A DNA stretch of 64,000 bases from NCBI GenBank assembly GCA_027023405.1, contig JALVVN010000006.1:119142-183141 (forward strand), given 5' to 3'. A model generated the notes under the pieces. The model saw only the letters and a list, made by a program, of their open reading frames with translations, searched no databases and had not been told where the DNA came from. Of this stretch, positions 1-64,000 are shown in pieces. Positions within the stretch are counted from its first letter, which is position 1; each line of letters starts with the position of its first letter. Position numbers and translations under genes: made by a program. The stretch is from Campylobacterales bacterium (GTDB lineage Bacteria; Campylobacterota; Campylobacteria; Campylobacterales; QNZT01).

Positions 1-293
1 CACTCCTTGAGCCGCAAGGCGAAGCGACACCGGCATCCGTCGTCGGACCTGTCTGCGAAAGCGGTGATTTTTTCGCCAAAGATATTCCACTCCCACCGAC
101 CAAACACGATGATCTGCTCATCGTTGAGAGTGCGGGTGCCTACGGTTTTACGATGAGTAGCAACTACAACACCCGCCCCAGAGCGGCAGAGGTAGCGCTC
201 CAAAACGGTGAAGATCGGCTAATCCGAAAGCGAGAGCGTTTTGATGAACTTATCGCCGATGAAATTGACTTTATCAATCTCACCAACCAATAG
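1..293 (+). CDS. lysA: Diaminopimelate decarboxylase, C-terminal part (partial)
   Basis: The last 97 codons of an ORF entering from the left edge, with codons in register from base 3. The peptide carries the [10 protein letters not shown] segment and the [19 protein letters not shown] motif that end PLP-dependent fold-III meso-diaminopimelate decarboxylases. Seen: both motifs and a stop 9 nt before the pheA start. Known: LysA makes lysine by decarboxylating meso-DAP in the cytoplasm, and the CESGD cysteine lies at the dimer-interface active site. The tight spacing to pheA suggests an amino-acid biosynthesis operon lysA-pheA-hisC. The N-terminal barrel domain is outside the window. Confidence 0.9.
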
Positions 294-302
294 GAGGAGA
301 GG

Positions 303-1373
303 ATGACACTAGAAGAGCTACGAGAGGGAATCAACCAAATCGACGATGAACTGCTCAAACTGCTCAATCGCCGTATGGAGTTTGTCAAAGAGGTAGGTAA
401 GCTCAAACAATCCACCGGTACCAGCATCTACCGCCCCGAACGAGAGAAAGAGATCATCGAACGACTTGCCAAACAGAGTGACGGTCTCTTAACCAAAGAG
501 GCGATCGAAGCGATCTTTTTGGAGATCTTTGCTGTGAGTCGTAATCTCGAACTTCCCGAAAAGATCGCCTATCTGGGTCCTGAAGGAAGTTACACCCACC
601 AAGCGGCAGAGGCGCGATTCGGTGCGCTGAGCTCCTATTTGCCTTTGCGATCGATTGAGGCGGTTTTTAAGGTACTTGAAAACGGTGAAGCAAAATATGG
701 CGTCGTGCCGATCGAGAACAACACCGAAGGTGCAGTCGGTGCCACACTCGATGCCCTGAGCACATACCACTCTCTCATCATCGCCGAACTTTATATGGAT
801 ATCCACCACTCTTTTGCCACACTCGCAGAGGATTTGCGGGAGATCGAAGTGATCTACTCCCATCCACAAGGCTACAATCAGTGCAAAAACTTCATCGAAG
901 AGCACCTGCTCTCCAATGTCAAGTTTATCCCAACCCGTTCCACCGCCGCCGCGGCACAAAAAGCGAAAGCGAATCCCAAATCCGCTGCGATCTGCTCCTC
1001 TATCGCCGCCAAACTCCACGCTCTGCCGATCCACTTCGAGAAGATCGAGGACAACCACGCCAACCAAACCCGTTTCTTTATCCTCTCCGACTTCAAAAAC
1101 CAAAAGAGCGGTGATGACAAAACCTCGATCCTCGCTTACACCGATCACAAACCGGGAAGTTTGTTGGAGTTACTAAAGAGTTTTGAATCCAACGATATCA
1201 ACCTTACGAGAATCGAATCGAGACCTCTTAAAAAAAGCGGGTTTAACTCCCTTTTTTATATCGATTTTGAGGGGCATATCGACGATAAAAATGTTCAAAA
1301 TGTGATGCAACAATATGGAGAGAAGATCAAGTGGCTAGGAAGCTATGTCAAAGGAGATACGCGTGAAATTTAA
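303..1373 (+). CDS. pheA: Bifunctional chorismate mutase / prephenate dehydratase
   Basis: A 356-aa protein with three readable parts. An AroQ-type chorismate mutase helix bundle covers about residues 1-85 (LREGINQIDDELLKLLNRR). The prephenate dehydratase domain runs from about 92 (IAYLGPEGSYTHQAA) to the NQTRFFIL motif with the conserved TRF. A C-terminal ACT domain contains ESRP, the usual phenylalanine-binding motif. It converts chorismate to phenylpyruvate in phenylalanine synthesis and is probably feedback-inhibited through the ACT domain. The ATG has a strong AGGAGG 4-9 nt upstream. The last codons overlap the likely hisC start, consistent with translational coupling. Length is normal for the family. 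Confidence 0.95.
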   Translation: MTLEELREGINQIDDELLKLLNRRMEFVKEVGKLKQSTGTSIYRPEREKEIIERLAKQSDGLLTKEAIEAIFLEIFAVSRNLELPEKIAYLGPEGSYTHQAAEARFGALSSYLPLRSIEAVFKVLENGEAKYGVVPIENNTEGAVGATLDALSTYHSLIIAELYMDIHHSFATLAEDLREIEVIYSHPQGYNQCKNFIEEHLLSNVKFIPTRSTAAAAQKAKANPKSAAICSSIAAKLHALPIHFEKIEDNHANQTRFFILSDFKNQKSGDDKTSILAYTDHKPGSLLELLKSFESNDINLTRIESRPLKKSGFNSLFYIDFEGHIDDKNVQNVMQQYGEKIKWLGSYVKGDTREI

Positions 1374-2460
1374 TCCACATTTAGCACAGATCAAAACCTA
1401 TGAAGGGGGAAAACCTGTCGAATTGGTTGCAAGAGAGTACGGCATCGCGCCACAAGATATCATCAAACTCGCCTCCAACGAAAACCCCTTCGGCACCAGT
1501 CCTAAAGTGATCCAAGCAATCCAAGATCACGCAAAAGATGTCTTTATGTACCCTGATGACAGTATGTTTGAGATCAAAGAGGCACTCTCTAGCAAATATA
1601 GTGTTGATCCTAAAAATCTCATCATTGGAGCAGGAAGCGATCAGGTGATCTTTTTTGCGATCAACGCCAAAGCACACCCAAAGATGAAGATCCTCACCGC
1701 AAAAACCACCTTCGCGATGTATGATATCTACGCAAAGCAGGTGGGTGCTACGATACTCAAAACACCATCGCACCAACATAATCTCGATGAGTTTTTAGAT
1801 ATCTACCGCCAAAATCGTGATCTGGATATCATCTTTTTATGTCTGCCAAATAATCCGCTCGGAGAGAGTTTGCCCAAAGAGGAAGTTTATCGCTTTTTAG
1901 ATCAGATCGACAGTGATACGATGGTTGTGGTTGATGGCGCCTATCAAGATTTTGCCGCTTATAAAGACTCCGCTATGAAGATCGACCCTACCGATCTCAT
2001 CTCACGATATCCCAATACACTCTATTTGGGTACTTTTTCAAAATCCTACGCACTTGGCGGACTGCGTATCGGATATGGCATAGGAAGTATTGAGATCATA
2101 CAAAACCTCTACAAACTGCGTCCACCCTTTAATGTCACTTCACTCTCTTTGGTGGCTGCTTGTGCCGCTTTGGAGGATGAGGAGTTTGTACAAAAGACGA
2201 TGCAAAACAATTTTGAGCAGATGAAACGATATGAGGATTTTGCCCGATCGCACGGCATCAAATTTATCGATAGTTATACCAATTTCATCACATTTTTATT
2301 CGACGATCAGCACGATAGTAATGAAATATCTGAAATCTTATTAAAAAAAGGTATAATAATTAGAAATTTAGCCAGCTATGGCGTCAATGGCATCAGGATC
2401 ACGATAGGTACTCCCGAACAAAATGATAGATTTTTTGAGGAGTGTGCAAAAATAGTATAA
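1363..2460 (+). CDS. hisC: Histidinol-phosphate aminotransferase
   Basis: A fold-I PLP aminotransferase of 365 aa. It shows the LASNENPFG substrate-loop motif, VDGAYQDF around the cofactor Asp/Tyr, and GTFSKSYALGGLRIGYG containing the Schiff-base lysine near residue 226. It catalyses transamination of imidazole-acetol phosphate in histidine synthesis and may also act on aromatic keto acids, which would suit its place after pheA. I chose the GTG at 1363 over the in-frame ATG at 1345. AAGGAG at 1351-1356 is ideally placed for the GTG, and the resulting MKFNPHL start looks like relatives. It overlaps the 3' end of pheA by 11 nt. Confidence 0.92.
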   Translation: MKFNPHLAQIKTYEGGKPVELVAREYGIAPQDIIKLASNENPFGTSPKVIQAIQDHAKDVFMYPDDSMFEIKEALSSKYSVDPKNLIIGAGSDQVIFFAINAKAHPKMKILTAKTTFAMYDIYAKQVGATILKTPSHQHNLDEFLDIYRQNRDLDIIFLCLPNNPLGESLPKEEVYRFLDQIDSDTMVVVDGAYQDFAAYKDSAMKIDPTDLISRYPNTLYLGTFSKSYALGGLRIGYGIGSIEIIQNLYKLRPPFNVTSLSLVAACAALEDEEFVQKTMQNNFEQMKRYEDFARSHGIKFIDSYTNFITFLFDDQHDSNEISEILLKKGIIIRNLASYGVNGIRITIGTPEQNDRFFEECAKIV

Positions 2461-2475
2461 ATCTTTAGGTAGTCG

Positions 2476-4155
2476 ATGGATTTCAAAACCTTAATTACAC
2501 AAATCACCACACTGTTTGCCAATCTCAATAAAAAACAGAAGATCATTATCGGCGCTTCCACTTTGGCGGCGATCGCGTTTATCGTCTTTTTGGTGCTCTA
2601 TACCTCCAGTAAAGGAGATGCGGAAGATGGATACCGTGTCCTCTTTAGCAAACTCTCTGCTTCCGACTCAGCGCGCGTCATTACCCAACTCGAAAATGAC
2701 AATATCCCCTATAAAATCGTCAATGAAGGTACCATCAAAGTTCCTAAAGATGCCGTCTATAAAGAGCGGATCACCATCGCTTCACAAGGCATTCCCCAAA
2801 ATACCAAAGTGGGATTTGAACTCTTTGATACCCAAAATTTCGGTGAAACCGATTTTGCCCAAAATATCAAATATCTTCGTGCTCTCGAAGGAGAACTAGA
2901 GCGCACTATCCAAGCCCTCAACCCTATTGAGGATGCCAGCGTCAAGATCGCCCTACCCAAAGAGAGCCTCTTTGTCGAAGAGAAGGTTGAACCAACCGCA
3001 TCGGTACTACTCAAACTCAAAGAGAATATGCGACTCACCCACCAACAGGCAGCCGGAATCCGCAATCTCATTTCCGCTGCTGTCCCTAAACTCAAACCTG
3101 AAAATGTCAAACTCATCGATCAAAACGGCAATCCCATCGATGAATCACTTACAGACGGATTTAGCCCCCAAGAGGTCTCTACGCAACTCGAATATAAGCG
3201 AAAATTTGAAAAGGAGATGGAGCGCAAGATCATCAAGATCCTCTCTCCGATCATCGGCTCTCCTAAACGCGTCAGCGCCAAAGTGACGGCAGAGTTTGAC
3301 TTTAACCAAAGACGCATTCATGATGAGCATTATGATCCCGATTCCGTCGTGCGTAGTGAGCAAAGTATGGAGGAGAAACGAGAGGGCGGCAAATCAAATG
3401 CCGATGCTTCCGGTGTTCCGGGAGCCATTAGCAATATCAGCCCCACAAAACCGCTAGGCAAAAACAGTAAAAGTAATGAGAAATACAATAAAAGTACTAC
3501 AACCACCAATTATGAAATCTCCAAAACAGTTACCGACACCAAAGGGGAGTTTGCCAAGCTAACACGCGTCACCGCCGCAGTCGTCGTAGACGGCAAATAT
3601 GAAAAAGATCCCAAAAACAAAGAGAAACTCAAATATACCCCTCTTCCACCAGAAACCATCAAAAGACTTGAAGAGATCGTCAAACAAACCATCGGCTTCA
3701 ATGCCAAACGAGGTGATGGAGTAACTGTCAGTAATATGCAGTTTAAAAAAGATGAAAAAGAGCAAGAAAGCAAAATTGAAAAGAGCGCCAAAATGGTAAC
3801 GCTCTTTTTACCACTGCTCAAATATCTCTTTGCGGCAATTTTGCTCTTTATCTTCTACAAAAAAATTATCGCACCTTTCAGTGAACGGATGATCGAAGAT
3901 TTCAGCGCTAAATATGACGAAGAGGAGGAAGAGCTACCCCCTGAAGAGGAGGAACCGGAGAACAATGAAGCACTCGATAAATATGCTAAGATGAAACGCA
4001 AACTAGAGATGGAGCTCGGTTTGGCGCAGGATGTAGATGAAGAGACCCTCAGACATACAATCATGACCGATAAAATGCGTGAAAGTGTCAATGAAAACCC
4101 TGAAGAGTTAGCCAAATTGATTGAAGCCATTATGCGAGATGACAAAGGATTGTAG
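2476..4155 (+). CDS. fliF: Flagellar MS-ring protein FliF
   Basis: A 559-aa protein forming the inner-membrane MS ring on which the flagellar motor and export gate assemble. Seen: a cytoplasmic N-terminus, a first TM helix near residues 23-43, and a YscJ/FliF-type periplasmic ring domain (YRVLFSKLSASDSARVITQL). A low-complexity Ser/Asn/Lys-rich linker lies around 300-345. A second TM helix lies near 439-458, followed by an acidic Glu-rich cytoplasmic tail ending in the region that binds FliG. The stop is directly followed by the fliG ATG. Only fliF, fliG and fliH of the flagellar genes are here, which fits the scattered flagellar genes of Campylobacterota. Confidence 0.96.
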   Translation: MDFKTLITQITTLFANLNKKQKIIIGASTLAAIAFIVFLVLYTSSKGDAEDGYRVLFSKLSASDSARVITQLENDNIPYKIVNEGTIKVPKDAVYKERITIASQGIPQNTKVGFELFDTQNFGETDFAQNIKYLRALEGELERTIQALNPIEDASVKIALPKESLFVEEKVEPTASVLLKLKENMRLTHQQAAGIRNLISAAVPKLKPENVKLIDQNGNPIDESLTDGFSPQEVSTQLEYKRKFEKEMERKIIKILSPIIGSPKRVSAKVTAEFDFNQRRIHDEHYDPDSVVRSEQSMEEKREGGKSNADASGVPGAISNISPTKPLGKNSKSNEKYNKSTTTTNYEISKTVTDTKGEFAKLTRVTAAVVVDGKYEKDPKNKEKLKYTPLPPETIKRLEEIVKQTIGFNAKRGDGVTVSNMQFKKDEKEQESKIEKSAKMVTLFLPLLKYLFAAILLFIFYKKIIAPFSERMIEDFSAKYDEEEEELPPEEEEPENNEALDKYAKMKRKLEMELGLAQDVDEETLRHTIMTDKMRESVNENPEELAKLIEAIMRDDKGL

Positions 4156-5208
4156 ATGGATAAAAAAGAGAGCGACAAACTCAAGTCACTAACCCCCGAA
4201 CAAAAAGAGATCTACGATAATCTCACCATGGGACAGAAGATCGCCATACTACTCATGCAGCTAGGTGAGGATACCACTGCCCGGGTTTTTGCTAATCTTG
4301 ATGTCGAACTTGTCACAGTTCTCTCTACTGAACTCGCTCTTGTCAAAAATGTAGAGCAACCTATCACTGCCGCAATACTAGAGGAGTTTAATATCCTGCT
4401 TCGTACCAACAAGTATCTCATGAGTGGAGGGTTTGACTATGCTAAAGAGGTACTCTATCGAACCTTTGGAATCGATACGGCAAACACAATCCTAAACAAA
4501 CTCCAAAAGGATCTCGGTGATGCGCAAAGCTTTAAGTTTCTTGCAAAAGTGAAGCCGGAACAGCTTGCAGATTTTATCGTTACAGAACATCCACAAACGA
4601 TCGCTCTTATTTTGGCGCATATGGAGCCGATCGCTGCCGCGGAGACACTCTCCTTTTTTGAAGATGATCTCAAAGCCGACATTACCATTCGCATGGCAAA
4701 CTTAGGTGATATTTCACCTGCTACCATCAAAAAAGTCTCTACCGTACTAGAGAGTAAACTCGAAGCACTCACCACCTACAAAGTCGAAGTAGGAGGTCCT
4801 AGAGCTGTTGCGGAAATCCTTAACAAACTGGGGCAAAAAGACTCTAAAACAACGATCGAATTGGTCGAAAAGAGCGATTCCGAACTCGCCGACACCATCA
4901 AAGAGCTCATGTTTACCTTTGAAGATATTCAAACGCTTGATAAAAATGCGATTCGAGAGCTCCTCAAAGTACTGGATAAAAACAATCTTATGGTTGCGCT
5001 TAAGGGTACCAATGACACCATGGTGCAAAAGTTTACAGAAAATATGTCTGAACGGGCAGCGGAAGCCTTTTTGGAAGAGATGCAATTTCTGGGACCTGTA
5101 CGAGTAAAGGATGTCGAAGATGCACAGCGCATCGTTGTCGATGAAGTCGCCAAACTCGCCGACAAAGGACTCATCCAAATCGGCGGTGCTGAGGAAATCA
5201 TCGAATAA
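4156..5208 (+). CDS. fliG: Flagellar motor switch protein FliG
   Basis: A 350-aa rotor protein that couples torque from the stator to the C ring and sets rotation direction. The middle-domain EHPQTIALILAHM signature and the C-terminal charged torque helix region (DLATDIKELMFTFEDI-like stretch near residue 245, then DKNAIRELLKVLDK) are visible. The ATG follows the fliF stop with no gap, and fliH starts inside the fliG stop (TAATG), so the three genes are translationally coupled. A start a few codons later is possible, but the first ATG keeps the coupling. Length is slightly above the usual 330-345 aa because of the N-terminal extension. Confidence 0.96.
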   Translation: MDKKESDKLKSLTPEQKEIYDNLTMGQKIAILLMQLGEDTTARVFANLDVELVTVLSTELALVKNVEQPITAAILEEFNILLRTNKYLMSGGFDYAKEVLYRTFGIDTANTILNKLQKDLGDAQSFKFLAKVKPEQLADFIVTEHPQTIALILAHMEPIAAAETLSFFEDDLKADITIRMANLGDISPATIKKVSTVLESKLEALTTYKVEVGGPRAVAEILNKLGQKDSKTTIELVEKSDSELADTIKELMFTFEDIQTLDKNAIRELLKVLDKNNLMVALKGTNDTMVQKFTENMSERAAEAFLEEMQFLGPVRVKDVEDAQRIVVDEVAKLADKGLIQIGGAEEIIE

Positions 5209-5978
5209 TGGCACATATTATCGACAAGGATCAACTTGCAGCACATACGGTTGAAAAATTTCAATTTGCCCCAATTCAAACGCTCTCAGGTGAGAAGGAG
5301 AATGAAGAACCGTCATTTGAGCCCCTCACCTCCTCTTTGGAAGCGACAGAAACACCCCCAGAAGTACCAGAGCAAGTGGCGACAGATGTCGCCGAACTTC
5401 TCAAAAAGGTAGAGAAACTCACCGATGAAAATGTTCAACTCCAACTTCAACTTGAATCTCTCCAAAAGGATCAACAAAAAGAGATCGAGAAGGAGAAGCA
5501 AAAGGCGTTTGAAGAGGGGAAAGAGACGGGGATCAAAGAGACCATACAATCACTTCAAGAGAGTAATGAAACCCTCAAAACACAACTCCTAAACTCAGTC
5601 GAAAAGCTAGATGAAGCTAGCTATACCCTCACCAAAAGCATCGATGCCCTCCAAAACGATCTTATCGAGTCGGCGATCCTCATCGCCAAAAAAGTGATCA
5701 AAAAAGAGCTCGATCTCAACAGCTCTACAATCGCCACTCGTCTTGCCGACACCCTCATTCAAGAGCTCAAAGATGCAAGCATGATCCTCATCAAAGCCAA
5801 CCCCTCTGACGCACAAACACTCCAAGAGCACTTCAAATCGCTAAAAAATATCAAAATCGATGCCGATGAAGCGATACATAAAGGAGGAATCATTATACTT
5901 AGTGATTCAGGAAATATTGACGGAACGATCGCCACGCGCCTCAAAAAAGCGATCGCCCTCATCAAAGAAGAGGAGTAG
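5208..5978 (+). CDS. fliH: Flagellar assembly protein FliH (export ATPase regulator)
   Basis: A 256-aa protein with a Glu/Pro-rich N-terminus, a long charged coiled coil (about residues 60-130, many Lys/Glu/Gln heptads) and a C-terminal FliH/V-ATPase-E-like domain (ESAILIAKKVIKKELDLNSS). FliH binds the FliI ATPase and the C ring at the cytoplasmic face of the export apparatus. Position directly after fliG, with a 1-nt overlap, supports the call because the primary sequence of FliH is poorly conserved. The gene ends 1 nt before the dxs ATG, so dxs is probably read from the same transcript. Confidence 0.85.
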   Translation: MAHIIDKDQLAAHTVEKFQFAPIQTLSGEKENEEPSFEPLTSSLEATETPPEVPEQVATDVAELLKKVEKLTDENVQLQLQLESLQKDQQKEIEKEKQKAFEEGKETGIKETIQSLQESNETLKTQLLNSVEKLDEASYTLTKSIDALQNDLIESAILIAKKVIKKELDLNSSTIATRLADTLIQELKDASMILIKANPSDAQTLQEHFKSLKNIKIDADEAIHKGGIIILSDSGNIDGTIATRLKKAIALIKEEE

Positions 5979-5979
5979 T

Positions 5980-7785
5980 ATGGATATCAAAAACTATACC
6001 ATTGATGAGCTTCAACTCCTTGCGCAAAAAATACGCGATAAAATCCTCCAAACTGTAAGCCAAAACGGTGGACATCTTAGCTCTACACTCGGCGTCGTCG
6101 AGCTAATCATCGCGATGCACTATGTCTTTGATCCCAAAAATGACCCATTCATCTTCGATGTGAGTCATCAAGCCTATGCACACAAACTCCTCACCGATCG
6201 CTGGGAGCGTTTTGATACGCTTCGTACCTTTGGCGGGATCAGCGGCTATACCAAACCAAGCGAATCCCCCTACGACTACTTCATCGCCGGTCACAGCTCT
6301 ACTTCGATCTCACTTGCGGTCGGTGCCGCCAAAGCGATCAAGCTCAAAGGTGAAGATCGGCTACCTATCGCACTCATCGGAGACGGTTCAATGAGTGCGG
6401 GGATGGTCTATGAGGCGATGAATGAACTCGGGGATATCAAGCTTCCCGCAGTCATCATCCTCAATGACAATGAGATGAGTATCGCCAAACCAATCGGCGC
6501 CATAAGCAATTATCTCTCACATGTGATGGCGGGACGCTTTTATCAAAAGGTCAAAGAGAAAACATCTCAACTCTTAGAACACCTGCCCGAATCCGCTACT
6601 TATATGGCAAAACGAATGGATGAGAGTCTCAAACTCATCACACCCGGTCTTCTCTTTGAAGAGCTAGGACTAGAGTATATCGGTCCCACAGACGGGCACG
6701 ATCTCGAAGCACTCATCGAAAGTTTTACTATCGCCAAAGAGATGAAAAAACCGGTGATTATTCATACACAGACAACCAAAGGGAAAGGCTATGAGATCGC
6801 CGAAGGATATTATGAACATTGGCACGGTGTAGGGAAGTTTGATCTTGAAACCGGTGAACCGCTTGCAAAAAACGGCGTAAAAAATGCAACCAAAATGTTT
6901 GCCGAATCGCTTCTCTCACTTGCCGACAAACACTCCAATGTTGTCGGTGTCACCGCTGCGATGCCAAGCGGTACCGGCATCAAGGATTTGATGGCAAAAT
7001 ATCCGGAGCGATTTTGGGATGTGGCGATTGCGGAGCAACACGCCGTGACGAGTATGTGTGCGATGGCAAAGGAGGGATTTAAGCCCTTTGTGGCGATCTA
7101 CTCTACCTTTCTACAACGCGCCTACGATCAAGTGATACACGACGCTTGTATCATGAATTTGCCGGTCGTCTTTGCACTCGATCGTGCGGGGATCGTCGGC
7201 GAGGACGGCGAAACACATCAGGGAGCATTTGATATCAGCTATCTAAGAGCTATCCCCAATATGACCCTCTTTGCCCCACGAGATGAGAAGAGTATGCAAC
7301 AAGCGGTAGAATTTGCCTATGAGATGGAAACCCCCTGCGCTTTTCGTTACCCTAGGGGTGCTTTTATAGAGTGTGAGTATGAGAGTGAAGCATTTGCTCT
7401 AGGGAAAGCCCAACTACTCAAAGAGGGTAAGAGCGACACACTCCTCATCGGCTACGGCAACGGTGTAGGTCGTGCGTGTGAAGTCGCCAAAAAACTCGAT
7501 CGTGATGTGGCGATCCTTGATCTACGATTTGTCAAACCGCTCGATCAGACACTCCTTAGCCATTTAAGTCGTTCCTACAAAAAGTGGTATGTCTTCAGCG
7601 ACAGCGCCAAACAGGGAGGCGTTGGAAGTGCGATAGAGGAGTTTTTGCAAGAGAGCGGGATATATGATGTGCAAGTCACCAGCTTCGAATATGAGGATCA
7701 CTTCATCCCCCACGGGAATACCGCTTTGGTCGAGGAGTCGATGGGGTTGTTGCCGGAGCAAATCGCCAAAAGAATTGATGGATGA
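5980..7785 (+). CDS. dxs: 1-deoxy-D-xylulose-5-phosphate synthase
   Basis: A 601-aa thiamine-diphosphate enzyme that condenses pyruvate and glyceraldehyde-3-phosphate in the first step of the MEP isoprenoid pathway. Motifs seen: QNGGHLSSTLG, GHSSTSISLAVGAA, the TPP/Mg2+ site GDGSMSAGMVYEAMNELG continuing to ILNDNEMSI, and the transketolase central domain with AEQHAVTSMCAMA and YSTFLQRAYDQ. The open frame extends 40 codons upstream into fliH, but the ATG at 5980 follows AGAGGAG and starts MDIKNYTIDEL like relatives, so I use it. The fliH-dxs linkage is recurrent in Campylobacterota. Length matches the family. Confidence 0.95.
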   Translation: MDIKNYTIDELQLLAQKIRDKILQTVSQNGGHLSSTLGVVELIIAMHYVFDPKNDPFIFDVSHQAYAHKLLTDRWERFDTLRTFGGISGYTKPSESPYDYFIAGHSSTSISLAVGAAKAIKLKGEDRLPIALIGDGSMSAGMVYEAMNELGDIKLPAVIILNDNEMSIAKPIGAISNYLSHVMAGRFYQKVKEKTSQLLEHLPESATYMAKRMDESLKLITPGLLFEELGLEYIGPTDGHDLEALIESFTIAKEMKKPVIIHTQTTKGKGYEIAEGYYEHWHGVGKFDLETGEPLAKNGVKNATKMFAESLLSLADKHSNVVGVTAAMPSGTGIKDLMAKYPERFWDVAIAEQHAVTSMCAMAKEGFKPFVAIYSTFLQRAYDQVIHDACIMNLPVVFALDRAGIVGEDGETHQGAFDISYLRAIPNMTLFAPRDEKSMQQAVEFAYEMETPCAFRYPRGAFIECEYESEAFALGKAQLLKEGKSDTLLIGYGNGVGRACEVAKKLDRDVAILDLRFVKPLDQTLLSHLSRSYKKWYVFSDSAKQGGVGSAIEEFLQESGIYDVQVTSFEYEDHFIPHGNTALVEESMGLLPEQIAKRIDG

Positions 7786-7828
7786 AAGAACCAAAAAGTA
7801 CCTCTAATAATACTTCATAATCTAAAAA

Positions 7829-8089
7829 TCAATAGTGAAAGCGACACTGAGCTACAACAACCAAGTCATCTATAATTTTATATACCAAGCGATGTTCTGA
7901 AGTAATACGCCTTGACAAATACCCTCTGTAGTTCCCTTTAAGCCTCTCGGGTTTTCCCAGTCCATTGGCATCAATGGGATTTCTTTTAATGTCTTCTAAA
8001 AGGGTATTGATTCTTTTGAGGATTTTTTGATCTGCTTTTATCCAATATTGATAATCTTCCCAACCTTTATCAGCAAAGCCGACTATCAT
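7829..8089 (-). CDS. yoeB: YoeB-family mRNA interferase toxin
   Basis: An 86-aa protein of the RelE/YoeB fold. The residues that act in E. coli YoeB all have counterparts: Glu48 in KPERLKGN, Arg67 in SEHRLVYKI, and the C-terminal His85-Tyr86 of CRFHY. The toxin would cleave mRNA in the ribosomal A site when freed from its antitoxin. It overlaps the upstream antitoxin by 4 nt (ATGA), the standard arrangement for these modules. It opens the accessory island that follows dxs, with its 3' end toward dxs. Catalytic residues are intact, so the toxin should be functional. Confidence 0.9.
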   Translation of the reverse strand: MIVGFADKGWEDYQYWIKADQKILKRINTLLEDIKRNPIDANGLGKPERLKGNYRGYLSRRITSEHRLVYKIIDDLVVVAQCRFHY

Positions 8090-8337
8090 AACTTTAAATC
8101 ATGTTTTGTGAAGCTAAGATTGTCTATTTGCTCCACTGCATCATTTAGTCTATCTCTGTTTGCCTTTGAAGAGAGCAAGTACATAGTCTCTTTCATGGCA
8201 CTATACTCTTCATAAGACAAAAGGACTGCTGTTTTTTTATCTTTAGTACTGATAATAAACTCATCATAGTCATCGCAGACTTTCCCTATAATGGTTTTAA
8301 GATTGTTTCTAGCTTCTGTGTAGAGGATAGCTTGCAT
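8086..8337 (-). CDS. yefM: YefM/Phd-family antitoxin
   Basis: An 83-aa antitoxin from the ATG at 8337 (MQAILYTEARNNLKTII). The frame continues six codons upstream (MSQRAT), but the later ATG gives the typical YefM N-terminus. The N-terminal Phd/YefM DNA-binding fold is followed by LSYEEYSAMKETMYLL and a C-terminal toxin-binding tail. It neutralises YoeB and should repress its own promoter at 8365-8393, which lies inside an imperfect inverted repeat. It overlaps yoeB by 4 nt. Confidence 0.88.
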   Translation of the reverse strand: MQAILYTEARNNLKTIIGKVCDDYDEFIISTKDKKTAVLLSYEEYSAMKETMYLLSSKANRDRLNDAVEQIDNLSFTKHDLKL

Positions 8338-8350
8338 AGTAGCCCTTTGT

Positions 8351-8393
8351 GACAAGATACTGTAATTTTATCACATTTTACGATACTTGTCAA
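8351..8393 (-). promoter_or_regulatory. Promoter and probable operator of the yefM-yoeB module
   Basis: On the - strand a perfect -35 TTGACA (8388-8393) is separated by 17 nt from a -10 TAAAAT (8365-8370), just upstream of the antitoxin. GACAAG at 8351-8356 and CTTGTC at 8386-8391 are inverted arms that bracket the promoter, a layout expected for autorepression by the YefM-YoeB complex. Sites are read by eye. Confidence 0.65.
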
Positions 8394-8512
8394 ACAAAAA
8401 AACTCATCAGCACCAAAAAATAAAAAATAACTTAGGTTTGGTCTTGACAAACGCAGAGAGTTTACTCTTCTGTTGAGAAAATGAAAAAATAGAGTAAAAA
8501 CCTTTGATTTGT

Positions 8513-8529
8513 CGATATTGTTGATATCG
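8513..8529. promoter_or_regulatory. Perfect palindrome CGATAT-N5-ATATCG upstream of the first paralogue
   Basis: CGATAT at 8513-8518 and ATATCG at 8524-8529 form a perfect inverted repeat with a 5-nt centre, 71 nt before the TTG start at 8600. The 207 nt between the antitoxin promoter and this gene are otherwise AT-rich without a visible gene. It could be an operator or an RNA hairpin in the leader. Regulator unknown. Confidence 0.35.
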
Positions 8530-8582
8530 GCGGTTAAGTATTGATAGCTTTAATGCAAATCAGAAGATGCTGCATAACCGCC

Positions 8583-8622
8583 AAAAAAGAGGAGTTGATT
8601 TGGCATATATAGAATCATTTTT
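8583..8622 (+). repeat. 40-nt direct repeat, copy 1 (translation start of first paralogue)
   Basis: The 40 nt from the A-run through GAGGAG, the TTG start codon at 8600 and the first seven codons (xAYIESF) are identical to 10858-10897 upstream of and within the second paralogue. The identity includes non-coding bases, so it reflects recent duplication or gene conversion rather than protein constraint. Confidence 0.85.
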
Positions 8623-9889
8623 ACTGTATGTAGGTATCGTTCTTGCAGTCTTTGCTTTTTTATTTTTGACATTTTTATTGATATACATGGTTCTAAGTTT
8701 TTTAGTACTAATGTATAAATATAACGATGTAACATACCCGATATACAAAAGACACCTATCCTATGTTTTAAAACACAAAGTCACAAAATTTGTTATCTTC
8801 TCCTATTTTGCGACATTTATATTTTTATACATCTTTAAAGCAACAGACTACTTTTCAGAAGATAGAGCCTACCCTCAAGCAAAAGCTTATAAGATAGTCT
8901 CTGATTTAGTACTCTTTGACTTTGATTTTTTTATAGCAAATAGAAATCTCTACTTTAGACCTATAGGACTCAAGTTTATCAAACCATATCAAGAGATACA
9001 AGCATATCTCATGAAAAAAGGTTTTCAATACATCCCAAACGATGATGCCGAAAGAGCTATATGGAGATATGAATACTTTTTCTCACAATATATCAGAGCA
9101 CGAGCGGCTCCTATAGACTTTGACAAACTACATAAAGATGATTTGGGATATATACTCCGTATAGGAGGACATCCGACTATCTATAAACCACAAGCAAAGC
9201 AGATGCTTATAGAAGTAGAACAATTACTCGATATGCTCATGGATGCTCCAATGAAAGATAAACGATACGACCAAGTAGAAAGATATTTGACGACTATACT
9301 CTTTAGCCAGTGGTGGGAGCAATTCTCTTTTTTACACTATACACTTGGTGTGAGAACACCACATGAAGAATCTAGTAAAAAATATAGAGATAGACTCATG
9401 CAATGGACGGATGATCCACACTATCTAAAAAGACTCTCCAAGCTCTCTGCTTGGCTTGATAAAACCAAAGAGAAGATCGACAACTCAAAAGCACTCCGAC
9501 AAGAGATGAAAAAACATAAGCTTTTATATCCTGAATTGATGGCGTTGAGGGTATTTGTTCGTGCACAGTTGGCATATGTAGACTTACTATATAAACCTTT
9601 CTCTTGTGAACTAAAAAGTTTACAGAAATACTATAAAACAAGAAAAGAGTTTATCGACTATGCTAAAGATAATAATGATTTTAAAAGGTTTAACTGGAAA
9701 GAGAGAGTACATTTTGAAAAAATAGTTATGTTAAGAAGAAATGACTTTATTCAATTTATTCTTTTTAAGTACTGTAATATAGAAAAAAAACAGCTTGAAT
9801 ATAAGAATAATATTAAGGATTTAAATATTGAAGACATATTTTTAAGTAAAAGTAAAAAAATACTAAAAGGAGTAAAAAATGGCAGATAG
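8600..9889 (+). CDS. Two-TM membrane protein of unknown family, paralogue A
   Basis: A 429-aa protein I do not recognise. The TTG start at 8600 sits behind GAGGAG, in the same context as its paralogue at 10875. Two hydrophobic helices are near residues 5-35 and 55-75. A large mostly helical, charged soluble domain follows, with the shared motifs DRAYPQAKAY, AERAIWRYEYF and MKDKRYDQVERYL. The C-terminal third is Lys-rich and AT-rich in codon use, unlike the housekeeping genes. Its last 11 nt overlap the next small ORF. The pairwise similarity to the product at 10875-12134 extends over most of the length. Function unknown; a defence or contact-dependent role is only a guess from the toxin/antitoxin neighbours. 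Confidence 0.7.
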   Translation: MAYIESFLLYVGIVLAVFAFLFLTFLLIYMVLSFLVLMYKYNDVTYPIYKRHLSYVLKHKVTKFVIFSYFATFIFLYIFKATDYFSEDRAYPQAKAYKIVSDLVLFDFDFFIANRNLYFRPIGLKFIKPYQEIQAYLMKKGFQYIPNDDAERAIWRYEYFFSQYIRARAAPIDFDKLHKDDLGYILRIGGHPTIYKPQAKQMLIEVEQLLDMLMDAPMKDKRYDQVERYLTTILFSQWWEQFSFLHYTLGVRTPHEESSKKYRDRLMQWTDDPHYLKRLSKLSAWLDKTKEKIDNSKALRQEMKKHKLLYPELMALRVFVRAQLAYVDLLYKPFSCELKSLQKYYKTRKEFIDYAKDNNDFKRFNWKERVHFEKIVMLRRNDFIQFILFKYCNIEKKQLEYKNNIKDLNIEDIFLSKSKKILKGVKNGR

Positions 9890-10259
9890 AGTAAAAGAGT
9901 CGGGAAGTTGGGCACAAAGTGAAGTTATCCAAACACTACAAGACAACGGTGTACTACCTTCACATGCAAATGAAGCTATTGCACTTGCGGATGTGATAGG
10001 TTCTACAGCAAAATCATATGCTGAAAATGCAGAGCTGGTAGAAGAGCTAAAAGGAAAAAAACAACTAACATTTAAAATCTTTAAAAATGGTGTCTTTGCA
10101 CCTGTTAGTGTATTGGTTGATTATTCAAATGGTTCAAATGTTGAAAAAGCTATCGCTAAAGCGATAGCTTCAGAGTTAAAAGTAAAGCCCTGCCCAAAGA
10201 TCCCTAACACAACTACACACAAAAGTGACAGAGTACTTTTCCAACTTCAAAGGCAGTGA
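9879..10259 (+). CDS. Hypothetical protein, partner of paralogue A
   Basis: A 126-aa protein beginning MADRVKESGSWAQSEV, starting inside the last codons of paralogue A (ATGGCAGAT overlaps the NGR-stop). The N-terminal half is helical and acidic. The middle has a short beta-like stretch (QLTFKIFKNGVFAPVSVLV). The last 25 residues (after KVKP) are low-complexity Thr/Asn/Gln and overlap the next ORF in another frame, so the true protein may have ended or shifted frame near 10190-10225. I recognise no family. The same start sequence recurs after the second paralogue, where the ORF is only 12 codons. Confidence 0.5.
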   Translation: MADRVKESGSWAQSEVIQTLQDNGVLPSHANEAIALADVIGSTAKSYAENAELVEELKGKKQLTFKIFKNGVFAPVSVLVDYSNGSNVEKAIAKAIASELKVKPCPKIPNTTTHKSDRVLFQLQRQ

Positions 10260-10635
10260 AATCATAAGGACAAACAACGGTTCTATCATTATAGAAGGTA
10301 TTAGCTTCGCTAGTATTGAAAATATACATAGTGCAAATAGTTTTGTGGTTCATAAAAATTTGATATTGATTGAAGACCTTGATGTTGGCTGGGAAAAAGC
10401 GATAATGGATATTAAGAATTATCTTACCCATAAAGCAATCTTATTACAGGGAGACTTTTGGAGTAAACCAACTAGTGATCAATTAATGGACAATAATGAA
10501 CTGTATTTAGATGGGTTTAATAAAGAAGACATAGTAGCACTATATAAAAGTAAGAAAGATGTACAACAAGGATTTTATGCTTTTTTGATGGTAGTGGTTG
10601 TAGTTTTAGTTTTAGTATATATTTTTAAAAAATAG
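10225..10635 (+). CDS. Hypothetical tail-anchored membrane protein
   Basis: A 136-aa ORF (GTG at 10225, +1 frame relative to the previous ORF, 35-nt overlap). The soluble part (TEYFSNFKGSEIIRTNNGS) is followed by a single C-terminal TM segment (about residues 115-133, VVVVVLVLVYIF) and a KK end, so it looks tail-anchored. No good ribosome-binding site precedes the GTG. The ORF may therefore be expressed by a +1 shift from the upstream gene, or be the 3' half of a gene split by a frameshift. The open frame reaches back to 10186. No family recognised. Confidence 0.45.
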   Translation: MTEYFSNFKGSEIIRTNNGSIIIEGISFASIENIHSANSFVVHKNLILIEDLDVGWEKAIMDIKNYLTHKAILLQGDFWSKPTSDQLMDNNELYLDGFNKEDIVALYKSKKDVQQGFYAFLMVVVVVLVLVYIFKK

Positions 10636-10647
10636 GAAGGATAAGAC

Positions 10648-10776
10648 ATGGAAGAACATAAATTAACAGAACATCAAAGAATAAATGTTGAAAAGGTATC
10701 AGGGGCAATTGACAATACTCTAGGTAGCATGATAGAATCAGGTGTAAAAGTAAAGCCCTTAAAGAAATACTATTAG
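10648..10776 (+). CDS. Small 42-aa hypothetical protein
   Basis: ATG behind AGGAAGG, 12 nt after the previous stop. It encodes MEEHKLTEHQRINVEKVSGA and ends GVKVKPLKKYY. It is hydrophilic and probably helical. Its 3' part shares 15 identical nt (TAAAAGTAAAGCCCT) with 3' codons of the ORF at 9879-10259, both giving KVKP, which hints at a common tail or recombination in this cassette. Good ribosome-binding site and spacing support translation; function unknown. Confidence 0.45.
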   Translation: MEEHKLTEHQRINVEKVSGAIDNTLGSMIESGVKVKPLKKYY

Positions 10777-10857
10777 TCCTAAAATTTAAAATAATTTGAT
10801 AAATGCAGAGGAATATGAAGTAGAGATGATATTGATAAGTAGTATTGTGATTATTCA

Positions 10858-10897
10858 AAAAAAGAGGAGTTGATTTGGCATATATAGAATCATTTTT
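10858..10897 (+). repeat. 40-nt direct repeat, copy 2 (translation start of second paralogue)
   Basis: Identical to 8583-8622, including GAGGAG, the spacer, the TTG start at 10875 and the following codons. Sequence diverges immediately on both sides. Confidence 0.85.
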
Positions 10898-12134
10898 TTA
10901 TTACTGGTTATTTGTAGTTTTGGGTTTAGCAGTAGTTATCATGATAACTTTTTTCATGATAGAACTCTATGAGTTAATACGAAAACTTCTCAAAAAAAGT
11001 GTACCTACATTTGGCATAAAAGGAGTTATAAAGATTATTGCACCTATATATATCGTGGCATTTATGGTCTTGTTTGTAAATAAGGGTTATGACTACCTCT
11101 ATAAAGATCGACCATACAAAGAAGCAAAATCCTACGCCCTTGCCGGTGAAGTGATATTTATCTACAAAAAGGCACTCCTTTTATTTGTCTATCCCGACAA
11201 CCCTCTCTTTAAACCTCTACAATCAGCCCACAATATGATACTAAATAAGATCGATGCTCATATACCCAAAGAGGATGGCGAACGAGAGATATGGCACTAT
11301 AAATTTCATAGCTTTGACTATGCTAGAACGATGTTTGCACCGGTATCAAAAGCTGATAAAAAGATAAACAGAAGATTTACAAACCCAAATGCATCGATGG
11401 ATAAAGCTATCCTACCTCTTATAAAAGATATATATACGACAACAAAAGCACTGCATGATAAACCCATAAAAGATAAAGAGTTTGATAGGTTTGATAGATA
11501 TCTAGCTATCGCTTCAATGGCTCCATACTATGGGATGTACTACAAATATCAAGCAACACTTGAGTATGAAAGAAGCAAAGGCATCATATACCAATATAAA
11601 CTGGTATGGAAAAATCCAAAACTTAAAAAAGAGCTTTTTGAGTTTATAAAGATACTTGATGATGTACGAGCACAGTGGGATAGAGATAGAGAGCTATCGG
11701 AGGCTTTTGAAAAAAGACCAAACACTAAGGTGGCATTTTATTGGGGAACTTTGGAGGGATTAGCATGGATGACTACAATGCAGACACGAATAGATCATAT
11801 ATATCCATGCACTTCACCCCTGTTTTTAAAAGAGGTGAAGTATTATAAAGAGTTTGTGCACTGGGCTTACATGACCCCCAACAGCTCCTATAAAACACTT
11901 CCTAAACGAAGAAGAAAAACCTATGACTTTCTATTAGAAAACAGTCCAGGTTTTTATTATAGAGCCAAATATGTATGTGAAATCCCTTTTGAGTATATGA
12001 CAAAACATGAGAGAAGTCTTGACCCAAAATATCGTGAAAAACTAATGAGAGGCAATGAGGAATATGAAGGTATAAAAATCATAAGAGAGATGCAAAAAGA
12101 GTTAAAAAAACAAGGAGAAAATCATGGCAGATAA
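10875..12134 (+). CDS. Two-TM membrane protein of unknown family, paralogue B
   Basis: A 419-aa homologue of the 8600-9889 product, started by TTG behind GAGGAG. Two N-terminal hydrophobic helices (near residues 6-32 and 50-68) are followed by the same motifs in the same order: DRPYKEAKSY, GEREIWHYKFH, IKDKEFDRFDRYL. The C-terminal third differs and ends in a basic Lys-rich helix (REMQKELKKQGENHGR). No signal peptide or catalytic motif is evident. As in paralogue A, the last 11 nt overlap an ATGGCAGAT start. The two proteins may form a complex, or be allelic versions kept by duplication. Family unknown. Confidence 0.7.
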   Translation: MAYIESFFYYWLFVVLGLAVVIMITFFMIELYELIRKLLKKSVPTFGIKGVIKIIAPIYIVAFMVLFVNKGYDYLYKDRPYKEAKSYALAGEVIFIYKKALLLFVYPDNPLFKPLQSAHNMILNKIDAHIPKEDGEREIWHYKFHSFDYARTMFAPVSKADKKINRRFTNPNASMDKAILPLIKDIYTTTKALHDKPIKDKEFDRFDRYLAIASMAPYYGMYYKYQATLEYERSKGIIYQYKLVWKNPKLKKELFEFIKILDDVRAQWDRDRELSEAFEKRPNTKVAFYWGTLEGLAWMTTMQTRIDHIYPCTSPLFLKEVKYYKEFVHWAYMTPNSSYKTLPKRRRKTYDFLLENSPGFYYRAKYVCEIPFEYMTKHERSLDPKYREKLMRGNEEYEGIKIIREMQKELKKQGENHGR

Positions 12135-12162
12135 AATAGCACAAATAGCTGAGGCAATTTAG
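12124..12162 (+). pseudogene. Truncated partner ORF after paralogue B (12 codons)
   Basis: ATGGCAGATAAAATAGC begins with the same overlap as the intact partner gene at 9879, but reads MADKIAQIAEAI and then TAG. The frame stays open for about 30 codons after the TAG (GARDILKNYNL...). It looks like a decayed or nonsense-mutated second copy of the small partner gene. Similarity beyond MAD is not clear, so an unrelated leader peptide is possible. Confidence 0.4.
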
Positions 12163-12243
12163 GGAGCAAGAGATATTTTAAAAAACTATAATCTATCCAA
12201 CGATATCTCTCCCTCTTTGCAATTTCACAATAAATATGATACT

Positions 12244-12265
12244 ATATGTATATAATCATACATAT
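12244..12265. promoter_or_regulatory. Operator/promoter of the RHH-PIN module
   Basis: ATATGTAT (12244-12251) and ATACATAT (12258-12265) form a perfect 8-bp inverted repeat. A TATAAT -10 element (12251-12256) lies within it, 25 nt before the antitoxin start. This is the expected site for autorepression by a ribbon-helix-helix antitoxin. Confidence 0.65.
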
Positions 12266-12280
12266 ACAAGGATATGCATC

Positions 12281-12529
12281 ATGACTGTTCGTAAAAATTT
12301 TCTTTTTGATGAAGAGGTAGCCAAACATTTGGAGGAGATTGCCAAGCTCAAAGGGCAAACTCAAACTCAGACAGTTCAGGCGTTTATAGAGGAGGAGTAC
12401 AAGAAGATTAGCGTACAAAAAAAGTTGGCTATTTTGGATGAGATAGCAGACTCTTTTCATGGATTACTCACAGATATTGATGCAAAAAGTGCGAGAAAAG
12501 AGTATATAATGGAAAAATATGGCAAATAA
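12281..12529 (+). CDS. Ribbon-helix-helix antitoxin
   Basis: An 82-aa protein from the ATG at 12281 (MTVRKNFLFDEEVAKHLEEIA). The frame opens 15 codons earlier, but those codons overlap the palindromic promoter, so the internal ATG behind AAGGA is preferred. The N-terminus matches the beta-strand plus two-helix RHH DNA-binding fold. The C-terminus (DAKSARKEYIMEKYGK) would wrap the toxin. It overlaps the PIN gene by 11 nt. Role: neutralise the PIN ribonuclease and repress the operon. Confidence 0.78.
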   Translation: MTVRKNFLFDEEVAKHLEEIAKLKGQTQTQTVQAFIEEEYKKISVQKKLAILDEIADSFHGLLTDIDAKSARKEYIMEKYGK

Positions 12530-12935
12530 TATCTATTTTGATACTACTATCTTTATTGATCTTTTAGATAGTACGCGACCTTTCGGTAAAGAATCTATCA
12601 AACTTACAAAAGATTTGATAGAAAATAAAGATACTCTTTATATCAATTCGGATAGCGTAAGTACTGCATTTTATGTGATGAATAAACACAATATCTATCC
12701 TCAAGAAAAACTTTTAACCATAATGAGGAACACAGTATCTCTTTTCACTGTTGTAGCCACTGAAAACGGAGAAATTACACAAGCTTTAAGGTTGTGTGAA
12801 GATGATACAACCGCATGTAGAGATTATGAAGATACTCTCCAATATGTGTGCGCCAAAAAAGTTGATGCCGATTTGATCGTGACAAACGATAAGCGCTTTG
12901 TCGGGTTGGACATAGAGGTGAAATCCACAAGATAA
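12519..12935 (+). CDS. PIN-domain toxin (VapC-like)
   Basis: A 138-aa PIN-fold ribonuclease. Acidic residues expected at the metal site are visible: Asp in NIYFDTTIFIDLL, Asp/Glu in CRDYEDTLQYVCA, and Asp in LIVTNDKRFV. It would cleave RNA when the antitoxin is lost. It starts inside the antitoxin gene and ends 4 nt before the 3' end of tRNA-Arg, marking the right end of the accessory island. The second conserved acidic position (usually in an SxxExxE segment) is not obvious, as in several DUF-type PIN toxins. Confidence 0.8.
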   Translation: MANNIYFDTTIFIDLLDSTRPFGKESIKLTKDLIENKDTLYINSDSVSTAFYVMNKHNIYPQEKLLTIMRNTVSLFTVVATENGEITQALRLCEDDTTACRDYEDTLQYVCAKKVDADLIVTNDKRFVGLDIEVKSTR

Positions 12936-12939
12936 GCAG

Positions 12940-13016
12940 TGGTGTCCTCGATGCGATTCGAACGCATGACCTCTCGATTAGGAATCGAGTGCTCTATCCA
13001 GCTGAGCTACGAGGAC
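12940..13016 (-). tRNA. tRNA-Arg (anticodon CCT)
   Basis: A 77-nt cloverleaf with encoded CCA. Acceptor stem GTCCTCG pairs with CGAGGAC, the D arm is GCTC..GAGC, the anticodon stem is CTCGA/TCGAG with loop TTCCTAA (anticodon CCT), and the T arm carries GTTCGAATC. It reads AGG codons. It lies between the fusA operon and the accessory island, with its 3' end toward the island. Confidence 0.93.
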
Positions 13017-13075
13017 GCGGAGAGTCGATAAATGAAGAGTAGGAGAAATCCTATCTCTTCTATTTATTGTTATAA

Positions 13076-15166
13076 CTATCCGTTTCTTTTTTTGATAATC
13101 TCTTCAGCAACATTCTTTGGAACTTCATCATAGTGATCAAATTCCATCGTATAGGTCGCACGACCTTGTGTCGCAGATCGAAGATCGGTTGAGTAACCAA
13201 ACATCTCTGAAAGTGGTACAAAAGCATTAACAATCTTGTTTCCGGCACGATCATCCATGCCCTCAACTTGACCGCGTCTTCGGTTGAGATCACCGATCAC
13301 ATCACCCATATACTCTTCAGGGACTTCTACTTCCACTTTCATCATCGGCTCAAGAATCACAGCGCCTGCATTTTTTGCACCCTCTTTGAAGCCCATAGAA
13401 GCAGCCAATTTAAACGCCATCTCACTTGAATCGACATCATGGTAACTACCATCATAGAGCGTGACTTTCACATCCTCCACAGGGTATCCAGCCAAGACAC
13501 CGCCTTGCATCGCTTCCTGAACACCTTTGTCAACCGCAGGGATATACTCTCTAGGTACCGTACCACCTTTGATCGCATCGACAAACTCATATCCTTCACC
13601 CGGCTCTAACGGCTCAAGCTTCAAGAATACATGACCATACTGACCACGACCACCGGACTGCTTCGCATATTTGTACTCTTGCTCAACAGTTTTTCTGATC
13701 GTCTCACGATATGCAACTTGCGGTTGTCCTACCTCAGCCTCGACCTTAAACTCTCTCTGCATACGATCAACGATGATCTCAAGGTGGAGTTCACCCATAC
13801 CGGAGATAATGGTTTGGCCGCTCTCCTCATCAGTATGAACCCTAAAGCTTGGATCCTCTTGTGCAAGTTTTTGGAGCGCAAGACCCATCTTCTCTTGATC
13901 TGCTTTTGTTTTAGGCTCAACCGCAACAGAGATAACGGGATCTGGAAAGTCCATTCTTTCAAGAACCACTTTATCACTTGGATCACAAAGTGTATCACCG
14001 GTAGTGGTATCTTTGAGTCCTACAACCGCACCAATCTCACCGGCATAGATCTCCTTTATCTCTTCTCGTTTGATAGCGTGCATCTTCATGATACGACCGA
14101 CTCTTTCTTTTTTGTCTTTGGTCGAGTTGTGTACATAGCTACCGGACTCAAGGCTACCGCGATAAACACGGATAAAAGTCAACTGTCCGACAAACGGATC
14201 GGTCATGATCTTAAATGCCAACGCTGCAAATGGACCATTGTCAGTCGATTCAACTTCGACAACCTCATTTTCATCATCCATTTTTGTACCTTTGATTGCC
14301 GGTACCTCTGTCGGCGCGGGAAGATAGTCTACAACCGCATCAAGTAGTGTTTGCACACCTTTGTTTTTGAACGCAGTTCCGCAAGTCATCGGAACGATGT
14401 GCATGTTGATTGTAGCCGCTTTAATGCCTGCCATGATCTCCCCTTCAGTGAGCTCTTCACCTTCAAGAAACTTCTCCATCAACTCTTCGTTACCATCAAC
14501 CGATGAGATCTCTTCAATCATCTTCTCGCGGTACTCTTCCGCTTTCTCTTGGAGATCAGCAGGAATCTCTTCAACATGGTAGTTAGAACCCATAGCAGCG
14601 TCTTGATCCCAAACAATCGCTTTCATCTTGACAAGATCAATCACACCTTGAAAGTTATCCTCTGCACCGATAGGTAGTTGGATCGGAACAGGATTACCTT
14701 TGAGGCGATCTTTGATTTGACGCTCTACTTCGTAAAAATCGGCACCGGTTCTATCCATTTTATTGACAAATACGATAGAGGGTACGCCGTATCTATTTCT
14801 TTGTCTCCAAACGGTTTCAGATTGTGGTTGTACACCACCGACGGCACAAAATACACTCACTGCACCGTCAAGTACTCTCATCGATCGTTCAACCTCAATC
14901 GTAAAGTCAACGTGTCCCGGAGTGTCGATGATATTGATCTGTTTGCCTCTCCATTCACAAGTCGTCGCAGCGGAAGTAATCGTAATACCTCTCTCCTGCT
15001 CTTGCTCCATCCAGTCCATCGTTGCCGCACCGTCGTGTACCTCACCAATCTTGTGCTCTACACCGGTATAAAAAAGGATTCTCTCTGTTGTTGTCGTTTT
15101 TCCTGCATCAATGTGCGCAGCGATACCGATATTTCTAACATCTTGTAGTTTATGTGATCTTGCCAT
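13076..15166 (-). CDS. fusA: Elongation factor G
   Basis: A 696-aa translocation GTPase. G motifs are visible: G1 [16 protein letters not shown]2 in [12 protein letters not shown]3 DTPGHVDF, G4 NKMD. Domains II to V follow, including the [14 protein letters not shown] segment of domain IV. It drives ribosomal translocation and recycling on GTP hydrolysis. It lies 11 nt after rpsG in the str-type order rpsL-rpsG-fusA; tuf lies at the other end of the superoperon instead of following fusA. Length and motifs are normal, with no sign of a specialised paralogue. Confidence 0.97.
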
Positions 15167-15177
15167 GATTTAACCTT

Positions 15178-15669
<492 letters not shown>

Positions 15670-15786
15670 TTAAATTTACTCAAGCACTATCCACAAAGGG
15701 TTCGATGATAGCGCCTGTCCGTTTTAACAGTAGTAAATTAATGCTTCTTTAGTTCTAACTAAACCTAAATCTTCACCGATCGACCG

Positions 15787-16161
15787 CTAGCTTTTAGGTC
15801 GCTTGGTTCCGTACTTACTTCTTGCCACTTTTCGGTTTGCAACACCTGCTGTATCAAGTGCACCACGCACGATATGATACTTCACACCTGGTAAATCTTT
15901 TACCCTTCCGCCACGCACTAATACGATGGAGTGTTCTTGGAGGTTATGACCCTCACCGCCGATATAGCTAATCACTTCAAATCCGCTCGTCAATCTCACT
16001 TTTGCAACTTTTCTAAGTGCTGAGTTTGGCTTTTTCGGAGTTGTAGTGTAAACTCTTGTACAAACGCCTCTTCGTTGAGGACAATTGACAAGTGCCGGTG
16101 ATTTAGACTTTTTAATCACCTTTTTTCGCTCTTTTCTTACCAATTGATTGATAGTAGGCAC
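15787..16161 (-). CDS. rpsL: 30S ribosomal protein S12
   Basis: A 124-aa decoding-centre protein, [15 protein letters not shown]. The two streptomycin-relevant regions read [17 protein letters not shown] and [14 protein letters not shown], with lysines at the positions corresponding to K43 and K88 of E. coli. By known genotype-phenotype rules, no classical S12 resistance change is present. It is the first gene of rpsL-rpsG-fusA and has its own likely promoter in the 150-nt gap after rpoC. Confidence 0.97.
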
Positions 16162-16235
16162 ACTATTTTCCTTATTTGAAATTTATCTTCACAGACCCAA
16201 GCCTGATAAAGGTCGCCAATAATACAAAAAATGAG

Positions 16236-16241
16236 ATTATA
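16236..16241 (-). promoter_or_regulatory. Probable -10 element for rpsL-rpsG-fusA
   Basis: TATAAT on the - strand, 75 nt upstream of the rpsL ATG in the rpoC-rpsL gap. There is no good -35 hexamer; the upstream region is T-rich, as is common for Campylobacterota sigma70 promoters. Confidence 0.4.
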
Positions 16242-16285
16242 AATTGCTTAAGTAGTGGAATTTATAGGGATTTAGAAGGGTATGC

Positions 16286-16303
16286 ACCCCACAAGGGTGG
16301 GGT
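16286..16303 (-). terminator. Hairpin after rpoC
   Basis: ACCCCAC and GTGGGGT form a perfect 7-bp GC-rich stem with a 4-nt loop, 8 nt after the rpoC stop. No clear U tract follows, so it may terminate weakly or only stabilise the 3' end. Confidence 0.5.
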
Positions 16304-16311
16304 AACAATTG

Positions 16312-25021
<8,710 letters not shown>

Positions 25022-25089
25022 CTATTCCATCCAATATCTTTTACTTATTTTATCATAAATAACAGATATTGGATTAATATCCCAAATCA

Positions 25090-25115
25090 ACAAAGAGAGC
25101 AAAGCCTCTCTTTGT
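25090..25115 (-). terminator. rplL-rpoB intergenic hairpin (attenuator)
   Basis: A perfect 10-bp stem (ACAAAGAGAG with CTCTCTTTGT) and 6-nt loop, 8 nt after the rplL stop on the - strand. Partial terminators at this place in other bacteria lower beta/beta' synthesis relative to L7/L12. There is no long U run, which fits an attenuator better than a full stop. Confidence 0.6.
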
Positions 25116-25122
25116 CATTATT

Positions 25123-25497
25123 TTAGCTAAGTTCGACAGTTGCACCCGCTTCTTCAAGTTGCTTTTTAGCCTCTTCAGCATCCTCTTTAGAGACACCCTC
25201 TTTAATAGTACTAGGACAACCTTCAACAGCCTCTTTTGCCTCTTTAAGACCAAGACCTGTAAGACCACGAACTGCTTTAATAACATTAATCTTTTTCGCA
25301 CCTGGATCTTTGAGAATAACATTAAACTCTGTCTTCTCTTCTTCTGCTGCTCCACCACCTGCGGCTGCACCACCGGCTACAACAGTAGGCTGTGCAGATA
25401 CACCAAACTTCTCTTCAAACTCTTTTACAAGCTCACTGAGCTCCAACACTGACATATTAGAGATAAACTCTAGAACATCTTCTTTTGTAACTGCCAT
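25123..25497 (-). CDS. rplL: 50S ribosomal protein L7/L12
   Basis: A 124-aa stalk protein: an N-terminal dimerisation domain, an Ala/Gly-rich hinge ([15 protein letters not shown], residues about 40-55), and the C-terminal factor-binding domain with [20 protein letters not shown]. It recruits EF-G, EF-Tu and other GTPases to the ribosome and is present in several copies on L10. It follows rplJ after 68 nt and is separated from rpoB by a hairpin. Confidence 0.97.
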
Positions 25498-25565
25498 TTC
25501 TTTTTCCTTATCTATGTAAATCTTTTAAAAATTCTTTTTTTAATCGTAAAAAGGTTCCCGCGCTT

Positions 25566-26054
25566 TTATGCGGACTCTTCTTCAAGCTTTGCTCTTAAAT
25601 TGTCAAGACCTGTAGCCATATTTCTTGCCGGCGCAGTCCAGACAGAGAGCAACATACCCATAAGCTCTTCTCGTGAAGGTAATTTCGCAAATGCTTCAAT
25701 TGTTGCCATATCAACAACTTTACCTTCGAGAAGACCGCTTTTGATTGAAAACTTCTCTTTGAACTGAGTTGCTGCATCATCAGCAAGTTTACAAACTGCT
25801 ATTTGATCCTCACCCCAGACAAAGATATTGGTATTAACCAACTCTACTTCGTCAATCTCTGCATTTTTCATTGCAAGAGAAACGAGAGAGTTTTTACACA
25901 CTCGTAGTTTACTATTGGACTCAAGTGCTTTTGCACGGATTGACTCCAATTCACCACAAGTCATGCCTTTATAGTCACACACCAAAAGCGCGTTGGCATT
26001 TTTGAACTCTTCAGTGAGTTCATTGACTATGTCAACTTTCTTGTCTCGTGTCAT
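25566..26054 (-). CDS. rplJ: 50S ribosomal protein L10
   Basis: A 162-aa protein starting MTRDKKVDIVNELTEEFKNA with the CDYKGMTCGELESIR segment typical of L10. It anchors L7/L12 dimers on 23S rRNA and, in other bacteria, the L10(L12)n complex binds the rplJ leader to repress translation. The 126-nt gap upstream has the length and hairpins of such a leader. Ribosome-binding site AAAGGAGG sits before the ATG. Confidence 0.95.
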   Translation of the reverse strand: MTRDKKVDIVNELTEEFKNANALLVCDYKGMTCGELESIRAKALESNSKLRVCKNSLVSLAMKNAEIDEVELVNTNIFVWGEDQIAVCKLADDAATQFKEKFSIKSGLLEGKVVDMATIEAFAKLPSREELMGMLLSVWTAPARNMATGLDNLRAKLEEESA

Positions 26055-26180
26055 TTTTCCTCCTTTCTGGTTTCATCGACAGGGAAAATCCTCAAAAGGA
26101 CAATGGAGTGAAGGAGTTCACCCTTTTTTTAAGCCGTAGCCCCTGTTTTCTTAAACCAAAGATAAAGCACTAAAATGGTG
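26055..26180 (-). promoter_or_regulatory. Putative L10 leader
   Basis: The 126-nt rplA-rplJ gap on the - strand contains a small hairpin (GTGAA-CTCC-TTCAC at 26108-26121) and flanking complementary G- and C-rich stretches (ACAGGGGC, TTTTCCCTG). This resembles L10 leaders, where L10 and L7/L12 bind to autoregulate rplJ-rplL. Location is the main support; a covariance-model search was not possible. Confidence 0.5.
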
Positions 26181-26885
26181 CTATTTAATTTCCAAAAGCT
26201 CCATAGGATCGAGCTTGATAGATGGACTCATTGTAAGTGAAAGTGATGCACTTTTAATATACCTACCTTTTGCAGCTGCCGGTTTTTGCTTATTTACACT
26301 TTGCATAAATGCGACAAAGTTTTTTATCAAATCCTCTTTTGAAAAACTCACTTTTCCAATTCCCGCCAATACATTACCGTGTTTATCCACACGATAATTG
26401 ACTTGACCGCCTTTTGCATTTTTCACTGCTTGAGCAACATCCATAGTCACAGTTCCAGTTTTAGGATTTGGCATCAAACCTTTTGGTCCCAGTACTCGCC
26501 CAACTTTACCGATAAGTCCCATCATATCAGGTGTAGCGATCAACACATCAAAGTCGATTTTTCCGGCTTGAATATCATCAATAATCTCAGCACCTCCGGC
26601 CAAATCTGCACCGGCTGCTTTTGCTTCATCCGCTTTTGCATCTTTTGCAACAACTGCAACACGAACGGTTTTTCCTGTACCGGCAGGTAACACAACTGAA
26701 CCTCTGACCATCTGATCTGCATGTCTTGGATCGACATTGAGCTTCAATGAAACTTCTACCGTTTCATCAAATTTCGCAGATTTCAACTCCTGCACCTTTG
26801 CGATCGCCTCTTCGTATGCTACTTGTGCATTCGGATCGATCTTTTTCAATAACTCTTGAAATCGTTTTGATACTTTTTTTGACAT
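26181..26885 (-). CDS. rplA: 50S ribosomal protein L1
   Basis: A 234-aa two-domain protein forming the mobile L1 stalk that helps E-site tRNA leave. The [16 protein letters not shown] motif that contacts 23S rRNA is present, as is the N-terminal [20 protein letters not shown] segment. Gene order rplK-rplA is conserved; in other bacteria L1 represses this pair by binding its mRNA. The gap to rplK is 55 nt. Confidence 0.97.
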
Positions 26886-26940
26886 CTCATTCTCCGCTTA
26901 TTTTGCTTCCACTTTTCTTGCTCCCGTGGTCAGGATATGA

Positions 26941-27366
26941 TTAATCGACTATTTCGATACCCATACTTCTAGCACTACCTGCCAAGATTTTTGCCGCTTG
27001 CTCCGGATCGCTGGTATTGAGATCAGCAATCTTTTGATCGACTACCTGCATGAGCTGCTCTTTGGTTAATTTTCCGACTTTGTTCTTCAGTGGATTATCT
27101 GTACCTTTTTTGATACCTGCTGCTTTCATCAAAAGATCTGCCGCAGGTGGTTGTTTCATCGTAAATGTAAAACTTCTATCTGCATATACGGTAATAACAA
27201 CAGGAATTTTAAAGCCCATTTTATCTTTTGTTTTTTCATTGAATGCTTTACAAAATTCCATAATATTCACACCCTGCTGACCTAATGCCGGACCTACCGG
27301 TGGCGATGGGTTAGCTTGACCAGCTGGTATATGTAACTTGATTTGACCGGTTACTTTCTTTGCCAT
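26941..27366 (-). CDS. rplK: 50S ribosomal protein L11
   Basis: A 141-aa protein beginning [18 protein letters not shown] with the [22 protein letters not shown] motif, the thiostrepton-site protein of the GTPase-associated centre. It is needed for stringent-response activation of RelA-type enzymes. It lies 24 nt after nusG. Confidence 0.97.
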
Positions 27367-27390
27367 AACTCTTCCTTTTTAGATTTTAAT

Positions 27391-27936
27391 TTAAATAATT
27401 TTTTCGACTTGTGTATAGTTAATCTCTACCGGCGTGCTTCTTCCGAAAATTGATACATTCAGTTTGAGTGTACCGCTGACCATATCATACTCTTCAACGA
27501 CACCTGTAAAGTTTGCAAATGATCCCTCTGTGATACGCACACTCTCATTCACTTCAAAGTAAACTTTTGGTTTTGGCGGTGCTTTTTTCTCAGCTTTTTC
27601 GATTATCACATTGATATCTTTTTCACTCAGCGGCACCGGTTTTTTTGATTCACCAATAAAGCGACTCACTTTCGGCAAAGATTGGATACGATGCCAAATA
27701 TTGGTATCAAGATCAATATGCGCAAACACATAGCCAGGATACAAACTACGAGAAGTAATCTTTTGCTCGCCGTTTTTGACTTCGATTACATCTTCAGTCG
27801 GAACCAAGATTCGCTTAAGTCTCTCCTCTTGTCCAAGCTGATTAAAAATATTTTCAATAGCTGTTTTGACACTTTGCTCACTGCCAGCATGCGTCTGGAT
27901 AGCGTACCACTTGTGATTTGAATTCTCTTCAGACAT
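27391..27936 (-). CDS. nusG: Transcription termination/antitermination protein NusG
   Basis: A 181-aa protein with the NGN domain (WYAIQTHAGSEQSVKTAIE; SLYPGYVFAHID; VSRFIGESKKPVPLSE) and a C-terminal KOW domain (ESVRITEGSFANFTGVVEEYD). It binds the RNA polymerase clamp and links elongation to Rho or ribosomes. It follows secE after 12 nt in the universal secE-nusG-rplK order. Confidence 0.97.
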   Translation of the reverse strand: MSEENSNHKWYAIQTHAGSEQSVKTAIENIFNQLGQEERLKRILVPTEDVIEVKNGEQKITSRSLYPGYVFAHIDLDTNIWHRIQSLPKVSRFIGESKKPVPLSEKDINVIIEKAEKKAPPKPKVYFEVNESVRITEGSFANFTGVVEEYDMVSGTLKLNVSIFGRSTPVEINYTQVEKII

Positions 27937-27948
27937 GTTATAACGCTC

Positions 27949-28128
27949 CTACAATACTGACGACAATGCAAACGACATGATTGCATCTATCAATGCTAAA
28001 AACAGTGAAATCACTGTCACAACTATGAATACAGATATAAAAGCATTTCTAATTTGCTCTTTCGTTGGAAAAATAACTTTAGTTAACTCAGCTCTTGAGT
28101 GACTAATGTAATCTAAAATCTTTTGCAT
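27949..28128 (-). CDS. secE: Preprotein translocase subunit SecE
   Basis: A 59-aa protein: MQKILDYISHSRAELTKVIF, then PTKEQIRNA and one TM helix (about residues 33-53, VFIVVTVISLFLALIDAIM). This is the short single-TM SecE type found outside the enteric bacteria; the amphipathic helix before PTKEQ clamps SecY. It stabilises the SecYEG channel. It sits between tRNA-Trp and nusG, the expected place. Confidence 0.92.
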   Translation of the reverse strand: MQKILDYISHSRAELTKVIFPTKEQIRNAFISVFIVVTVISLFLALIDAIMSFALSSVL

Positions 28129-28146
28129 TTTTATATCCTAATCTTT

Positions 28147-28223
28147 TGGCAGGGCAAGAGGGACTCGAACCCCCAACCATCGGATTTGGAATCCGGCGCT
28201 CTACCAATTGGAGCTATTGCCCT
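28147..28223 (-). tRNA. tRNA-Trp (anticodon CCA)
   Basis: A 77-nt cloverleaf with encoded CCA. Acceptor AGGGCAA/TTGCCCT, anticodon stem CCGGA/TCCGA with loop TTCCAAA (anticodon CCA), T arm GGGGG-TTCGAGT-CCCTC. It lies between rpmG and secE and is probably processed from the same transcript. Confidence 0.95.
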
Positions 28224-28288
28224 ATAAATAAAAGCGCACAAAGATCTTTGGCTTTGTGCGCTTATCTCCTCTATTACGGAAAACAGAG

Positions 28289-28447
28289 TTAGCTTTTTAA
28301 CTTGACCTCTTTATGAAGTGTTCTCTTTTTGAGTCTTGGAGAATATTTCATCAACTCCAACTTCTCGGTCATTGTCTTTGAATTTTTTGTAGTTGTATAG
28401 TTTATATCACCAGACTCACTACATTTCAAGCCTATTTTTACTGTCAT
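28289..28447 (-). CDS. rpmG: 50S ribosomal protein L33
   Basis: A 52-aa protein starting [20 protein letters not shown] and ending [14 protein letters not shown]. Only one cysteine is present, so this is the zinc-free (C-minus) form; no CxxC pairs for Zn binding. It lies between tuf and tRNA-Trp, a placement conserved in many bacteria outside the gamma group. Confidence 0.93.
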
Positions 28448-28496
28448 ATCTTATACCTTATTATATGCCATCTAAGAGATAAACTCTTAGATACAA

Positions 28497-29696
28497 TTAT
28501 TCGATGATGCTTGAAACAACACCGGCACCGACTGTTCTACCACCCTCACGGATCGCAAAACGAGTTCCCTCTTCCATTGCGATTGGCGCGATAAGCTCAA
28601 CAGTGATTTTAACATTATCACCAGGCATAACCATCTCTGTACCCTCAGGGAGTGTGATAGAACCGGTGACATCTGTTGTTCGTACATAGAATTGAGGTCT
28701 ATAGTTATTGAAGAAAGGAGTGTGTCGTCCACCTTCCTCTTTACTTAGTACATAGATCTCAGCTGTAAACTTAGTGTGAGGAGTGATTGAACCTGGTTTA
28801 CAAAGAACCATACCTCTCTCGATCTCCTCTTTCTTTGTACCACGAAGCAAGATACCGCAGTTATCACCCGCTTCACCTTGATCCATCTCTTTTCTAAACA
28901 TCTCAACACCAGTTACAGTTGTTTTTTGAGTATCTTTGATACCAACGATCTCGATCTCATCTCCAACTTTAACAACACCTCTCTCGATTCTACCAGTAGC
29001 AACTGTACCACGACCTGAGATTGAGAATACATCCTCTACAGGCATCAAGAAATCTTTGTCAGTATCTCTTTCCGGAGTAGGGATATACTCATCAACTGTC
29101 TTCATAAGTTCAAGAACTTTTTCTCCCCACTCACCGACTTTTCCCTCTTTTGCCTCTTCAAGTGCTTTAAGCGCTGAACCGGCTGTGATAGGAGTATCAT
29201 CACCTGGGAATTCGTACTCGTCAAGCAATTCACGAATCTCCATCTCAACAAGTTCAAGAAGCTCTTCATCATCTACCATATCTTGTTTATTCATAAATAC
29301 AACAATATAAGGTACACCGACTTGTCTTGAAAGTAGAATATGTTCTCGTGTTTGAGGCATTGGACCATCAGCTGCACTAACAACCAAGATTGCACCGTCC
29401 ATTTGCGCCGCACCGGTAATCATGTTTTTTACATAGTCGGCGTGACCTGGACAATCCACATGCGCGTAGTGACGATTTTCAGTCTCATACTCAATATGAG
29501 ATGTCGCGATGGTAATTCCTCTCTCTTTCTCTTCAGGAGCATTATCGATACCGTCGTAATCTTTAAGCTCTGCAAGACCTTTCGTCGCTAGAACCGCTGA
29601 TATAGCCGCTGTAAGCGTAGTTTTACCGTGGTCAACATGACCGATGGTTCCAATGTTAACATGAGGTTTACTTCTGTCAAACTTTTCTTTTGCCAT
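28497..29696 (-). CDS. tuf: Elongation factor Tu
   Basis: A 399-aa GTPase delivering aminoacyl-tRNA to the ribosome. G1 [15 protein letters not shown]3 [13 protein letters not shown]4 NKQD. The start used is the ATG at 29696 ([16 protein letters not shown]) behind GGAGAG rather than an ATG four codons earlier. It follows tRNA-Thr(GGT), so the tRNA cluster and tuf share a transcript, as in the thrU-tyrU-glyT-thrT-tufB operon of E. coli. Confidence 0.97.
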
Positions 29697-29826
29697 TGTT
29701 CTCTCCAATTTTAAAATTTATTCATAACTAATCTAGTCAAAGCTTCTATGCGTCATGACATAGAACATCAAAAAATCTCTCTTTATCTGATCTTCTATGC
29801 CATGGTCTCTTTGGCTAGAACCTAAA

Positions 29827-29902
<76 letters not shown>

Positions 29903-30061
29903 AAGAATTTCACTCATAGCATCAAACAAACAATATTTTAACTAAAAATGATTTAAACTCAAAAGTGTCTTAAAATACTATTTCATCACTCTCGCAAGTG
30001 CATAGAAGTGAACTCTATTTTAAAGTTTTTTATAGTAAGTAAAGACAGCTCCCAGTTTAAA

Positions 30062-30138
30062 TGGAGCGGGAAACCGGACTCGAACCGGCGACCCTCAGCT
30101 TGGAAGGCTGACGCTCTAGCCAACTGAGCTATTCCCGC
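30062..30138 (-). tRNA. tRNA-Gly (anticodon TCC)
   Basis: A 77-nt cloverleaf with encoded CCA; acceptor GCGGGAA/TTCCCGC, anticodon stem TCAGC/GCTGA with loop CTTCCAA. Third tRNA of the cluster, matching glyT in order. Confidence 0.95.
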
Positions 30139-30160
30139 ATCTAACTTCAAAAGAAGTCCG

Positions 30161-30245
30161 TGGTGGTGAGTGGAGGATTCGAACCTCCGAAGGCTAAGCC
30201 AGCAGATTTACAGTCTGCCCTCGTTGACCGCTTGAGTAACTCACC
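30161..30245 (-). tRNA. tRNA-Tyr (anticodon GTA)
   Basis: An 85-nt class II tRNA with a long variable arm and encoded CCA; anticodon stem GCAGA/TCTGC with loop CTGTAAA. Second of the cluster. Confidence 0.95.
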
Positions 30246-30291
30246 ATGTTTTTCCACATATCATTTCTGGTCAAACACTGATTTCAAAAAA

Positions 30292-30367
<76 letters not shown>

Positions 30368-30386
30368 ACACATTTTGTGAGCCGTG

Positions 30387-30415
30387 ATTATACAGACATT
30401 TGTTTTAAAAGTCAA
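30387..30415 (-). promoter_or_regulatory. Strong sigma70 promoter of the tRNA-tuf superoperon
   Basis: On the - strand, TTGACT (30410-30415), 17-nt spacer, TATAAT (30387-30392), about 20 nt before tRNA-Thr(TGT). Near-consensus on both hexamers, unusual for this phylum and suited to a stable-RNA and translation operon. Confidence 0.85.
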
Positions 30416-30580
30416 GGGTTTTTAGAAAAAATTTCAACTTTTCTCAAACTTTGGAAATTTTATCCTGTTCTTTTATAATTTCTTTCAATTATAATTGTAC
30501 ATTGATACTATTACTGACTACTATTTAATCTCTAAATGCCTAATAATTAATCAATATACTGGCTATTTTCAATGACTTCC

Positions 30581-30594
30581 TTGATCCGGATCAA
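30581..30594. promoter_or_regulatory. CRP/FNR-family box upstream of the gNOR-like operon
   Basis: TTGATCCGGATCAA is a perfect dyad of the TTGAT-N4-ATCAA type bound by FNR, DNR, NNR and NssR-like regulators. Its centre lies about 32 nt before a TACTAT that could be the -10 hexamer, the spacing of a class II activated promoter. The gene start is 58 nt downstream. The remainder of the 30368-30652 gap holds the opposing tRNA promoter and AT-rich sequence, with no gene visible. Confidence 0.7.
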
Positions 30595-30652
30595 GAGAAT
30601 TTCTTTCCAATATATTACTATCTTCACTATATAAATTATTAAAGGAGTATCT

Positions 30653-31270
30653 ATGTTTCAAACATCGTTGGAGCTACTCAAGTTCCACAATGTAGCCTAT
30701 ACAATCTATGCGCTTTTGATTATTTCGATCATCGCATGGTTCGGTATTAATCTCGTCCGAAAAGAGAAGGTCAAATCGATCGTTCGAATTCCCTTTTACG
30801 GATATATCGCCTTTTTAGTTGCAGGAGGTGTCGGGCACCATATCTTTACTTACAACACCATTCCATGGGTTGAGCAAGATATCAAACGCCACGATATCAA
30901 AGCCGATAAAAGCTTTCAGATAGAAGTGAACAACCATCAATGGAAGCTCCCCTCTCAAACTATGGTGATTAACCAAGGTGAAAAAGTCAAGTTTCATGTT
31001 AAAAGTGACGATCTCACCTACGGATTCGGGCTCTTTAGAAAAGATGGCACGATGGCATTTCAAATGCAGGTCGTACCAAAGCATGATAATATGATCCTAT
31101 GGACTTTCAATGAGTGCGGTCATTTTGATCTTACCTCTACTGAATACTCAGGTCCGAGGCAATATGATGAAAAAACAGGCAAAGATTTGATGTTTGTCAA
31201 AGATGCCGTCGAAGTTAAATGCAATGACAAAATCGCAATGAACGATAAAGGAGTCAAACATGCAGAATAA
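30653..31270 (+). CDS. Heme-copper oxidoreductase subunit II-like protein without a CuA site
   Basis: A 205-aa protein with two TM helices (about residues 14-34 and 47-65) and a periplasmic cupredoxin-like domain (FQIEVNNHQWKLPSQ to the C-terminus). In oxidase subunit II the CuA loop reads CxExC-G-x-x-H; here the matching stretch is STEYSGPRQ, with Ser, Ser and Gln replacing Cys, Cys and His, so CuA binding should be lost. It overlaps the catalytic subunit by 11 nt and shares its FNR-type promoter. Taken with the partner, I read it as the small subunit of a gNOR-type nitric oxide reductase. The alternative is a degenerate terminal oxidase subunit. Confidence 0.7.
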   Translation: MFQTSLELLKFHNVAYTIYALLIISIIAWFGINLVRKEKVKSIVRIPFYGYIAFLVAGGVGHHIFTYNTIPWVEQDIKRHDIKADKSFQIEVNNHQWKLPSQTMVINQGEKVKFHVKSDDLTYGFGLFRKDGTMAFQMQVVPKHDNMILWTFNECGHFDLTSTEYSGPRQYDEKTGKDLMFVKDAVEVKCNDKIAMNDKGVKHAE

Positions 31271-32942
31271 AGGCTTTGTCAATACCCTCATCAATGGAAC
31301 TAACTTTGATCCCGATCAACTTTCCGCACTTCAAAAAGTAACTCTCCGTGCCGTTGTGATGAGTTTTCTCTTTTTTGGTCTTGTTGCAATTGAAGGAATG
31401 ATCATGCGTGTGGTACAAGCTGACGGTATTACCAATCATATCTTACCTAAAATGTTCGGAATACCTGAGCACTACTTCTCTATCATGACCGTGCACCCGA
31501 TTGTCGGTATCTTCGGTTCAACCTATCAGCTGGTCTTTGCGGCATTTATGTTTTTGGTACCCTACTTGACCAAAAAACCGCTTTATAGTGTCAAACTTGC
31601 CAACTTTGTATGGTTGAGCATTACGATCGGTACCGCTTTGGCGTGGATCGCCGGATTTATTTGGCACTATGCCCCACTTTACACGCTCTACTGGCCACTA
31701 CCGGCGGATGTTAGACAGTTTAGCATCGTCGGCGGGTTTGTTTTTATCATCGGTGTGGCACTCATCATGATCGGTACACTCGGTTTTATCTACAATATCT
31801 ACGCGACCATCTTCGCACGCGTCGGTATACACAAAGATAAAACGATGAAGGAGCTTCTGATCTCCGGCTTTGGAATCGACGGTCTTTTGAATCTCATCTA
31901 TAAACTCTTAGGCAAGCAACCCTACTCCAAAGAGCCTGCACTCTCTCTGCCCGTCGTCGCGATCTTTCGCGGTACGGTCGATACCTTCTTGGATGCGATT
32001 GTCATTTTGGGTGCGGGAATCTTGGTCTTGGTCTATCTCATCGCCCATGTCGGAGGTTTTGGATGGGATGTGCACGCGGTCGATTCGCTACTATATAAAA
32101 ACTTCTTTTGGTGGGGACTTGATCTCGTTGCGGACGGTTTAGTACTCATCTATGTCGCGGGAAGTTGGTATCTACTCGCGACGATCATCACCGGTCAAAA
32201 GCTCTTTATGGAGAATGTCGCTAGAGCCGCTCTGCTCTTAGAACTCTTTGTTTCATGGATGGTATGGTCTCACCACCTCTTGGCGGATCAACCTCAACCT
32301 GAGATGATGAAACTCGTATCGGGTGAAATGGTCACGGCATTTGAGCTACTCACTCAAGGGTTGGCACTCTTTATCACACTTGTCACACTTTGGAAAGCAC
32401 GACCGCTCAAAATGACACCGCCACTTGCTTATCTTTTAGGTGGATTGGTAGGATTCGGTCTTGCGGTACCTGCGGGGATCATTCAAGCCGATATGGGGCT
32501 CAACCGTGTCCTTCACAACACCCAATGGATCAGCTTCGCACACTTTCATATCGCACTCATCGTCGGTCTCTATATGACGCTTTATAGTGCCCTCTATGTC
32601 CTTTGGCCTCTTGTCACCAACAATACCAAACTCTTCAGTAAAAAACTGACTTGGATACACTTCTGGCTCTATCTAATCGGTGGTGTCGGTATGGGTGCAT
32701 TTGCCGGAATGGCGGGTCTTGACGGTATGCTTCGACGACACCTCTATGTCAACGGTGAGTTTAACACTTGGATGGTACTAGCAGCGATTTTCGGTATGAT
32801 GGTGCTGATTGCTTGGTTCATTTTTCTATTCAACATCATTATGAGTGTCGGGCTCAAAGGCTTGATCGGTATTTTCAAACCAGCTAAAAATGATATTGCC
32901 AGCTACGGTATCGAAGAGACACCGGCAGCAACAAAGGCATAA
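31260..32942 (+). CDS. Divergent heme-copper oxidoreductase catalytic subunit, probable gNOR-type NO reductase
   Basis: A 560-aa polytopic protein with about 12-14 TM helices. Heme ligands are present: His79 (TVHPIVG) and His428/His430 (AHFHIALIVG). The His pair for the active-site metal is His338-His339 (VWSHHLL). The helix VI motif reads WWGLDLVADG where cytochrome c NO reductase has WWVVHLWVEG, so the third metal ligand His is Asp288 and the conserved Glu is Asp292. The Tyr of oxidases is missing. From memory, an Asp in place of this His marks the gNOR group of Sulfurimonas and relatives. Proposed role: reduce NO to N2O in the inner membrane, downstream of nitrate and nitrite reduction. 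Confidence 0.72.
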   Translation: MQNKGFVNTLINGTNFDPDQLSALQKVTLRAVVMSFLFFGLVAIEGMIMRVVQADGITNHILPKMFGIPEHYFSIMTVHPIVGIFGSTYQLVFAAFMFLVPYLTKKPLYSVKLANFVWLSITIGTALAWIAGFIWHYAPLYTLYWPLPADVRQFSIVGGFVFIIGVALIMIGTLGFIYNIYATIFARVGIHKDKTMKELLISGFGIDGLLNLIYKLLGKQPYSKEPALSLPVVAIFRGTVDTFLDAIVILGAGILVLVYLIAHVGGFGWDVHAVDSLLYKNFFWWGLDLVADGLVLIYVAGSWYLLATIITGQKLFMENVARAALLLELFVSWMVWSHHLLADQPQPEMMKLVSGEMVTAFELLTQGLALFITLVTLWKARPLKMTPPLAYLLGGLVGFGLAVPAGIIQADMGLNRVLHNTQWISFAHFHIALIVGLYMTLYSALYVLWPLVTNNTKLFSKKLTWIHFWLYLIGGVGMGAFAGMAGLDGMLRRHLYVNGEFNTWMVLAAIFGMMVLIAWFIFLFNIIMSVGLKGLIGIFKPAKNDIASYGIEETPAATKA

Positions 32943-32945
32943 ACC

Positions 32946-33551
32946 TTGATCTCCTTAGATCGGGTCGCCGGGGAGATAAAGCATATCGGCTTTTATGATA
33001 TGCTTTATCAAGATATCAAAGATGCACTAGAGGATCAAGATCCCCCGCTTGACGCGATTAAAACACTCCTCCAAAAAGAGCCACACTTCTTAGAAGAGTA
33101 CAAACAACTCAATGTCGAGTACAACATCAGCAACATTCACATCCGTGACATCGATCTGACAAAAGTTCCCCAAGAGTGCCATCAAGAGGCGACTCAGATC
33201 AACCAAAACCTCAAAACACTCCGAGAGATCGAAAAATATACACTTGATTTTGAAAAAAGCTCCTTTTTGGTGATCCTCTTTTCTGTTGAGTTCTTCGTCC
33301 TCTTCTCGGTGCAATATTTTATCGTACTCCTGAGCCTCAAAGCATACCAATGGTATATCTACGGACTCTTTCTCTCTTCAATTCTCATCGCATGGTGGTA
33401 TGCGAAAAAAGAGCAGAAAAAATATTCAGAAGAGAAAAAACGATTTGATTCACTCTATCAAGATACTCGAAAATCTCTTCATGATTTAGCAAAAAAAGGG
33501 TGTATTGACTATGATGCGCTCATCATTCAGGAGTGCGAGGAGCATATCTAA
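32946..33551 (+). CDS. Two-TM hypothetical protein in the gNOR-like operon
   Basis: A 201-aa protein from a TTG at 32946, 3 nt after the catalytic subunit stop; an ATG 19 codons later (MLYQDIKDALED) is an alternative because no clear Shine-Dalgarno precedes the TTG. A charged N-terminal half is followed by two TM helices (about residues 105-130 and 134-153) and a coiled, Lys/Glu-rich C-terminal cytoplasmic segment. No known domain recognised. Tight spacing suggests an assembly or accessory role for the oxidoreductase, but this is inferred from position only. Confidence 0.55.
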   Translation: MISLDRVAGEIKHIGFYDMLYQDIKDALEDQDPPLDAIKTLLQKEPHFLEEYKQLNVEYNISNIHIRDIDLTKVPQECHQEATQINQNLKTLREIEKYTLDFEKSSFLVILFSVEFFVLFSVQYFIVLLSLKAYQWYIYGLFLSSILIAWWYAKKEQKKYSEEKKRFDSLYQDTRKSLHDLAKKGCIDYDALIIQECEEHI

Positions 33552-33574
33552 GAGGTTATTTTATAATCTCTTAG
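33548..33574 (+). terminator. Hairpin terminating the gNOR-like operon
   Basis: CTAAGAGGTTAT and ATAATCTCTTAG pair over 12 positions (one G-U) around a 3-nt loop, starting at the stop codon of the upstream gene. No strong U tract follows on the + strand; it lies between convergent genes and may act in both directions. Confidence 0.5.
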
Positions 33575-33607
33575 ATCTTATACTTCAAAACACTCTCCAT
33601 CCTTGCC

Positions 33608-34000
33608 CTATTGAGGTCTAAAAATCTCCATATCCAATCCCTTGATCACCTTGTAGTGTTTATCATTTGCAGTAATGAGGGTCAAGCCATGATGGATTGC
33701 GGTCGCTCCTATGAGTGCATCTGCCAACTGCATCGAGTGACTCAAAAAATACTCCTCTACATAAAAGAGTGCTTTTGCAGAAATCTCTTCACTGACATAG
33801 AGTGTTTTTACATCCCAATTTTGGAGCGTATTTCGTAAAATTTTTAACTCATTCTTATTTCGCAACCCCTGAACAAGCTCCATATAAGTTACGGAAGAGA
33901 TACAAAAACCGTTAAAAGCGTGTATCAGTTCATAAGCATTTTGATCGCCACGCATATACCAGATCAACACATCAGTATCGACAAGTCTCTCACAAATCAA
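33608..34000 (-). CDS. VapC-family PIN toxin
   Basis: A 130-aa PIN ribonuclease with all four acidic metal-site positions in place: DTDVLIWYMRG, TYMELVQG, MQLADALIGATAI and LITANDKHY. VapC toxins cut tRNA or rRNA. It overlaps the upstream antitoxin gene by 11 nt. This is the third of four toxin/antitoxin modules in the window and is unrelated in close detail to the PIN proteins at 12519 and 62161. Confidence 0.88.
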   Translation of the reverse strand: MICERLVDTDVLIWYMRGDQNAYELIHAFNGFCISSVTYMELVQGLRNKNELKILRNTLQNWDVKTLYVSEEISAKALFYVEEYFLSHSMQLADALIGATAIHHGLTLITANDKHYKVIKGLDMEIFRPQ

Positions 34001-34235
34001 ATTTGCGCCCTTCTCGCAACTCTCTTATATGTGTATCAACATCATTATCCATATCGCTCCATATAGCAAAAAGCTGATCATTGCCACCTCTGTCACCTTT
34101 ATCATCTTTTTCAGTATAAGGTATGAGCTTCGCCTTGGGTTTACCTCGATAGGTGATAATGATACTCTCTTTTTTACTAAGCACATCGAAGAGCATCGAG
34201 ATCTTAAATCGTAAATCTTTTGCAGAGACAATCAT
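33990..34235 (-). CDS. Phd/YefM-family antitoxin
   Basis: An 81-aa protein, MIVSAKDLRFKISMLFDVLS, followed by IIITYRGKPKAKLIPY, the Phd/YefM DNA-binding fold. The C-terminal acidic tail (SDMDNDVDTHIRELREG) should bind the PIN toxin. Ribosome-binding site AAAGGAGC precedes the ATG. It is probably autorepressed through the palindrome at 34257-34273. Confidence 0.82.
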   Translation of the reverse strand: MIVSAKDLRFKISMLFDVLSKKESIIITYRGKPKAKLIPYTEKDDKGDRGGNDQLFAIWSDMDNDVDTHIRELREGRKFDL

Positions 34236-34256
34236 AGAAGCTCCTTTTTAGAAGTT

Positions 34257-34273
34257 TATACTTGGATTGTATA
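34257..34273. promoter_or_regulatory. Probable operator of the Phd-VapC module
   Basis: TATAC-N7-GTATA inverted repeat, 22 nt upstream of the antitoxin ATG; short arms, read by eye. The rest of the 34236-34338 gap shows nothing else. Confidence 0.4.
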
Positions 34274-34338
34274 TTTAATTAATTTAAAGGCTACTGAAAT
34301 AACTATTGCTACATCAATAAATATCCCCTTGCCCTTTG

Positions 34339-35793
34339 TTAATACCGCCTCCAAAAATCCCGTGCAAAGAGGAGTACAACCGTATAAAACTCCAACCTTC
34401 CGATAATCATCGCCAGGGAGAGAATATACTTATCGATCGGTGTAAAAAAAGCATAGTTTTGCGCCGGTCCCACCATCGAAAAACCCGGACCGATATTGCC
34501 GACACACGCAACCGATGTGGTAATAGCCGTCATCGGATCATACCCTCTCGCATAGAGATAGATCGTCACCGCCATATTGGTCACGGCAAAAAGTAGCATA
34601 AACCCGCTCACGCTCCCCAAAATCTTTCCATCGATTCTTCGCTTGTCGATATAGACACCTGTGACCGCATTGGGGTGAAGGATTTGTGCGATCTGGGTAA
34701 ACATATTTTTGAACCAAACCATATGTCGAATCACCTTAATCCCACCCGCAGTCGATCCGGCATTGCCACCGATCAACATCGCGATAAAGATCACGGCGAC
34801 AGCGACACTCCCCCACTTCTCATAATCAAGCGAAGCGAATCCCGTCGTCGTCATCACAGATGCGATCGTCAAAAAAGCGTGTGTCATACTAAATCCCAAT
34901 GCATCTGAAGAGCTCATCAGATGTACGATCGTCAAGAGCGATGAGAGAATCAAAAAGATCGCAAAATACCACCGTACCTCTTCACTCTTATAACCGCTTA
35001 TATCACGATTCCACAACCGCAAATGCGCCAAAAAGTTGATTCCCGAGAGCATCATAAAGAGGGTGCTCACCCACAATATAAAGGGACTATCTGACCAATA
35101 CCCCAGTGATGCATTCTTGGTCGAGAAGCCTCCTGTCGAAATGGTCGAAAAGGCGTGGTTGATCGCATCAAAGAGGTTCATCCCGCCAAGTTCCAAAAAA
35201 ACCGTATCCAAAAAGGTGAGGATCAGATAGATACTCCACAACCGCAACGCCGTATCCTTGATGCGTGGTGTCACCTTCTCCATCTTGATACCGGTTGATT
35301 CGGCTTTAAACATTGTCAATGACCCCGTCGGATTAATGAGAGAAAAGAGTCCCACACCCAAAACAACGATCCCCATACCTCCAAGCCAGTGCATCAAACT
35401 TCGCAACATCAAGATTGACTTAGGCAACGCTTCAATATTACTATACACCGTCGCACCTGTTGTGGTAAATCCACTAATTGCTTCAAAAAAAGCACTTGAA
35501 AAATCTACCTCAGTATAAAGCAACAGTGGTACAGAACCAGCTATTCCTAGCAATATCCAGATGAGATTGACCGCTAAGATCGAATCTTTGATACGCATCT
35601 TCAAACGATGTTGATACAATAACGCAAAAATTACCGCATTTACACCCAAAAAGAGTAGATCAAACCAGCCAAAACGCGCCATCGGCTCATGATAAATCAC
35701 ACCCGTCACAATCGGTAGCAGAAAAAAGAACGCTAGGGCAATCCCGATTGTCGAGAGAAATTTAAAAATATTTTTTAGAGTGAGTAGATCCAC
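34339..35793 (-). CDS. trkH: Trk potassium uptake channel subunit TrkH
   Basis: A 484-aa polytopic membrane protein of the SKT/Trk superfamily, with four pore-loop repeats: GFTTTGAT, STGGFSTK, TTTGFASL and CVGNIGPG each hold a selectivity-filter glycine. GGNAGSTAGGIKVIR is the classic TrkH motif. It forms the K+-conducting dimer gated by TrkA. It overlaps the end of trkA by 19 nt, so the two are co-translated. Confidence 0.93.
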   Translation of the reverse strand: MDLLTLKNIFKFLSTIGIALAFFFLLPIVTGVIYHEPMARFGWFDLLFLGVNAVIFALLYQHRLKMRIKDSILAVNLIWILLGIAGSVPLLLYTEVDFSSAFFEAISGFTTTGATVYSNIEALPKSILMLRSLMHWLGGMGIVVLGVGLFSLINPTGSLTMFKAESTGIKMEKVTPRIKDTALRLWSIYLILTFLDTVFLELGGMNLFDAINHAFSTISTGGFSTKNASLGYWSDSPFILWVSTLFMMLSGINFLAHLRLWNRDISGYKSEEVRWYFAIFLILSSLLTIVHLMSSSDALGFSMTHAFLTIASVMTTTGFASLDYEKWGSVAVAVIFIAMLIGGNAGSTAGGIKVIRHMVWFKNMFTQIAQILHPNAVTGVYIDKRRIDGKILGSVSGFMLLFAVTNMAVTIYLYARGYDPMTAITTSVACVGNIGPGFSMVGPAQNYAFFTPIDKYILSLAMIIGRLEFYTVVLLFARDFWRRY

Positions 35794-37103
35794 TGTTGTG
35801 CCTTCTCTTCTGCATGTTGGGTTGAAAATAGTGCGATCAAATCATTCTCCTGCAATGTAATCGGCGCATCCAATGCGACAAACACACCCTCTCGCTCCAA
35901 TACAACGGTGATCTCTTTGTGCTTGGGAAGCTTCATCTTTTTTCCTATCAGGTGTGAGTTGGGGAAAATTTTACGCACATACAGTGTCGCATTCCCGCCA
36001 CAATAGTGCCTCTCAACAATCACCGAGCTAGAGCTTATCTTTTCAATGATCGCATAAAAGGTGTGCATCTTCGGTCCTCTCGCCACCACAATCCCCAATT
36101 TGTGCATCAGATCATAATACTCTCTTTTATTGTTAATCGCAACCGTTTTAGGGACACCCCACTCCTGCGCCTCAAGCGATTGAATAATATTCAACTCATC
36201 TTTGGTATGCGTCGAGATCACCATATCCGCTTCACTAATCAATTCCTCTTCAAAGATCGTATGCTCAATATAGCGACTATTGATCACTCTTGCCCCATCT
36301 TGCAAAATTTCAGCCGCATGCAGTGCCCGATCGCTATCTTGTTCTATCAACTTGATCTCTAAATTACCCTCTTTACAAAATGTCCGCGCGATCTCCAACC
36401 CCAATGGATTAGCACCGAAAATTGCAATCTTTTTAATCGCATCCGGCATCGAACTGTTAATCTTCCGTCCAAGGAGACGCACTACCTCTTCATTACCGAA
36501 AAAATAGAGGAGATCTCCTTTTTGTAACCGCTCATCGCCATGAGGCAAAATAAAACATTTATTTCGTTCTATCCCAACGATCCGAATATATTCATTTTCC
36601 AACTCCCCTATCAAACTCCCCACAAATGCTTCCTCTTCAAGATAGATCGAAATGAGTTTCATCGGTGTAAAGGCAAAGGATTTGACATTGTTTGCATAGG
36701 GAAACTGTATGAGTGCCTTGATAGAATCAGCCGTATGTGAATAGGGAAAAACCGCATCGTCGATCCCCAACTTACCCGCAATCGAACTTTTGGCAAAATA
36801 GGCATTTCTTAGACGAATGATTTTGCGTTTGGCATCGATCACATCATCAGCAATCAATGTCGATAAAAGATTGGCTTCATCACTATCCGTCACAGCGATA
36901 AAGATATCATAACGCTTGTGCAGCAGTGTCGCATAAGTATCAGGATCTTCGATGTTCCCGACAATGGGCAAAAGATCAACACTCTCCTGAAGCACCTCCA
37001 GCACTTTGGCATCTTTGTCAATAATCGTCACATCGTGTTTGGCACTGAGCGTCTGCGCCAAGAGATGCCCGACACGCCCCGCACCGGCGATAATGATCTG
37101 CAT
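35775..37103 (-). CDS. trkA: Trk system regulatory protein TrkA
   Basis: A 442-aa cytoplasmic regulator with two RCK units. The first Rossmann fold (MQIIIAGAGRVGHLLAQTL with DKD at the end of beta-2) and the second (KIAIFGANPLGLEIARTF) are clear, each followed by a TrkA-C segment. It binds NAD(H) or ATP/ADP and opens TrkH. The gene order trkA-trkH is transcribed on the - strand, away from the dehydrogenase gene that starts at 37198. Confidence 0.93.
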   Translation of the reverse strand: MQIIIAGAGRVGHLLAQTLSAKHDVTIIDKDAKVLEVLQESVDLLPIVGNIEDPDTYATLLHKRYDIFIAVTDSDEANLLSTLIADDVIDAKRKIIRLRNAYFAKSSIAGKLGIDDAVFPYSHTADSIKALIQFPYANNVKSFAFTPMKLISIYLEEEAFVGSLIGELENEYIRIVGIERNKCFILPHGDERLQKGDLLYFFGNEEVVRLLGRKINSSMPDAIKKIAIFGANPLGLEIARTFCKEGNLEIKLIEQDSDRALHAAEILQDGARVINSRYIEHTIFEEELISEADMVISTHTKDELNIIQSLEAQEWGVPKTVAINNKREYYDLMHKLGIVVARGPKMHTFYAIIEKISSSSVIVERHYCGGNATLYVRKIFPNSHLIGKKMKLPKHKEITVVLEREGVFVALDAPITLQENDLIALFSTQHAEEKAQQWIYSL

Positions 37104-37197
37104 CTGAACTCCTCTGATCCAAATAGCCCATTTTAGCGCAAAAGAGATAAGTACACCTTTTAGAAAAACGCGCTATGATCCAAAGAAAAAAGGTATA

Positions 37198-37767
37198 ATG
37201 ATGAGTTATTTCCCTGCATTTCTCAAGATGGATGATCGCCAAATACTTCTTGTCGGAGGTGGCAAGATCGCGCAAGAAAAGCTGGAAAAACTACTCCAGT
37301 TTACAGAACATATCAAGATCATTGCGACGGAGATCTCACAACCGATGCAAACACTCATTGATCATCACGCATTTGCTTATGAGAAGAGAGCATTTCAAGA
37401 GCAGGATTTAGAGGGAGTCGATCTCGTGATTGTCGCTATTGATGATCTCGATCTTCAAGCATCTATCTATCACCAAACACGAGGTACCCATATCTTATGC
37501 AATGCCGTCGATAATACCGACTACTGCGATTTTATCTTCGGCTCTTTTATCAAAGAGGGGGATTTGACGATCGCTATCTCCACTTCGGGCTCTTCTCCTG
37601 CCTTTGCCAAACATTTTCGTCGCTATCTCCAACAACGACTTCCAACAAATATCAATGATTTTCTCAAAGAGATGAAAAAACTTCGTTCCACCCTCCCAAA
37701 AGGAAAAGAGCGGATGGCACTTTTAGAAGAAAAAGCACAAGCGTTTATACAATCCTTTAAAGACTAA
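37198..37767 (+). CDS. Precorrin-2 dehydrogenase / sirohydrochlorin ferrochelatase-type protein (CysG N-domain)
   Basis: A 189-aa protein with a Rossmann fold, ILLVGGGKIAQEKLEKLL, the VIVAIDDLDL segment and CNAVDNTDYCDFIFGSFIKEG, matching the Met8/CysG N-terminal family that oxidises precorrin-2 and inserts iron to make siroheme or, in anaerobes, feeds heme d1 and alternative heme routes. The SAM-dependent methylase domain of full CysG is absent, as usual in this phylum. ATGATG allows a start at 37198 or 37201. It ends 7 nt from the convergent napD stop. Confidence 0.85.
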   Translation: MMSYFPAFLKMDDRQILLVGGGKIAQEKLEKLLQFTEHIKIIATEISQPMQTLIDHHAFAYEKRAFQEQDLEGVDLVIVAIDDLDLQASIYHQTRGTHILCNAVDNTDYCDFIFGSFIKEGDLTIAISTSGSSPAFAKHFRRYLQQRLPTNINDFLKEMKKLRSTLPKGKERMALLEEKAQAFIQSFKD

Positions 37768-37774
37768 AGCACCT

Positions 37775-38122
37775 CTAAAGCTTGTGCTTGAGATCGCCGT
37801 TATAGACCACTTGCGTCGGATCGATATCTCTCTCATTTAACACCGGCGGTACCGAATCCGCTTCATTGAGTCGCTTGATCTCCTCATCCAACTCCTCTTG
37901 ATAGCTCATCATCATATCCGCCGCGATGACATGCGGATGCTCTTGGATCTTCACTAACTTTTCAATCTCTTCACTCACACCCTCTCCCTCGATCGTTACG
38001 ATGATTTTTCCCTTACTCTTGTCACCAAAGTGAAAATCACAAATATCACTCTTTTCACACCACTCTTTTACCTCATCATAATATTCACTCGTACACTGTA
38101 CGACAATGCTTGATATATTCAT
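37775..38122 (-). CDS. napD: NapD, periplasmic nitrate reductase maturation chaperone
   Basis: A 115-aa small ferredoxin-fold protein (MNISSIVVQCTSEYYDEV; GKIIVTIEGEGVSEEIEKL) ending in an acidic tail. NapD binds the Tat signal of NapA so that export waits for cofactor insertion. It is the last gene of the operon, starts within the napL stop (ATGA) and lacks Cys motifs, as expected. The tail is longer than in enteric NapD. Confidence 0.85.
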   Translation of the reverse strand: MNISSIVVQCTSEYYDEVKEWCEKSDICDFHFGDKSKGKIIVTIEGEGVSEEIEKLVKIQEHPHVIAADMMMSYQEELDEEIKRLNEADSVPPVLNERDIDPTQVVYNGDLKHKL

Positions 38123-39081
38123 TTTTGCTCCTTTGGTTTAAGATTCCACACCATCACGCGATCATCATCACTGGTACCCACTACACGATCTTCATCCAAA
38201 AAGAGGATCGTATTGAGGCGACTCTTTTGTCCTTTTAGTGTAGCTAGTTTCTCCTTACTCTGCGTATCGTAAATCACGATATCATTCTCTTCATTCATTG
38301 TAAAGGCGACCTGCTTACCGCTCGGGCTCAATGCCGTCGAATAGATAAAAAAGTGACTCGGGATAAAGTCACCCTTACCGCTTTTAAGGTCATAGAGTGC
38401 CCCTCGTTTATCTTTACCTGCCGCTGCGACAATGTCATGAGAGAGCGCTACTTTATAGACATTGTCACGATTGATTCCTTTGAGCTTTTTGAGTATTTTA
38501 CCGGTTTTGGTATCGATCACATCCAATACCCCACTCTCACATCCAAAAACCGCCCGTGAGTGATCACGACTCAATGCAAAATCGGAAAACTTTGAGGGCT
38601 CTAACTGCTTGCGATAGCGTATTTTGTGCGCATTGAGATCATAAAGCACTGCTTCATTTCCCAATAATCCTAAAAGTGTGTGAGAGGGATCGATAAATTT
38701 TGCTTTAATAATGGAAAGCTTATCCTTTGCAGAGAGCACTTTTTTGGTTTGGTTATTTTCATAGAGCCACATATCGCTATATCCACCCTCTCCGCTGTCA
38801 CTCACAAAGAGGATTTTGTCTCCCATCTTATCAATACTAAAAATTTTGGTATCGATAAGTTCACCCGTAAAATCTTTTACTTGAGGAATCTGAATCGTTT
38901 GTATCGCTTTGTTAGCGTTAAGATCATACACCAGCACTTCTGATCCACTGGTGGCTATGATGAGTTGATTTTGCGCATGAACCGCATCTTGTGCACTGTT
39001 TTTTACCTTGATCTCCAATGAGGGTTGAAGTGTTTGCGCCAAAAGATAAAACGGAAAAATAAGTATCCACAACCGTTTCAT
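38119..39081 (-). CDS. napL: NapL, periplasmic beta-propeller protein of the nap operon
   Basis: A 320-aa protein with a signal peptide (MKRLWILIFPFYLLAQTL) and WD40/quinoprotein-like repeats (LIIATSGSEVLVYDL, DIVIYDTQSKEKLATLKG, VMVWNLKPK). NapL is found only in epsilonproteobacterial nap operons, and its role in nitrate reduction is modest and unresolved. It overlaps the upstream and downstream genes by 4 nt each. Confidence 0.82.
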   Translation of the reverse strand: MKRLWILIFPFYLLAQTLQPSLEIKVKNSAQDAVHAQNQLIIATSGSEVLVYDLNANKAIQTIQIPQVKDFTGELIDTKIFSIDKMGDKILFVSDSGEGGYSDMWLYENNQTKKVLSAKDKLSIIKAKFIDPSHTLLGLLGNEAVLYDLNAHKIRYRKQLEPSKFSDFALSRDHSRAVFGCESGVLDVIDTKTGKILKKLKGINRDNVYKVALSHDIVAAAGKDKRGALYDLKSGKGDFIPSHFFIYSTALSPSGKQVAFTMNEENDIVIYDTQSKEKLATLKGQKSRLNTILFLDEDRVVGTSDDDRVMVWNLKPKEQK

Positions 39082-39428
39082 ACAACCACCATCGACTCAA
39101 TAATCTCTAAAATCTTATCCACCAACTTCTCCTCACTTAATTCTGAACGAATACCCCAATTATCAATCTCCCCTTCAATAAAATCCTCCACCTCATCTAG
39201 TGATCGGATCTGTTCAATCAAACTTCTCATCCCCTCTTCTCCCAAAATATTTTGGATGCGATCCTGAATATAAACCAAATAGTTAAAATCTTCCGGATTA
39301 AAAATATCAAACTCATCACTGTCGATATCATCATAATTTTCATCCACTATCACGAGATAACGCGTCTCATCATACTCCTGATCTAATTTCGAAAAAATCT
39401 TTGGATAACGCGCTTTGAGCTCCATCAA
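39078..39428 (-). CDS. Acidic hypothetical protein between napF and napL
   Basis: A 116-aa very acidic protein (MMELKARYPKIFSKLDQEYD; DDIDSDEFDIFNPEDF). No signal peptide, TM helix or cysteine is seen, so it is probably cytoplasmic. ATGA-type 4-nt overlaps with napF and napL place it firmly in the operon. I do not recognise the family. By position it could be a chaperone or assembly factor for nap iron-sulfur proteins. Confidence 0.6.
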   Translation of the reverse strand: MMELKARYPKIFSKLDQEYDETRYLVIVDENYDDIDSDEFDIFNPEDFNYLVYIQDRIQNILGEEGMRSLIEQIRSLDEVEDFIEGEIDNWGIRSELSEEKLVDKILEIIESMVVV

Positions 39429-39943
39429 CTTACCTCCTTGATTGCTTTTGTTTCATACGAAATTGCTTTGGTTGGGCATCGCGACAAGCAAAACCCACAG
39501 CCGGTACAACGATCCATATCGATAACGGGATTAAACATCCCGTTAAAGAGTATCGCATCATCGATACAAGGCTCTTTACACGCAAAACAGATCACCCCGC
39601 TGTGCGCGACGCATGCCTCAACTCCAATCTCAAATCGCGCATTAACCTGCTCCGGCACTTGATGATCCAGCGACAATACGCCGCTCTCACACGCCTTCGC
39701 ACACGCCTCACAAAAGGTACAACCGCTTTTGGTAAAATTTAGGATCGGCGTACCGTCACTTTTGATGACAATAATCTCCTCTTCACAAGAGCTTTGACAC
39801 GCTTTCGATTCACACGCCTCGCACCCCTTTTGAAAAAGAGACTCATCCAGAGCATAGGGTGGACGAACCACCCACTCCTCTTTAGACAACTCTTTCTCCA
39901 ACGGCTTACGCCAAGCCGTTAGAAATTCTCGTCTTGTTGACAT
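39425..39943 (-). CDS. napF: NapF, iron-sulfur protein of the nap system
   Basis: A 172-aa cytoplasmic ferredoxin. Four Cys clusters are visible: CEACESKACQSSC, CTFCEACAKAC, CFACKEPC and CTGCGFCLSRCP, giving up to four [4Fe-4S] centres with some irregular spacing. N-terminal STRREFLTAWRK resembles a Tat motif but NapF is normally cytoplasmic and helps activate NapA. Its ATG follows the napB stop directly. Confidence 0.87.
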   Translation of the reverse strand: MSTRREFLTAWRKPLEKELSKEEWVVRPPYALDESLFQKGCEACESKACQSSCEEEIIVIKSDGTPILNFTKSGCTFCEACAKACESGVLSLDHQVPEQVNARFEIGVEACVAHSGVICFACKEPCIDDAILFNGMFNPVIDMDRCTGCGFCLSRCPTKAISYETKAIKEVS

Positions 39944-40927
39944 CTATTTGACACCGTCATCCATCATATCTATCAGTTTTGAGTGTGTCTTAAACTCACC
40001 TGTCAAACCATCAGGTTTGAAAGTATTAGCCACAGCAGTTTTGACTTTGGCTTGTGGTGCGTGACATTGAGAACAGTTGTATCGACCTTGATAAAGATGC
40101 CCTAGCTTTTTAGCTTTTGCTATCTTGATATCACCCACATTTCCGATATCCCCTTTGGGACCGACAACTTTACCCTCTTTAATCAACTCACCGTTTTTAT
40201 AGACTGTGGTAGGGCGGTAGTTTGTGAAGTGTGTCGGCGGTATTGGTGTCGCACCCATACTTTTAGCAACATTCGGCATGTGGCATCCTAGACATTTGTT
40301 GTCTTTGCCGGTGATAGGCAAAAGACCGTCCACAGAGTGCGGGATCATCGGAGGCGCATTGACATAGGCTCTCTCGAAGCGATCTGCCACACCGGGAGCA
40401 CCGCGACTATAATCAGCTTTGGCAGGCTCTACATTTTCATCAAAGAGTGTTGTTTTTCTTAATCCCAACATCTCTTCTGTTACCTCTTTTTTATTTCCTA
40501 AATCCTCTTTTGAGATACGATTAGGATCTACCGCGTCTTTATTGATATCGATCACTTTTGTAGCCGCTGTTGCCGTTGAAGCGGTTGCAGATGTAGTTGT
40601 CGCAGCAGTTGGTGCACTTTTTGTCTCAGCTTTTGCACTACCGCCACCTTTAATCGCATCTGCAAGTGCATTGATATCTGTACTGCTAAGTTTGCTTACT
40701 TGTCCTTGCATCACACTCTTCATTGCACCGCCGTAGGTTCCTTTTCGATACCCCTCAAGCGCTTTAACAATATCTTCTTTGCTCATATCCTTGACCACTT
40801 TAGATACCCCAAGAGCTTTCTTTTCAAAATTTTGCCCATGACATCCGAGACATGCAGCGGTACTTGCTGCATAAACACTCGAAGCCGTCAGCAATGAACC
40901 TAGCATGATCATTTTTACCATTTTCAT
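39944..40927 (-). CDS. napB: NapB with an extra N-terminal cytochrome c domain
   Basis: A 327-aa periplasmic protein, about twice the usual NapB length. The signal peptide ends near SSVYA (residue 20). A class I cytochrome c domain has CLGCH at residues 26-30 and a likely Met ligand in the following helix (SVMQGQVSKLSS). A long Ala/Thr/Ser-rich linker (about 95-125) leads to a NapB diheme domain with CLGCHMPN and CSQCHAPQ and the distal His segments HSVDG and HFTNYRP. Seen: three CxxCH motifs in one polypeptide. NapB accepts electrons from NapH/G and passes them to NapA; the added heme domain could extend that wire. Confidence 0.88.
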   Translation of the reverse strand: MKMVKMIMLGSLLTASSVYAASTAACLGCHGQNFEKKALGVSKVVKDMSKEDIVKALEGYRKGTYGGAMKSVMQGQVSKLSSTDINALADAIKGGGSAKAETKSAPTAATTTSATASTATAATKVIDINKDAVDPNRISKEDLGNKKEVTEEMLGLRKTTLFDENVEPAKADYSRGAPGVADRFERAYVNAPPMIPHSVDGLLPITGKDNKCLGCHMPNVAKSMGATPIPPTHFTNYRPTTVYKNGELIKEGKVVGPKGDIGNVGDIKIAKAKKLGHLYQGRYNCSQCHAPQAKVKTAVANTFKPDGLTGEFKTHSKLIDMMDDGVK

Positions 40928-40941
40928 ACTTTACTCCTTTT

Positions 40942-41745
40942 CTATTTTATAAAACTTCTCAAATGAAAATCGAGCGCTTCATCATCACACACATCGACAC
41001 ACCGACCGCAGTTGGTGCACTCTGCCTGTGTAACAAATTCACTTCGCTTTCCTATCATATTCAAAACCTGCGTTTCGGGACAAACCTCTTTACACTTCAT
41101 ACACAAAGTGCAATTATCATGATTATGCTCTACCCGAACCATACTATATTTTCCGATGAGTGAATGAACACCGCCCAAGGGGCAGATATGTCCACACCAT
41201 CCGTTTTTTACAACAAAGAGGTCAAAAATAAAGATCGCTACCAACAATCCAGCACCCGCACCAAATCCATAAATCACACCGCGATTTAAGATCGTAATCG
41301 GTGAAATTACTTCAAAGGCAGCAAGACCACTGACAAATGAAACCGCAAGTGCCAGTACGATCATATAGTAGCGCACATTTCTACTAATCCAAATCTTCTT
41401 TTCTATCTTATCGACATAGAGTTTTCGCCTCAGCCAATTAGCAAGATCTGTCACCATATTAACAGGACAAACCCATGAACAAAAGGCTCTCCCGCCAATC
41501 ACACCGTAAAAGAGTGCGATAATCATCGCACCGATGAGTGCATTTGCACCCAGCAGAGCGCCGGTTGAGAGGATCTGCAACACCGCAAACGGATCACTAA
41601 GTGGCACCACACCAAACAGTGAAGAGCTGGAGAGATCCCCTCGAAGAATTTTCCACCCCCATACATTACCCGCAAAGTAGAGCGCCAACAAAGAGAGTTG
41701 CGTGATACGCCGCAAAATAAGATATTTATAATTACTCATCTTCAT
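40942..41745 (-). CDS. napH: NapH, membrane quinol dehydrogenase subunit
   Basis: A 267-aa membrane protein with four TM helices (about residues 12-30, 62-85, 128-150, 158-182), the CxxxCP motifs CSWVCP and CGHICP, and two cytoplasmic [4Fe-4S] clusters (CTLCMKCKEVCP, CTNCGRCVDVC). With NapG it oxidises menaquinol and feeds NapB; no NapC is present here, the usual state in this phylum. It overlaps napG by 14 nt. Confidence 0.93.
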   Translation of the reverse strand: MKMSNYKYLILRRITQLSLLALYFAGNVWGWKILRGDLSSSSLFGVVPLSDPFAVLQILSTGALLGANALIGAMIIALFYGVIGGRAFCSWVCPVNMVTDLANWLRRKLYVDKIEKKIWISRNVRYYMIVLALAVSFVSGLAAFEVISPITILNRGVIYGFGAGAGLLVAIFIFDLFVVKNGWCGHICPLGGVHSLIGKYSMVRVEHNHDNCTLCMKCKEVCPETQVLNMIGKRSEFVTQAECTNCGRCVDVCDDEALDFHLRSFIK

Positions 41746-42595
41746 CTAACAATCCACCTTGGTTAAGATAATCTGTTGCCTCTTTGGCGCTTCGTTTGTC
41801 ATGTGTTGTCACATCTTTTCCGACTCGGTTTTTAACGCGTTGTTGATCCTTTGTATCCCACCCTTTGACATAGTGATCACCCGGCTTACCGAGTGCCACT
41901 TCTCTAGGAAGGACATGAATCGCCGCTTTTTCCGTCACACACGCTTGTTCACACATACCGCATCCTGTACATGTCTGCATATCCACTTCCGGCTTTAAGA
42001 AAGCGTGTTTCCCGGTACGACTATTTCGGCTATACACTAGCTTGATCGCCGTATCCATTAAAGGGCACGCACGATAACAGGCATCACACTGAATCCCCCA
42101 ATAGGCGATACAGGAGTTGATATCTACTACCGCCAACCCCATATCCATCATCGTCGGATCGAGTTTGCCCGCTTTATTCGTCACTTTTGTTACATCTAGT
42201 GCTTCAGTTGGACAAACCGGTACACACGGAATATCCTCACACATATAACAGGGAATATCTCTCGGTGTAAAAAAAGGTGTACCTATCGTTACATTATCTT
42301 CTGCTTTGGCAATTTTGAGCGTAGCCGGTCGCTGTTTGCCTGTCTCTTTATCAATATTTGAATCACGATTCAAACAGGCTTCAGAACACAATCCGCACTT
42401 GATGCAAGTCTTGAGAAAATCCTCTTCATCGAGTGCCGCAGGAGGTCTGAGTGTCAATGGAGAGCTTTTGGCTTTGGCACTATAACCCGCCCAAAGCAAG
42501 CCCCCCATCACACTCAATCCCACATTGTGTGCCACAGTGGTGAAAAACCTGCGTCTCTCACTGATCTGTGGCTTCTTCTTGACCTCTTTACTCAC
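41732..42595 (-). CDS. napG: NapG, periplasmic iron-sulfur electron carrier
   Basis: A 287-aa protein with a Tat-type N-terminus (SERRRFFTTVAHNVG) and four [4Fe-4S] motifs: CIKCGLCSEAC, CYMCEDIPCVPVCP, CDACYRACP and CTGCGMCEQAC. It forms the quinol dehydrogenase with NapH. It lies 9 nt after napA and overlaps napH. The C-terminal tail is acidic (LNQGGLLDEDE). Confidence 0.93.
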   Translation of the reverse strand: MSKEVKKKPQISERRRFFTTVAHNVGLSVMGGLLWAGYSAKAKSSPLTLRPPAALDEEDFLKTCIKCGLCSEACLNRDSNIDKETGKQRPATLKIAKAEDNVTIGTPFFTPRDIPCYMCEDIPCVPVCPTEALDVTKVTNKAGKLDPTMMDMGLAVVDINSCIAYWGIQCDACYRACPLMDTAIKLVYSRNSRTGKHAFLKPEVDMQTCTGCGMCEQACVTEKAAIHVLPREVALGKPGDHYVKGWDTKDQQRVKNRVGKDVTTHDKRSAKEATDYLNQGGLLDEDE

Positions 42596-42604
42596 CTAAA
42601 CTCC

Positions 42605-45409
42605 TTATACTTTACTCAATTTCACCGCACATTTTTTATAGTCGGTCTGCTTACTCATCGGACAAGTCGCATCGAGTGTAACTTTATTGATAAAGACTTT
42701 CTCATCAAACCACGGTACAAACACCAATCCTTGAGGCGGTCTATTTCTTCCGCGTGTCTCAACTCTCGCTTTAACTTTTCCTCTTCGAGACTCAACCCAA
42801 ATCAACTCACCACGCTTGAAGCCTTTTTGTTTTGCATCCTTTGGATTCATGTAACAGAGTGCTTCAGGTACCGCACGATAGAGCTCAGGCACACGCATTG
42901 TCATCGTTCCACTATGCCAGTGCTCAAGCACCCTACCGGTACAGAGCCATGTATCATAAGTACTATCAGGCATCTCCGGTGGATCCATGTATGGTCTGGC
43001 AAATATCTTCGCTTTATTTGGTAGTTTAAACTTCCCTTTCTCTTTATGAGGACCTTTGAGATCACCTTGGAGAATATTTTTCGCCAACGGTCCATAGAAC
43101 GCAAAGTCCCCACCTGGATTCGCTTTGGCTGCATACGGATCATATTTACAGTTATAGCGCCACTGTGTCTCTTTTCCATTTACAACCGGCCACTTGAGTC
43201 CTCGTACTTTATGATAGACTTCAAACGGTGCCAGATCGTGTCCATGTCCTCGACCAAATGATGCATACTCTTCCCAAAGGTATTGATGGAGCATAAATCC
43301 ATACCCTTTAAACACTTTACCATCACTGCCGACTACATTTCTACTATCGCCAAGACACTCCGAGTTGTCATACCCTTTTTGAGGGAATGCGTTAAGATCG
43401 ATCTTATATTTTTTCGCACGATCATTCGCATAGAGAATCTCATACATGGTGGTCTCAGGTTTATATCCCATTGCATATGCCGCTTTTCGGACATCAGGAA
43501 GTTGCTTACCGTTTCTAAGCGTATAAGGTCCCCATAAATCATCGACGGTAAATCGCTTAGAGAGTTCGACCCACTGCCATGTATCACTCATCGCTTGACC
43601 GACAGGCAATACTTGCTGACGCCAATGCTGTGTTCGTCTCTCAGCATTTCCGTAAGCACCCCACTTCTCATAGATCATCGCAGATGGAAGGACGAGGTCT
43701 GATACCATCGCTGAAATACCGGGATAACCGTCAGAAGTAACAATAAAGTTATCCATCTCTCTTGCCGCTTTGATCCAGTGTTTTGCATTGGCTGTATCTT
43801 GGTAAGCATTACAGACATTCACCCACGCAAATTTCACAACACCGTCCTCTATATCACGATGGATTTTTACGATATGCTGATTTCCGACCGGATTGAGTGT
43901 TCCTTCAGGAATATGCCACTTGTTCTCCGCAATCTTTCTATGTTTTGGATTTTTCACCATCAAATCTGCCGGCAATCTGTGGCAGAATGTACCTACCTCT
44001 CTTGCTGTACCACATGCACTTGGCTGACCGGTGAGTGAGAATGCACCGTTACCCGGTTTTGCTTGTTTATTAAGCATAAAGTGGACATTGTAGCTAAGTG
44101 TATTATCCCAACTTCCTCTGGTGTGCTGGTTCATACCCATCGTCCAGAATGAGACTACTTTACGATCTTTTTCTATATAGAGATCGGCTAACATTTTGAG
44201 CTTTTTCTTGAAGCTCTCTAAGCTCTCATTTGGATCACCTTTGGCGATCTTCGCTACATAATCGAGTGTATAGGGCTCAAGTGATTTTTTATAATCCTCA
44301 AAACTAATTTTCCAGTGCTTCAAGGTTCCGGGGATATTTTTCATCACATCACCCTCTTTGTAGCCGTATGGAGCGAGTGCCGGTGCCTCTTTGGCTGAAA
44401 CTTTCTTCTCCATCTCTTTGTTGATGATCTCCATCTCTTTGGCGGAGTATTTACCCTCTTTGAGAGATTTTTCACCCGCGCGTCTCATACCGTAACCGAT
44501 ATTGACAGGACCTGCTGTAAAAATAATATGTTTTTTCAAAAACTCTTGATCGATCGCCTCAGGATGATTGTAAACAATCTCTCGTGCCAGATAGTTCCAA
44601 ATGGCTAGATCGGTATTGGGCGAAAAGATGATATTAAAATCATTCAAATCACAGGTTCTATGTGTATAGGTCTGAATATTGACCACTTTGACTCTATCAG
44701 GATCAGAGAGCTTTCGATCTGTTACCCTTGACCAAAGAATCGGGTGCATCTCTGCCATGTTCGATCCCCAAGTAACGATCGTATCGGTAATCTCAATATC
44801 ATCATAGCAACCACTCGGCTCATCCATACCGAATGTTTGATAAAATCCGACCACCGCACTCGCCATACAATGCCGAGCATTAGGATCAATTGCATTGGAT
44901 CGAAATCCCGCTTTCATCATCTTTTGTGCGGCATATCCTTCCATAATGGTATATTGTCCTGACGCAAAAACGGCGACACCCTCTGGTCCCTTCTCCTTAA
45001 GCGCTTTTCTGATATGTTTCTCCATCTCATCAAAAGCGCGCTTCCAACTTACAGGCTTAAATTTACCCTTTTTGTCAAATTCACCCTTCTCATTCATACG
45101 AAGAAGTGGTACTTTGAGTCTATCCGCTCCATACATAATCTTGGCATTAAAATAACCTTTGATACAGTTGAGTCCGCGATTCACCGGTGCTGCAGGATCA
45201 CCTTTGACCGCAACGATACGCCCCCCTTTTGTCGCGAGCATAATACCGCATCCGGTACCGCAAAATCGACAGGCTGCCTTGTCCCATCTCCACCCCTGTT
45301 CAGCTTGAGTTGCCGCTGCCTGTACCTCTTCGGGAACTGCAATCCCCACGGCACTGGCGGCCGCAACAGCTGCCGAACTTTTCAAAAAGTCTCTTCTGCT
45401 AATTGACAT
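42605..45409 (-). CDS. napA: NapA, periplasmic nitrate reductase catalytic subunit
   Basis: A 934-aa bis-MGD molybdoenzyme. The start is the ATG at 45409 behind AAGGAGG, not the ATG eight codons earlier, giving the Tat signal [20 protein letters not shown]. The [4Fe-4S] motif [17 protein letters not shown] and the Mo-ligating Cys in [17 protein letters not shown] are present. It reduces nitrate to nitrite in the periplasm. It is the first gene of the operon A-G-H-B-F-x-L-D and lies behind a CRP/FNR-type promoter. Length agrees with epsilonproteobacterial NapA, which is longer than the enteric form. Confidence 0.96.
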
Positions 45410-45441
45410 ATAGCCTCCTTCTATTTTTGACATAACACCCC

Positions 45442-45483
45442 ATTATAGTATGATTTGTGATGCAAAAGATTGATTTATATCAA
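45442..45483 (-). promoter_or_regulatory. nap operon promoter with a CRP/FNR-family box
   Basis: TTGATTTATATCAA at 45470-45483 is a perfect TTGAT-N4-ATCAA dyad. On the - strand TATAAT lies at 45442-45447. The distance between the two centres is about 32 nt, the class II activator geometry (box near -41.5). The napA ATG is 33 nt after the -10. The same box type precedes the gNOR-like operon. Confidence 0.75.
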
Positions 45484-45484
45484 G

Positions 45485-45644
45485 CCCAAATCTCGAAATA
45501 GAATTCTTTGAATTTGTATTATGCTCGTATTCGTGGGGTTTGCATCAAATTTGAGTCGCACCCGTAGGTTCGGCGATAATTTTATGTAAAGCCCGAGGAT
45601 GCGATGATGATGCAAAGTCATGAATTTCTATTTCGAGATTTGGG
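45485..45644. repeat. 160-bp element with long terminal inverted repeats
   Basis: Left arm 45485-45506 (CCCAAATCTCGAAATAG...) and right arm 45622-45644 are reverse complements over about 22 nt with one extra T. Inside, TTTGCATCA (45539-45547) and TGATGCAAA (45608-45616) are a second, nested perfect inverted repeat. No ORF is visible. It looks like a MITE-like insertion or a structured RNA or cruciform between nap and the divergent MoxR gene, starting 1 nt from the FNR-type box. No clear target-site duplication was found. Confidence 0.7.
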
Positions 45645-45694
45645 TTAAGAGCTAATAAGACACTCTTACTCCGATTTATGCTACAATAGCACCT

Positions 45695-46693
45695 ATGAAA
45701 GCAAATGAGATCACGCAAACACTCAAAACACTCTTCGCACAAAAGTTGCCACTCTTTTTGTGGGGAAGTCCCGGCATCGGAAAATCCTCTATTGTCAAAC
45801 AAGTTGCTGATGATCTTGGGGTCGATTTTATCGATCTGCGACTCACACTCCTCGATCCGACCGATCTCAAAGGCATCCCCTTTTTTGACAAGGATCAACA
45901 CCAAGCAGTCTGGGCACCTCCGAGCTTTCTCCCGCGCGATCCTGACTCTAGCGGTATTCTCTTTTTGGATGAGATCAACGCCGCACCTCCCTCCGTGCAA
46001 GCCTCCGCCTACCAACTCGTTCTTGATCGTCAAGTGGGTGAATATCGTCTCCCTGACAGCTGGAGTATCGTTGCAGCGGGAAATAATGAAAGCGATCGTG
46101 GGGTCGTCTATCGCATGCCCTCACCCCTAGCCAACCGTTTTGTGCATCTGGAGATGGAGGTCGATTTTGACGCATGGAAAGCGTGGGCTTATCGAACCGA
46201 CATCGATCCGAGAATTATAGGATTTTTGGGCTATAAACCCGATCTACTCTTTCAATTTGATCCCAATGAAGCACAAAAAGCATTTGCCACACCGAGAAGT
46301 TGGGAGTATGTCGATAAGATCCTTCGTACTTCACCCGATCCGCATACCCTTTTTGAGACGATTTCAGGCGCTGTGAGCCCACAAGTCGCGACCGAATTTC
46401 TCTCCTTTCTCAAGGTACTCGATCAGCTCCCACCCATTGAGAAAATCTTAAATGGAGAGCTTAAAGAGGTTCCTCACGATAGCCAAATCCTCTTTGCACT
46501 TATCAGTTCACTCGCAAGCCGACTCAAACAAACTCTCGATACGGATGAGATCAACCATACCCTGCGTTTCTCCTACACCCTGCCGAGTGAATTTGCCGTG
46601 ATGCTTCTCAAGGAGCTTCAACAAAACGGCGTACCCGTCGAGAAGTCTCAAGAGTGGGATCGATGGGTCGAAAAGTTTAGCTATCTGCTATGA
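45695..46693 (+). CDS. MoxR-family AAA+ ATPase
   Basis: A 332-aa AAA+ protein. Walker A GSPGIGKSSI, Walker B ILFLDEINAA, a sensor motif SIVAAGNNESDRG and the arginine-rich PSPLANRFVHLEM are visible. MoxR ATPases act with von Willebrand A partners in protein or metal-centre assembly. The next gene encodes such a partner and overlaps the stop by 4 nt (ATGA), supporting a chaperone pair. The substrate cannot be read from sequence. It is divergent from nap. Confidence 0.88.
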   Translation: MKANEITQTLKTLFAQKLPLFLWGSPGIGKSSIVKQVADDLGVDFIDLRLTLLDPTDLKGIPFFDKDQHQAVWAPPSFLPRDPDSSGILFLDEINAAPPSVQASAYQLVLDRQVGEYRLPDSWSIVAAGNNESDRGVVYRMPSPLANRFVHLEMEVDFDAWKAWAYRTDIDPRIIGFLGYKPDLLFQFDPNEAQKAFATPRSWEYVDKILRTSPDPHTLFETISGAVSPQVATEFLSFLKVLDQLPPIEKILNGELKEVPHDSQILFALISSLASRLKQTLDTDEINHTLRFSYTLPSEFAVMLLKELQQNGVPVEKSQEWDRWVEKFSYLL

Positions 46694-47799
46694 GAGAGAG
46701 TGAACGCAAACGGCTTGAGCGCGCCAAAGCATCGCTAATGCTTACGCACCCCTTTTTCGGCGCATTGGCGACGACACTTCAACTGCAAACCGATGATGAT
46801 ATCCCCTCTTTCACAACCCAAGAAAACCGCCTACGACTCAACAGTGATTATCTTGCCGATCGAAACGATGAAGAGCTGATCTTTATCCTCGCAAACGCCG
46901 CTCTACACCAAGCCGAGCACTACCAAAAACGACGCGCCAATCGGCGTGAGTGGCTCTGGTACCTTGCCACCGACTACACTATCAACGCGATCTTGCTCCA
47001 AAACAACCTCACACCCCCTCCCGATATCAACTATGAAAAAGCATTTGAGGGAGCCTATGCCGAAGAGATCTACCAAACTCTCAAACAGCGCATCCAAAAC
47101 CAAGAGGAGCGTGACGAGGATCAGGAGGAGGATCAGCGAGATGAACCGCAAGAGAACAGATCGCATCCCCTCAAGCAGGATCAAGGTAAGATCACTGAAA
47201 AGATCGATCCAGAGTGGATCGATACCCTCTTGATGCGTTACCAAGATCGCCTTCCCCAATCGCTAGATCATCTTCTCAAGCTCCCCTCCAAAAGTCGCAT
47301 CGATTGGAAAGCCAAACTCTTTGCCTACATCAACGCCCACGCCATAAACGACTACCGTATGTTTCCCCCTAACAAAAAATTTCTTTATCAAGGAATCGCA
47401 CTTCCTAGTCTCTACGGACAAAAACTTGAAATCGCCGTTGCTATCGACACTTCCGCATCTATTTCACCAACACTATTAGAGGCATTTTTAAATGAACTCT
47501 ATACAATTATGCAAGCCTTCAATCACTATGAAATCCTCCTCATTGAGTGCGATGATAAGATCCGAAATATCCAACGACTCCACCCCTCCGATCCACTCAA
47601 AAGCCAGTTTCACACAGGGGGAGGTACCGATTTTCGTCCTGTCTTTGACTACCTTGCCAAAGAGGGATCGGATCTCAAATTTCTCATCTACTTCAGCGAC
47701 GGCGAAGGCATCTTCCCAGACTACTTGCCACCAATTGAAACACTCTGGATTCTTCCAACCGAAAAACAACCTCCTTTTGGGGAAAGTATCACACTCTAA
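46690..47799 (+). CDS. VWA-like protein with a degenerate N-terminal metallopeptidase-like domain (DUF2201 type)
   Basis: A 369-aa protein. The N-terminal region (LIFILANAALHQAEHYQKR) matches the zincin-like domain of DUF2201 proteins, but the expected HExxH reads HQAEH, with Gln in place of the catalytic Glu. An acidic, Gln/Glu/Arg/Asp-rich stretch (about 135-165) follows. The C-terminal VWA-like fold carries the MIDAS motif DTSASIS and GGGTDFRP. It is coupled to the MoxR gene, so probably its partner. Confidence 0.8.
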   Translation: MRESERKRLERAKASLMLTHPFFGALATTLQLQTDDDIPSFTTQENRLRLNSDYLADRNDEELIFILANAALHQAEHYQKRRANRREWLWYLATDYTINAILLQNNLTPPPDINYEKAFEGAYAEEIYQTLKQRIQNQEERDEDQEEDQRDEPQENRSHPLKQDQGKITEKIDPEWIDTLLMRYQDRLPQSLDHLLKLPSKSRIDWKAKLFAYINAHAINDYRMFPPNKKFLYQGIALPSLYGQKLEIAVAIDTSASISPTLLEAFLNELYTIMQAFNHYEILLIECDDKIRNIQRLHPSDPLKSQFHTGGGTDFRPVFDYLAKEGSDLKFLIYFSDGEGIFPDYLPPIETLWILPTEKQPPFGESITL

Positions 47800-47864
47800 C
47801 GCATCTACGCCGATATTTGTAAAACAACATATCTACAAATCCAACAAAAGGATACGCCCACACG

Positions 47865-49742
47865 ATGCAGAGCTCACCGCTAACCAATCAAATCTCCAAA
47901 GATCTGAAAAAACTTCTGATGATCTCCGTATTGGGTATTTTTATCGTCGCAGGTATGGGGTATCTTTTTGATGCACTGATCGGTAAACTAGAAAAACGCA
48001 CTAAAAATACACAACTAAAACTAGATATTCTAAAGCAGATTGAATCTCAAACATTAGCAGCCAAGTATGATTTTATCAAAGCACTGTCACTACTTGATCA
48101 AAAACATTATACCGAATATAAAAATGCATCTCTACAAAAAATTCATAGCTCAAAAAAGTATCTCAATACTCTCAAAAATGGGGGAGTTGTTACATTAGAA
48201 CATAACCACCAAAAACGAAATTATAAAATATTAGACGATAGCAACATACAATATCATCTACTAGATAACCGACTCTATGACGCGATTAATAAATATTTTC
48301 CCATATTTGACCAAGAGCTTCAGGAGAGCATCAAAAGTCAAGATCCCAACACAATTATTGCCGCTCAACAACTCATCTCACTTCAATCAGAAGAGGTAGT
48401 TAAACTTTTCAATGAACGCCTTGAAATTTTACATAAAATATCTGATGATGCAAATCAAGCACTCCAAAAAATTGAAAAAGATATCCTCAAACAGAAACAA
48501 TTCTATTTCTACGCACAACTCTTCACGATCGCATTAATAATTTTAACCTTGATCCTCGCAAGTCAACCTATTATGCGTCATATTCTTCAAGCCAACATAC
48601 AACTACATGAGGCGAGTAAAGCTAAAAGTGAATTTTTGGCCAATATGTCACATGAGATTCGTACGCCGCTTAATGCTATTTTAGGATTTATCGATCTACT
48701 GCGCGAAAAAGAGCATGACAAGAATAAACTCAACTATCTCCAAACCATCCACAGCTCCAGTCAAACACTTCTAGGAATCATCAACGATATTTTGGATTTT
48801 TCCAAGATTGAGAGTGGAAATCTTGCCATTGACAAAGTAGATTTCAATGTCGATAGTGAATTTCGATCACTGCTTAAACTCTTTCAGGCTAGAGCAAAAG
48901 AGAAAAATATCAAACTGACACTCCATATGCACCCACATATTCCCGCTGCACTTCACTCCGATCCGCTCCGCATCAAACAGATCATCGCCAATCTCCTCTC
49001 CAATGCAATTAAATTTACCCCTCAAAACGGTAGTGTCGATCTCTATATCGGTTATAAAAACCAATATCTCCAAGTTGCCGTCAAAGATAGCGGTATCGGT
49101 ATTCCCAAGGATAAACAAAACAGTATTTTTGATGCCTTTAAACAAGCGGAAAATTCGACAACAAGAAAATTTGGCGGTACTGGGCTGGGGCTCTCAATCT
49201 CTGCGAAACTTGTCTCGATGCTCGGCGGAGAACTGAAAGTCAAAAGTGTTGTGGGACGAGGAAGTATCTTCTACTTTGACATCTACGCCGAAGCAGGGAC
49301 ATATCAACACGCACACACACGCTCCTCCACATCCACACAACTCAAAGATAAAAAGATTCTTCTTGTTGAAGATAATAAAGCCAATCAAATGTTCATGAGT
49401 ATCGTACTCAAAAAATTACAAATTAGCTTTGATATCGCCAATGACGGCTTCGAAGCGATTACCGCTTTTAATAAAAACCGATACGATCTCATCCTCATGG
49501 ATGAAAATATGCCCAATCTCAACGGTATTGAAGCTACAAAACGCATCTTGCAGATTGAGAGAGAACAACTCAAACCGCACACACCGATCGTTGCACTCAC
49601 AGCCAATGCTCTAAAAGGGGATCGGGAACGATTTTTAGCCGCGGGTATGGATGACTATCTCACCAAACCGGTCGATCAAACCACTTTGGCAGAAACTATT
49701 GAAAAACTTACCAATCAAACAGAGGAGGAAACAGTATGTTAA
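47865..49742 (+). CDS. Hybrid sensor histidine kinase
   Basis: A 625-aa membrane kinase. TM helices near residues 19-42 and 220-243 enclose a helical extracytoplasmic sensor of about 175 residues rich in Lys and Gln. The HisKA H-box FLANMSHEIRTPLNAILG has His263. The HATPase has N, G1 (VKDSGIGIPKDKQ) and G2 (GGTGLGLSIS) boxes. A C-terminal receiver has the phospho-acceptor Asp546 in LILMDENMPN and the Lys in YLTKPVD. The next gene, overlapping by 7 nt, encodes an HPt protein, so a His-Asp-His relay is likely. No output regulator is adjacent. Stimulus unknown. Confidence 0.92.
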   Translation: MQSSPLTNQISKDLKKLLMISVLGIFIVAGMGYLFDALIGKLEKRTKNTQLKLDILKQIESQTLAAKYDFIKALSLLDQKHYTEYKNASLQKIHSSKKYLNTLKNGGVVTLEHNHQKRNYKILDDSNIQYHLLDNRLYDAINKYFPIFDQELQESIKSQDPNTIIAAQQLISLQSEEVVKLFNERLEILHKISDDANQALQKIEKDILKQKQFYFYAQLFTIALIILTLILASQPIMRHILQANIQLHEASKAKSEFLANMSHEIRTPLNAILGFIDLLREKEHDKNKLNYLQTIHSSSQTLLGIINDILDFSKIESGNLAIDKVDFNVDSEFRSLLKLFQARAKEKNIKLTLHMHPHIPAALHSDPLRIKQIIANLLSNAIKFTPQNGSVDLYIGYKNQYLQVAVKDSGIGIPKDKQNSIFDAFKQAENSTTRKFGGTGLGLSISAKLVSMLGGELKVKSVVGRGSIFYFDIYAEAGTYQHAHTRSSTSTQLKDKKILLVEDNKANQMFMSIVLKKLQISFDIANDGFEAITAFNKNRYDLILMDENMPNLNGIEATKRILQIEREQLKPHTPIVALTANALKGDRERFLAAGMDDYLTKPVDQTTLAETIEKLTNQTEEETVC

Positions 49743-50056
49743 ATGTAGAAGCGTTAGCTCAAGAGATGGGATTTGAAGTGGAAGATGTCATGATGCTTGT
49801 CACCATGTTTGTAGAGAGTGCACAAACCTCACTGGAGGCGATCTTTGAAGCGATCCCTGCGGGTGATCTTGATACACTTGCACAAGAAGCACACTCCATC
49901 AAAGGGAGCGCCGCAAATCTGCAACTAGAGGCGATCTCCAAACTCGCCTTGATCATCGAGAGTGCCGCAAAAAACAATCTCGAATGCGATTATCAAAAAG
50001 TCGCCACGGCTCTAAAGACAAAGATCGACGCACTCAACGAACCGGCGATCTCTTAA
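49736..50056 (+). CDS. HPt phosphotransfer protein
   Basis: A 106-aa four-helix HPt domain with the phospho-accepting His53 in AQEAHSIKGSAANL. It would take phosphate from the receiver of the hybrid kinase encoded just upstream (overlap 7 nt) and pass it to a response regulator elsewhere. The two convergent genes end within 4 nt of each other here. Confidence 0.88.
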   Translation: MLNVEALAQEMGFEVEDVMMLVTMFVESAQTSLEAIFEAIPAGDLDTLAQEAHSIKGSAANLQLEAISKLALIIESAAKNNLECDYQKVATALKTKIDALNEPAIS

Positions 50057-50478
50057 GGCTTCAAAGCCGATTGGAGTAGTTCGGGATAGTGTTTCTCAAG
50101 CTCTTTTTGGGCGATGTAGTTGCTATACCCGATGAGCTTGGGCATCTTTAGAAGTATTCTCTGCCCTGTTTTGGTTGCAAAAAACTTCTCAAAGGCATTA
50201 ATCTCATCATAGCTCAATGTTTTAGCATAGACGCGCGCGAGTCTCGGTTTGAGTTTCGAAAATGAGAGATATTTAAGCGCAAATGATCGCGCAAGTTTGG
50301 GATTGGTACTCAGAAGAGGATTTTGCGCGATCTGTTCATTGACACTTTGGGCGATCAGACGATCCACATAACCGTTTTTATTCATCGTATCCAACATGTG
50401 ACGACAGCGTTCAAATTTGCTAGGAGATTTGGCAAATAGTGAGATTGCTATCAAGAAAAATAGCGTGTAGCGTATCAT
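50053..50478 (-). CDS. Secreted DUF2059-type hypothetical protein
   Basis: A 141-aa protein with a signal peptide (MIRYTLFFLIAISLFAKS) and a helical domain in which EINAFEKFFATKTGQRIL resembles the DUF2059 core. Probably periplasmic. Function unknown in the family. It is transcribed away from the OmpA-family gene. Confidence 0.65.
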   Translation of the reverse strand: MIRYTLFFLIAISLFAKSPSKFERCRHMLDTMNKNGYVDRLIAQSVNEQIAQNPLLSTNPKLARSFALKYLSFSKLKPRLARVYAKTLSYDEINAFEKFFATKTGQRILLKMPKLIGYSNYIAQKELEKHYPELLQSALKP

Positions 50479-50572
50479 AAGAGTGCTCCTTATAGTTTAA
50501 ATTCATTTTAACAATTTATCCTTTATTTGTAAAATGTTAAACTATCGGTAGATTAATCTCAAGGAGTTTGTC

Positions 50573-51763
50573 ATGGTCAAACGGCTTCTTCCACTTGCGC
50601 TCTTTGCATTTTCACTACATGCCCAAGAGAGTTTTATCGCGCTCAAATATGGTCTTACCTCCCTCAATAATGACGGTGTAGATTTTAATAATAACTCCTT
50701 TGAAGCCGATCTTACTGTTAACGGTAACTATAACATCCTTCCCCGCCTGGGACTTGCCTATGTCAGTATTGATGAGAAAGGGGAGAGCGTCTCATCCCTT
50801 CTTCAACTCACCGCCGAAGGGCTCTATGATGTGGAGATTGAATCACCGCTTACCCCTTATCTATTTGGTGGAGGTGGTTATGAGCATGTCTCCAATGCAC
50901 GGAAAGATTTTGACAGCCAATTTTTCATCGATGCGGGTGCCGGTGTGCGCTATCCGCTCAATGACCAGCTCAAACTCGTCAGTGAACTCAAAACACTCTA
51001 TATGCTTGGTGGAAACAATCAAGACAGTGAACTGGTTTGGTATATCGGTCTGGGTATGCCGATTGGAAGCAGTGAGGTAGCGTATCGCGATAGTGACGGT
51101 GACGGTGTACTTGATAGTGCTGATGCTTGCCCGAATACTCCTTATAATACAAGTGTCGATAGTCGAGGTTGCCCCATCAAAGCCTATGAGATCACCGCTG
51201 ATAGCGACCATGACGCTGTGCCGGACAATCTTGACAGTTGCCCCCATACACCCGTAGATACACCGGTCGATATCAACGGTTGTCCTATCGCCCCCCAACA
51301 CACTGCTCACAACGAAGCAAAAATCAAGAAAACAGTTGTCAAAGATAGTGATGGTGACGGAATCGAAGATCGTCTTGACAAATGCCCAAACACTCCCAAA
51401 GGCTTTAGCGTCACCAGTAGCGGATGTCCCGTCAAAAAGAGACTTGAAGTCCATTTCGACGCAGATTCAGCAGTTGTGACTTTTGCCTCGCGCCCCAAAA
51501 TCAGAGCCTTTGCCGACTATATCAAACACTACCCCAACGCCTATATCACTGTCGTCGGCTATACCGATACATCAGGTAGTCGTGAAAAAAACCGCATTCT
51601 CTCCCAAAAACGCGCTCAAAATGTAAGGCGACTTTTGATAGAGTTTGGGCTCAAACCTTCACATATCGATGCGATCGGCAAGGGTGAACTCAATCCTATT
51701 GCCCCTAACGATACCCCTGAAGGAAGAGAAAAAAATAGAAGAATCGAGGTCATCATACACTAA
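50573..51763 (+). CDS. OmpA-family outer-membrane protein with thrombospondin type-3 repeats
   Basis: A 396-aa protein: signal peptide (residues 1-17), an N-terminal beta-barrel domain of about 150 residues, then Ca2+-binding TSP3-type repeats (DSDGDGVLDSADACPNTP; DSDHDAVPDNLDSCP; DSDGDGIEDRLDKCPNTP) and a C-terminal OmpA peptidoglycan-binding domain (VVGYTDTSGSREKNRILSQ; EGREKNRRIEV). It links the outer membrane to the cell wall. The stop overlaps the next ATG (TAATG). Confidence 0.93.
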   Translation: MVKRLLPLALFAFSLHAQESFIALKYGLTSLNNDGVDFNNNSFEADLTVNGNYNILPRLGLAYVSIDEKGESVSSLLQLTAEGLYDVEIESPLTPYLFGGGGYEHVSNARKDFDSQFFIDAGAGVRYPLNDQLKLVSELKTLYMLGGNNQDSELVWYIGLGMPIGSSEVAYRDSDGDGVLDSADACPNTPYNTSVDSRGCPIKAYEITADSDHDAVPDNLDSCPHTPVDTPVDINGCPIAPQHTAHNEAKIKKTVVKDSDGDGIEDRLDKCPNTPKGFSVTSSGCPVKKRLEVHFDADSAVVTFASRPKIRAFADYIKHYPNAYITVVGYTDTSGSREKNRILSQKRAQNVRRLLIEFGLKPSHIDAIGKGELNPIAPNDTPEGREKNRRIEVIIH

Positions 51764-52185
51764 TGCAAGCCAAATCACTCAGCCCCAATCTACTCGTCGA
51801 AGATGTCAGCCAAAGCGTCGCTTTTTATACCCAGAAGCTCAACTTTAACTATATAATGGGAGTCGATACCGATAAACAACTCTATCTACAACATGATCCC
51901 AAACAACCCCTTGCTTTTGCAATCGTGGGAAACGGTGCCGTTCAAATCATGTTTCAACAACTCCAAAGCGCTTCCGAAGATCTCAATCTCTCGTTGATGC
52001 GAGATAGTAAGATCGACAATCAAATGCTCTACATCGAGATTGACGGCTTTGATGCTTTTTATGATGCTATCAAAGATCAGGTCGAGATCGTAAACGAACC
52101 GCGACACACTTTTTATGGAATGAAAGAGTTTTATATCAGAGACAATGACCAAAATATCGTGGGATTTGCGGAAAAGCTTGTTTAA
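51763..52185 (+). CDS. Glyoxalase/bleomycin-resistance superfamily protein (VOC fold)
   Basis: A 140-aa protein with the paired beta-alpha-beta-beta-beta units of the VOC fold (LSPNLLVEDVSQSVAFYTQKL; EFYIRDNDQNIVGFAEKL). Metal-site residues are plausible but not certain, so enzyme and binding-protein roles are both open. It starts within the stop of the OmpA-family gene. Confidence 0.82.
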   Translation: MQAKSLSPNLLVEDVSQSVAFYTQKLNFNYIMGVDTDKQLYLQHDPKQPLAFAIVGNGAVQIMFQQLQSASEDLNLSLMRDSKIDNQMLYIEIDGFDAFYDAIKDQVEIVNEPRHTFYGMKEFYIRDNDQNIVGFAEKLV

Positions 52186-52230
52186 TCATAACTTAAAGCT
52201 TATCATTAACAAATAGTAAGGAATTTTGGG

Positions 52231-52236
52231 TATAAT
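52231..52236 (+). promoter_or_regulatory. -10 element of trxA
   Basis: TATAAT preceded by TTTTGGG, 70 nt before the trxA ATG. No -35 consensus, T-rich upstream, typical of Campylobacterota sigma70 promoters. Confidence 0.6.
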
Positions 52237-52305
52237 ACTTAGTTCATTTAGAAATTAGATGAATTGATAAATGTAAATAATGAAAAAATATTAGGAGAAA
52301 ATCAA

Positions 52306-52623
52306 ATGGGAAAGTATGTAGAACTCACTAGTAGTAATTTTAACGACACGATTGCAAAAGGCGTAACACTTGTAGATTTTTGGGCACCATGGTGTGGACC
52401 TTGTCGAATGATCGCCCCTATTATCGAAGAGTTGGCGGAGGATTTTGACGGGAAAGCGACGATCGCAAAAGTCAATACTGATGAAGAGCAAGATATCGCT
52501 ATCCAATACGGTATCCGCTCTATCCCTACGCTCCTCTTCTTCAAAGATGGAGAGTTGGTCGATCAGATGATTGGTGCAGCGGGTAAAGAGGTACTCGCTG
52601 ACAAGCTTGACTCTCTACTTTAA
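52306..52623 (+). CDS. trxA: Thioredoxin
   Basis: A 105-aa thioredoxin with the active site WCGPC (Cys30, Cys33) after VDFWAP and the cis-Pro segment SIPTLLFFKDG. The ATG at 52306 behind TTAGGAG is used; an upstream in-frame ATG at 52264 lacks a ribosome-binding site. It reduces protein disulfides using electrons from TrxB, encoded two genes downstream. Confidence 0.96.
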   Translation: MGKYVELTSSNFNDTIAKGVTLVDFWAPWCGPCRMIAPIIEELAEDFDGKATIAKVNTDEEQDIAIQYGIRSIPTLLFFKDGELVDQMIGAAGKEVLADKLDSLL

Positions 52624-52662
52624 AGAGCACTATCCGGCGGGCTTCTCGCCCGCGTAAATCCC

Positions 52663-53118
52663 ATGCAAAAAAGAAAACTTTCTGCTTTTACTTATATTTT
52701 TGCCTCCTTTTTCGGTGCGGCTATGATCGCTCTTGCCTTTGCCTACTATAACTACACCTTTTCAAAATATAAATTTTTCGACTTCAACCGTCACCTCTTT
52801 TACCAAAAAAAGGATATCTTTCATCCGCAAGAAGCGATCTATACGGTTGTCATTTACAGCTCTAATATGCAAGATATTCACCAAATCATCAAAAAAATCA
52901 AAACACCGCATCCTATCCTCGCAATCGACCTTTATCAAAAGAGATTTAATAAAGAAGATAGTATGATTCCCATCACAACGGGTATGAATACACTGCTCAA
53001 ATTTATTCAGCAGTTCAACATATACAGCGTACCCTCTTTTTTTGATATTAAGCAGATCAAAAAGGGATTGTATCAACAAAATTCAACCATCTACAAACTT
53101 GATGAAGGAGAGTTTTAA
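52663..53118 (+). CDS. Membrane-anchored hypothetical protein between trxA and trxB
   Basis: A 151-aa protein with one N-terminal TM helix (about residues 11-29) and a mixed soluble domain ([20 protein letters not shown]). The end overlaps the trxB ATG by 1 nt. It has no CxxC motif, so it is not obviously a thioredoxin-like reductant, although [11 protein letters not shown] resembles the SIPT cis-Pro loop of that fold. Position suggests a redox-linked role. Confidence 0.55.
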
Positions 53119-54044
53119 TGCTTGATCTAGCGATTATCGGCGGTGGACCGGCAGGTTTGACAGCGGGCTTGTATGCGACACGAGGTGGATTAAAAAATGT
53201 CGTCATGTATGAGATGGGGCTACCCGGCGGACAGATCACCCAAAGTAGTGAGATCGAAAACTATCCGGGGATCAAAGAAGTCGTCACCGGTATGGAGCTG
53301 ATGGAGCCGTGGCCGGAACAATGTATGCGCTTTGGGCTGAAACATGAGATGACGGAAGTCAAACGCGTCAGCAAGCATGAAGATCACTTCCATATCCAAC
53401 TTGCCAACGGCGATGATGTCAAAGCGCACAATGTCATCGTCGCTACCGGCAGTACCCCAAAACGCGCCGGTATCAAAGGGGAAGATACCTACTACGGCAA
53501 AGGGGTGAGCAACTGTGCTACCTGCGACGGATTTTTCTACAAAGATAAAGAGGTCTGCGTCATCGGCGGAGGTGATACGGCACTCGAAGAGGCGCTCTAC
53601 CTTGCCAATATCTGCTCCAAAGTCTATCTCATACACCGACGGGATAGCTTCCGCGCTTCACCCTACACAGTCGAAAAAGTGAAAGCCCAAGAAAAAATTG
53701 AATTGGTACTTGATAGCAGTGTCGAAGAGATTGTCGGCGATCAGTCAGGTGTTACCGGCGTCAAAGTAGTCAATAAATCTGGTGAAAAAAGAGAGATCAA
53801 CGCTCCGGGCGTCTTTATCTTTGTCGGAATGCATGTCAATAACGGTGTCCTCAAACAAGAAGATGGAAGCTTTTTATGCAAAGTCAATGAGTGGGGAGAG
53901 GTGATCGTCGATCTGAGTATGCGTACCAATGTCGAGGGGCTCTTTGCCGCAGGAGATATTCGTATCCAAGCGCCCAAACAAGTGGTTTGCGCTGCCGGTG
54001 ACGGTGCTACGGCGGCACTACAAGTCGTCGCAAGAATGCATTAA
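53118..54044 (+). CDS. trxB: Thioredoxin reductase
   Basis: A 308-aa NADPH- and FAD-dependent enzyme. FAD motif [15 protein letters not shown], redox-active CATC (Cys133, Cys136) in [18 protein letters not shown] motif [15 protein letters not shown], and the C-terminal FAD segment GLFAAGDIR. It regenerates reduced thioredoxin in the cytoplasm. Adjacent to trxA, as is frequent in this phylum. Confidence 0.95.
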
Positions 54045-54080
54045 ATTAAATTTTATACAAAAGAAGGAAGAAAACAAACG

Positions 54081-54848
54081 ATGATACAGATAGGAATTTA
54101 CGGTGCTACAGGACGAGTCGGAAAACTCCTGATTGAAAATCTTCAAGGGGATCCTGAAGCAAAGGTATCGGTCATTCATGCACACAAAGCGTTAGACTTT
54201 CCCGTCGATAGTAGTATCCTCATCACAAACGACATCGATACGATGCTCGAAAATTGCGATGTGGTAATCGACTTTACGCTACCTGACGGTACGGAAGCAC
54301 TCCTTGAGAAAGCATTAGAGCACCCAAAACCGCTGGTCATCGGTACCACAGGCTTGAGCAAACATCAACTCAATCTCCTCACCGAAACTTCCAAAAAGAT
54401 GCCGATCCTCTACGCGACCAATATGTCGCTAGGAGTCGCAATACTCAACCGTCTCGCCTCACTCGCTTCTAAAGCGCTGAGAGATTTTGATATCGAGATC
54501 GTCGAACAACACCACCGTCATAAAAAAGATGCCCCTAGCGGTACTGCTCTCACACTCGCCGAACATGCCGCTCAAGCAAGAGATCTTGATCTCGACAGTG
54601 TCAGAGTAAGTGGGAGAGACGGCAATATCGGTGCACGCACCAAAGATGAGATCGCCGTCATGGCACTCAGAGGTGGGGATATTGTCGGTCGCCATACGAT
54701 TGGCTTTTACAACGATGGAGAGTTTGTCGAGATCAACCACACCGCCACTTCACGAAGCACCTTTGCCAAAGGCGCTATTCGTGCGGCAAAATGGATTGTC
54801 AACAAAGAGCCAAAACTCTATAACATTACTGATTGTTTAGGAATATAA
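54081..54848 (+). CDS. dapB: 4-hydroxy-tetrahydrodipicolinate reductase
   Basis: A 255-aa enzyme of the DAP/lysine pathway. Nucleotide-binding [16 protein letters not shown] and the catalytic [16 protein letters not shown] (His-His-x-x-Lys) are visible. It reduces the product of DapA with NAD(P)H. It ends 1 nt before purF. Together with lysA at the left edge, the window contains two lysine-pathway genes far apart. Confidence 0.95.
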
Positions 54849-54849
54849 G

Positions 54850-56187
54850 ATGTGTGCAGTTGTCGGGGTATTTAATGTCAAAAACGCTTCAAAAGTAGCC
54901 TATTATGCACTCTTTGCGATGCAACATCGCGGTCAGGAAGCGACGGGAATCAGCTCAAGCGACGGCGTCAATATGTGGACCAAAAAGCGAAGAGGTCTTG
55001 TGACGGATGTCTTCTCTGATGAGGAGAACTTTACCTATCTAAAAGGATCAACCGCCGTCGGACACAACCGCTACTCGACTGCCGGTAGCGATTCTATCGC
55101 CGATGCACAACCCATCACCGCCAAATATAAACTCGGTGAGATCGCCGTCGTACACAACGGAAACCTCATCAATAAAGATGAAGTCAGACAAAAACTCATT
55201 AATGAGGGCGCTATTTTTCAATCTTATATGGATACCGAAAATCTCATCCACCTCATCGCACGAAGCCAAAAAGATAGCCTTGAAGATCGTATCATCGAAG
55301 CACTGGAGGATATTAAAGGTGCTTACTGCTTTATCATACAGAGCCGCAAAAAGATGTTTGCAATTCGCGATCGCTACGGAGTACGCCCTCTTTCACTAGG
55401 AAAATTTAAAAATGGTGGCTATATCGTCGCAAGTGAGACTTGTGCATTTGATCTTGTCGGTGCGGAGTTTGTCAGAGATGTCAAACCGGGGGAGATGCTG
55501 GTCTTTGAAAAGGAGCAGGAGCCACGATCCATCCAGCTTTATCCAAGTGATCCGCGACCTTGTGCCTTTGAGTATATCTACTTTGCGCGACCCGACTCCA
55601 TCATCGACGGTAAAACCGTCTATGCCAAACGCCTAGAGATGGGTCGCATGCTCGCGCGCGAAAATCCGGTCGATGCCGATATTGTCCTGCCGGTTCCTGA
55701 CAGTGGTGTAGCGGCGGCACTCGGCTACGCACAAGAGAGCGGTATTCCCTTTGAAAATGCCATCGTGAGAAATCACTATGTCGGTCGTACCTTTATCGAG
55801 CCGATCCAAGAGATGCGCGATCTCAAGGTACGACTCAAGCTCTCTCCTATCAAAAAGGTGATCGAGGGGAAGCGGGTCGTCATCATCGATGACTCATTGG
55901 TGCGGGGAACCACCTCCAAGCAGATCGTCAAGATGCTCAAAGAAGCAGGTGCAACCCAAGTACATATGAAACTCGCATCCCCGCCGATCAAGCACCCTTG
56001 TCGATATGGGATCGATACACCTAGCTATGAGGAGCTCATTAGTGCCAATATGTCAGAAGAGGAGATCTGTGAAACGATCGGTGCTGATTCACTCTCCTTC
56101 CTTTCGATAGAGGGTCTCAAAAAGAGTTTAGGGGAGGATCGAAACTACTCACTGGTAAGTTTTGACGGGAACTATTTTATCGCATAA
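54850..56187 (+). CDS. purF: Amidophosphoribosyltransferase
   Basis: A 445-aa enzyme that makes phosphoribosylamine from PRPP and glutamine, the first step of purine synthesis. Nucleophile Cys2 (MCAVVGVF), the glutaminase loop HNRYSTAG, and the PRPP-binding VVIIDDSLVRGTTSKQIV are present. No propeptide precedes Cys2. The B. subtilis-type 4Fe-4S cysteines are only partly recognisable (CRYGIDTPS), so cluster presence is uncertain. Confidence 0.95.
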   Translation: MCAVVGVFNVKNASKVAYYALFAMQHRGQEATGISSSDGVNMWTKKRRGLVTDVFSDEENFTYLKGSTAVGHNRYSTAGSDSIADAQPITAKYKLGEIAVVHNGNLINKDEVRQKLINEGAIFQSYMDTENLIHLIARSQKDSLEDRIIEALEDIKGAYCFIIQSRKKMFAIRDRYGVRPLSLGKFKNGGYIVASETCAFDLVGAEFVRDVKPGEMLVFEKEQEPRSIQLYPSDPRPCAFEYIYFARPDSIIDGKTVYAKRLEMGRMLARENPVDADIVLPVPDSGVAAALGYAQESGIPFENAIVRNHYVGRTFIEPIQEMRDLKVRLKLSPIKKVIEGKRVVIIDDSLVRGTTSKQIVKMLKEAGATQVHMKLASPPIKHPCRYGIDTPSYEELISANMSEEEICETIGADSLSFLSIEGLKKSLGEDRNYSLVSFDGNYFIA

Positions 56188-56263
56188 ATTTTCACGAAAA
56201 ATACTTCATTTATTTCATCAAATACCGATATAGTTTAAAATATTTAATATAAGGTAGAAATAA

Positions 56264-56776
56264 ATGAAGTGGATACTTATCTTAGTATGGATCTCTACAA
56301 CACTCTTTGGGTACAGTGATTATTACAGCGATTATTTAGATAATAAGATTGTCAATTTTCCAAATGATAAAGAACCCGGTTCAATCGTCATCAAAACACA
56401 CCAAAGACGGCTCTACTATATCTTAGATGATCAAACAGCCTATCAATTTCCAATCGCCGTAGGCAAACGCCCAAAAGATCGCTTTTACGGTGTATTTGAG
56501 ATCTCCGCCAAAGCAAAGTGGCCCAACTGGAGACCGACACCCTCTATGCTTGAAAAAGATCCCTCATTACCTGAAGTTGTTAAAGGAGGCAGACGAAATC
56601 CACTCGGTGCACGAGCCATCTATTTAGGAGACTCCCCTTTCCGCATTCATGGCACCAACAATCCTCGATCCATCGGAAAATTTGCCTCTCACGGCTGTAT
56701 CCGTATGTATAACCGCGATGTCAAAGAGCTCTACAAACTTGTTCATCGATGGGATCGTGTCTATGTGCAAAGATAA
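56264..56776 (+). CDS. L,D-transpeptidase (YkuD family)
   Basis: A 170-aa secreted enzyme with a signal peptide (MKWILILVWISTTLFGYS) and the catalytic SHGCIRMYN motif with IHGTNNP just before it. It forms 3-3 crosslinks in peptidoglycan or attaches proteins to it. Small single-domain form without LysM or PG-binding domain. Own upstream AT-rich region (56188-56263) holds a likely -10 (TTAATATAA). Confidence 0.9.
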   Translation: MKWILILVWISTTLFGYSDYYSDYLDNKIVNFPNDKEPGSIVIKTHQRRLYYILDDQTAYQFPIAVGKRPKDRFYGVFEISAKAKWPNWRPTPSMLEKDPSLPEVVKGGRRNPLGARAIYLGDSPFRIHGTNNPRSIGKFASHGCIRMYNRDVKELYKLVHRWDRVYVQR

Positions 56777-56809
56777 GGTATAATAGACACTTCAAATCAA
56801 GGAGTGTCG

Positions 56810-57733
56810 ATGGATTATCAAGCCATACTCGAAGAGATCAGCCACGAAATTCAACCCGAACTTGGACGCGGGAAAGTAGCGGACTATATCCCCGCACTAT
56901 CCAGCGTCGATCCGCATCAATTTGCCTTTTCGATTATCACAACAAAGGGAGATGCCTACCATATCGGTGCCTATGAGACATCCTTTTCGATCCAAAGTAT
57001 TTCCAAACTGTTTGCTTTTACACTCGCACTCGATATTTATGGGAGTGATCTCTATCAGCGTGTAGGGGTTGAGCCCTCCGGCAATCCCTTTAACTCCCTC
57101 GTACAACTTGAATATGAACAAGGTATCCCCCGAAATCCCTTCATCAACGCCGGTGCCATCGTCATCACTGACTTACTGATCTCACACTATCGTGATGACT
57201 ACAAAGCGTATGAACAGATTCTCTCCTTTGTGCGTGCCGTCAGTGACGATCTGGCAATCAGCTTTGATCCAATCGTCTCGAGCTCAGAGATGGATCACGG
57301 CTTCCGCAACCTCGCCCTTGCCAATCTCATGAAAAGCTTTGACAATCTCCAAAACGATCCCCGATCGGTCGTGCAAACCTACTTCAAACAATGCGCCATC
57401 AGTATGAGCACCCAAAAACTCGCCCGATCGATGCTCTACCTCGCCAATGCCGGCACCGATCCTATCACAAACAGACGCTACCTCACACCTCAACAAGCAA
57501 GGCGGATCAACGCCGTCATGCTCACCTGCGGACACTATGACGCATCAGGAGAGTTTGCCTTTCATGTCGGACTCCCAGGAAAGAGCGGTGTCGGAGGCGG
57601 TGTCGTCGCCGTCGTACCCAACAAAATGGGCATCTGCGTCTGGTCCCCCGCCCTCAACCGTTACGGCAACTCCCATGTCGGCACACTCGCGCTACAAAAG
57701 TTTGTGGAGAAGACGGGATTATCAATCTTTTGA
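56810..57733 (+). CDS. glsA: Glutaminase
   Basis: A 307-aa serine-dependent glutaminase. SIQSISKLFAF carries the SxxK catalytic motif, and EPSGNPFNSLVQLE, NPFINAGAI and GKSGVGGGVVAVVP are family signatures. ATG at 56810 behind AAGGAG; a GTG two codons earlier would overlap the ribosome-binding site. It converts glutamine to glutamate and ammonia. It is the last ordinary gene before the defence region. Confidence 0.94.
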   Translation: MDYQAILEEISHEIQPELGRGKVADYIPALSSVDPHQFAFSIITTKGDAYHIGAYETSFSIQSISKLFAFTLALDIYGSDLYQRVGVEPSGNPFNSLVQLEYEQGIPRNPFINAGAIVITDLLISHYRDDYKAYEQILSFVRAVSDDLAISFDPIVSSSEMDHGFRNLALANLMKSFDNLQNDPRSVVQTYFKQCAISMSTQKLARSMLYLANAGTDPITNRRYLTPQQARRINAVMLTCGHYDASGEFAFHVGLPGKSGVGGGVVAVVPNKMGICVWSPALNRYGNSHVGTLALQKFVEKTGLSIF

Positions 57734-57835
57734 GTGGAAAACCCTTTCAAGCTTCATAGAAGGTTTTAGATAAAATTTTTTCACGATGAAATTGCACTAA
57801 AAAAGAAAATCCGGGGTTTAATGCAAGTGGATACA

Positions 57836-57943
57836 ATGACAAACAAACAACAAAAACTAATAGATATTTTAAAAGAGATGTTCCAGTTCCAACTTGATTA
57901 GAGTGATCAGGACTTTGGTATTTACCGCATCAAGAAAGATTGC
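57836..57943 (+). pseudogene. 5' remnant of an adenine-specific DNA methyltransferase gene
   Basis: From ATG at 57836 (or 57821) the frame reads MTNKQQKLIDILKEMFQFQL, then D-TAG at 57899, then SDQDFGIYRIKKDC up to the first CRISPR repeat. Large type III-like or standalone methyltransferases begin with the pattern LKEMFQ-D-ADLDFGIYRI, as I remember the family. Here a stop codon interrupts it and the gene is lost beyond base 57944. So the array abuts a truncated restriction-modification gene. Confidence 0.6.
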
Positions 57944-57944
57944 G

Positions 57945-58748
57945 GTCTCAATCCCCTTAGATCGAGTCTTTGTTGTAACTGGGTATTGGAACGGGGAGAG
58001 AGGCGGCTCTGTGCGGTCTCAATCCCCTTAGATCGGGTCTTTGTTGTAACTTAGTATTTTAACCACCCTCTCAAGGACGCCTTTGTCTCAATCCCCTTAG
58101 ATCGGGTCTTTGTTGTAACAAATTTTAGGGATTGAAGTGCTTGACCATGTGAGTCTCAATCCCCTTAGATCGGGTCTTTGTTGTAACAGAGCTAGATGCT
58201 CTTATATAAAAAATATTAGCCAGTCTCAATCCCCTGAGATCGGGTCTTTGTTGTAACACAATAGATGCTACTACTACTGTATCACTACTAGAGTCTCAAT
58301 CCCCTTAGATCGGGTCTTTGTTGTAACTATACTCCCACGATTGCTTTAAGAGCTTAAAGTCTCAATCCCCTTAGATCGGGTCTTTGTTGTAACAGTGATT
58401 TAAAAATACAAAAATTGCAAAAATCACTCTGTCTCAATCCCCTTAGATCGGGTCTTTGTTGTAACAGTTGGAGCCCTAAAGATGTATTTGAAAGAGCTTA
58501 GTCTCAATCCCCTTAGATCGGGTCTTTGTTGTAACAAGTTCGCAGATATGAAGAGCTACGGTCAGATAAAGTCTCAATCCCCTTAGATCGGGTCTTTGTT
58601 GTAACGACACGCCACGATCTGGGCTGACCGAAACGGAAGTCTCAATCCCCTTAGATCGGGTCTTTGTTGTAACTAGAGTAGACTACAGAGTTATAAATAA
58701 ATCGGTTATTATTGTCTCAATCCCCTTAGATCGGGTCTTTGTTGTAAC
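57945..58748 (-). CRISPR. CRISPR array, 12 repeats and 11 spacers
   Basis: Twelve 35-nt repeats beginning GTCTCAATCCCC and ending TTTGTTGTAAC start at 57945, 58016, 58085, 58153, 58223, 58293, 58359, 58431, 58501, 58571, 58639 and 58714. Spacers are 31-40 nt. Repeat 1 has G to A at its position 20 and repeat 5 has T to G; the others are identical. Read on the - strand the repeat ends ATTGAGAC, like the ATTGAAAC 3' handle of type I/III crRNAs, and the most degenerate repeat is at the left. So transcription is leftward with the leader at 58749-58967, beside the cas operon. Confidence 0.97.
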
Positions 58749-58967
58749 GGCAACAATGGTGTGTTAAAGAGCGTTTTTATGGGGGTTTGCGTGATCGGTC
58801 GTTTTCTTAAAAGAAACTTTGATCTCAAAAAATGGACTTTTTCTCATTTTAAAACCCCTAAAAATCGGCATTTTAAGTTTCGTTTTATTCTTAAGCGAAA
58901 CTTTGATGTTTTTGACACCTTGTGGGTGACTTCGTTTTATTATATAGTAGATATATTTAAAACTCTA
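58749..58967 (-). promoter_or_regulatory. CRISPR leader
   Basis: 219 nt of AT-rich sequence between repeat 12 and the 126-aa gene. It contains a 20-nt near-perfect direct repeat (58804-58823 and 58888-58907, 18 of 20 identical, TTCTTAA..GAAACTTTGAT) and an inverted repeat AAGTTTCG (58875-58882) / CGAAACTT (58896-58903). Such elements may guide spacer integration. The 81-aa + strand ORF here has no ribosome-binding site and is not called. Confidence 0.7.
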
Positions 58968-59348
58968 TTAATATTTTCTTATTGGTCGTATGAGATACTC
59001 CTCTAGTCGTTCTCGATTGTCATAGAGAAAGCGATAGACTTCAAACGCTTCATGCGCGGGGAGGTCTTCGGCTGTGGTTTTGTCGTAGATAAAGCCTTTG
59101 AGGTTGATGCCGAGTATGCGTCCTTTGTAAAGGATTTCGGGATAGATGTCATTGGCTATGTCGGCACGCATCTCTTGGCGCAAGCGATCAACAAATCGAA
59201 AATAGTCTCTATTCTTTTTATGTCGTGGATGGCGATTTTCTTTGAGGATATGCTTGATCTCCCGTAGCTCAAAGAGTATCTCATCCGCCCACGAAGGTCG
59301 TGTATCGCTCTCACTCAAAAGCTTCTCCATCTGATCATAAACTGTCAT
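58968..59348 (-). CDS. Unknown protein, last gene of the cas operon
   Basis: A 126-aa protein, mostly helical and charged: MTVYDQMEKLLSESDTRPSW, then FELREIKHILKENRHPRHKK, RFVDRLRQEMRADIANDIYP, and a C-terminal helix YRFLYDNRERLEEYLIRPIR. It starts 11 nt after the cas2 stop and ends at the leader. No nuclease, HTH or RRM motif is recognised. Position suggests a cas accessory role, in adaptation or leader binding. Not a known Cas family to me. Confidence 0.65.
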   Translation of the reverse strand: MTVYDQMEKLLSESDTRPSWADEILFELREIKHILKENRHPRHKKNRDYFRFVDRLRQEMRADIANDIYPEILYKGRILGINLKGFIYDKTTAEDLPAHEAFEVYRFLYDNRERLEEYLIRPIRKY

Positions 59349-59359
59349 CGAACTTCCTC

Positions 59360-59632
59360 CTAAAAGAAATCATACGGATGCGCCAAATCCATCGCCGATC
59401 CCATGCGAATACCGTAGTGTTTGATACGATAGATACGGATATCATCCTGCTTCTCATTGTATATCGACAATATCCGATCTACCAGCGACATCACCTCATC
59501 GCGGGTCACATCCGTCACCAAAAAGAGCGAATATTGAAATCGAATCGCCTTTTTCTCCAAAACCTTTGCGATTTTGCGTAGGCGTTTTGGGTCAGAGATA
59601 TCGTAAGCGACGACAAAATCATATTTGCGCAT
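59360..59632 (-). CDS. cas2: Cas2
   Basis: A 90-aa Cas2: VAYDISDPKRLRKIAKVLEK with the conserved Asp in YDISD, then RFQYSLFLV and the beta-5 region DDIRIYRI. Cas2 dimerises and scaffolds the Cas1 integrase for spacer acquisition. It overlaps the preceding Cas1-N-like gene by 14 nt. A second Cas2-like gene is three genes upstream. Confidence 0.9.
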   Translation of the reverse strand: MRKYDFVVAYDISDPKRLRKIAKVLEKKAIRFQYSLFLVTDVTRDEVMSLVDRILSIYNEKQDDIRIYRIKHYGIRMGSAMDLAHPYDFF

Positions 59633-59873
59633 TGTTGATCTCCGTTATTGTTGCGAGTAGATATCCGTCATGATCAATCAAAATGAGATCAATCTTTTGA
59701 CTCAAAGCATAGCAAACACCGATCGGGATATCTAGCGATTTGTTAAGATAGATGCGCTCAATATGAATAAATGCTACGCTGTAGCTATTGGTCGGTGAGA
59801 TGATCTCCAAATACTCCTCATGCATTCGAAGCTTGATCATCGGATCTCTTAGTATTAGTGTCCGTTTTCTCAT
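59619..59873 (-). CDS. Free-standing Cas1 N-terminal-domain-like protein
   Basis: An 84-aa all-beta protein. After MRKRTLILRDPMIKLRM the pattern EEYLEII..SVAFIHIERIYLN, then IPIGVCYALSQ and LILIDHDGYLLATI, follows the beta-domain of Cas1 (an IPLHxIxxLxI strand, then an alpha/beta turn, then VVFLxxxG). The following gene-wise upstream neighbour is a complete Cas1 with its own N-domain, so this is an extra copy, not a broken one. 4-nt overlap with cas1 and 14-nt overlap with cas2 put it inside the adaptation module. It lacks the catalytic alpha domain. The assignment is by pattern, not a search. Confidence 0.62.
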   Translation of the reverse strand: MRKRTLILRDPMIKLRMHEEYLEIISPTNSYSVAFIHIERIYLNKSLDIPIGVCYALSQKIDLILIDHDGYLLATITEINNAQI

Positions 59874-60733
59874 AGCATTCCCCTTATCTCAGTGATAGTA
59901 GCATCGATACGCGGTTCGAGAGAGGCGGAAAACTCACGAAAGTGTTGCCACAATTTTTTTCGCCCTTCATAGCGCAAATAGACACCGCTTTTTTTACTAA
60001 AATCTTGATGCGTGACGATCTTTTGAGAAAATATCTCATAGACAAATTGATTGATATCGGCACGATAGAGCTCCAAAATATCAGACGCCAAAGCCATATG
60101 AGATCGAAAAGGGCGATGCAAAAATCCGAGAGACGGCTCAAAACCAAATCCGATCAAACGCACCCCTATGAGGTGATAGATCAGTGTGTAGAACCACGAG
60201 AGCAGTGCATTGAGAGGATCGAGCGGTGGGCGTTTGGTTCGTCTTCCTTTGTGGAGTACTTTGGGGAAGAGCGAAAAGTAGTGCGTAAAATAGTGGCGTG
60301 AAAAACTCCCCTCGATACCAAGTAGTTCATCTAGTGTCTTAGCCCGATCCAGACGACAAAGTATCTCATGCGTCTGAAGCGAAATCTCATGTCTTTGAAG
60401 CTGTCCGGCGTGGGCGGTGATCTTGCGCGAGAGGATCGTCTTGGCGATGGGTAGCGTTTTTGTCGTGCAGGCTTGATATTGGGCGAGTTTGAGTTGGGCA
60501 TTTTTGGATGAGGTCGTCGTGATATGCGCACTTTTTGTAAAGTCGGATGAAAAGAGCACGACATGGGTAGAATTTGAAGAGAGTTTTGTCAGATCGGCGG
60601 CTTGTAGCTTTTGATCTCCTACGATAAGGAGAGTGTCGATCAGGTGCAAAGGTATCTTTTGTGAGTCGATCTGTAGCAGTTCACTCTTGAGACTGATCTG
60701 CGCATCTTTTCTATCGACGATAATCACATTCAT
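59870..60733 (-). CDS. cas1: Cas1 integrase
   Basis: A 287-aa Cas1 with an N-terminal beta domain (residues 1-75) and the catalytic alpha domain. Metal-binding residues are intact: Glu141 in LLGIEGSFSRHYF, His206 in SLGFLHRPFRS and Asp218 in ALASDILELYR. It integrates prespacers at the leader-proximal repeat together with Cas2. It starts in the last codons of the Cas2-like gene (ATGA overlap). Subtype cannot be fixed from Cas1 by eye. Confidence 0.93.
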   Translation of the reverse strand: MNVIIVDRKDAQISLKSELLQIDSQKIPLHLIDTLLIVGDQKLQAADLTKLSSNSTHVVLFSSDFTKSAHITTTSSKNAQLKLAQYQACTTKTLPIAKTILSRKITAHAGQLQRHEISLQTHEILCRLDRAKTLDELLGIEGSFSRHYFTHYFSLFPKVLHKGRRTKRPPLDPLNALLSWFYTLIYHLIGVRLIGFGFEPSLGFLHRPFRSHMALASDILELYRADINQFVYEIFSQKIVTHQDFSKKSGVYLRYEGRKKLWQHFREFSASLEPRIDATITEIRGML

Positions 60734-61002
60734 AGTATAATCACCCCCTTGTCATACGCTATAAAATCAGCCTTTCCAAAACAGATCGGCTCACCTTCGA
60801 TCGCAATAATATTGATCTTGTCATTATCACGAATCAACTTTTCCAGCTTTGAAACAAGCTCTTTGAGCAATTTTTTATCAAGCGGTGCTTCGACTGCACT
60901 CTTTTGCCCACCCAGTGCATAGCTATGCGCCACCTTTCGCACCTTTTGCAAGCGCTTCTTATCGGCGATGTCATAGCAGACTAGGTAGTGGTTAGTGCTC
61001 AA
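60730..61002 (-). CDS. Second Cas2-like protein
   Basis: A 90-aa protein from a TTG at 61002 behind GGGGGAC; the frame continues upstream but those codons lie inside the 43-aa ORF. STNHYLVCYDIADKKRLQKV shows the Cas2 beta1-Asp motif (YDIAD), and the middle reads YALGGQKSAVEAPLDKK, a variant in place of RVQxSVFE. The C-terminus FGKADFIAYDKGVIIL is typical of this Cas2 branch. Two different Cas2 proteins in one operon may form a heterodimer or serve different Cas1 complexes. Confidence 0.78.
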   Translation of the reverse strand: MSTNHYLVCYDIADKKRLQKVRKVAHSYALGGQKSAVEAPLDKKLLKELVSKLEKLIRDNDKINIIAIEGEPICFGKADFIAYDKGVIIL

Positions 61003-61123
61003 AGCGTCCCCCTTTGTGCTTTGGATATCGCTTGTAGATTCGCTTGGACGGCACGACGCTTGTAAAGCCCTTTGCCTGACGACGAATAATTGCAAGTTTG
61101 TGATAGTCTCTATGCTGTTTCAT
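60992..61123 (-). CDS. 43-aa basic small protein heading the cas operon
   Basis: ATG at 61123 behind AAGGAG (7-nt spacing). MKQHRDYHKLAIIRRQAKGF continues TSVVPSKRIYKRYPKHKG and ends GRFEH. It has about 15 Lys/Arg/His and only two or three acidic residues. Its stop overlaps the TTG of the Cas2-like gene (TTGAGCACTAA), so the two are translationally coupled. A nucleic-acid-binding role is possible. Not recognised. Confidence 0.55.
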   Translation of the reverse strand: MKQHRDYHKLAIIRRQAKGFTSVVPSKRIYKRYPKHKGGRFEH

Positions 61124-61141
61124 CACCGACTCCTTTATGAA

Positions 61142-61182
61142 TTTGAGGAGATTATAGAGGAGTGAAGCGACATTTTTTGTCG
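61142..61182 (-). promoter_or_regulatory. cas operon promoter with CGACA-N5-TGTCG operator
   Basis: On the - strand TATAAT lies at about 61151-61156 and, just upstream of it where the -35 region falls, the palindrome CGACAAAAAATGTCG (61168-61182). A further GACAAAAA half-site lies about 15 nt upstream. The ATG of the 43-aa ORF is 45 nt from the palindrome. An identical-arm palindrome precedes the SAVED gene. Confidence 0.65.
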
Positions 61183-61197
61183 TTTTGGAACTTTTTG

Positions 61198-62124
61198 TCA
61201 GTCTTTAGAGAGATAAGTCTGCAGATCCTCTTTGAGACGATCTTGGAGCCATTTGGGTTTGAGGATGCGGATATGAGGAAGCCACTTTTTGACAAGCGGT
61301 AGTATCTCCATCTCGTTGGTGATTGTATATGTTGCGATGAGTGTTCCATCCTCTTTTTCTTGGGTGATTTGTTGAGATTTGAGATGATTTTTGACGCGAA
61401 AGTAGCGGGCGACAAAGCTGTCGATCTCCAGTGTGACCTCAATGTCGGGAGCTTGATAGTTTTGAAAGAGGGATTGAAACCGCCGGATAAACTCCTCCGC
61501 ATCAATTTCACGGTGAAATGTCTCCGGCTCTAGTTCAAAACTCCGAATAAAATTGATACGCAAAAACTTAAATCCCCCATTCTGCTCTTCTTCCGTCATC
61601 GCCCCTAGATACCAATTTCCCTCGGCAAAGATGATCTTGATGGGCTTTATACTCCTAAAATGCTTGATCTTAGTATCTCGATCGATGTAGCGAATTGTCG
61701 CTTTTCGGTGCGCTTTGATCGCCTCTTTGATAGGATTTAGCTTCTCATCATCCAGGCGCTCTATGGGATTTTCGGCGATGTGGTAGAGTGTGGCAACATC
61801 CTTTTTGACTTGGTGAATGATCGGAAACTCCCGCACATCGAAGATAGACAAAAGCCTCGCGTCAAACAGCGCGATAAACTCGAAAAACTCCCTGATCTTC
61901 ACACTATCTTTGAGATAAGAGAAGAGCTCTTGTCGATTTTGTAGCGCATAGCACCCCCGCGATGGCATCAAAAGCTTCTCCCCTAGAAACTCTTTGAGTA
62001 TCTTGATATCTCTCTGTACGGTTCTCTTGTCCGTCTCAAAGATCTCGACAATCTTCTTTGTGCAAAGCTGATCACTCTCTCTTAGGAGCGTCAATAACCT
62101 GAGTATCCTTTGGGCTTGGTTCAT
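61198..62124 (-). CDS. WYL-domain transcriptional regulator
   Basis: A 308-aa protein: an N-terminal winged HTH (MNQAQRILRLLTLLRE to TDKRTVQRDIKILKEF), a WYL domain with IRYIDRD and EGNWYLGAMTEEE, and a C-terminal WCX-type extension. WYL regulators control CRISPR, BREX and CBASS loci in many bacteria, often sensing nucleic acids or nucleotides. Start ATG at 62124 is behind AAAGGA. It lies between the SAVED gene and the cas operon, on the same strand, and is the obvious candidate to bind the two CGACA palindromes. Confidence 0.88.
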   Translation of the reverse strand: MNQAQRILRLLTLLRESDQLCTKKIVEIFETDKRTVQRDIKILKEFLGEKLLMPSRGCYALQNRQELFSYLKDSVKIREFFEFIALFDARLLSIFDVREFPIIHQVKKDVATLYHIAENPIERLDDEKLNPIKEAIKAHRKATIRYIDRDTKIKHFRSIKPIKIIFAEGNWYLGAMTEEEQNGGFKFLRINFIRSFELEPETFHREIDAEEFIRRFQSLFQNYQAPDIEVTLEIDSFVARYFRVKNHLKSQQITQEKEDGTLIATYTITNEMEILPLVKKWLPHIRILKPKWLQDRLKEDLQTYLSKD

Positions 62125-62180
62125 CTCGCATCCTTTTGGGGTTAAAAGTAGTATTTGATCTTATTGAGACGACTCATCAC
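62115..62180 (+). repeat. 66-bp exact direct repeat, copy 1
   Basis: Identical to 62928-62993. This copy carries the start codon and ribosome-binding site of the WYL gene and an out-of-frame 3' end of the SAVED gene. It lies at the 3' end of the PIN toxin gene, whose last codons (CDESSQ-stop) are read from it. Confidence 0.95.
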
Positions 62181-62631
62181 AAATAGTTAATACTTGATCA
62201 ATTAGTTTTTCTGATATATATATTTCAGATTTTTCTATCAGGTTTATTAGCGGTTTTACCTCTTTTATGTAGCCACTCTCCTTTGCCTTGATCAAAACTC
62301 CCAAACTACCTATGACCTTTATACCGTTTAGAACTGCAAATTTTTTACCTCTATTATCATCGATAAGAAGTAGATCCGCGTCCAATTCTCTATAGAGTGT
62401 TATAGCTTCCAATTCACCGGATCCCAACCCAAGCTTTTCGATTTTCAAATCTACTTTTTTAACTTTATTTTCTAAAAAATCCCCTAATCTAGCGCCATAC
62501 GGCTTATCTACCTTTGTTACTTCATTATAAACCGCATAGGGAACAAACAATTCATCAAACAACTTCTCTAAAAGATCCAATTGATCAACAATCGCTAAAG
62601 TGATCAAAGCAGAACTATCGCCGATTATCAC
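62161..62631 (-). CDS. PIN-domain toxin (DUF3368 type)
   Basis: A 156-aa PIN protein. MIIGDSSALITLAIVDQ, GSGELEAITLYREL and ADLLLIDDNRGKKFAV carry the metal-site acids; GIKVIGSLGVLIKAKESGYI is the DUF3368 signature. It lies 2 nt after its antitoxin gene. The C-terminal six codons come from the flanking 66-bp repeat, so its original end was probably replaced when the module inserted. Catalytic residues are intact. Confidence 0.85.
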   Translation of the reverse strand: MIIGDSSALITLAIVDQLDLLEKLFDELFVPYAVYNEVTKVDKPYGARLGDFLENKVKKVDLKIEKLGLGSGELEAITLYRELDADLLLIDDNRGKKFAVLNGIKVIGSLGVLIKAKESGYIKEVKPLINLIEKSEIYISEKLIDQVLTICDESSQ

Positions 62632-62633
62632 TA

Positions 62634-62882
62634 TTAGTCCTTCAAATTATCTAATTCTGCTTTTATATCATAATCCTTGATCGCAGGTAGTCCGTTTTGA
62701 CTTAACAATTTCATAAATGAGTAGAGATTCATATCCAGTATCTTAGCGCCTTGAGATGTAGAGATTTTCCCTTTTTCATAGAGCTCCAATACAAATTTTC
62801 TTTTAGCCATCTCCTTAAGATGGTCATCGCTTTCATTTATCGCCAAGTATATATCATCAGGTATTTCAAAGGATAAACGCAT
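62634..62882 (-). CDS. UPF0175-family antitoxin
   Basis: An 82-aa protein (ATG at 62882 behind AAGGAGG) with MRLSFEIPDDIYLAI and EKGKISTSQGAKILDMNLYSF, the pattern of UPF0175 antitoxins that partner DUF3368 PIN toxins. It contains a helix-turn-helix-like segment in the middle and should repress the pair. Confidence 0.83.
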   Translation of the reverse strand: MRLSFEIPDDIYLAINESDDHLKEMAKRKFVLELYEKGKISTSQGAKILDMNLYSFMKLLSQNGLPAIKDYDIKAELDNLKD

Positions 62883-62927
62883 AACCAACCTCCTTTTGAA
62901 TCATTATATCATAACTAATCAAGATGA

Positions 62928-62993
62928 CTTGGTTCATCTCGCATCCTTTTGGGGTTAAAAGTAGTATTTGATCTTATTGAGACGACTCATCAC
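62928..62993 (+). repeat. 66-bp exact direct repeat, copy 2
   Basis: Carries the true end of the SAVED gene (stop at 62955-62957) plus a vestigial copy of the WYL ribosome-binding site and its first codons (ATG at 62937, MNQ). Period to copy 1 is 813 bp, with 747 bp of unique sequence between. Confidence 0.95.
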
Positions 62994-63932
62994 GGGCTTG
63001 TACTCCCCGTCATTGAACTGTGTCAGCATGATATCCCAATAGCTCTGAACACTCATCCCCAGCAAGATTGCAATAGTTGTGGGCATAGAGTATGCCAAAG
63101 TGATATGTGGTGAGTGTTGTTGGAGAGTATTGATGACGCTGTATATCTCTTGGTTGGCACGGATAAACTCTTCAGGCTTATGCAGAGTCGCTCCTACTCT
63201 GCTTTCGAGGTGAATGATGGGCTTTTGGAGCTTGTTGAGCGCTACTTTGTGCGAAGCTAGATCGATGGCTATCGTCACATGTTCACTTTCTTCTACTTGA
63301 CCGATATCCTCTCTTTTAAAGATTTCAAACGCATCGATCGGCTCTTTAAACTTTCGCGAATCGATTTCAAGGGCGATAGCATAACTATCGGTCGATTTGT
63401 TGTACTGATAGAGTGTGACTCCCTCCGTCCCGAAGATCGTACCCACTAAGATCGCATTTGCGATTGGTCCGATATAGACCATATGAAACTGCACATTTTT
63501 GGGAGTTTTCGCCTCTAGTCGCTTGATATCGTGTTTGGATATCTTGAGAAAATCGACAAAACGATCCTCATCAAATATATCACCGCTGTACTCAAAGATC
63601 AGATCATCAGGTGTGATATTGAAATACTTTTTAAGATTCTCTTGATGATGAGGATAGCTACCCTGAAAATTTTCAAAGAGTGAAGCAAGTGCTGATCGTG
63701 AGTCGGCGGGATTTGAGATATTGAAAACGATAGGGATAGGTACATTTGGCTGAGAGTAGAGCTTTTGCTTGCGCTTTTCATCGATATAAGCCAGTACAAA
63801 GAGAACTGCTACGATACCTGCTGCAATAGCATAGGCGATCGGCACACCGATATAATCAGCTACAAAAGCCACCGGTACGGCTAACAGCGACGCGGTAGTA
63901 GCAAAGCGATTTGAGAGAATATTTTCTATCAT
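62955..63932 (-). CDS. Two-TM SAVED-domain protein (putative membrane effector)
   Basis: A 325-aa protein. Two TM helices (about residues 12-30 and 32-50, AVPVAFVADYIGV and IAAGIVAVLFVLAYI) are followed by a soluble domain with SAVED features: VTIAIDLASHKVALNK, then a long helix EEFIRANQEIYSVINTL, then HITLAYSMPTTIAILLG and a Tyr-containing end DGEYKPVM. SAVED domains bind cyclic oligonucleotides made by CD-NTases (CBASS) or Cas10 (type III CRISPR); two TM plus SAVED resembles Cap14-type effectors that would permeabilise the membrane. No cyclase is in the window. A CGACA palindrome precedes it. Confidence 0.68.
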   Translation of the reverse strand: MIENILSNRFATTASLLAVPVAFVADYIGVPIAYAIAAGIVAVLFVLAYIDEKRKQKLYSQPNVPIPIVFNISNPADSRSALASLFENFQGSYPHHQENLKKYFNITPDDLIFEYSGDIFDEDRFVDFLKISKHDIKRLEAKTPKNVQFHMVYIGPIANAILVGTIFGTEGVTLYQYNKSTDSYAIALEIDSRKFKEPIDAFEIFKREDIGQVEESEHVTIAIDLASHKVALNKLQKPIIHLESRVGATLHKPEEFIRANQEIYSVINTLQQHSPHITLAYSMPTTIAILLGMSVQSYWDIMLTQFNDGEYKPVMSRLNKIKYYF

Positions 63933-63979
63933 CTAAAGCCTTTTTAGAGTTATTTTAGCCTAATAGTAGTTGAATTTTA

Positions 63980-63994
63980 CGACAATTTGTGTCG
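63980..63994. promoter_or_regulatory. CGACA-N5-TGTCG palindrome upstream of the SAVED gene
   Basis: CGACAATTTGTGTCG, 48 nt from the ATG at 63932, with perfect 5-bp arms and 5-nt centre. Same arms and spacing as 61168-61182 upstream of the cas operon. Downstream AT-rich sequence (TAAAATTC, TACTATTAG) offers possible -10 elements. Confidence 0.6.
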
Positions 63995-64000
63995 ATTTTA

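Follow-up and report, generated by a model that had tools for sequence, protein, structure and literature searches.

The window analysed here, a stretch of 64,000 nucleotides from a Campylobacterales contig, raises the question of why a CRISPR adaptation module with a complete cas1 should keep a separate gene for a protein that resembles the first domain of Cas1 alone. The CRISPR-Cas system of the window (locus L126) is of type III-A, and genes for Cas10, Csm2, Csm3, Csm4, Csm5 and Csx1 adjoin the adaptation module (Table 1). The Pfam model Cas_Cas1 covers the window Cas1 at positions 2–282 of 283, in agreement with the preliminary description of this DNA, which had taken the neighbouring Cas1 to be complete with an N-domain of its own, and residues E141, H206, D218 and E221 are invariant in the Cas1 alignment. 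The likely start of cas2b, judged from the sequence, is the TTG at 61002, and its longest open reading frame extends to 61095. By its position, the stretch of about 220 nt between the array and p126 is likely the leader. The 325-aa SAVED-domain protein is likely a type III signalling effector.

Table 1. Features of the CRISPR-Cas locus in the window (positions are those of the window).
Feature	Position	Strand	Basis
CRISPR array, 12 repeats of 35 nt, spacers of 31-40 nt	57945-58748		
p126, 126 aa, fifth conserved gene of the Campylobacterota module	58968-59348	-	20 loci
cas2a, second Cas2 paralogue, 90 aa	59360-59632	-	Pfam CRISPR_Cas2 6.6e-17; alignment; tree
N, stand-alone Cas1 N-terminal beta-domain protein, 84 aa	59619-59873	-	ORF, alignment, AF2, Foldseek, dN/dS
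cas1, complete integrase, 287 aa	59870-60733	-	Pfam PF01867 E=1.5e-52; alignment
cas2b, first Cas2 paralogue, GGQKS motif	60730-61002	-	Pfam CRISPR_Cas2 1.1e-11; alignment; tree
WYL-domain regulator, upstream of the adaptation module	61198-62124	-	Pfam WYL/WCX; PADLOC WYL
DUF3368 and UPF0175 genes, toxin-antitoxin-like	62161-62631 and 62634-62888	-	PADLOC label PDC-S70
SAVED-domain membrane protein, 325 aa	62955-63932	-	PADLOC SAVED_TM, Pfam SAVED

Protein N is a Cas1-derived domain and not itself a Cas1 integrase. It carries the motifs ERIYLN, IPIGVC and LILIDHDGYLLA, and lacks both the C-terminal helical domain and the catalytic Glu, His and Asp/Glu. The preliminary description had reported an 84-aa frame with Cas1 beta-domain motifs, no catalytic part and overlaps of 4 nt with cas1 and 14 nt with cas2; frame, motifs and length agree with ours, and the coordinates confirm both overlaps, the longer one being with cas2a. 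Searched with the N sequence alone, Pfam Cas_Cas1 matches weakly (E=0.18, profile positions 4–75 of 283) and scores 11.4 bits, below the curated cut-off of 22.3 for PF01867; the match to PADLOC Cas1b is likewise weak (E=0.016). In profile-profile comparisons N aligns in register with the Cas1 N-domain of Campylobacterota (P=0.0025) and with the N-domains of diverse canonical Cas1 proteins (median P=4.5e-5 in 60 resamplings). The AF2 model based on the family alignment (pLDDT 91.1) has seven strands and one helix (E4–8, E14–17, E21–25, E30–34, E38–44, H51–58, E62–66, E72–76). The best 50 Foldseek matches listed for this model against the PDB are all Cas1 chains (best E=1.7e-5), mostly with a query-normalised TM of 0.65–0.75, and the predicted fold is that of the Cas1 beta domain, as had been suspected.

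N is encoded by a single-copy gene in the window genome and has homologues in 14 of 149 related genomes, with identities as low as 24%. Its frame is intact in 36 loci from many families, and the expectation that related loci would contain the gene is borne out by its retention in the same slot in many Campylobacterota. Residues Y21, Y42, I66, D67 and G70 are nearly invariant. The dN/dS of N is 0.01–0.23 in all computable pairs, similar to or somewhat above that of cas1, and N diverges faster than the cas1 and cas2 genes in most pairs. Family conservation, the Cas1 N-domain fold and these ratios show that N is a selected protein and no spurious reading frame, and the ratios indicate that it is under purifying selection. 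A match in G088 was rejected, its frame being interrupted by stops. The N profile also matched GerM, over only 14 residues, and this was taken as chance. Viral contigs and plasmids yielded no relatives.

Six readable Campylobacterota modules are without N (L045, L055, L060, L061, L070, L075), and no N was detected elsewhere in their genomes at E<=0.01. These modules are scattered on the Cas1 tree, on which the distribution of N requires five changes. As N is also present in Nautiliaceae, the ancestral Campylobacterota module probably contained it, and several later losses would account for the scatter. Loss of N is not accompanied by a consistent change at any alignment position of Cas1 or Cas2, and no compensating change of note was seen in either protein. 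The preliminary description had suggested that N might bind Cas2, cap the Cas1-Cas2 complex or replace one N-domain; several losses without visible compensation in Cas1 or Cas2 disfavour a strict structural replacement by N. From its distribution, N appears to be a useful yet dispensable accessory that several lineages have lost.

The setting of N is constant. Many of the loci examined stem from metagenome-assembled genomes. All 63 complete loci, a few of which are near-duplicates, have the order cas2b-cas1-X-cas2a on one strand, with reading frames that overlap in most of them; X is N in 35 loci and, in 28, a whole degenerate second Cas1 (DEG). The loci belong to Campylobacterota, Nitrospirota and Desulfobacterota. 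Cas2b proteins of these three phyla form one branch (SH-aLRT 96) and Cas2a proteins another (SH-aLRT 88), both separate from the Cas2 of systems that have only one, and on this tree Cas2a and Cas2b are distinct, old paralogues. Since each groups across phyla, the Cas2 pair predates the split of the modules, and the module looks like one old system. Some loci are disrupted or of doubtful assignment. In one Campylobacterota locus (L026:11125-13046) a two-gene IS21-like insertion splits cas1, with N and both cas2 genes intact, and in another locus (L081:1458-2311) cas1 is in three pieces, with the frames of N, cas2a and cas2b open. Two loci labelled Candidatus Gracilibacteria (L054, L062) encode Cas1 proteins near those of Campylobacterota (L053, L057) and are probably on misbinned contigs.

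DEG came to light in a pattern scan of contigs, for which the Cas1 alignment was used, the N alignment (A1) being too divergent. In the Nitrospirota locus L082, a 271-aa protein other than N lies between cas1 and cas2a and matches Pfam Cas1 with E=7.7e-12. Searches with DEG as query gave matches in 30 of 246 Nitrospirota genomes, the weakest two or three being ordinary Cas1 (e.g. L124, L125), and searches with the DEG profile gave matches in 14 of 198 Desulfobacterota genomes, four of them clear DEG (E<=6e-37) and the others weak, partial and in the range of ordinary Cas1. The Nitrospirota loci also contain Cas10 (Csm1-type) and Cas6. One of them, L125, has the order cas2b-cas1-cas2a without DEG and a diverged Cas2b motif, GCQKS. 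DEG proteins are approximately 260–290 aa long and retain both the N- and the C-terminal domain; in both domains they can be aligned with the active Cas1 encoded in the same locus (hhalign, 8.7e-19, 250 columns), and they match solved Cas1 structures in the PDB (4.3e-15). In an alignment of 26 DEGs, 25 have lost the third catalytic acid and 25 have the RPP loop deleted; most lack the first catalytic Glu or cannot be aligned at its position, and only 12 retain the catalytic histidine. As the catalytic positions and both loop prolines are invariant in the active Cas1 of these same loci, DEG is very probably catalytically dead. A search for full-length DEG in Campylobacterota gave 21 weak, partial matches (best E=3.6e-9), and those that could be placed, including that in the window, are ordinary cas1. 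Frames of 730–750 aa with Cas1-like parts occur in four Campylobacterota loci (L156, L158, L162, L164) and are possibly Cas1 fusions.

N may have arisen in either of two ways, from a DEG of which the first domain alone was kept or by independent copying of the N-domain from the neighbouring Cas1. The shared slot and the shared partners favour derivation from DEG. The best N-domain tree groups N with the Campylobacterota Cas1 N-domains and not with DEG (98/91), and a tree constrained to join N and DEG is not rejected either (p-AU 0.32, 90 columns). Over 60 resamplings, the best profile match of N was Campylobacterota Cas1 in 30 and DEG in 29, and one deeper profile comparison leans towards DEG (P=0.00046 vs 0.0031). 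No intermediate between DEG and N was found, either in the search for DEG in Campylobacterota or in the search for N outside this phylum; the single weak match to a stand-alone N in Nitrospirota (L166) proved to be an RNA-methyltransferase-like reading frame in another context.

With a probability of about 0.5, we propose that N supplies a type III-A spacer-integration complex of unequal parts with a subunit that derives from Cas1 but has no catalytic site. That two distinct Cas2 paralogues are conserved, and that other phyla have a degenerate but whole Cas1 in place of N, leads to this reading, and we infer from it that N and DEG most likely interact with the integrase as its dedicated non-catalytic subunits. 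Two Cas2 paralogues kept in one module are most simply read as parts of an integrase whose halves are unequal. Structures of Cas1-Cas2 complexes show Cas2 extending the beta sheet of the Cas1B N-domain with its C-terminal strand (PMC6620040), so that a free N-domain would suit the Cas2 tail or a Cas1 N-domain while bringing no active site; inactive Cas1 subunits, for their part, line the repeat channel (PMC12259127). A Cas2a-Cas2b heterodimer would form the centre of the complex, and N or DEG would occupy a position of this kind, at which the Cas2 strand docks, most likely beside Cas2a. With one place filled in this way, catalytic Cas1 need not occupy every place, and the two unlike ends of the complex might act differently on the two prespacer ends, or on the repeat at its leader side and its spacer side. 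Against the proposal stand the six N-less Campylobacterota modules, the DEG-less Nitrospirota locus, the tree that places N with Cas1, and the full Cas1 with its own N-domain, with which a normal homotypic complex should remain possible. A wider claim is speculative and, in our judgement, rather doubtful: that throughout these modules an asymmetric integrase is formed by a Cas2a-Cas2b heterodimer, catalytic Cas1 and a dedicated Cas1 partner without catalysis, which is a whole protein in Nitrospirota and Desulfobacterota and the N-domain in Campylobacterota, and that the built-in polarity of this integrase decides which spacer end faces the leader, a choice not left to PAM, Cas4 or host factors alone.

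Two rivals to a subunit role are serious, even if each is improbable when taken singly. N might be a regulator or cap, a mimic of the Cas1 N-domain that competes with Cas1 for the C-terminal strand of a Cas2 and so holds the integrase inactive or limits acquisition. We regard this as unlikely, although N consists solely of the domain that forms the Cas2-docking surface in the solved complexes (PMC6620040), has been given up by several lineages, as might be foreseen for a regulator, and is probably translationally coupled to its neighbours through the overlaps with cas1 and cas2a. Such a cap would leave unexplained both the paired Cas2 paralogues and the degenerate Cas1 of the other phyla, which is whole and retains its C-terminal domain. 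The other rival, to which we give slightly less credence, makes N a docking adaptor that brings p126, leader DNA, Cas6 or the type III-A effector to Cas1-Cas2. In type II-A systems, Csn2 docks on the N-domains of Cas1. The median net charge of N, +5, is compatible with DNA contact, and a candidate cargo is at hand in the uncharacterised p126, which follows cas2a in 20 loci including the window, where it lies between cas2a and the array. However, p126 is also kept in four of the N-less loci (L055, L061, L070, L075), so N is not needed for its retention. The p126 protein belongs to no known family in Pfam or PADLOC, and its AF2 model (pLDDT 83) matches no PDB fold at E<=0.001, the faint, non-significant matches including the DNA-binding MPND.

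That N is a functionless, decaying remnant, left by a second Cas1 or by partial duplication, is most improbable. Its several losses, and its divergence relative to the cas1 and cas2 genes, would fit decay, but the low dN/dS in every computable pair, the intact frames across many families, the confident compact fold and the five nearly invariant residues speak against it. Preferring the subunit reading over all three of these alternatives, we see its main interest in the orientation of integration. The Cas1-Cas2 integrase described in PMC12259127 is a C2-symmetric complex, yet spacers must enter in one orientation. A natural integrase with two different Cas2 proteins and a dead Cas1 partner, its gene order shared by three phyla, would, if true, offer a direct experimental handle on the choice of orientation and on the function of non-catalytic Cas1 subunits. 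The Campylobacterota version would show how small a non-catalytic part of Cas1 can be and still be worth keeping, and could aid the engineering of directional DNA recorders.

Adaptation modules usually have one cas1 and one cas2, and a search of papers largely from outside the subscription journals found no description of a second, inactive, duplicated or fragmentary Cas1 or of two Cas2 proteins. The window module shares with the usual type III-A (Csm) adaptation module its place beside Cas10, Csm2–Csm5 and Csx1, and differs in combining two cas2 genes and a complete cas1 with an extra Cas1-derived gene. In relation to Cas1 (PF01867), N has the same fold as the N-terminal beta domain over nearly its whole length and in register, but is the product of a separate gene beside a complete cas1, without the alpha-helical C-terminal domain and the catalytic E/H/D(E). 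DEG of the Nitrospirota and Desulfobacterota type III-A systems occupies the slot of N between cas1 and cas2a and accompanies the same two Cas2 paralogues, yet comprises both domains where N has the first only. The proposed role has its closest counterpart in the ordinary Cas1-Cas2 hexamer, in which the Cas1 chains that do not integrate act as structure (PMC12259127); there, the non-catalytic chain is the same polypeptide as the active one, whereas N would supply it from a gene of its own.

Follow-up and report, generated by a model that had tools for sequence, protein, structure and literature searches.

Reports going back to 2014 or earlier place WYL-domain proteins beside CRISPR and CARF genes and predict them to be regulators that sense a ligand. 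Already known are WYL regulators of CBASS and BREX loci, the DNA damage responses governed by DriD and PafBC, and the control of archaeal adaptation by Csa3. DriD is a WYL activator of Caulobacter crescentus triggered by single-stranded DNA (ssDNA). Its target consensus is ATACGAC-N7-GTCGTAT, its published probe ATACGACAGTAACTGTCGTAT contains CGACA-GTAAC-TGTCG, and its sites overlap the -35 element, all at one distance from the -10 (PMC12340889). The promoter motif of mycobacterial PafBC, tTGTCRgtg-8nt-TannnT, can be written as TGTCR-N11-TAnnnT (PMC5656591). The palindrome bound by SiwR, another WYL activator, lies between -35 and -10; the -26 region is needed, and residues R204/R207 are required for activation (PMC10693628). 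Repressors of this family include CapW, which binds over the -10 (PMC9122588), and BrxR, which binds a pseudo-palindrome over a -35 (PMC9122589); the repression exerted by both is relieved by ssDNA (PMC13373217). Regulators linked to CRISPR have been described as well. Csa3a and Csa3b of Sulfolobus (PMC7480081, PMC8844856) are CRISPR-encoded factors that tune adaptation genes in type III hosts, but they are archaeal CARF-wHTH proteins of an unrelated fold that bind cyclic oligoadenylate. The sll7009 protein of Synechocystis (cited in PMC4012209) is a WYL protein adjoining CRISPR-Cas genes, but it regulates a type I-D system, and does so negatively. In the open-access literature searched, we found no description of a type III CRISPR locus under a WYL activator that uses DriD-type operators, and no link to CRISPR in the DriD literature examined. 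WYL regulators of type III loci were explicitly deferred to a later study by Hoikkala et al. 2024 (PMC11229360).

The window analysed here is a stretch of 64,000 nucleotides from a Campylobacterales bacterium (GCA_027023405.1, JALVVN010000006.1:119142-183141). It contains two copies of the 15-bp palindrome CGACA-N5-TGTCG; the number expected from shuffled sequence is 0.02, and two copies were not reached in any of 100 shuffles. The operator O-SAVED (63980..63994, minus strand; CGACAATTTGTGTCG, gene-ward reading CGACACAAATTGTCG) lies 5' of the SAVED-WYL unit, 48 bp from the SAVED ATG at 63932. The operator O-adapt (61168..61182, minus strand; CGACATTTTTTGTCG, gene-ward reading CGACAAAAAATGTCG) lies 5' of the adaptation operon, 45 bp from the ATG at 61123 of the 43-codon ORF with which the operon starts. 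The gene of the WYL regulator (61198..62124, minus strand) is located between the two units on the same strand. The original prediction had claimed both palindromes with their positions and gene distances, which held exactly, and the placement of the WYL gene, which held as well. A putative -10 box, TACTAT (63963..63968, minus strand), lies 11 nt 3' of O-SAVED, and a -10 box TATAAT (61151..61156, minus strand) lies 11 nt 3' of O-adapt. Another perfect palindrome was found outside the window, between cas6 and cas10 (C21:327-341), 41 bp 5' of cas10. In all three CRISPR units the distance from operator to -10 is 11 nt, and the palindrome stands 40-48 bp ahead of the type III-A genes. As inferred from sequence alone, each promoter would have the operator at about -38 to -24, covering the place of a -35 element.

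The SAVED effector (62955..63932, minus strand) was recognized by Pfam and NCBIfam as a SAVED protein and by PADLOC as SAVED4 SAVED_TM ("CARF, 4 TMs"; E 3.5e-39, full length). Its hydrophobic N-terminus was judged by eye to form membrane helices, and the combination that defines a SAVED4/SAVED-TM effector, a SAVED domain with N-terminal membrane helices, is met. A toxin-antitoxin pair of UPF0175 and PIN (DUF3368) proteins (62161..62888, minus strand), with exact 66-bp direct repeats on both sides, separates SAVED from the 308-aa wHTH-WYL-WCX regulator. We regard this pair as an insertion outside the regulon proper. In the relative G001, SAVED and WYL adjoin directly, and the WYL gene is therefore assigned to the SAVED unit, under its own operator. 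The adaptation operon begins with an ORF for a basic protein of 43 aa (MKQHRDYHKLAIIRRQ...; 60992..61123), with a counterpart at the equivalent place in G008 and, for the start only, in G022. It is followed by cas2 copy A (60730..61002; its TTG start overlaps the small ORF, and the listed ORF, 60730-61095, is longer), cas1 (59870..60733), a stand-alone Cas1 N-terminal-domain protein of 84 aa (59619..59873) and cas2 copy B (59360..59632), all on the minus strand. A partial CRISPR array (57945..58750, no strand assigned) contains 12 repeat copies within the stretch searched; its start was not delimited, and no operator was found there.

Upstream, the same contig (C6) carries csx1-like, csm5, csm4, csm3 and csm2 genes and then ends in cas10, of which it holds the C-terminal part. 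The N-terminal part of this gene stands at the beginning of contig C21, with cas6 ahead of it; therefore, both contigs probably flank one gap inside cas10. Joined across this gap, the locus would most likely read cas6-(site)-cas10-csm2-5-csx1-(site)-SAVED-(TA)-WYL-(site)-small ORF-cas2-cas1-cas1N-cas2-CRISPR array. NCBIfam models recognized Csm2-5, the N- and C-terminal pieces of Csm1 on the two contig ends and TIGR02221, with Cas6 below the cut-off; the set expected of a type III-A system (cas10/csm1, csm2-csm5, cas6 and a CARF effector) is complete. In the translations, Cas10 retains both the HD (LLHDIGKF) and GGDD motifs, so, as inferred from sequence, cyclic oligoadenylate could plausibly be made for the effectors SAVED and Csx1.

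The original prediction would have been refuted by many palindromes scattered through unrelated genes or by homologous loci lacking them. The genome is a metagenome-assembled genome of 2.03 Mb in 44 contigs, and sites were counted by pattern search of the assembly. It holds six copies of CGACA-N5-TGTCG, compared with none of the pattern read backwards. Three of the six lie inside ORFs, and no -10 was found at spacings of 5 to 18 nt after these. The composite operator+N11+TANNNT occurs without mismatch exactly three times, at the cas10, SAVED-WYL and cas2-cas1 adaptation units. Scatter through unrelated genes was thus ruled out, since the three perfect sites away from CRISPR have no -10. When one mismatch to CGACA-N5-TGTCR-N11-TANNNT was allowed, the matches included a site 94 bp 5' of cas6, which is likely a fourth operator-bearing unit, and another site adjoining the second WYL gene of the genome.

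The same arrangement was sought in related genomes. A search of 400 genomes from the order returned 40 composite sites, versus one for the reversed control. By hand count, 32 of the 40 have type III cas genes, WYL genes or both nearby; the rest were unplaced or had no cas or WYL neighbour. In 27 loci with a WYL ortholog or cas genes, there were 30 sites with operator and -10 (one mismatch permitted in the palindrome arms) versus 0-1 in Markov controls, and 11 nt was the dominant spacing. With the spacing left free between 5 and 18 nt in 250 genomes, 16 of 22 matches fell at exactly 11 (nominal binomial p of 2e-14), and the reversed control gave three matches in total. These site counts include kin and are not fully independent; nominal p-values are optimistic because related genomes are not independent observations. 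A chance origin of the palindromes was rejected on the basis of the shuffles, the reversed-pattern controls and the free-spacing scan. An alignment of 25 upstream regions carrying the palindrome revealed one order in nearly all of them: A-rich DNA comes first, then the palindrome, a gap of 11 nt and a -10. Several of the -10 boxes are near the consensus TATAAT.

The operator recurs 5' of cas10 (G003, two loci of G005, G013, G378 and G170), 5' of adaptation genes (G003, G008, G022, G099 and G039), 5' of SAVED-WYL (G001 and G022) and 5' of cas6 or csx20-cas6 (G022 and G099). Relatives with the same locus include a Campylobacterales bacterium and a Sulfurospirillum sp. A family-profile search for the WYL protein detected relatives in G005, G160, G170 and G001. 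In G013 and G378, whose assemblies are fragmented, it detected none, though both have the operator at cas10. In G013, two SAVED copies are kept and a one-mismatch operator adjoins a csx1 gene. No recognisable operator was seen in the loci of the WYL orthologs of family f15, and a search of genome contigs with the single WYL protein for related loci returned nothing. A blind DNA scan of 85,462 genomes with AACGACANNNNNTGTCR-N11-TATAAT gave 35 matches. Some of these are in Campylobacterota. In four Clostridia contigs (L093, L099, L104 and L118), the site lies 43-66 bp 5' of a WYL-family regulator gene, which ties the motif to WYL regulators without the use of CRISPR; the Pfam WYL match of these proteins is weak and exceeds the cut-off in L099 only. 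Nine of the 35 matches come from Levilactobacillus, upstream of or near genes of secreted proteins. No WYL gene was seen near them, and they likely reflect chance or another function of the motif. These data show the identity, position and conservation of the operator and its association with WYL genes.

Pfam assigned HTH, WYL and WCX domains to the WYL protein, and an alignment-based structure model reached a pLDDT of 89.9. A Foldseek search with this model ranked DriD first (1.3e-13), with PafBC at 3.5e-11 and CapW/BrxR at about 1e-7. A sequence-profile search gave the same order, with DriD first over profile positions 1-305, that is, the full length. Overall, only about 18% of residues are identical to DriD, and the TM-scores are modest because the domain arrangements differ. 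As the one feature seen that bears on ssDNA binding in the WYL domain, a conserved basic pair, K186/R189, lines up with arginines of DriD where SiwR has R204/R207. In the three-helix bundle, the alignment to DriD is too weak for comparing RNA polymerase contacts (G18, A20, R120-R122 and P125). The architecture typical of DriD (wHTH, helical linker, WYL and WCX in about 310-330 aa, with a full-length match) is present.

The likeness to DriD extends to the DNA. Both systems have CGAC-N7-GTCG with identical arms and spacing, and the operator placed over the -35 at a fixed distance from the -10, as in DriD promoters, is found here with a distance of 11 nt. By our own -10 assignment, two promoters printed for DriD fit a -10 after 11 nt; the bapE promoter of DriD did not align to the operator-spacing pattern in a scripted comparison, and for it we depend on the published assertion that the distance is equal at all sites. 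The systems differ in their targets, since DriD governs the SOS-independent DNA damage genes didA, bapE, dnaG and recJ, whereas here three or four CRISPR units carry the site. In the case of the PafBC/RecA-NDp promoters of mycobacteria (PMC5656591, PMC11804915), the half-site TGTCR 11 nt before TAnnnT is matched at this locus, and PafBC is likewise a WYL-WCX activator triggered by ssDNA. However, PafBC acts as a heterodimer, its site is not palindromic, and it cannot bind DNA without RNA polymerase; the adjacent or fused WYL genes that such a heterodimer requires are absent, and the locus has a single WYL gene and a palindrome. CapW and BrxR (PMC9122588, PMC9122589) resemble the present protein as WYL regulators in phage-defence loci that respond to infection or ssDNA, but they are repressors and match its structure less well. 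The palindrome overlapping the -10, as in CapW, is not seen, because the operator ends 11 nt before the -10; the BrxR site over a -35 leaves the repressor type partly open.

We propose that the WYL protein is a homodimeric, DriD-like activator dedicated to the type III-A locus and triggered by ssDNA. In the absence of binding or expression data, we hold this full reading with moderate confidence. Binding of the operators by the WYL protein of the locus is inferred with high confidence. Activation rather than repression, and ssDNA as the ligand, are each inferred by analogy with DriD and PafBC, and we consider both likely. In the proposed mechanism, ssDNA from phage replication or DNA damage would be bound in the WYL domain, and the WYL dimer on CGACA-N5-TGTCG at -38 to -24 would help RNA polymerase use the -10 located 11 nt downstream. 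Three operator promoters, or four with the one-mismatch site of cas6, would thus drive cas6, the cas10-csm-csx1 operon for interference and cyclic oligoadenylate, SAVED-WYL, and cas2-cas1 adaptation. Since the WYL gene is inside its own regulated SAVED unit, a positive loop is proposed, and the common ssDNA trigger would make interference, signalling and memory formation rise together. Against this reading stand the identity of about 18% to DriD, the modest TM-scores, the operators without a WYL relative in G013 and G378, and the f15 loci without a site.

The claim of the original prediction that the SAVED effector and the adaptation genes are jointly under one WYL regulator is supported and survives those of its refutation checks that were run: all three promoter-bearing perfect sites in the genome are at the CRISPR locus, and the palindrome is kept at homologous loci. 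Its claim that these units are "switched on together" rests on the analogy with DriD and PafBC, with no expression data. The operators at cas10-csm-csx1 and probably cas6, the 11-nt lock to the -10, the identity with the DriD operator and the position of the WYL gene inside the regulated SAVED unit had not been noticed; the cas10 site had been missed because it lies outside the window.

The main rival explanation keeps the same regulator and operators and reverses the sign: a CapW/BrxR-like repressor would block the -35 regions and be released by ssDNA. This remains possible. In its favour, the WYL proteins CapW and BrxR repress defence operons and are relieved by ssDNA, the BrxR site overlaps a -35, and the CRISPR-linked sll7009 regulates negatively. 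Furthermore, many -10 boxes at these loci are near consensus, whereas DriD-activated promoters are described as poor, which could indicate a repressor acting on intrinsically good promoters. On the other hand, CapW sites lie over the -10 and not at -38 to -24, the activators DriD and PafBC share both the operator sequence and the strict phasing of 11 nt, and the WYL structure is closer to activators. As CapW and BrxR are also relieved by ssDNA, the prediction of induction by ssDNA holds for either sign. It is unlikely that a different regulator, such as the second WYL protein of the genome, binds the palindromes and that the CRISPR WYL gene does something else. In support of this rival, a divergently oriented site with one mismatch lies just upstream of the second WYL gene (C38:7111-7980; 30% identity), and G013 and G378 have operators without a detected WYL relative. 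However, the best sites of the genome cluster with the CRISPR WYL gene, and operator and WYL gene are paired again at related loci from several families. That the palindromes arose by chance, or belong to a promoter element general to the Campylobacterales and lacking a dedicated regulator, could be suggested by the palindromic pattern, the commonness of AT-rich promoters and some sites without a WYL or cas neighbour, but is very unlikely given the 40 sites against one in the reversed control, the location of most sites at CRISPR or WYL loci and the fixed spacing.

Under the preferred reading of a DriD-like activator, a CRISPR-linked WYL protein is now given a concrete operator, target promoters, a predicted sign and a predicted ligand. 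The motif CGACA-N5-TGTCR-N11-TANNNT may also help to find further WYL regulons, a use suggested by the blind matches in front of WYL genes in Clostridia. A bolder reading, which we consider slightly more likely than not, is that type III CRISPR forms a branch of an SOS-independent, DNA-damage-type response, in which one locus-encoded DriD-like activator triggered by ssDNA would switch on crRNA processing, the complex for interference and cyclase activity, the SAVED membrane effector, its own gene and spacer acquisition, and that the operator-promoter design is reused in other WYL-controlled clusters of Campylobacterales and Clostridia; with the design common to such clusters, one DNA motif could predict WYL regulons. 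If the proposed activator is confirmed, ssDNA would jointly induce adaptation and interference in a type III system.

Besides Cas1 and two Cas2 paralogs, the adaptation operon (59360-61002) codes for a free-standing 84-aa protein that corresponds to the Cas1 N-terminal domain (Cas1N). The gene order cas2-cas1-cas1N-cas2 is conserved, being found also in the extracted loci L039, L040, L041, L046 and L086. The AF2 model of the 84-aa protein had a pLDDT of 88.8, and when it was searched with Foldseek, the top 50 listed matches were all Cas1 or chains of Cas1-Cas2 complexes (best E 1.5e-5). Since these proteins are encoded together in conserved order, the Cas1-Cas2 integrase may be heteromeric and include a non-catalytic Cas1 fragment; this possibility rests on operon content and order and on a predicted model. 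The first ORF of the operon (60992-61123) codes for a very basic 43-aa product (MKQHRDYHKLAIIRRQAKGFTSVVPSKRIYKR...), for which a Pfam search gave no match. A similar ORF of 41-42 aa occupies the same position in the related genome G008 (L040, near 3350-3480), and an ORF start resembling it was found at that position in G022.

Between the SAVED and WYL genes, a UPF0175/PIN toxin-antitoxin pair is inserted, bracketed by exact 66-bp direct repeats (62115-62180 and 62928-62993). In the relatives G001 and G022, the pair is absent at that position, or different toxin-antitoxin genes lie close by.

Operator sites were also observed near other WYL genes. Immediately upstream of the second WYL gene of the source genome (contig G000:C38; L221 2090-3031 and 3033) lies a one-mismatch DriD-like site, GGACAAAATATGTCA-N11-TACACT, which points away from the WYL gene and precedes a 361-aa ORF. 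In Campylobacter (L103, L171 and the homologous loci L135-L137), the operator, N11 and -10 hexamer precede a gene for a small membrane protein (MGKLGFILGG...). This gene shares its cluster with a WYL gene and with the gene of a dynamin-like GTPase resembling LeoBC, and the whole may be a further WYL-controlled defence cluster. In the WYL ortholog family f8 (G099 and relatives; L080 8059-9367, L083, L087), the same operator stands ahead of small membrane or secreted proteins and of an outer-membrane beta-barrel gene, adjoining the WYL gene; the role of these proteins is unexplained.

In G013 (L158, L216) and G378 (L219), the operator is present at cas10, and in G013 also beside csx1. A WYL relative was looked for in each assembly and not found; the regulator could have been lost, have diverged or lie in an assembly gap. 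An operator site in G075 (L176 9303) adjoins a Card1-like CARF-PDDEXK effector gene (9654-10739), with a transposase-like ORF close by and no WYL gene within the 20 kb examined. G001 and G164 also carry operators close to genes for reverse transcriptase-Cas1 fusions (L166 2562-4766, L087 15609-17915), so the acquisition of spacers from RNA may be controlled in the same way.
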